DNA of 21,393 nt from a virus. Under the pieces are notes generated by a model. The model was not told where the DNA came from. It saw only the letters and a list, made by a program, of their open reading frames with translations, and searched no databases. Below are positions 1-21,393 of this stretch, in pieces. Positions within the stretch are counted from its first letter, which is position 1. Every line of letters starts with the position of its first letter. The position numbers and the translations under genes were made by a program. The stretch lies in IMG/VR virus record IMGVR_UViG_3300039191_000507, positions 1-21,393 of that record. One strand, written 5' to 3'.

Positions 1-1
1 T

Positions 2-673
2 GTATCATTAATAATAACTGATAAACCCGCTAGATTAGTATTTTCAGAAATATTAACTGATTTATATAGTCATTTAACAATTGATAGAACATTTTTACAC
101 GATAAAAAATATAGTAGTTCTATTGGTAGTAATGTATATGTTGGGAATCGAGTTAAAATCGGTAAAAACGTTACCATTAAAAATAATGTAACAATACATG
201 ATGGAACTGTAATTGGTGATAATGTTGTTATATCTGAGAACACAGTTATTGGAACTAGAGGTTTAGGTTTTGAAAAATTAGAGGATGGAACATTATTTAG
301 ATTCCCTCAAATTGGTGGTGTTATAATCGGTAACAATGTAGAAATTGGAACCCATTGTGATATCAAGAGAGCGGCATTAGATAACACTGTTATTGGTGAT
401 GGTACTAAGATAGGTTCTTATACAAACATCGGTCATAATGTTGTTATAGGTGATAACTGTTTGCTAACTGTAAAATGTACTTTATGTGGTTCTTGTAAAG
501 TAGGTGATGGTGTGACAATGGGTGTTATGTCAACAATAAAGGAAGGTGTTATTGTTCCAAACGGGTCAACCATAGGGGCAAACAGTTTTGTAAATAAAAA
601 CTTTGAAGGTATTAACCAAACATTTTTGGGTAGTCCCGCTAAAATTAGTAAAAATGGAGGAAAATTATTTTAA
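2..673 (+). CDS. LpxD-like left-handed beta-helix acyltransferase (5' end cut by window)
   Basis: The reading frame is open from the window edge, so the N-terminus is missing; about 223 residues are visible. The protein is built of hexapeptide repeats ([IV]-G-x-x-x-x type), the signature of left-handed beta-helix acyltransferases. The stretch with GTRGLGF, then FPQIGGVIIGNNVEIG, then NIGHNVVIGDN follows the order of LpxD, the UDP-3-O-acylglucosamine N-acyltransferase of lipid A synthesis. The His in GHNVVIG sits where the LpxD catalytic His lies. The end is short, with no long C-terminal helix. The next gene overlaps it by 20 bases and is a second hexapeptide transferase. Seen: repeats and motif order. 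Inferred: it acylates a nucleotide-linked amino sugar. It could equally be a sugar O- or N-acetyltransferase of a surface-glycan pathway rather than a true lipid A enzyme. Confidence 0.75.
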   Translation, partial: VSLIITDKPARLVFSEILTDLYSHLTIDRTFLHDKKYSSSIGSNVYVGNRVKIGKNVTIKNNVTIHDGTVIGDNVVISENTVIGTRGLGFEKLEDGTLFRFPQIGGVIIGNNVEIGTHCDIKRAALDNTVIGDGTKIGSYTNIGHNVVIGDNCLLTVKCTLCGSCKVGDGVTMGVMSTIKEGVIVPNGSTIGANSFVNKNFEGINQTFLGSPAKISKNGGKLF

Positions 674-1139
674 ACACGAAACAGCAATAATTGACGATAA
701 TGTTGAGATTGGTGAAGGTACAAAGGTTTGGGCTTTTAGTCATATTAGTAGTAATGCAAAAGTTGGTTCTAATTGTGTGATTGGTGAAGGTGTACATATC
801 GGACCCAATGTTATTATTGGTGATAATTGTAAAATTCAAAATCATTCTCTAGTGTATGAGGGTGTCATATTAGAAGATAATGTATTCTTAGGACCCAACA
901 CGGTAACCACAAATGATTTCAAACCTAAAATGGATGGGGATTGGAAAGAAAGTGAAGATAGGTTTAGGGAGACTACATTTAAAGATGGGGCTTGTATTGG
1001 TGCTAACTCAGTTATTGTTTGTGGTAATATAATTGGTAATAATTGTTTGGTTGGTGCTGGTTCAGTTGTAACAAAGGATGTCCCAGATAATGCAGTGGGA
1101 TATGGTAACCCATTTAAAGTACAAAAATATAGGGATTGA
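654..1139 (+). CDS. WbpD/WlbB-like UDP-amino-sugar N-acetyltransferase
   Basis: This is a 161-residue hexapeptide-repeat acetyltransferase. The text resembles the WbpD/WlbB family, which acetylates the 3-amino group of UDP-2-acetamido-3-amino-glucuronate. Supporting segments are an N-terminal KHETAIIDDNVEIGEGTKVW, a middle GPNVIIGDNCKIQN and YEGVILEDNVFLGPN, and a C-terminal SVVTKDVPDNAVGYGNP. ATG 654 is chosen over an upstream in-frame TTG (603) because family members begin near this point; it overlaps the preceding gene by 20 bases. The stop overlaps the next start as TGATG. A WlbA/WbpB-like dehydrogenase lies two genes downstream, and the two enzymes act in the same diamino-uronate pathway in bacteria. 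The matching aminotransferase (WbpE/WlbC) is not in the window and would have to come from the host or lie elsewhere. Confidence 0.82.
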   Translation: MEENYFKHETAIIDDNVEIGEGTKVWAFSHISSNAKVGSNCVIGEGVHIGPNVIIGDNCKIQNHSLVYEGVILEDNVFLGPNTVTTNDFKPKMDGDWKESEDRFRETTFKDGACIGANSVIVCGNIIGNNCLVGAGSVVTKDVPDNAVGYGNPFKVQKYRD

Positions 1140-1768
1140 TGGTTAGGGTTTATTCACATAAGAGAAGTGGTACGAACTTTCTAATAGCATTATTAGAGAA
1201 GAATTTCGAATTTGGTGATATATCGAATAGAATTACTACAACAATAAATGATTATGATAATTTTATCAATATTGATGAAGTTAATGAAAGCCCAGTATTT
1301 AAGGGTAATAAGGTAACTTGGAACCATCCTTATGGTAAGTTGTTCGGAACCCATGCTAAATGTAACCTATCAATTAAAAATGGTATATACATAGTTAGAG
1401 ACCCAAGGGATACACTACTATCACTATATAATTTGAAAGGTGTTCAAGCTAAATTTAAAGATTGGTGTACAGAAGCTAAAATTAAGAACTGGTATACTCA
1501 TGTTAAATCATATCAAGACAATGGTGTATTTATTGTCCGTTATGAAGACTTAATAAATAATTTTGAAGATACTATGTCTAGAATTCAAGAACATTTTGAC
1601 TTAGATATGAAAAATGATAAGTTCGAAAACATAGATAAAATTATTGGTTGGAAAGGTAAGAAAGGCAAATTAGAAGGTAAAATTAGAGATAAGGATATTT
1701 ACTCCAAAGAATTATTAACTACATTCAAAAAAAGTTTACCAGATAACTTCATGAGTTATGGTATATAA
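1139..1768 (+). CDS. sulfotransferase-family protein
   Basis: This 209-residue protein has the layout of PAPS-dependent sulfotransferases. A P-loop-like 5'-phosphosulfate motif lies at residues 7-15 (HKRSGTNFL). A 3'-phosphate motif at about 84-97 (YIVRDPRDTLLSLY) carries the conserved Arg and Ser, and a later VRYEDL segment is typical of the fold. The expected reaction is transfer of sulfate from PAPS to a hydroxyl or amine, most likely on a sugar given the neighbours. ATG 1139 overlaps the preceding TGA by one base (TGATG), implying translational coupling; a TTG one codon earlier is the alternative. The protein is shorter than typical eukaryotic sulfotransferases, as many bacterial and phage members are. 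The family call is firm; the substrate is not known. Confidence 0.8.
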   Translation: MVRVYSHKRSGTNFLIALLEKNFEFGDISNRITTTINDYDNFINIDEVNESPVFKGNKVTWNHPYGKLFGTHAKCNLSIKNGIYIVRDPRDTLLSLYNLKGVQAKFKDWCTEAKIKNWYTHVKSYQDNGVFIVRYEDLINNFEDTMSRIQEHFDLDMKNDKFENIDKIIGWKGKKGKLEGKIRDKDIYSKELLTTFKKSLPDNFMSYGI

Positions 1769-1789
1769 TATATGATTTAAATTAAAGAT

Positions 1790-2797
1790 ATGAGTAAATA
1801 TAAAGTTGGTATAATTGGTTGTGGTGCTATTTTCAATAGGCATCTAGAAGGTATTGAAGCTAATGATGATTTTGAATTAGTTGCAATATGTGATATTAAT
1901 GAAGGTTTAGTAGAAAGCCTCGGAGATAGGTTAGGTGTAGATTACTACACAGAACATATTGAAATGGTGTTAAGAGATGATATTAATTTTTTAGTTGTAG
2001 CAACTCCAAACGATTTACATAAAGACCACGCAAAGATAGTACTTAGAAACGGGTGTGATGTTTTGATTGAAAAACCAGTGTCATTTAAAAAAGATGATTT
2101 AATTGAAATACAAAAAGTTGCTGATGATAACAACCAAAAAGCTTATTGTGTTTTACAAGTAAGGTTGAATGCGACTGTTAAAGTTGTTAAAGAAATTCTA
2201 GAAGAAAATCTATTAGGTGATATTAGAGGATTTAGTTTCACACAAAGGTGGCAAAGACCTCTGGAGTATTTTTCTGGATGGAGGGGTGAACCAGCAATCG
2301 GTGGTGGTATATTATATGAAGTGGGTATTCACTACTTAGATATTTTACAACAATTAATCGGACTACCCAATGAGGTTGTGGACACTAAAACCTACATTAC
2401 CAAACATAAGGGTGGTGTTATTGAAGATACTGTATATTCTATTTTAGATTATGGTGATTTTGGTGGAACAGTTGAATGTACCATAGCATCTGAACCTAGG
2501 AATTTAGAAAGTTCAATATCCCTACTCGGCTCCAATGGTTATATCAAAATCGGTGGTAAAGCATTAAATATAATTGAGGCTGGTAATTTCTTAAGCTCTG
2601 GTGCTCAAAAGAAGTTTGATAAGATATGTAATGACAATCCTTGGGCTACAGAACCTAACTCATATGGTTCATATCTAGGCTCTTGTCCTAACCACCCGAC
2701 ACTATATGCTAATCTAGAAAAATTTGATTTATCTGAAAGTTTGAATGTTATTTCATTAATTGAAGATATTTATAATAAAAGTGACCTCAAATACTAA
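1790..2797 (+). CDS. Gfo/Idh/MocA oxidoreductase, WbpB/WlbA-like
   Basis: This is a 335-residue NAD(P)-dependent sugar dehydrogenase. The N-terminal Rossmann domain has GIIGCG at residues 7-12 and an acidic residue closing the second strand (AICD). The family's EKP motif, with the catalytic-domain Lys, is at 94-96. The C-terminal domain has GGGILYEVGIHYLD at 171-184, the family His/Asp pair, and its wording resembles WbpB/WlbA, which oxidises UDP-N-acetyl-glucuronate at C3. With the WbpD/WlbB-like gene upstream this gives two steps of UDP-2,3-diacetamido-uronate synthesis. It starts at ATG 1790, 21 bases after the sulfotransferase stop, with no clear Shine-Dalgarno. Its last codons overlap the proposed GTG start of the next gene. 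The family is secure; the exact sugar is inferred from the pairing. Confidence 0.85.
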   Translation: MSKYKVGIIGCGAIFNRHLEGIEANDDFELVAICDINEGLVESLGDRLGVDYYTEHIEMVLRDDINFLVVATPNDLHKDHAKIVLRNGCDVLIEKPVSFKKDDLIEIQKVADDNNQKAYCVLQVRLNATVKVVKEILEENLLGDIRGFSFTQRWQRPLEYFSGWRGEPAIGGGILYEVGIHYLDILQQLIGLPNEVVDTKTYITKHKGGVIEDTVYSILDYGDFGGTVECTIASEPRNLESSISLLGSNGYIKIGGKALNIIEAGNFLSSGAQKKFDKICNDNPWATEPNSYGSYLGSCPNHPTLYANLEKFDLSESLNVISLIEDIYNKSDLKY

Positions 2798-3923
2798 CAT
2801 ATTAGATTATTTATTTTTGATACCATCGTATCAAAGGTATGGTATGTTGACTAAACTTCTTAAACAAATTGAAGAACAATGTGAGGGTAAAACCTATAAA
2901 ATCGTTGTAGTTGATGACCATTCAACAGACCATAGGTACAATAACCTATCTTTTGATTTTAATAATGTTAAACACATTAGGAATAGTAAGAACCAAGGAA
3001 TTAAAAACTTCAATATTACAATTAGTAAATTATTAAAAGAAAGTGAGCAAATCAATTATGATGTTTCTGTATTTTTAGCTGATGATTTACAGTTGTCAGA
3101 AAACTTTATTAAGTATTTAGATGCATCATTCCATGAGCACAACCTAAAAGCATTAAATCTATTTTTATTTAAAAAAGAAATATACACCAATTGGGGTTGT
3201 GTTGATTGGGTCGATGGTGCTTTTGCAATTAAGAAAGAATATTTTGACCTTGTTAATTATACATTACCAAATCCAAATAAAAACAATACTCTGGAAAGTT
3301 CTGGATTATGGAGAATATTCACAGCTAGGTTAGAAGTGCTTGAAATTGATGTTTATATGCCTAAACATTCTTTAGTTAAACATCTAGGTCACACATTATC
3401 TGTAATGCATCCAGAACAAAGAAAAACTAATCCGATTGATGTCTTTAGTTTTATTGATGATTACCCAAAAGATAAAATATATCGAAAACAATTAACTAGA
3501 CCTCAAAAAAGAGGAAAAAGTAAATTTAATCTAACCACTAAAAAGAATGTTAAACAACAAGTATTAAATAGGGAAGTAGAACATATTAAAAACTCTAAAC
3601 CTACTAGTTTAAAAAATAGAAAAAAGCTCGATAAGGAAGCGGCTAGAAAACGTATGATTGAATACAAAAGATACAAAAACAAAAATAAAAAAAAAAGAGT
3701 AAGAGGTAATAATTCTAAAAAGAAAGTTAAACCTAAACCAAAAAAATCGACTAAAGACCATACATCTGGATTATTCAGTGAGGAACATCAAAACCTTATA
3801 AAACAGCAAGAGTCAAAAAAACACAAACCTAAACCAAAGAATAAGAATAAAAAGGTTAACAAAGAGATTCAAAAAACGAAGCAAAAAAAAAAGTTCAACG
3901 TCAATCTAAGGTCAAGGAGATAA
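2781..3923 (+). CDS. GT2-type glycosyltransferase with long lysine-rich tail
   Basis: About 380 residues. The first ~230 form a GT-A family 2 domain: LFLIPSYQR near the start, VVVDDHS at 42-48 (nucleotide-sugar site), an NQGIKNFN segment, and ADD at about 90-92 in the place of the metal-binding DxD. The remaining ~150 residues are extremely rich in Lys, Asn, Arg and Gln (many KKxK and KPKPK blocks) and look disordered. GTG 2781 is proposed because the conserved strand starts about 10 residues later; TTG 2760 is the alternative, and both overlap the previous gene. The 3' end contains an A10 run (3883-3892), and the -1 frame beyond it stays open and equally Lys-rich to 3976, so the C-terminus may be longer. 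The GT call is solid. A role for the tail in binding nucleic acid or an acidic glycan is a guess. Confidence 0.78.
   Translation: MTSNTNILDYLFLIPSYQRYGMLTKLLKQIEEQCEGKTYKIVVVDDHSTDHRYNNLSFDFNNVKHIRNSKNQGIKNFNITISKLLKESEQINYDVSVFLADDLQLSENFIKYLDASFHEHNLKALNLFLFKKEIYTNWGCVDWVDGAFAIKKEYFDLVNYTLPNPNKNNTLESSGLWRIFTARLEVLEIDVYMPKHSLVKHLGHTLSVMHPEQRKTNPIDVFSFIDDYPKDKIYRKQLTRPQKRGKSKFNLTTKKNVKQQVLNREVEHIKNSKPTSLKNRKKLDKEAARKRMIEYKRYKNKNKKKRVRGNNSKKKVKPKPKKSTKDHTSGLFSEEHQNLIKQQESKKHKPKPKNKNKKVNKEIQKTKQKKKFNVNLRSRR
3883..3892 (+). other. A10 homopolymer, candidate -1 slippage site or indel
   Basis: Ten consecutive A residues lie 31 bases before the annotated stop of the lysine-rich glycosyltransferase. 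Shifting to the -1 frame here replaces the last 10 residues (FNVNLRSRR region) with about 28 residues that begin VQRQSKVKEIKLEK and end at a TAA at 3974-3976. That leaves 5 bases to the next ATG instead of 58. A second A10 run sits at 3687-3696 in the same gene. Confidence 0.5.
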
Positions 3924-3981
3924 AACTTGAAAAATCTAATAAAAAAAATAGTTTCATAATTAAAAATAAAAATTAAAGAAA

Positions 3982-4203
3982 ATGACAAACATAATTCACA
4001 GTTTTAAATTAAATGATGATGGTTCATTTAGTGAAAACGAAGTAACGGATGTAAAAGAAAAAGCTACTGAATTAAAAAGAAAATTTGGTGAACTTGTTAT
4101 TGATGTAGTAAATGAAATTATTGGTGCAATAGAACACGAAGACAATGTGATGTATTATGAAATCAAATTTTGGAACGATGTTAAAGACGTGCTAAAAGGA
4201 TAA
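3982..4203 (+). CDS. small protein of unknown function (73 aa)
   Basis: I do not recognise this 73-residue protein. It is acidic and charged, with an N-terminal IIHSFKLNDDGSF that could be a short beta segment. A predicted amphipathic helix follows (VKEKATELKRKFGELVIDVVNEIIGAIEHE), and the C-terminus is Trp/Tyr-containing. There is no signal peptide, membrane segment or cysteine pair. ATG 3982 is preceded by AATTAAAGAAA, the A-rich start context usual in this window. It lies 58 bases after the annotated end of the glycosyltransferase, or 5 bases if the -1 frame of that gene is used. It is probably cotranscribed with the 4257 gene. Confidence 0.6.
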   Translation: MTNIIHSFKLNDDGSFSENEVTDVKEKATELKRKFGELVIDVVNEIIGAIEHEDNVMYYEIKFWNDVKDVLKG

Positions 4204-4256
4204 ATTTATTACTACTAACTATTGATATATTCACAAAATAATACTATTATTAATTT

Positions 4257-5198
4257 ATGGGAATTATTAATTGGTTTAAAAAAAGAATGTCATATATTGC
4301 TTTGGCAACAGCTAAAGTTGAAGAAAGTACATTAACACAAAGAGGTACCTCTTTTGATGGGGGTATTAGTCACGTTCAAGACGTTAATCAAGGTAGACTT
4401 TCTGATTCATTACAGAAAGGTGAAATCACACAAGAAGTTAAAGAGCTTAGATGGAGAATGTATAAGGTCCTAAAAGCTACTGATGGTGTATCCGCTAAAA
4501 TTAGTGGGTATGATGATGATGGTATGCCTATAGTTACAATAACTGAATCAAAAGTAACCCCACTTAAAAATGTTAAAGTTGATAATGCTGATGAATATGA
4601 TGTATTAATGATTGTTAACAATTCTGAAATAATGGTTGGAACATCTGATGGTGTAAATATTGAAGCCATCGAGGAAAGGGAAGGTGAAGAAAATGAAGAT
4701 AAAGATGGTGATAAAACTAAAACTATTGCTGAGGTTTCATTCGATGAATTACTATCCAACGGTAAAACAGAAAGGCCAATATCCATAACTCGCGAATTCA
4801 AACCAAAATTCGAAATTGAAAAATATACTAAAAAATTAATAGTTAGAGATATGGGTGAGGACCAAAGGTTATTAGAATTTTATGTGTCCATGTATCCAGA
4901 TGAGTATGATAGAAAAACTAGGTTATTAATTTCCGAAATAAAAAAAGCTATTAAAAATCCTAGGATGTCTGATATGTTAGATATTAAAGGTGTTAATTTC
5001 ATCACAGATAAAACAATGGGGGCAAAAGATTTTCGTTTGTATGAATTTACAATTGATAAATTCGATAAAATAATTGAATATGATGGTCATTATGTTATCA
5101 AGTTCAAATCTACAATTACAACTAATGGTTTAGATATTGTAGATAAATTTAAAGAGCTTGATTTGGATGGTCGTTATGATAGAAAAGAAGCAAAATAA
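4257..5198 (+). CDS. hypothetical protein, 313 aa, with acidic linker
   Basis: I do not recognise the family. The protein starts MGIINWFKKRMSYIALA, a basic/hydrophobic N-terminal helix that might touch a membrane or another protein. A mixed alpha/beta region to about residue 135 follows. An acidic low-complexity linker (about 137-155, rich in Glu, Asp and Lys) comes next, then a second folded part ending in a charged GRYDRKEAK tail. There are no cysteines and no recognisable nucleotide-binding motif. The start follows a 53-base AT-rich gap without a clear ribosome-binding site. The stop overlaps the next start as TAATG, so the two are likely coupled. Two domains joined by an acidic linker would fit a virion or DNA-transaction accessory protein, but nothing in the sequence decides this. 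Confidence 0.7.
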   Translation: MGIINWFKKRMSYIALATAKVEESTLTQRGTSFDGGISHVQDVNQGRLSDSLQKGEITQEVKELRWRMYKVLKATDGVSAKISGYDDDGMPIVTITESKVTPLKNVKVDNADEYDVLMIVNNSEIMVGTSDGVNIEAIEEREGEENEDKDGDKTKTIAEVSFDELLSNGKTERPISITREFKPKFEIEKYTKKLIVRDMGEDQRLLEFYVSMYPDEYDRKTRLLISEIKKAIKNPRMSDMLDIKGVNFITDKTMGAKDFRLYEFTIDKFDKIIEYDGHYVIKFKSTITTNGLDIVDKFKELDLDGRYDRKEAK

Positions 5199-5416
5199 TG
5201 GGAAGGCCACCAATAGTAGTTGTATATAAAAAACCAAAAGGTAGAAAACATTATCTTCAAGTTTTCCATAGAATGTATGTGGGTGATATTATTGATAGTA
5301 ATAAAAGGAAACCACCAATACCACACGATTATGAATTAGTTGAAATCGGTCTAGGACTAAGCTTCGTAGATGAATATAAAGATAAGTACAATGGAAAAAT
5401 AATAGAAAATGAGTAA
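5198..5416 (+). CDS. small basic protein of unknown function (72 aa)
   Basis: This 72-residue protein of unrecognised family is basic at the N-terminus (MGRPPIVVVYKKPKGRKHY) and acidic at the C-terminus. The core looks like a small beta-rich fold with several Tyr residues. Translational coupling is evident at both ends: its ATG shares a base with the stop before it (TAATG), and its last codons overlap the Pth2 start by 8 bases (ATGAGTAA). Its position directly before the peptidyl-tRNA hydrolase makes it part of the same message but does not prove a shared function. Confidence 0.65.
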   Translation: MGRPPIVVVYKKPKGRKHYLQVFHRMYVGDIIDSNKRKPPIPHDYELVEIGLGLSFVDEYKDKYNGKIIENE

Positions 5417-5777
5417 GGTAAAACAAGTAATAGTAATTCGTAAGGATTTGAAGATGAGGCGAGGTAAAGAAATAGCCCAAGGCTCACACGCATCTATGGC
5501 ATTTTTAATTAAACAGAATATTAACCCACCTACCTTATTAAATCCATTATTTTTAGAGTGGTTGGATTCGGGCCAAACAAAAATATGTGTTTCTGTTAAC
5601 TCAGAAAAGGAATTGTTAGATATATTCCAACAAGCAAAGAACGCCAAACTTGAATCTCACATCATTAAAGATGCTGGTCGTACAGAGTTTAATGAGCCAA
5701 CCTTGACAGCCGTTGCTATCGGGCCAGCATTATCAAAGCAAATTGATAAGATAACTGGACATTTACCACTTAGGTAA
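5409..5777 (+). CDS. pth2: peptidyl-tRNA hydrolase, Pth2 (archaeal/eukaryotic) type
   Basis: This 122-residue protein matches the whole length of the Pth2 family, which releases peptides from peptidyl-tRNA. Diagnostic segments are VIVIRKDLKMRRGKEIAQGS with the following HA (residues 7-28) and IIKDAGRTEF, then PTLTAVAIGP near the C-terminus, including the family's Lys, Asp and Thr active-site positions. Bacteria normally use the unrelated Pth1 fold, so a phage carrying Pth2 is supplying its own version. A plausible role is recycling stalled peptidyl-tRNAs during heavy late protein synthesis. It overlaps the upstream small gene by 8 bases and precedes phoH by 27 bases that contain a late-promoter-like box. 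Confidence 0.9.
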   Translation: MSKVKQVIVIRKDLKMRRGKEIAQGSHASMAFLIKQNINPPTLLNPLFLEWLDSGQTKICVSVNSEKELLDIFQQAKNAKLESHIIKDAGRTEFNEPTLTAVAIGPALSKQIDKITGHLPLR

Positions 5778-5782
5778 GTATT

Positions 5783-5790
5783 TATAAATA
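5783..5790 (+). promoter_or_regulatory. TATAAATA, candidate T4-type late promoter before phoH
   Basis: The intergenic gap between pth2 and phoH contains an exact TATAAATA, the T4 late-promoter -10 octamer recognised by gp55, inside the longer TATTTATAAATA. It ends 14 bases before the phoH ATG. The phage encodes a gp55-like sigma factor at 9615. The genome is AT-rich, so chance occurrence is possible. Confidence 0.5.
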
Positions 5791-5804
5791 GGAACAATTG
5801 TAAT

Positions 5805-6680
5805 ATGGCAAAAAAACAAAAAGAAGTTAAAAAACCGCAAGAAACAATAAGTGAAATACTCCCAACGAGATATAGACTTAAATGTAAAAATCACATCCAA
5901 AAAGACTTCGCTAAAGTTATCACTGAGAAGGAGATAATAATCGCATCTGGCCCAGCTGGGGTTGGTAAGTCTTATGTATCGGTTGCTAGAGCTATCGAAT
6001 TACTCCAAAACAAAACAAGCCCTTATAAAACCATTATTATTTCTACTCCAGCTGAGGAAGTGGGTGAGAATCTTGGGTATTTACCAGGTAACTTGAGAGA
6101 AAAAATGGACCCATTCTTAGCTTCCACTCTTGATATCTTTGATAAGATTATCGGAAAGAAGAAAAGATTGGAGCTTGAAGAGTCTGAAATCATTCAGATA
6201 CAACCATTAGGCTTCATTAGAGGTAAATCTATTGATAATACTATACTTCTTATGGAAGAGGCTCAGAACATGTCTACAAATCAAATGAAAACACTACTAA
6301 CTAGAATTGGTGAGAATACAAAGTTTATTATATCTGGTGACTTAGACCAATCTGATAGGTATAGAGATATTAAACAATCTGGATTGTACGATGCAATTGA
6401 AAGACATAAGGATGTTGAAGAAATCGGTTTTATCTCATTTGAATCAAAACACATAGTTAGAAACCCATTAATTACTAAAATACTTGACAATTATAAAAAC
6501 GATACTAAGTTTAACGGAGTAGATGCTTCCAAAGTAATTAGAGTGGAACCAAGGATGGTTAACGAAGTTGGTAAAAAAAGTTCTAAAGATAAAGAATCCA
6601 AAATTGAACCATATTACCCTGAATATGTTTCACCATCTGAAAGAATTTCTAATTGGTTTAAGAAAAATTTCAAATGGTAG
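5805..6680 (+). CDS. phoH: PhoH-family ATPase
   Basis: This 291-residue P-loop ATPase has GPAGVGKS (Walker A) at residues 49-56. The PhoH signature with PAEEVGENLGYLPG and EKMDP is at about 82-103, and a Walker B region TILLMEEAQN is at 146-155, followed by ISGDLDQSD. The family usually has DEAQN; here the first acid is Glu (EEAQN). PhoH-like genes are common auxiliary genes of large marine and T4-like phages, and some related proteins are ATP-dependent RNA helicase/nuclease partners; the role in phage is unsettled. The N-terminus is a short Lys-rich lead. The C-terminus has an extra ~50 residues with a basic WFKKNFKW end. It begins 15 bases after a TATAAATA late-promoter-like box. Confidence 0.92.
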   Translation: MAKKQKEVKKPQETISEILPTRYRLKCKNHIQKDFAKVITEKEIIIASGPAGVGKSYVSVARAIELLQNKTSPYKTIIISTPAEEVGENLGYLPGNLREKMDPFLASTLDIFDKIIGKKKRLELEESEIIQIQPLGFIRGKSIDNTILLMEEAQNMSTNQMKTLLTRIGENTKFIISGDLDQSDRYRDIKQSGLYDAIERHKDVEEIGFISFESKHIVRNPLITKILDNYKNDTKFNGVDASKVIRVEPRMVNEVGKKSSKDKESKIEPYYPEYVSPSERISNWFKKNFKW

Positions 6681-6717
6681 CATTTACTTTAACAAGGTTT
6701 TAAAGTATATATGCACT

Positions 6718-7326
6718 ATGAAAATTGGTATTACATTAAATGAAGTTTTAAGAGACTTTGTAGGGCAATTAGCTTACACTTATACAAAGTATATTGACTC
6801 AGACTTCTCAATTAAAGAAGATGAGGTAACTAGTAGTAATCTTATTGAACATTTTAAGTTTAAAAATATTGATGAATTTAATTCATTTATATATGATGAG
6901 GCTGCCCTAGAAATTTTTGGTCACGCAGACCAACTACACGACAACATAATGTCACAATTCAATATATTCTTAATGGATATAGCGGATGAAGAAGAACATG
7001 AGATTATATTAATTAGTCGAGAGGCTATGAAAAGTATCCCATCAACGTATTTCTTTTTATCAAAAGTATTATGTAAAGCGACAAACATCAAATTCGTTCA
7101 AAATTATGAAGATATGTGGGACGAGGTAGATGTATTAGTAACTGCAACTCCAGAAGTACTTAAAAATAAACCAGATGGTAAAATATCTGTTAAGGTTAAT
7201 GCATCATACAATTCGTCATCTAAAGGTGATTATGAGATTGATAACTTAACTGAGTTTATGGAAGACGAAGATTTTAGAGAAAGGGTTATGAATGATAAAA
7301 TAACAAATTACGAAGAAATTAAATAA
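6718..7326 (+). CDS. HAD-like protein with degenerate catalytic motifs
   Basis: A 202-residue protein whose outline resembles the phage/NT5C-type HAD phosphatases. The N-terminal strand KIGITLNEVLRDF stands where such proteins read IGIDIDEVLRDF. A mid-protein strand ending in Ser at about 96-100 (IILIS) matches HAD motif II. The segment DVLVTATPEVL at 138-148 stands where motif IV reads DVLIDDxPEVL, followed by a KPxGKISVKVNASYN strand. The Asp residues of motifs I and IV are replaced (Thr6/Asn8; Thr142/Ala143), so phosphatase activity is unlikely. ATG 6718 is chosen because the fold starts there; the frame is open further upstream, but that part lies inside phoH. Seen: strand pattern and substitutions. 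Inferred: HAD ancestry. The alternative is an unrelated alpha/beta protein. Confidence 0.6.
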   Translation: MKIGITLNEVLRDFVGQLAYTYTKYIDSDFSIKEDEVTSSNLIEHFKFKNIDEFNSFIYDEAALEIFGHADQLHDNIMSQFNIFLMDIADEEEHEIILISREAMKSIPSTYFFLSKVLCKATNIKFVQNYEDMWDEVDVLVTATPEVLKNKPDGKISVKVNASYNSSSKGDYEIDNLTEFMEDEDFRERVMNDKITNYEEIK

Positions 7327-7327
7327 T

Positions 7328-7690
7328 ATGATATCATTTGGAGGAATGAATTATTTTGTGGATTTAGAAGCTGTTGATGAATGGTTAACAGGTGATGAAG
7401 ATTTACAAGCACAAGAAGTTAAAGATGTTGAAATTAAAGAATTTTTCGACAATACAGGTCAAAAAACTGGAAGTGAAAAAACTACTAGGATTTATCATAA
7501 AGGTAAAGAAGTAGATGGTGCTAAATTTGAACTTATAAATTTCATGTTACAAATAGTATTGGGTGATATGGAACCAATGGATGACACATTAGGTGAAGAG
7601 AGAGCCTTTTCTGATAAATCCCTAAGTTATAAAATGGCATTCAATACACTACGTAAGTGGGGAATAATAAAAGCTATAGACAGCGAATAA
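7328..7690 (+). CDS. hypothetical protein, 120 aa
   Basis: I do not recognise this 120-residue acidic protein. It begins MISFGGMNYFVDLEAVDEWLTG. The middle has a strand pair (TTRIYHKGKEVDGAKF), and helical segments toward the C-terminus (FELINFMLQIVLG and YKMAFNTLRKWGIIKAI) could be an oligomerisation surface. It starts one base after the HAD-like gene stop (TAATATG). A GGAGG at 7340-7344 is only one base before an internal in-frame ATG (7346), too close to act as a normal ribosome-binding site, so ATG 7328 is kept. There are no cysteines or membrane segments. It is probably translated from the same message as the HAD-like protein. Confidence 0.65.
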   Translation: MISFGGMNYFVDLEAVDEWLTGDEDLQAQEVKDVEIKEFFDNTGQKTGSEKTTRIYHKGKEVDGAKFELINFMLQIVLGDMEPMDDTLGEERAFSDKSLSYKMAFNTLRKWGIIKAIDSE

Positions 7691-7713
7691 TATAAAATAG
7701 AATTTGTTTTAAA

Positions 7714-8811
7714 ATGGAAGAACAATTAAAGAAAATTGAAAAAGCTATCAAAAATTTAGAGAATAAGGACTTCGGACTTTATTTCTTTGTTTTGGATACT
7801 AAAGGTAACCCAACTGCTGGAGTTGCTAATATTTACGAACACGTAAAAGCGTTAAGAGAATTAGGCTACAATGCCAATATTTTAACTGAGGATGATACCT
7901 ATCATGGTGTTGGTGAATGGTTAGGTCAAGAATATATGGAATTACCCCATATATCAATTAAATCACAAGATTTAGTAATAAGTAATACAGACTTTGTAAT
8001 TATCCCAGAGATATTTGCACAACTTATGGACCAAATAAAGGGGTTCCCATGTAAGAAGATTGTATTTTCACAAAACTATCATTACGTATTGGATATCTTA
8101 AACCCAGGTAAAAGATGGTCCGATTATGGTTTTAATGATGTAATTACAACATCAGATAAACAAGCTAATTACTTGAAGAATTTATTCCCAACCGTTAAAA
8201 CACACGTTGTACCAGTTTCGATTCCAGAGTACTTTAAGCCAACTAAAAGGATGAAACAACCAGTAATTAACATACTTTGTAGAAACCAAGGTGATGCGGC
8301 TAAAATCGCTAAATCATTTTATCTACAGTATCCAACTTATAAGTTCGTTACATTTAAGGAACTTAGAGGTATGCCAAGGAAATCATTTGCTGAGGAATTA
8401 GGTAAATCTTGCCTCGCTATTTGGGTTGATGATGTCGCTGGGTTTGGTACATTCCCATTAGAAGCTATGGAATGTGATACACCAGTTATTGGTAAAATCC
8501 CTAACTTAATCCCAGAGTGGATGGAAGAAAAATCTGAGGGTAATGAGGTTATTGTTAAGAATAACGGTGTTTGGACTAATAACATCCTTAACATTCCAGA
8601 ATTAATTGCAACCTATATGAAAGTATGGTTTGAAGATTCAGTACCAGAAGATTTACTTGAAGGTATGAAAGCATCAACTGGACAATATACACCAGAAGCT
8701 CAAGCTAAAGTAATTGAATCAATTTATGCTAATATGGTTAATAGCAGAAAGGATGAGTTTTTAGCTCTAAAAGAATCACAAGAAAAAGCTAATACAGAAA
8801 ACAATGGCTAA
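7714..8811 (+). CDS. GT-B fold glycosyltransferase (GT4-like)
   Basis: The protein is 365 residues. After a short coiled N-terminus, a first Rossmann-like half has LYFFVLDTKGNPTAGVANIY, with the Gly-rich acceptor-side loop typical of GT4 enzymes. LRELGYNANIL follows, and then a stretch predicting alternating strands and helices to the SQNYHY and VPVSIPEYF linker region. The second half contains VAGFGTFPLEAMECDTPVIG, the sugar-nucleotide binding motif in which the first Glu is conserved across GT4 proteins. The DVAGFG lead-in resembles a modified E-x-F-G segment. It overlaps the next glycosyltransferase by 8 bases, so the two are probably made together and may act in series. Donor and acceptor are unknown: virion protein, modified DNA base and host glycan are all possible. 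Confidence 0.8.
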   Translation: MEEQLKKIEKAIKNLENKDFGLYFFVLDTKGNPTAGVANIYEHVKALRELGYNANILTEDDTYHGVGEWLGQEYMELPHISIKSQDLVISNTDFVIIPEIFAQLMDQIKGFPCKKIVFSQNYHYVLDILNPGKRWSDYGFNDVITTSDKQANYLKNLFPTVKTHVVPVSIPEYFKPTKRMKQPVINILCRNQGDAAKIAKSFYLQYPTYKFVTFKELRGMPRKSFAEELGKSCLAIWVDDVAGFGTFPLEAMECDTPVIGKIPNLIPEWMEEKSEGNEVIVKNNGVWTNNILNIPELIATYMKVWFEDSVPEDLLEGMKASTGQYTPEAQAKVIESIYANMVNSRKDEFLALKESQEKANTENNG

Positions 8812-9613
8812 GAAAAAGGAAAATAAAACAGATATCACGGTAATTATCCCAGTACACAACATTACTGAGGAAACTGGAAAATCATTTGCTAATGCAGTCA
8901 AAAGTGTCTCAGAACAATTTGTTAGACCAGATGCATTAATGATTGTCGCACCAGCAAAATCAGAAACACTTAATTGGTTGAAAGATTTTGATTATGGTGA
9001 AATTAAAGATATAGTAACTATTGTTGAAAACGATGGTGAAACAGACTTTGCATCCCAAATGAATTTTGGTGTGTCAAAAATTAAAACAACATGGTTTGGA
9101 TTATTAGAATATGATGACGAATTTTCTAAGATTTGGATTAAGAATGTTGTTGAATATAAAGATTGTTACGATGACATAGATATGTATTTACCTATGATTG
9201 TTGATGTTGATGAGAATGGTGCGTTTATTGGACTTACAAATGAGGCTGTATGGGCACAGGATTTCTCAGAGGAAATGGGTGTATTAGATAACACTGCATT
9301 ACTAGCATATAACAACTTCAACCTTGATGGAATGGTTGTGAAAAAAGAAACCTATGAAGAGTTAGGTGGATTAAAACCTAGTATGGAATTGACATTTATT
9401 TATGAATTCTTACTAAGATTGACTCACTTCTCAACAAGAATTATGGTAGTACCAAGATTTGGTTACAAACATGTTAACCTTAGAGAAGGTGGTCTATTCC
9501 ATGATTATAGAAATACTTTAAAACCAGACGAAGCAAGGTGGTGGATGTCATTGGCTAAACAAGAGTATTTCCATACGGAAGACAGAAAAATAACATACAA
9601 TAAAGAATCTTAA
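8804..9613 (+). CDS. GT2-type glycosyltransferase (GT-A fold)
   Basis: This 269-residue protein has the GT-A outline. The first strand is DITVIIPVHNITEETG. A VSEQFVRPDALMIV segment follows where family 2 enzymes bind the nucleotide. FASQMNFGVSKIKTTWFGLLEYDDEF comes next, with the DxD-like metal site at EYDDE. LDGMVVKKETYEELGG lies further on, the region where many GT2 proteins read xxxxfkrevfexiGG. A His-containing segment near the end (FGYKHVN) completes the domain. No membrane segments are present, so it is cytosolic. The start ATG overlaps the preceding glycosyltransferase gene by 8 bases, and the stop is followed after one base by the sigma-factor gene. It lies in the same cluster as a GT-B enzyme, which suggests two successive sugar transfers. 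Confidence 0.8.
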   Translation: MAKKKENKTDITVIIPVHNITEETGKSFANAVKSVSEQFVRPDALMIVAPAKSETLNWLKDFDYGEIKDIVTIVENDGETDFASQMNFGVSKIKTTWFGLLEYDDEFSKIWIKNVVEYKDCYDDIDMYLPMIVDVDENGAFIGLTNEAVWAQDFSEEMGVLDNTALLAYNNFNLDGMVVKKETYEELGGLKPSMELTFIYEFLLRLTHFSTRIMVVPRFGYKHVNLREGGLFHDYRNTLKPDEARWWMSLAKQEYFHTEDRKITYNKES

Positions 9614-9614
9614 A

Positions 9615-10358
9615 ATGGCTAAAAAAAGAGGACGTAAAAGGAAAAATGATTTATACTTTGGTCCCGCACAAGAAGAAGCCGTTGTTAAATTCTTAGAATG
9701 TGATGATGATATAGAAAGGAATAGGATTTATAATAAATTCTTGAGAGACCCGCTAAATAAGATGATTGAATCAATCATTAGGAGATACAAACTTTATAGA
9801 AAGGGTGAAAGCTTCGAAAACTTACATAGCGACACTCTCTCTTTTCTTATCACCAAAGCGCATAAATTTGACCCAACCACAGGTAAAAAGGCATATTCGT
9901 ACTACGGAACAATATGTAAGAATTATATTCTTGCATTATTGATTAAGGACGACAAAGCGATGAAAAGAAAGCTATCCTTCGAAGACACATTCGGTTCGAT
10001 AGAAGGTAGAGAGGATTTAGTTTATGACTTAGCGGACACCGATTACGAAATGGCTAATTTCATACAAGATATCTCAGATGAGATTAAAGAGGAATTAGAT
10101 TCAGATGGTGACGATTCTAAAAAGAAACTAACGGAGAATGAAAGGAGAGTCGGAGAAGCCCTTGTTGATATACTCGACAATTGGGAGACTATCTTTGAAA
10201 ATATGGAGGGCGGTTCTAAATATAATAAGAATACTGTATTGGCAACAATCAGAGACTACACTAATTTGACCACAAAGGACATTAGAGTATCTATGCGTAG
10301 GTACAAAAAATTGTACGCTTTGATTAAAGGGGGTAGAATAGATGAAGGATATTTGTAG
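9615..10358 (+). CDS. late-transcription sigma factor, T4 gp55-like
   Basis: This 247-residue protein begins with a basic MAKKRGRKRKN and a FGPAQEEAVVKFLE helix. Then comes a compact sigma region-2-like block (about 43-110): DPLNKMIESIIRRYKLYRKG, a HSDTLSFLITKAHKFDP segment, and KKAYSYYGTICKNYILALL. The FDP-x6-AYSY pattern is typical of gp55-type phage sigma factors. A long acidic insert (SDEIKEELDSDGDDSKKK) separates it from a C-terminal helical part that may contain a helix-turn-helix (TRDYTNLTTKDIRVSMRRY type). It is larger than T4 gp55 (185 residues). In T4, gp55 binds host core RNA polymerase with gp33 and gp45 to read TATAAATA promoters; boxes of that kind are seen here before 5805, 10399 and 13871. 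Confidence 0.82.
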   Translation: MAKKRGRKRKNDLYFGPAQEEAVVKFLECDDDIERNRIYNKFLRDPLNKMIESIIRRYKLYRKGESFENLHSDTLSFLITKAHKFDPTTGKKAYSYYGTICKNYILALLIKDDKAMKRKLSFEDTFGSIEGREDLVYDLADTDYEMANFIQDISDEIKEELDSDGDDSKKKLTENERRVGEALVDILDNWETIFENMEGGSKYNKNTVLATIRDYTNLTTKDIRVSMRRYKKLYALIKGGRIDEGYL

Positions 10359-10376
10359 AAAACCTTTATTCTAAAT

Positions 10377-10387
10377 ATTTATAATTA
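10377..10387 (+). promoter_or_regulatory. TATTTATAATTA, candidate late promoter
   Basis: The 40-base gap between the sigma gene and the 10399 gene contains ATATTTATAATTAAATAG. The core TATTTATAA is shared with the gaps before phoH and before the 13871 gene. The box ends 11 bases before the ATG, so a start site about 6 bases downstream would leave a leader of only a few bases. It matches TATAAATA in 6 of 8 positions. Confidence 0.4.
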
Positions 10388-10398
10388 AATAGAACGCT

Positions 10399-10785
10399 AT
10401 GCCTAGAAGAAAGAAACAACAAATTAAAGTTAATGATACTGAAAGCCTTGAAGGATTAATGCAAGAGGTTTATAATGATGCTTGCACACAAATTAGTCAA
10501 GCTCAGAATACTATCAATGAATTATCAAATGGTATTGTTCCAGAAGATGCGGATGATAGTAGTAAGATAGCAAAGGAGAAAACCAATGCTCAAAAAATAA
10601 AAACTGATAACATCAAGATTAAACTTGAAGTGGCTAAATTACAAAGTGATGTGATTAAACATAATGGTAATCTTGATGAGGCAAATCAGTCTAGAACAGC
10701 AAGTGGAGCTCCTTCACTTGAAGACTTTAAACAAATTAGAGACCTAGTTAAAGGTAATAATAAAGACAATGGAGAAACTAAATAA
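10399..10785 (+). CDS. coiled-coil protein of unknown function, possible small terminase-like
   Basis: A 128-residue, helix-rich, highly charged protein with a basic start (MPRRKKQQIKVN). The body has heptad-like helices (LEGLMQEVYNDACTQISQAQNTINEL and KIKTDNIKIKLEVAKLQSDVIKH), and the C-terminal tail is flexible (SGAPSLEDFKQIRDLVKG). Length and central coiled coil recall T4-type small terminase subunits (gp16), which also have a central helical hairpin and disordered ends, but no residue-level match is clear. It could instead be a gp33-like co-activator given its place right after the sigma gene. Both ideas are guesses from size and context. It is followed after 2 bases by the 512-residue putative structural gene, so they are cotranscribed. 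Confidence 0.6.
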   Translation: MPRRKKQQIKVNDTESLEGLMQEVYNDACTQISQAQNTINELSNGIVPEDADDSSKIAKEKTNAQKIKTDNIKIKLEVAKLQSDVIKHNGNLDEANQSRTASGAPSLEDFKQIRDLVKGNNKDNGETK

Positions 10786-10787
10786 TT

Positions 10788-12326
10788 ATGTCAACAATAG
10801 ACGGCAAAAGACAGATATTCGGGCAAATAGCTGCGTTTAGGACTTCCTGTGAGGGTTTTCCTAATCTCGACTTGACCGACTCTTTTGGGTCTGTATGTAA
10901 TGGTACTAATAGTTTAGATTTTTTATTAGATTTGGTAAAGGTTACCGTTGGTTACGAACAACTAGTTAAAATCACTGGTGATGTTTTCACATTTGAATTA
11001 CCAAAAATTGAAGAAGAAGTAAAAAAAGTTCTAAAAAGAGAACTTAAAAAATTAGTGAGTTGTGGTATTAACCCATCAATTCCAGACTTCTTCAAACACC
11101 AAAACATTAACCCATTAGCAACTGGAATTGATTTAGATTTAAGGAAGGTAGATTATATGGGTGTAATGCTTATTGACCCATCTAGCTCTGCTGGATTACT
11201 AACTTATGATGACCCAAGTGGTGGACTGAGTAGTACAGATTTTAATACATATCTTTTTCAAACAGTACAATTAGATGGAACCCAAACAGAATGGGGTTCA
11301 CAAGTATTTGGACCACCTAACGATATCTTATCAATTGAATTTAACTCATCTGGCCCACCTAATAATATTTTAAATATTAGAGCCAGTGAATATTATAGTG
11401 ACCCAGTTAATGGTAAGAAATTAACCGATTTAAATAATGACTATATAGATAGTATTAGCTTATTTAGTTCTGAAATTACACTTAATGGTGTAATCGATTC
11501 CCTTTTTGGTTCTGTTAGTTTCGAAGTTAATAAAACTAAAGAACAAATTAAGAAAGAAGTTGAGGTTGAAGAAATTATTGAGTGTATTCTTAGTGTTGAT
11601 GAAGATATTATAGTAGATGATACTTTCTTCGATTTTGATAATGAATCGATAAGACGACAAGAGGAAGCCATCACTACTAGAAGTAATGGTATTAGGGTCT
11701 TAAAGAATTGTGGTAATGTTGAAAGTTCAATTGCTCCACAGATTTTAACAGCTGCAACACAATCAATTAAAACAGCAACAACACAAGCTGATAAATCCCA
11801 AGCTGTATCCCAAGCCTTAGAAAATATCGCTGCTGAATCATCAGGAGAAGTTAGTTCTAAAAATAAGGTCACAGCTGAATTAGATTTTGTTAATAGTGCT
11901 ATAAAAAAACTTATGGTTAAATTAGGTAATATTATCTTAGGCCCAAAGGTTATGACAATATTTGCAGTTAATCATTATATAATTCATGGAGTTCCATTAG
12001 ATGACCCATTAGATTGGATGAAGAGGAATAAAGGTTTATTACAATCGATTCTAAATTCAATAAGAGATGCAATTGTTAAAATTTTATTAGAAGTAGTTTT
12101 AAAAGAGATAAAAGAGATTGTTAAATGTGTAGCTATTAAATTAGCAACTGAATACGCTAAAAATCAATCAGCACAACTAGCAAGTCTTGTGGGTGTCCCA
12201 CCAGATGTGTTAAGAATAATACTTGGATTAGGTGGCTCAGCAATACAAAGTCCGTTGTTTGCTGGTTTAGTATCTGGTCAAAAAGTAACAGGATTCGGAT
12301 GTAATACAGGAGATTGCGATGGCTAA
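10788..12326 (+). CDS. putative virion/baseplate-associated protein, 512 aa
   Basis: I do not recognise the family. The N-terminal ~110 residues are mixed and include GYEQLVKITGDVFTFELPK and a charged helix. Residues ~110-240 look beta-rich (GVMLIDPSS, QLDGTQTEWGSQVFGPP, with two GPPN repeats). A Gln/Ser/Ala-rich helical segment at about 310-360 (TAATQSIKTATTQADKSQAVSQAL) follows. The C-terminal ~130 residues carry strongly amphipathic or hydrophobic helices (SILNSIRDAIVKILLEVVLKEIKEIVK) and a Gly-rich hydrophobic end. It is the first large gene of a run leading to the gp5-like baseplate protein and overlaps the next gene by 8 bases, so a tail or baseplate component is the likeliest role. The hydrophobic C-terminus could also insert in a membrane. 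Function is inferred from context only. Confidence 0.72.
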   Translation: MSTIDGKRQIFGQIAAFRTSCEGFPNLDLTDSFGSVCNGTNSLDFLLDLVKVTVGYEQLVKITGDVFTFELPKIEEEVKKVLKRELKKLVSCGINPSIPDFFKHQNINPLATGIDLDLRKVDYMGVMLIDPSSSAGLLTYDDPSGGLSSTDFNTYLFQTVQLDGTQTEWGSQVFGPPNDILSIEFNSSGPPNNILNIRASEYYSDPVNGKKLTDLNNDYIDSISLFSSEITLNGVIDSLFGSVSFEVNKTKEQIKKEVEVEEIIECILSVDEDIIVDDTFFDFDNESIRRQEEAITTRSNGIRVLKNCGNVESSIAPQILTAATQSIKTATTQADKSQAVSQALENIAAESSGEVSSKNKVTAELDFVNSAIKKLMVKLGNIILGPKVMTIFAVNHYIIHGVPLDDPLDWMKRNKGLLQSILNSIRDAIVKILLEVVLKEIKEIVKCVAIKLATEYAKNQSAQLASLVGVPPDVLRIILGLGGSAIQSPLFAGLVSGQKVTGFGCNTGDCDG

Positions 12327-12726
12327 TAGTTTAAGTTCAATGTCAAGCGTTTTAGCAACGCTTAATGCAGCATTTAAAGTGCAACAGAAACCAGTAACAC
12401 AAACACCACCACCATTAATGATGATTGGTGCTAAATTAAGACCTGGTTTATCTGCACGTCAGATAGCTTCTAGGATTATTTCAAGACAATCAGAAGCTGG
12501 TGCCCCACAGGGTGATATATTTTCAGAAGATAATAATATTTCCGAAGCAATGGAAATAATTAGAATACAAGAAATTGTATCCGCAATTCTAACTGAGGCT
12601 AAAGTAGAAATAACAATACCACCAGGTGTACAAGTAACCGCAACAGGAGTGGGTAACTACGGTGCCCCAGTTATATCACAAGGTGCAACAACTGCCATTG
12701 CTAGTGGAGATGGAATAATTAAATAA
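12319..12726 (+). CDS. putative structural protein, 135 aa
   Basis: A 135-residue protein of no family I can name. It opens with a Ser/Ala-rich helix (MANSLSSMSSVLATLNAAF). A Pro-rich connector with TPPPLMMIGAKLRPGLSARQ is next, then a helix with an Arg-Gln-Ser-Glu-Ala-Gly motif and IRIQEIVSAILTEAKVEI. It ends in a beta-like Gly/Val/Thr-rich tail (TIPPGVQVTATGVGN). The ATG lies inside the end of the 10788 gene (8-base overlap), and an AGGAG at 12308-12312 gives one of the few good Shine-Dalgarno spacings here (6 bases). The small size, polar linker and place between two putative baseplate genes suggest a virion assembly part, but this is context only. Confidence 0.68.
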   Translation: MANSLSSMSSVLATLNAAFKVQQKPVTQTPPPLMMIGAKLRPGLSARQIASRIISRQSEAGAPQGDIFSEDNNISEAMEIIRIQEIVSAILTEAKVEITIPPGVQVTATGVGNYGAPVISQGATTAIASGDGIIK

Positions 12727-12728
12727 TT

Positions 12729-12908
12729 ATGGCTAATTATAAAGACAAAAGTAATATGGAATTGGAGGCTGCTAAATTAGCATTAAATGCTGAACATGTG
12801 GCTATTAAAAATAGAATTCTAAAAGAATTAGATAATTTAGAAATTGTTGAAACTGAATTCAAAAAAGTTGAATCAACATTAATAGAAAGAACTAAAGGTA
12901 ATAGGTAA
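12729..12908 (+). CDS. short coiled-coil protein, 59 aa
   Basis: A 59-residue frame from ATG 12729 to TAA 12906-12908. The protein is almost entirely helical and charged (MELEAAKLALNAEHVAIKNR, then ILKELDNLEIVETEFKKVES), with a leucine/isoleucine spacing that fits a coiled coil. It starts 2 bases after the preceding gene and its stop overlaps the next ATG (TAATG), exactly filling the gap between two genes, which is the main reason to believe it is translated. A chaperone or connector for the adjacent baseplate protein is possible; nothing proves it. Confidence 0.7.
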   Translation: MANYKDKSNMELEAAKLALNAEHVAIKNRILKELDNLEIVETEFKKVESTLIERTKGNR

Positions 12909-13840
12909 TGAGTAATAAATTTGCATTTGGGCAACGTAGTATGTACAACCAAAAGGACAATCACAATAATACGTTCTATTTTGGTAAGGTTGATAGTACA
13001 ATCGATGAGTTTGATGGTGGTACAATTAGGGCCAGAATTAAAGGTCTTGATGACCATATCGTAAACGCGACTGAACTACCAAGTGCATTCCCTTTATTAC
13101 AAAAGTTTTTCCATGTTACACCAAAGGTCGGTGAAACAGTAATGGTATTTATACCAGATACTAGTAATCCATATGCTGATAGAGTTTATATTGGACCTAT
13201 CATCTCCCAACCACAAAACTTATATTACGACAAACATTTCTATACCTCAAGAGCAATGATGGGTTCTGGATTTGTAGCACCAAAAGATGCTCCAAGTACA
13301 ATCCCAGAAAATTTAGGTGTTCACCCAAAAAAGGAAGATGTAGCGTTACAAGGTAGACAGAATTCTGATGTAATACTTAGAAAGAATGAAGTAGTTATTA
13401 GAGCTGGTAAGTTTGAAACAACAACAAAAAAAGATGTTGTAAAAAAATTCAACAAGAAGAATCCAGCCTATATCCAATTAAAACATGATGTGACCATTGA
13501 AGAAAATAATGATAATGAAGTTAAAGGTACTGTAGCTAATGTTGTTGCATCTAAAATTAACTTATTAACACATGAGGATGGTCAACCTAGATTTAGACTG
13601 AATGACCAAACTGATTTAATTACAGAGGATGAAATTCTAAAAATACTAGATAAGGCACACCCATTAGCGTTTGGTGACCTACTTGTTGAGTATCTTAAAT
13701 TGCAAAGACAAGCCTTTATAAACCATGTACACCCATATCATGGTAAAAAACCACAAGACCTTGCTGGTTCAGAAGATATCGATAAATACTTAGAATTTGA
13801 TATTAATAGAATACTATCTAAAAACATACGTATTAATTAA
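12908..13840 (+). CDS. gp5-type baseplate hub protein with OB-fold
   Basis: A 310-residue protein. Residues ~22-105 fit the phage baseplate OB-fold seen at the N-terminus of T4 gp5 and Vgr-like proteins: FYFGKVDSTIDEFDGGTIRARIKGLD, then ALPSAFPLL-type text (ELPSAFPLLQKFFHVTPKVGETVMVF) and RVYIGPIIS. A middle segment LQGRQNSDVILRKNEVVIRAG resembles the strand leading out of the OB-fold into a spike. The C-terminal part contains a helix (LLVEYLKLQRQAFINHVHPYHG) with an HxHxxxH-like cluster seen in related phage proteins. No lysozyme domain like that of T4 gp5 is present, so the cell-wall enzyme must be elsewhere. It is coupled to the 59-residue gene by TAATG and lies upstream of the late-promoter-like box at 13849. 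Confidence 0.78.
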   Translation: MSNKFAFGQRSMYNQKDNHNNTFYFGKVDSTIDEFDGGTIRARIKGLDDHIVNATELPSAFPLLQKFFHVTPKVGETVMVFIPDTSNPYADRVYIGPIISQPQNLYYDKHFYTSRAMMGSGFVAPKDAPSTIPENLGVHPKKEDVALQGRQNSDVILRKNEVVIRAGKFETTTKKDVVKKFNKKNPAYIQLKHDVTIEENNDNEVKGTVANVVASKINLLTHEDGQPRFRLNDQTDLITEDEILKILDKAHPLAFGDLLVEYLKLQRQAFINHVHPYHGKKPQDLAGSEDIDKYLEFDINRILSKNIRIN

Positions 13841-13848
13841 GATTTCCC

Positions 13849-13864
13849 GATATTTATAATAAAA
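13849..13864 (+). promoter_or_regulatory. GATATTTATAATAAAA, candidate late promoter
   Basis: The 30-base gap before the 13871 gene contains GATATTTATAATAAAA, with TATAATAA ending 8 bases before the ATG. The core TATTTATAA is also in the gaps before phoH and before the 10399 gene. The same 16-mer occurs once more at 2765-2780, inside codons for Asp-Ile-Tyr-Asn-Lys, just before the proposed start of the lysine-tailed glycosyltransferase. Confidence 0.45.
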
Positions 13865-13870
13865 AGGGAT

Positions 13871-15331
13871 ATGGTAATACGTACATTCTTCGATAGAAAC
13901 AATACAATCATATATAATGATTTAACAAATACTGGTAAAAACCCAGTGGCAGAGCTATTTTATGGTGGTTCTGTAGGTGATGAAACTTATAGTAGATTCC
14001 TATTTCATTTCGATGAAAATAGGCTTAGAGAACTATATGCTAATCACACATTATGTGATTTATCTAAATTAACACATAAAATTAAAATGACCAACACTGG
14101 TTCATTTGATACTGATTTACTTGGTAAATCAACTTGTGGTGGTAAAGATAGAGCATGTTCTTTTGATTTAATATTATTTCAAATAAATCAAGATTGGGAT
14201 GAAGGTAATGGTTATGACTTCGGTAGTTGTGCGTTTCTAAGTCCTAGTTCAGCTTCAATAGCTACATGTCCATCTAATTGGGCCGATGCTCAAACTAATA
14301 TCCCATGGTCTGAATATGGTACTTATAGTGGGTCTAGTTCTGCGGTAACAATTACATCACAACACTTTGAAGAAGGTAATGAAAATCTAGAAATGGATGT
14401 TACTGAGATAGTTAACGGTATTATAACTGGTGATACCAACTATGGTTTTGGTATTGGTTTCCCTTCAAATTTAGAAGCTTTGGCTACAGATGATTTACAA
14501 TATGTTGGCTTCTTTACGAGACATACACAAACGTTCTATGAACCATTCTTAGAATCGGTATATGATAATCCAATTAGAGACGATAGAGCTAACTTTTACA
14601 TGGATAAAGTAAATAAACTTTATTTATATTCAAATATTGGTGGTGAACCAACATCACTTGATAATTTACCAGAACTTACAATTACAGATGCATTTGGAGA
14701 TGTTATTACAACATATAGCTCAGATACACTTAATTGTAGTGGCACTACGCTTACAGGGAGCGTTGTAAGCAACGTAACTTGTGTTTCTAAGGGTGTATAC
14801 TCAGCTGATGTATTTATCCCATCCTCAGCGTATCCAGAGGGCGATTGTACAGACTTTACAGATACTTGGTCAAATATATGCATTAATGGTGTTAAACGTC
14901 CAGATGTGGAGCTTGATTTCATTATTAAAGACCCTTCTGGTTATTACAACATTGGTAATAATGATGAGTTACCTAAAAAGTATGGTTTTAAAGTTACTGG
15001 TATTAAACAAGATGAAAGTATCAAACGTGGTGATGTTAGGAGAGTTAATGTAACTGCTAAAATACCATATACAATCAACCAATCAGAAATTATTGATAAC
15101 TTAGAATATAGATTATACGTTAAAGAGGGTCAAAACCAATTTACAGTAATCGACTTCCAAGATGTTAATAGAGCTTTCAATAGTAATTATTTCTATATTG
15201 ATACAGCAAGTCTGATTCCAAATAAATATTACATAGATGTTAAGGTTAAATCACATAACGAGGTTACTACATTATCAGAGGCTTTAAGCTTCAATATTGT
15301 TAGTCAATCTGAATCAAGAATTAGCCAATAA
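13871..15331 (+). CDS. putative beta-rich tail/virion protein, 486 aa
   Basis: I do not recognise the family. The protein is beta-rich and Ser/Thr/Gly/Asn-rich, typical of phage tail or fibre-related proteins. It opens VIRTFFDRNNTIIYNDLTNTGKNP and YSRFLFHFD, suggesting an N-terminal beta-sandwich resembling carbohydrate- or wall-binding modules. A middle segment (about 90-170) has several Cys residues. The C-terminal 180 residues contain repeated Ig-like strands (VELDFIIKDPSGYYNIG, RRVNVTAKIPYTI, YYIDVKVKSHNEV). No catalytic motif is visible. It follows the gp5-like gene and ends the plus-strand virion block, with a terminator right after it. The AT content and codon use match its neighbours. 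A baseplate-attached adhesin or tail-end protein is the best guess. Confidence 0.7.
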   Translation: MVIRTFFDRNNTIIYNDLTNTGKNPVAELFYGGSVGDETYSRFLFHFDENRLRELYANHTLCDLSKLTHKIKMTNTGSFDTDLLGKSTCGGKDRACSFDLILFQINQDWDEGNGYDFGSCAFLSPSSASIATCPSNWADAQTNIPWSEYGTYSGSSSAVTITSQHFEEGNENLEMDVTEIVNGIITGDTNYGFGIGFPSNLEALATDDLQYVGFFTRHTQTFYEPFLESVYDNPIRDDRANFYMDKVNKLYLYSNIGGEPTSLDNLPELTITDAFGDVITTYSSDTLNCSGTTLTGSVVSNVTCVSKGVYSADVFIPSSAYPEGDCTDFTDTWSNICINGVKRPDVELDFIIKDPSGYYNIGNNDELPKKYGFKVTGIKQDESIKRGDVRRVNVTAKIPYTINQSEIIDNLEYRLYVKEGQNQFTVIDFQDVNRAFNSNYFYIDTASLIPNKYYIDVKVKSHNEVTTLSEALSFNIVSQSESRISQ

Positions 15332-15345
15332 TTAAAAAACTTTTA

Positions 15346-15375
15346 AAATGGGGTTGACATTTAAAGCCCCTTTTA
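15346..15375 (+). terminator. intrinsic terminator after the virion gene block
   Basis: AAAATGGGG and GCCCCTTTT form a G/C stem extended by A/T pairs around a short loop, with TTTT following. It lies 15 bases after the 13871 gene stop. The loop overlaps the TTGACA of the next candidate promoter. The stem is short, so termination may be partial. Confidence 0.6.
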
Positions 15376-15384
15376 TTATATTAG
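15354..15384 (+). promoter_or_regulatory. host-type promoter upstream of the zinc-ribbon gene
   Basis: TTGACA at 15354-15359 is followed after 17 bases by TATATT (15377-15382), a near-consensus sigma70-type spacing. In the Bacteroidota view, TTG at 15354-15356 and TATATTAG at 15377-15384 are 20 bases apart, with one mismatch to TAnnTTTG. It would give a leader of about 100 bases before ATG 15498. Confidence 0.5.
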
Positions 15385-15412
15385 ACAAATCGTGATTGAT
15401 AAACCGTATTAG

Positions 15413-15445
15413 TCTTGAGTCGTTAATTCGGCTTTAGAACTTTTT
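15413..15445 (+). promoter_or_regulatory. leader hairpin with following U-run, possible attenuator
   Basis: TCTTGAGTCG (15413-15422) pairs with CGGCTTTAGA (15429-15438) around a TTAATT loop, with one T-T mismatch and two G-T wobbles. TTTTT follows at 15441-15445. This is in the long leader of the 15498 gene. It may be an attenuator or a translation-control element; the pairing is moderate. Confidence 0.3.
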
Positions 15446-15497
15446 AGGAAGTGAAAAGATTAGTACATTAATAACAACGCTTATTAAAAATTAAATT

Positions 15498-16355
15498 ATG
15501 AAACAAATAGCGGAATCTATGCCTACCGCAAATATCGCAGTGAACAAGAGTAGGTTAAAGATGTACAACAAAAAAAGCGATATACCGACCTTCTATCTAC
15601 AGAAAGGTCAAGAATTCCAAATTGAATTATTCAATTCAACAACGGATACTATCTTAGCAAAGATATCATTAAATAACAATCCAATAGCACAAGGTGGTTT
15701 AGTATTAAGACCAGGTGAGAGGGTATTCCTTGACCGTTACCTAGATGTGGCAAAGAAGTTTAAATTCGACACATATGAGGTAGCAAATTCAAAGGCAGCT
15801 CAAAAAGCAATTGAAGAAAATGGTGATTTTAAGGTTGAATTCTATAGAGAGGAACAACCAAGACCAATTTTAAAATTAAACCAACCTACAAGGAGTTATC
15901 CTTGGGACCCAAATCATTATCCAACATATGGTGGCACTTTTAATAATGGTGGTTATGCTCCAAATTCACTTACAAATATTGGTAGCAGTGGTCAAGCTAC
16001 TATGGATATGTTGGGAGATGTAGGTTCAGTAGCTACTGGCCAAGCAGCATCATTCAATGCCAACTTAAACCTTGATACACCTAAAAGTGCTCCTATACGC
16101 AAAAAAAGAAGTAAAAAGAGTAAATCGGTGGAAACAGGTAGGGTTGAACAAGGTCAAAACTCTGACCAAAAATTACAAACAATTGATAAAACTTTTGAAT
16201 ATATAGCGTTCCATACAATTGAATATAAATTATTACCTGTCTCACAGAAGGTTAATACAACAAACGATGTTAAATTCAAAAAGCATTGTGTTGAGTGTGG
16301 TGCAAAACAAAAACCAAAAAATAAGTTCTGCCCAAAGTGTGGGACTAAAATATAA
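15498..16355 (+). CDS. zinc-ribbon C-terminal protein, 285 aa
   Basis: A 285-residue protein of unnamed family. Residues ~25-120 form a folded alpha/beta or beta-sandwich domain (IPTFYLQKGQEFQIELF, VLRPGERVFLDRYLDVAKKF), with a style I associate with hypothetical proteins of large phages, though I cannot name one. A Gly/Asn/Pro-rich linker with WDPNHYPTYGGTFNNGG follows, then a Ser/Lys-rich basic stretch (KKRSKKSKS). The C-terminus is a zinc ribbon with Cys264-x2-Cys267 and Cys278-x2-Cys281. The zinc ribbon plus basic linker suggests binding to nucleic acid or to another protein, whereas the N-terminal part could be a virion decoration. It is preceded by a candidate promoter and followed by a strong terminator, so it forms its own transcription unit. 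Confidence 0.72.
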   Translation: MKQIAESMPTANIAVNKSRLKMYNKKSDIPTFYLQKGQEFQIELFNSTTDTILAKISLNNNPIAQGGLVLRPGERVFLDRYLDVAKKFKFDTYEVANSKAAQKAIEENGDFKVEFYREEQPRPILKLNQPTRSYPWDPNHYPTYGGTFNNGGYAPNSLTNIGSSGQATMDMLGDVGSVATGQAASFNANLNLDTPKSAPIRKKRSKKSKSVETGRVEQGQNSDQKLQTIDKTFEYIAFHTIEYKLLPVSQKVNTTNDVKFKKHCVECGAKQKPKNKFCPKCGTKI

Positions 16356-16378
16356 ATAATAAAATTAATCACGATATT

Positions 16379-16413
16379 AAATGGGAAGTTTCGAAACTTC
16401 CCATTTTTTTTTT
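16379..16413 (+). terminator. strong intrinsic terminator
   Basis: A 28-base perfect palindrome (16379-16406; each arm reads AAATGGGAAGTTTC) is followed by a run of ten T residues (16404-16413). It closes the zinc-ribbon gene unit. The last T lies two bases before a promoter-like TATATTTGC element, so terminator and next promoter are almost fused. Confidence 0.9.
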
Positions 16414-16414
16414 G

Positions 16415-16423
16415 TATATTTGC
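16415..16423 (+). promoter_or_regulatory. Bacteroidota-type -7 element TATATTTGC
   Basis: TATATTTG fits the Bacteroidota consensus TAnnTTTG and lies exactly 12 bases (measured from its first T) before ATG 16427. Unlike the sites at 16805 and 18141, no TTG lies 20 bases upstream; that position is inside the terminator palindrome. Confidence 0.5.
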
Positions 16424-16426
16424 ATT

Positions 16427-16795
16427 ATGATTGGTGATAAAATATATCAAATGACTTATGCTGATGGTGATAGTGATTGGTTTGATATCAATGGTGAGTA
16501 TCATAATCATAATATGGATAACCATCCAATCATTGATGAATATGGTACTAAGTCTTGGTATAAGCATGGTTTACTCCATCGTGAAGGAGATAAGCCAGCT
16601 ATTATACATGTCAATGGAACTATGGAATGGTATAAGCATGGTAAACACCATAGAGAATGTGGTCCAGCTGTGACTCATCCAAATGGAGAAATGCATTGGT
16701 ATCAGCATGGTAAACGCCATCGTGAAGATGGGCCAGCTGTTATACTTCTTACTGGGACTGAATATTGGTTTAAAGATGGTGAATTAATTAATTAA
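16427..16795 (+). CDS. MORN-like/YwqK-type repeat protein, 122 aa
   Basis: A 122-residue protein made of tandem 23-24-residue units of the form W-Y-x-H-G-x-x-H-R-E-x-G-P-A-V-x-x-x-x-x-G. Three units are clear (Trp at residues 44, 68 and 91); a degenerate first one has Trp18 and a partial last one has Trp114. Similar repeats occur in many phage and bacterial proteins, often annotated MORN-like or YwqK-like. They fold as beta-hairpin stacks, and no catalytic site is known. ATG 16427 is preferred over an upstream TTG in the promoter. With the -7 element 12 bases upstream, the message would be leaderless or nearly so. A strong terminator precedes it, so it is probably expressed early by host polymerase. 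Confidence 0.78.
   Translation: MIGDKIYQMTYADGDSDWFDINGEYHNHNMDNHPIIDEYGTKSWYKHGLLHREGDKPAIIHVNGTMEWYKHGKHHRECGPAVTHPNGEMHWYQHGKRHREDGPAVILLTGTEYWFKDGELIN
16478..16795 (+). repeat. tandem WYxHGxxHRExGPA protein-coding repeats
   Basis: The Trp codons of successive units start at 16478 (degenerate), 16556, 16628, 16697 and 16766, so the three clear units have periods of 72, 69 and 69 bases. DNA identity is visible too: TGGTATAAGCATGGT occurs at 16556 and 16628 and, with one change (cag for aag), at 16697. Confidence 0.8.
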
Positions 16796-16804
16796 TTAAA
16801 ATAC

Positions 16805-16835
16805 TTGTATAATACCAAAAAATTTTGTACATTTG
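16805..16835 (+). promoter_or_regulatory. Bacteroidota-type promoter, TTG-N20-TACATTTG
   Basis: TTG at 16805-16807, inside ATACTTGT, is followed after exactly 20 bases by TACATTTG (16828-16835), fitting TTG-N20-TAnnTTTG. The ATG of a 41-codon frame follows 4 bases after the element. The minus-strand site at 18111-18141 has the same ATACTTGT and the same spacing. Confidence 0.65.
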
Positions 16836-16839
16836 CAAT

Positions 16840-16965
16840 ATGAAACGCGAATTGAATCCAGAAGGGTGGCACGAGATAACCACTGTGAAGGTTAAAAATA
16901 TAGTACGTAATTTCAGTAGTAATGAAATTTGGGTTAAACTTCATTATGATGACCCCAAGAGGTAA
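16840..16965 (+). CDS. small ORF directly after promoter (41 aa)
   Basis: A 41-codon frame starts at ATG 16840, four bases after a Bacteroidota -7 element, and ends at TAA 16963-16965. The product (starting MKRELNPEGWHEITTVKVKN, ending KLHYDDPKR) has no family I know. Support comes from the precise promoter-to-ATG spacing, shared with the genes at 16427 and 18106, and from the overlap with the zinc-ribbon gene that follows. It could be a leader peptide controlling that gene or a small phage protein. Without the promoter it would not be convincing. Confidence 0.5.
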   Translation: MKRELNPEGWHEITTVKVKNIVRNFSSNEIWVKLHYDDPKR

Positions 16966-17137
16966 AAAACTTAAAGGTCGAAAAGAATGTAAATCTTGTG
17001 GTACTAATTTTAAAGATTCTGGTTCAGACGTTGCACTAGCATTCACTAACAAGGGTAATAAAATTCTATGTCAAGGATGTACTGATTATTTTGAAGGTGA
17101 AGGAATTGATATAATAATACGAAAAACTGATGGGTAA
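16946..17137 (+). CDS. small CxxC-CxxC zinc-ribbon protein (63 aa)
   Basis: From ATG 16946 this is a 63-residue protein with Cys15-x2-Cys18 and Cys42-x2-Cys45, the two knuckles of a zinc ribbon, preceded by a basic start (TPRGKKLKGRKECKSCG). It probably binds nucleic acid or a protein partner such as RNA polymerase. ATG 16946 (or the next codon, 16949) lies inside the end of the 41-codon frame; an earlier in-frame ATG at 16922 would add eight residues. The last bases overlap the next start (ATGGGTAA), so translation is coupled. Small zinc-ribbon proteins of phage are often host-takeover or transcription factors, but this role is not shown. Confidence 0.65.
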   Translation: MMTPRGKKLKGRKECKSCGTNFKDSGSDVALAFTNKGNKILCQGCTDYFEGEGIDIIIRKTDG

Positions 17138-17378
17138 ACCAACTATAAAATGTGAGAGAGTGTTTAATTACACACATGATGATACAGCAATTAAAATTGT
17201 CATGTTACATTCAGATACATTTGTTTGGATGCAATATGGTCCAAATGAAGGTAGCTCTTGTGACATTGAGGTATGTAAACAATATACTAAAAAAGAAATA
17301 CAGTCTATGGTTTCATTTTTCGAACCTTTAGGTTCAATTGAAGCTATTGAATTATTTAATAAATTTGTAAACACATAA
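17130..17378 (+). CDS. hypothetical protein, 82 aa
   Basis: An 82-residue protein of unknown family. It reads as a compact alpha/beta protein: KCERVFNYTHDDTAIKIVML, TFVWMQYGPNEGSSCDIEV, then helices KKEIQSMVSFFEPLGS and IEAIELFNKFV. It contains three Cys residues but no paired CxxC. Its ATG overlaps the preceding stop by 8 bases (ATGGGTAA). The next gene begins 10 bases later. It belongs to the small-gene cluster between two terminators and is likely a phage early or accessory protein. Confidence 0.6.
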   Translation: MGKPTIKCERVFNYTHDDTAIKIVMLHSDTFVWMQYGPNEGSSCDIEVCKQYTKKEIQSMVSFFEPLGSIEAIELFNKFVNT

Positions 17379-17388
17379 AATATAATAC

Positions 17389-17628
17389 ATGAAAAGAATA
17401 ACATTTCATTTAACTAACGTTAAACCAATACTCGTAACTACTAAAACTTTTAATAAAAGTACTGAGAAATACGACTACACAAAGAAGAAGAAAACGATTA
17501 CTACAGTTTCGTTTGAGTGCAAAACTGAGGAAGAAGGTTTATCATACATGAACAACTATGTTGATGATAAGCAAAAGAAAGAAAAGTCTATTGAAGTAAC
17601 TAAACATTACTTCTCAAATATACTATAA
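17389..17628 (+). CDS. hypothetical basic protein, 79 aa
   Basis: A 79-residue Lys- and Thr-rich protein. The N-terminal half is predicted beta (RITFHLTNVKPILVTTKTF), followed by a lysine-rich turn (TKKKKTITTVSFEC) and an acidic helix (EEEGLSYMNNYVDDKQKKEK). No family is recognised. It starts 10 bases after the preceding gene with an A/T-rich leader and no Shine-Dalgarno. It is the last plus-strand gene before the shared palindromic terminator. Confidence 0.6.
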   Translation: MKRITFHLTNVKPILVTTKTFNKSTEKYDYTKKKKTITTVSFECKTEEEGLSYMNNYVDDKQKKEKSIEVTKHYFSNIL

Positions 17629-17632
17629 AAAG

Positions 17633-17656
17633 AAAGGCCCATATGGGCCTTTTTTA
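17633..17656. terminator. bidirectional intrinsic terminator
   Basis: AAAGGCCCATATGGGCCTTT (17633-17652) is a perfect 20-base palindrome with T residues following on the plus strand and A residues before it. It can stop transcription from the plus-strand small-gene cluster and from the minus-strand gene ending at 17654. Confidence 0.9.
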
Positions 17657-18106
17657 TTTTATCTTTATTAATTCGATTAAATCCTTTCTTTCTTGTTTAG
17701 ATTGCTCCAACATATCCATAGTTGGTTCTATAAGTGTAGTACCATCTGTAAGATGATTACTATAAAATAGATACTTATTCCAATAATAAGCTTCTTTAGT
17801 TAATGAATAGGTATATTCTAATAACCAATTACTTCTTGCAATACCATCTAATTTCTTACAACCTAACGATTCATACATTATTAGGTTATGATTTGCATTA
17901 TCATATAATTTATATATAACCTTCCTAGTGATATTTGGAAACCATATATGTTCACCATTATCATCAGTAGCAGTATTCATTGAAGTATCTAGAAATGTCT
18001 CACCCAATTTAACAGAAATAATATCGAAAACGTCACGATATCCAATTACTTGTTCGGTTACTTCTTTAGATAGTTTTTTTATTTCTTCATCATCTTTATC
18101 ACTCAT
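17654..18106 (-). CDS. hypothetical protein, 150 aa
   Basis: A 150-residue, mostly helical, charged protein of unknown family, without membrane segments. The N-terminus is acidic/basic (MSDKDDEEIKKLSKEVTEQV). The middle has an aromatic-rich part (HIWFPNITRKVIYKLYDN, then SNWLLEYTYSLTKEAYYWNKYLFYS), and the end is a charged helix (LEQSKQERKDLIELIKIK). Its ATG follows a -7 element (TATATTTG) by 4 bases, and a TTG box lies 20 bases upstream of that. The gene therefore looks independently transcribed by host-type polymerase rather than being read through from the capsid gene, which ends upstream at a terminator. It converges with the plus-strand cluster at a shared terminator. Confidence 0.72.
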   Translation of the reverse strand: MSDKDDEEIKKLSKEVTEQVIGYRDVFDIISVKLGETFLDTSMNTATDDNGEHIWFPNITRKVIYKLYDNANHNLIMYESLGCKKLDGIARSNWLLEYTYSLTKEAYYWNKYLFYSNHLTDGTTLIEPTMDMLEQSKQERKDLIELIKIK

Positions 18107-18110
18107 AACA

Positions 18111-18141
18111 CAAATATACTATAAAACAACTTGTACGACAA
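18111..18141 (-). promoter_or_regulatory. Bacteroidota-type promoter, TTG-N20-TATATTTG (minus)
   Basis: On the minus strand TTG (18141-18139, inside ATACTTGT) is followed after 20 bases by TATATTTG (18118-18111), and the ATG at 18106 begins 4 bases later. The element, spacing and ATG distance equal those of the plus-strand site at 16805-16835. Confidence 0.7.
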
Positions 18142-18152
18142 GTATATAAAAC

Positions 18153-18183
18153 AAAAAAGCCCTCGCAATGCGAAGGCTTTTTA
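18153..18183 (-). terminator. intrinsic terminator downstream of the capsid gene
   Basis: On the minus strand AAAAAGCC, a bulge, then TCGC form a stem around ATT with GCGA and GGCTTTTTT (one A-C mismatch), followed by T residues. It begins 25 bases after the capsid stop and ends just before the promoter of the 18106 gene. The plus strand also has a T-run, so it could act both ways. Confidence 0.8.
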
Positions 18184-18207
18184 TATATAGAATATTAATT
18201 ATTCAGA

Positions 18208-20007
18208 TTATCTCAACTCGTTAATGTTGAATGTTGGAATACCATCAACTTTAATATGACCGTAGAATCTGTTGTTAACAACTTTCTTAGCATATCTTGT
18301 CATGATACCCTTCACTGGAGCGAAGTTGAATGGGTTGTACATTGTAGGTGTAAGTTGCATTGGCACGTATGGTGCGTAGATGTAACCTGTGTCTAACAAC
18401 GACTTACCTTTGTGACCGATAATCATTGAGTTAGCTGGAGCGTAAGGGTCTCTAAATACTTGGTATCTACCAGATAATGAACCTACTCTCTCAATACCCA
18501 TGTTGTATTGGTCTTGCTCTGGTGAAGCATCACTTACGTGGAAGTACTCTAAGTCATCGAATACCGCTGAAATTTCAGAAGATACTACGATAAAGTTTGC
18601 ACCACCTCTAAGTGTTGACTTGTGAATCTGAGCTGAAACTTGGTTAATCTTAGTGATTAACGTTTGATTCCACTCTTTCTGTGTATATGGTGAAGCGGCA
18701 GAAGAAGCTTTTCTCCATCCGTTGTAATCCCATCTTAGTTGCCATGCAGCAGCCTTTCTGATATCTCTAAGGATTTCCCTATCAATTTCCGCAGCTACTT
18801 GCTCTGAAAGCATTGCTGTCAATTCAGCCTCAGCATCAATGTTGTGGAATGCACTAACATCTTGCGCTAATTCTGGAGACCATGTTGCTCTCAATTTTCT
18901 TTCTTCAACAGAAACAACTACCTCGTCAAGCTTAAATGAAACTTCACCAAGTTCAGTTTCTAACTCTAAAGATGCGTATTCTGCCCAAGATACGATAAAT
19001 TTACTCTCAGTAAACGCAGTTGCAGCAGATGCAACAGCACCGATGTAACCATCGTAAGTTGAAGTAGTCACAGCTGGGTGTGAAAGGTCTAACTCAAGGT
19101 AAAGGTCACCCAAAGAGTCACAGATGTCATCGTAAGATACGATTCCTTTTCCGTACTTTTGTGTTACCAATCTGAATGGAATTTCAGCATCACCCGCGAT
19201 GATTGTTTCACCGTCTGGGTCAAGGATATCAGAAGATGCACCTTCAACAACTTTCAATGAAGCCAAGAATGACTCAGTGTCCATGTTGTGACCGTCAGGT
19301 CCAGTTAATCTACCTTTATCGTTACCAGCACCTCCAGTAAATCCAGAAACTCTCAAAATAAGGTTTCTAAGTGTACCATCAGTTGCTAATGGTGAGTTAG
19401 AAGCATCAGCTTGGTCTGTAAATGTACCGCCTTTCCCTAGGGTTACGATAACATCAGAACCAGTTGTAATTGTAATTTCTCCTTTTGAAAGGTCAAATAG
19501 ACCATCGTTATAGAAGATATCATACAAGTTCTTCGCTTGGTATTGCGTTAAAGCACAACCAGCTCCAGCAGTAACACAGTCTGGAAGGTGTTCACCAGCC
19601 ATTGATGTGTGTGCAGAGTACTGAGCCCCATCGTTATATGGGTCACCAGCGTTACCGTTAGCGTCTACTCTTGATGATGTTTGTGGTACGAAGAAGAACA
19701 ATTTACCAATAGGCATGTTCATTGCTTGTACAGATACGATATCATTCGCCAATAATTTAGAGAATACTCTTCTCACGATTGGGAATACTACAGTTTCGAA
19801 TGACCCAGAAGAGTCTGCTGTAGTTGATTCGTTTAGTAAGTGAGAAGCCTCGTTCTCATAAAGCTGAGCGATGTTCTCCTTAACGTGTCCTTTAAGACCT
19901 TCTAGGAATCCTAGTCCTTCCCATTTTTCTTGCACTTGCGAACGCACTTGCTTCATGTGATTTAGACCAATATTACCTACTTGTCCAGAAGTTAATAAGT
20001 GTGACAT
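18208..20007 (-). CDS. major capsid protein, T4 gp23-like
   Basis: A 599-residue homologue of T4 gp23. Alignable landmarks are VRRVFSKLLANDIVSVQAM (~78-96; T4 has a VRRAIPNLIAFDICGVQPM text), WSPELAQDVSAFHNIDAEAEL (~389-409) and AAEIDREILRDI, and near the C-terminus GHKGKSLLDTGYIYAPYV plus FNFAPVKGIMTRYAKK. The N-terminal ~60 residues form the delta region. LNEST at 58-62 fits the T4 prohead-protease rule (L-x-E, then a small residue) at the position of the gp23 cut, so Ser61 is the likely mature N-terminus. It exceeds T4 gp23 (521 residues); most extra length is in a middle region (about 110-330) that may hold an insertion or decoration domain. It lies directly after the scaffold gene, as in T4, with a terminator downstream. 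Confidence 0.95.
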   Translation of the reverse strand: MSHLLTSGQVGNIGLNHMKQVRSQVQEKWEGLGFLEGLKGHVKENIAQLYENEASHLLNESTTADSSGSFETVVFPIVRRVFSKLLANDIVSVQAMNMPIGKLFFFVPQTSSRVDANGNAGDPYNDGAQYSAHTSMAGEHLPDCVTAGAGCALTQYQAKNLYDIFYNDGLFDLSKGEITITTGSDVIVTLGKGGTFTDQADASNSPLATDGTLRNLILRVSGFTGGAGNDKGRLTGPDGHNMDTESFLASLKVVEGASSDILDPDGETIIAGDAEIPFRLVTQKYGKGIVSYDDICDSLGDLYLELDLSHPAVTTSTYDGYIGAVASAATAFTESKFIVSWAEYASLELETELGEVSFKLDEVVVSVEERKLRATWSPELAQDVSAFHNIDAEAELTAMLSEQVAAEIDREILRDIRKAAAWQLRWDYNGWRKASSAASPYTQKEWNQTLITKINQVSAQIHKSTLRGGANFIVVSSEISAVFDDLEYFHVSDASPEQDQYNMGIERVGSLSGRYQVFRDPYAPANSMIIGHKGKSLLDTGYIYAPYVPMQLTPTMYNPFNFAPVKGIMTRYAKKVVNNRFYGHIKVDGIPTFNINELR

Positions 20008-20030
20008 AATTTATTTGTTTTTAGTCAATT

Positions 20031-20041
20031 TATTTATTATA
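20031..20041 (-). promoter_or_regulatory. TATAATAAATA, possible late promoter before the capsid gene
   Basis: The 38-base gap between scaffold and capsid genes contains TATAATAAATA on the minus strand, about 23 bases before the capsid ATG. It resembles the T4 late octamer and the TATAATAA at 13855, but in such AT-rich DNA it is a weak call. Confidence 0.3.
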
Positions 20042-20045
20042 TTGA

Positions 20046-21392
20046 TTAGAAACTAGGCTTCTCAACCCTAGCAATCAAATCTTTTATTCTTTGTGTTGAT
20101 GTGTCAACATACGCAGTACTTTCGTTCAATTGTGTTTCGTTTGTACTTTGTGATGTATTAACATCCTTAGAAATCTTGTTTTCAATTGATTCTGAAATTG
20201 GCTTCTTAGAAGACAACTCATTAGCAATCGTTTTATATAACCTTTTTGATTCTTTAATTGTCGTTGCCGACTCATCGAATCTTGAGATAATTGTTTCCTT
20301 TTCTTCTCTAGTTGTAGAGTGTTCAGTAAACAACCTAGTTACATTTGTTAGGTTTGTGTTAAACACAACCGTTTCCCCTAGCATTTGTCTGAATTTCTTA
20401 AGAGCACCTCTAAATTCAGTGTTTTGTTTCTTAAGTTTAGCAGCCTCAGCTAATAAGGCATTATATTTTTCAGATGATTCAGAAACTGTTCCTTTTTTCG
20501 ATTTTGTAGACTCGTCTTTTCTAGATGGGTGGTGCGCTGCACCTACTCTCTTAGCTCCTTGTCTACCAGCTTGACCTCTTGTGTGTCCTAAGTTTTCATC
20601 AACTTCATCACCCTCAGCAACATCTTCCTCAGAAAGCTCATCTTCATTCACTTCTTCGTTTTCAGTTACTTCGTCGTTTTCGTTAACTTCATCTTCATTT
20701 TCATTGACTTCTTCGTCTTCCATGATGTGGTCAGCGTGTGCATCACCTTCACCATTTTCACCTTCGTCGTCAAATCCACCTTCAAGATTATCACCAGAAG
20801 TTTCTTTGTCCTCTGGAGCTGTTTGGCCATCGATGTCTCCTGTGTTAGCAGCAGCTACATCGTTACCCATATTAACATCACTTGTAGAAGTTCTAGGATT
20901 ACCATCAGCAGTTTTACCAATGTCCTTCCCAAACTCTTCACCTTCTGTTATATCGTTTTCAGAAACCTCTTCTTCATCAAGAGCTATTTCATAAACTGTA
21001 TCTTCCATACCTTCTTCATCGGCCATAGGCTCGGAAGATTCTGCGTACTCTCCCATACCCATTTCGTCAGTTTCGCCTTCACCACCAAGTTTAACTTGAT
21101 ATTCAGCTCCACTTTCTGGGTCTGTAATGTGTACTTCGTTATCTGATACTACTTCAATTTCATCATTGCCAGATAATTTCTTATATACGGCAATAACTTC
21201 ATCATCTGATGCAGTTGTCATGTCCATTTCATAGTCGTCTGTTGACTCTTCGTCATCGTAGCTCAATTCTTCACTACCTTCCATGTCGTCCATGCCTCCC
21301 TCGTCTGAGTAGTCATCTTCATCATTCATGTCGTCCATTGATTCTTCGTCTCCAGCTTCTTCACCTTCACCAGCTTCATCGTCAGAATATTC
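20046..21392 (-). CDS. prohead core/scaffolding protein, gp22-like, 5' end beyond window
   Basis: The frame is open to the window edge; 448 residues are visible, so the true start lies outside. The first two thirds are extremely acidic and low in complexity, with Glu/Asp runs and repeated xxNENEDEVNE-type text. The last ~170 residues are a basic-to-mixed coiled coil (KYNALLAEAAKLKKQ, RGALKKFRQMLGE, ETIISRF, RLYKTIANEL). It sits immediately upstream of the capsid gene on the same strand, as T4 gene 22 does relative to gene 23, and capsid scaffolds are typically helical and charged. Matches to the (I/L)-x-E-[A/G/S] protease rule occur at ITEG, LAEA, ISES and LNES near the C-terminus. It is longer than T4 gp22 (269 residues). 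Assignment rests on synteny, composition and cleavage motifs. Confidence 0.8.
   Translation of the reverse strand, partial: EYSDDEAGEGEEAGDEESMDDMNDEDDYSDEGGMDDMEGSEELSYDDEESTDDYEMDMTTASDDEVIAVYKKLSGNDEIEVVSDNEVHITDPESGAEYQVKLGGEGETDEMGMGEYAESSEPMADEEGMEDTVYEIALDEEEVSENDITEGEEFGKDIGKTADGNPRTSTSDVNMGNDVAAANTGDIDGQTAPEDKETSGDNLEGGFDDEGENGEGDAHADHIMEDEEVNENEDEVNENDEVTENEEVNEDELSEEDVAEGDEVDENLGHTRGQAGRQGAKRVGAAHHPSRKDESTKSKKGTVSESSEKYNALLAEAAKLKKQNTEFRGALKKFRQMLGETVVFNTNLTNVTRLFTEHSTTREEKETIISRFDESATTIKESKRLYKTIANELSSKKPISESIENKISKDVNTSQSTNETQLNESTAYVDTSTQRIKDLIARVEKPSF
20594..20720 (-). repeat. acidic low-complexity repeat in the scaffold
   Basis: About 40 consecutive codons read as irregular E-V-N-E-N/D-x units (EDEEVNENEDEVNENDEV and so on). 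The plus strand shows matching ttcgtt/ttcatc-rich text. It is probably a disordered acidic segment of the scaffold. Confidence 0.6.
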
Positions 21393-21393
21393 T

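Follow-up and report, generated by a model that had tools for sequence, protein, structure and literature searches.

The window analysed here is the whole IMG/VR record IMGVR_UViG_3300039191_000507, a 21.4-kb fragment of a virus (21,393 nucleotides), and the region between the gene at 15498-16355 and the major capsid gene is composed of the following features:

16379-16406, plus strand: intrinsic terminator that ends the upstream gene 15498-16355, with a stem of 12 bp and the loop TCGA (dG -14.7 kcal/mol, z -4.8)
16415-16422, plus strand: -7 element TATATTTG of predicted leaderless promoter 1, followed by CATT and the ATG at 16427
16427-16795, plus strand: predicted leaderless gene 1, 122 aa, with KHGKxHREDGPA-type repeats
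16805-16807, plus strand: -33 TTG of promoter 2, N20 to the -7 element, within ATACTTGT
16828-16835, plus strand: -7 element TACATTTG of predicted leaderless promoter 2, followed by CAAT and the ATG at 16840
16840-16965, plus strand: predicted leaderless gene 2, 41 aa, at the head of a probable four-gene operon
16949-17628, plus strand: downstream operon genes (62, 82 and 79 aa) that overlap or lie close together
17630-17655, plus strand: operon terminator, a hairpin with T-runs on both strands
17654-18106, minus strand: predicted leaderless gene 3 (150 aa), occupying the hypervariable slot behind gp23
18118-18111, minus strand: -7 element TATATTTG of predicted leaderless promoter 3, followed by TGTT and the ATG at 18106
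18141-18139, minus strand: -33 TTG of promoter 3, N20 to the -7 element, within ATACTTGT and the palindrome ACTTGTCGTACAAGT
18154-18182, minus strand: intrinsic terminator after gp23 (dG -17.9, z -5.5)
18208-20007, minus strand: T4-type major capsid protein gp23 (PF07068, 9.8e-72)

The preliminary description of this DNA had drawn attention to three occurrences of TAnnTTTG-N4-ATG (16415 and 16828 on the plus strand, 18118 on the minus strand), two of them with TTG-N20 inside ATACTTGT; all were found at these positions, the window contains no others, and all three also fit the stricter form TAHHTTTG, i.e. without G at the two variable positions. Their ATGs head open reading frames of 122, 41 and 150 aa. 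The -33 TTG is present at 16805 and 18141 (N20 in both cases) and in most of the related phage promoters; upstream of 16415 no TTG occurs at 19-21 nt, and the terminator stem-loop with the loop TCGA is positioned there instead: its T-run abuts the -7 element and forms the spacer, while the hairpin fills the -33 region. The palindrome ACTTGTCGTACAAGT (ACTTGT-CGT-ACAAGT; 18143-18129, minus strand) spans the -33 box of promoter 3 and could be an operator.

Promoters 1 and 3 are located directly behind strong intrinsic terminators, so that terminator and host-type promoter share one intergenic element (16379-16426 and 18106-18182). Among the -7 promoters of the related phages with an upstream terminator hairpin, the loop was centred 20-26 nt before the -7 element in 12 of 29, and several such hairpins carry TTG or TTTG within or beside the loop. 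The genes starting at 16840, 16949, 17130 and 17389 probably constitute one four-gene operon that ends at the terminator 17630-17655, which may also serve the minus-strand gene. PHROG and Pfam comparisons assigned no function to the three gene blocks. The homologue search yielded no relative of the 150-aa gene and one related contig only for the 122-aa gene; the 41-aa ORF at 16840 had no homologue among the collected loci and, of the three, is least certain to be a gene. The 79-aa operon protein has a homologue in locus L084 and a weak match to a PHROG of unknown function. Across the related loci, the slot after gp23 is occupied by 22 gene families. Elsewhere in the window, two family 2 glycosyltransferase genes (2844-3923 and 8804-9613) lie within the structural region.

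Considered by itself, the count of three matches is only suggestive and not decisive: shuffled versions of the window contained 0.71 N4 matches on average and reached at least three in 6 of 100 cases, and the -7 motif taken singly shows no excess (37 observed versus 32.9 expected). Because the pattern in the window is only suggestive, the excess outside the window decides the matter. An unbiased set of 80 loci was picked by gp23 similarity alone, with the window left out of the counts; genes were called by a promoter-blind script and the distance was taken from TAHHTTTG to the start codon. This distance was 3 nt in 2 genes, 4 nt in 12 genes and 14-34 nt in 28 genes, with not a single gene at 0-2 or 5-13 nt; column-shuffling gave a mean of 0.30 and a maximum of 2 in 200 at the 4-nt position. 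The excess of the pattern over shuffled sequence, which had been proposed as a check of the leaderless reading, holds for the phage family (12 genes versus 0.30 expected in the 80 loci) and is not significant in the window alone. For the full pattern TTG-N19-21-TAHHTTTG-N4-ATG in the 80 loci, 10 of 10 ATGs opened an ORF of at least 50 aa, compared with none of the 12 ATGs pooled from N5-N8, N10 and N12.

A larger set of 2.6 Mb was partly picked for having matches, which leaves the 80 loci as the fair test; here the distance was 4 nt in 38 genes, 5 nt in 7 and 6-13 nt in 11, with a hump from 14 nt onward. After the gap filter, 37 genes of 32 protein families remained at N4 (0.6 expected). When the spacing k in TTG-N19-21-TAHHTTTG-Nk-ATG was varied in this set, an ORF of at least 50 aa was opened by 46 of 48 ATGs at k=4, by 2 of 8 at k=8 and by 1 of 9 at k=12; in pattern-sampled IMG/VR contigs, among the matches listed, the frame was opened by 98 of 109 N4 ATGs versus 29 of 83 N8 ATGs. 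The explanation of the three matches as chance occurrences in AT-rich sequence can draw on the shuffles of the window and on the missing excess of the -7 motif, but faces an exact-spacing peak in the relatives far above the column-shuffle, the diversity of protein families behind it and the ATGs, nearly all of which open genes; we regard it as highly improbable for the window. At the level of the family, the chance reading is refuted by the spacing peak. The per-gene chance rate in the family (0.6 per approximately 1,780 genes) corresponds to approximately 0.01 N4 starts expected among the approximately 30 genes of the window.

Promoters read by the primary sigma factor of Bacteroidota (sigma-ABfr) have the form TTTG / TAnnTTTG. 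The family logo has TTTGG as its -33 box and TAHHTTTG as its -7 box at a gap of 19-20 nt, in leaderless and leadered promoters alike, and thus bears out the earlier assignment to the published, host-type Bacteroidota promoter; the TTG formerly noticed 20 bases upstream is the -33 box of this logo. At a gap of 20 or 19 nt, TTG is present in 36 of the 47 leaderless promoters and in 125 of the 177 that have a leader, and the leadered phage promoters are purine-rich at the predicted start position. The promoters of window and family are accordingly similar to those of sigma-ABfr in the -7 box, in the TTG/TTTG at 19-20 nt and in the purine-rich start position; unlike host sigma-ABfr genes, the phage promoters place the start codon at the predicted +1, an arrangement that is rare in hosts. 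In Flavobacterium johnsoniae, transcription starts 4-5 nt past the -7 element, and G is avoided at its two variable positions (PMC6847099). Since four bases separate the -7 element from the ATG in the window, the A of the AUG would be +1. The peak at exactly 4 nt, the nearly empty zone from 5 to 13 nt and this published distance strongly support the prediction that the window sites are leaderless promoters, with the start site predicted from spacing in other species; the leaderless reading put forward earlier therefore appears to be right and is better backed than could be shown at that time.

Real promoters with ordinary leaders would also be conceivable if the true start codons were situated downstream and the ATG at +1 belonged to the promoter: codon 9 of gene 16427 (16451) is a second ATG in frame, and a start there would result in a 24-nt leader typical of Bacteroidota. 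However, an ATG at the k=4 offset was present in none of 160 leadered promoters and is for this reason not regarded as a promoter element, and the N4 ATGs of the larger set almost invariably open a long frame. In addition, the homologue of gene 16427 in locus L082, which is without this promoter, also begins at M1, and gene 18106 has no further ATG before codon 43. A downstream start is therefore considered quite improbable. Under the preferred leaderless reading, roughly 20-33% of the -7 promoters in the phage lineage are predicted to be used without a leader. A phage-encoded SmpB of 147 aa (L095:322-762, plus strand) is among the genes predicted to be leaderless. A bS21 homologue is encoded in 7 of 32 related phage records (G021, G022, G025, G029, G030, G032 and G033), the record of the window not being among them; bS21 sits near the anti-Shine-Dalgarno region of the ribosome, and a link of the phage protein to the initiation mode is conceivable.

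The hosts deviate from this distribution. Among 57 Bacteroidota host loci, 4 genes were found at 3-5 nt versus 38 at 14-34 nt, with no peak, and one Flavobacteriales genome gave 1 gene at 3-5 nt versus 23 leadered genes. The full N4 pattern occurred 59 times in 40 Flavobacteriales genomes (approximately 126 Mb; reversed control 28, N8 40) and 32 times in the 2.5-Mb phage set (control 1). Leaderless mRNAs were reported to amount to 5.5% in F. psychrophilum, 3.7% of the 5' UTRs in B. thetaiotaomicron are shorter than 10 nt, and a leaderless signal was present in 1 of 37 surveyed Bacteroidetes/Chlorobi genomes (Zheng 2011, PMC3160421). Because these fractions are low in sequenced Bacteroidota, the hosts are not known to favour leaderless mRNAs, which are rare there. 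In three host genomes, a conserved promoter TTG..CCTATTAATTCTAGTACATTTGT-ATG (G038:C21:34955-34992, G039:C46:38419-38456, G040:C24:21205-21242) looks like that of a conserved leaderless host gene. No 4-nt peak was observed in 50 kb each of crAss001, phi38:1, T4 and RM378. The closest sequenced isolates by gp23 include Flavobacterium phage immuto and Rhodothermus phage RM378; in 150 kb of the cultured relative immuto (NC_055915.1), TAHHTTTG promoters are almost absent, though its host is a Flavobacterium (LMO8), and its early promoters must differ in form or be degenerate. The proposed Bacteroidota host of the window virus is supported by the promoter type, by the gp23 similarity to a Flavobacterium phage and by a gene of a related phage for which almost all of the closest cellular relatives belong to Bacteroidota.

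A second class of putative promoters and a candidate factor for their recognition are present in the window:

2767, plus strand: TATTTATA, the fourth window copy
5779-5786, plus strand: late-type TATTTATA, 18 nt upstream of the PhoH gene that starts at 5805
9615-10358, plus strand: putative gp55-like late sigma factor, 247 aa (E 2.5e-5 to T4 gp55; phrog_234, late sigma factor)
10376-10383, plus strand: late-type TATTTATA, 15 nt upstream of the gene that starts at 10399
13851-13858, plus strand: late-type TATTTATA, 12 nt upstream of the gene that starts at 13871

The assignment of 9615-10358 to the gp55-type sigma factors is weak but consistent (further matches: Sigma70_r2 below the cut-off; gp55 in PDB 7d7c, E 0.02). 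Similar-sized ORFs with weak gp55 matches were observed in eight related contigs. The late promoter of T4 is TATAAATA, read with the sigma factor gp55, and TATTTATA is the reverse complement of this octamer. In the family, TATTTATA stands upstream of the genes for terminase, portal, head protease and endolysin, in immuto upstream of those for terminase, gp20, sheath and tube; its distance to the start codon in the family peaks at 3-4 nt (18 and 15 genes), passes through a trough at 6-9 nt and rises from 11 nt. For TATAAATA there is no such leaderless peak; in place of the T4 octamer, these phages use TATTTATA. The genes behind leaderless -7 promoters include homing endonucleases, sugar epimerases, RNA ligase and SmpB, those behind leadered -7 promoters clamp loader, helicase loader and thymidylate kinase. 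As -7 promoters precede replication and accessory genes and TATTTATA precedes structural genes, the three window genes are likely, on this indirect evidence, to be transcribed early. Among the orthologues of the gene after gp23 (L065-L070, L077, L027-L029), some have the host -7 element and others TATTTATA at a near-identical position; a few base changes switch the class, with the leaderless spacing kept (L070 versus L069 and L077).

These switches, the similarity of the late-type ATATTTATA to TATATTTG and the gp55-like factor encoded in the window would also be in accordance with a phage-modified polymerase, rather than the host polymerase with its primary sigma factor, reading the -7 motif, in which case the genes would not be early. 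Such a polymerase is unlikely in view of the -7 and -33 boxes and their spacing, which equal the host consensus, and of the division of gene classes between the -7 element (clamp loader, helicase loader, kinase and accessory genes) and TATTTATA. We therefore retain the host polymerase as the probable reader of the three sites.

The exact spacing might further reflect common descent rather than selection, if the sites were derived from a mobile promoter cassette that spread recently. Indeed, ATACTTGT is common to two of the elements, a few families recur, and the similarity between the DNA of the window and of L081, where the homologue of the 122-aa gene occurs in unrelated context with TATATTTG-N4-ATG retained, sets in precisely with base 1 of the -7 element, a different upstream sequence in L081 again providing TTG-N20. 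However, the 37 N4 genes represent 32 families, their upstream sequences are unrelated and their four spacer bases vary, and an empty zone of short leaders is common to both promoter classes. A recent cassette is thus improbable as the origin of the spacing.

Taken together, the three sites are very probably promoters of leaderless accessory gene blocks that are used by the host polymerase with the Bacteroidota primary sigma factor. According to this model, the A of the start codon would be the first base transcribed, the resulting mRNAs would be without a leader, and ribosomes would initiate at the 5'-terminal AUG; the promoters would drive small accessory gene blocks between late structural operons, with transcripts presumably made early in infection, and the two promoters behind intrinsic terminators would insulate their block from late transcription and give it its own start. 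The terminator context, the hypervariable slot and the second, late-type class of promoters, which has this leaderless spacing as well, go beyond the preliminary description. A wider reading, for and against which we see the balance as even, would be that a T4-like Bacteroidota phage lineage regularly uses leaderless initiation at host-sigma promoters and at its own late promoters, that leaders of approximately 1-9 nt are selected against, and that the -7 element, four bases and AUG form a plug-in module by which accessory genes and early or late control are swapped, leaderless throughout.

The mRNAs of Bacteroidota are without Shine-Dalgarno sites, and leaderless mRNAs are regarded as rare among them. 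For the question of how Bacteroidota phages start translation, dozens of predicted leaderless genes in two promoter classes offer a direct test system. For annotation, a -7 element followed by four bases and ATG can be taken as a rule for a gene start, and TATTTATA together with the gp55-like factor provides a testable late-promoter consensus for these phages. In the openly searchable literature, no description of leaderless phage genes in Bacteroidota or of a TATTTATA late promoter was found.

Among known systems, leaderless genes with TA-like signals approximately 10-12 bp before the start codon (Zheng 2011, PMC3160421) are comparable in having the promoter box at a fixed short distance from the start codon. 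With the T4 late system, the window and its relatives share a gp55-like protein and an AT-rich octamer upstream of structural genes; they differ in having TATTTATA as the octamer and in its leaderless peak, at 3-4 nt. A further parallel are the promoter-early stem-loops (PeSLs), which reportedly go back to Arbiol 2010 and Comeau 2014. By the description of PeSLs in T4-like phages (PMC4503421), both systems combine a stem-loop terminator with a host-type promoter between nonessential genes of a T4-like genome, and in both the gene content varies at the junctions, one break of homology in the present family falling exactly at the promoter. Long or near-identical repeated copies of the module were not seen within the window. 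Compared with the PeSLs, the module of the window is distinguished by its Bacteroidota -33/-7 promoter, by its predicted leaderless start and by a hairpin that sometimes fills the -33 region; it resembles a leaderless Bacteroidota counterpart of the PeSL cassettes.
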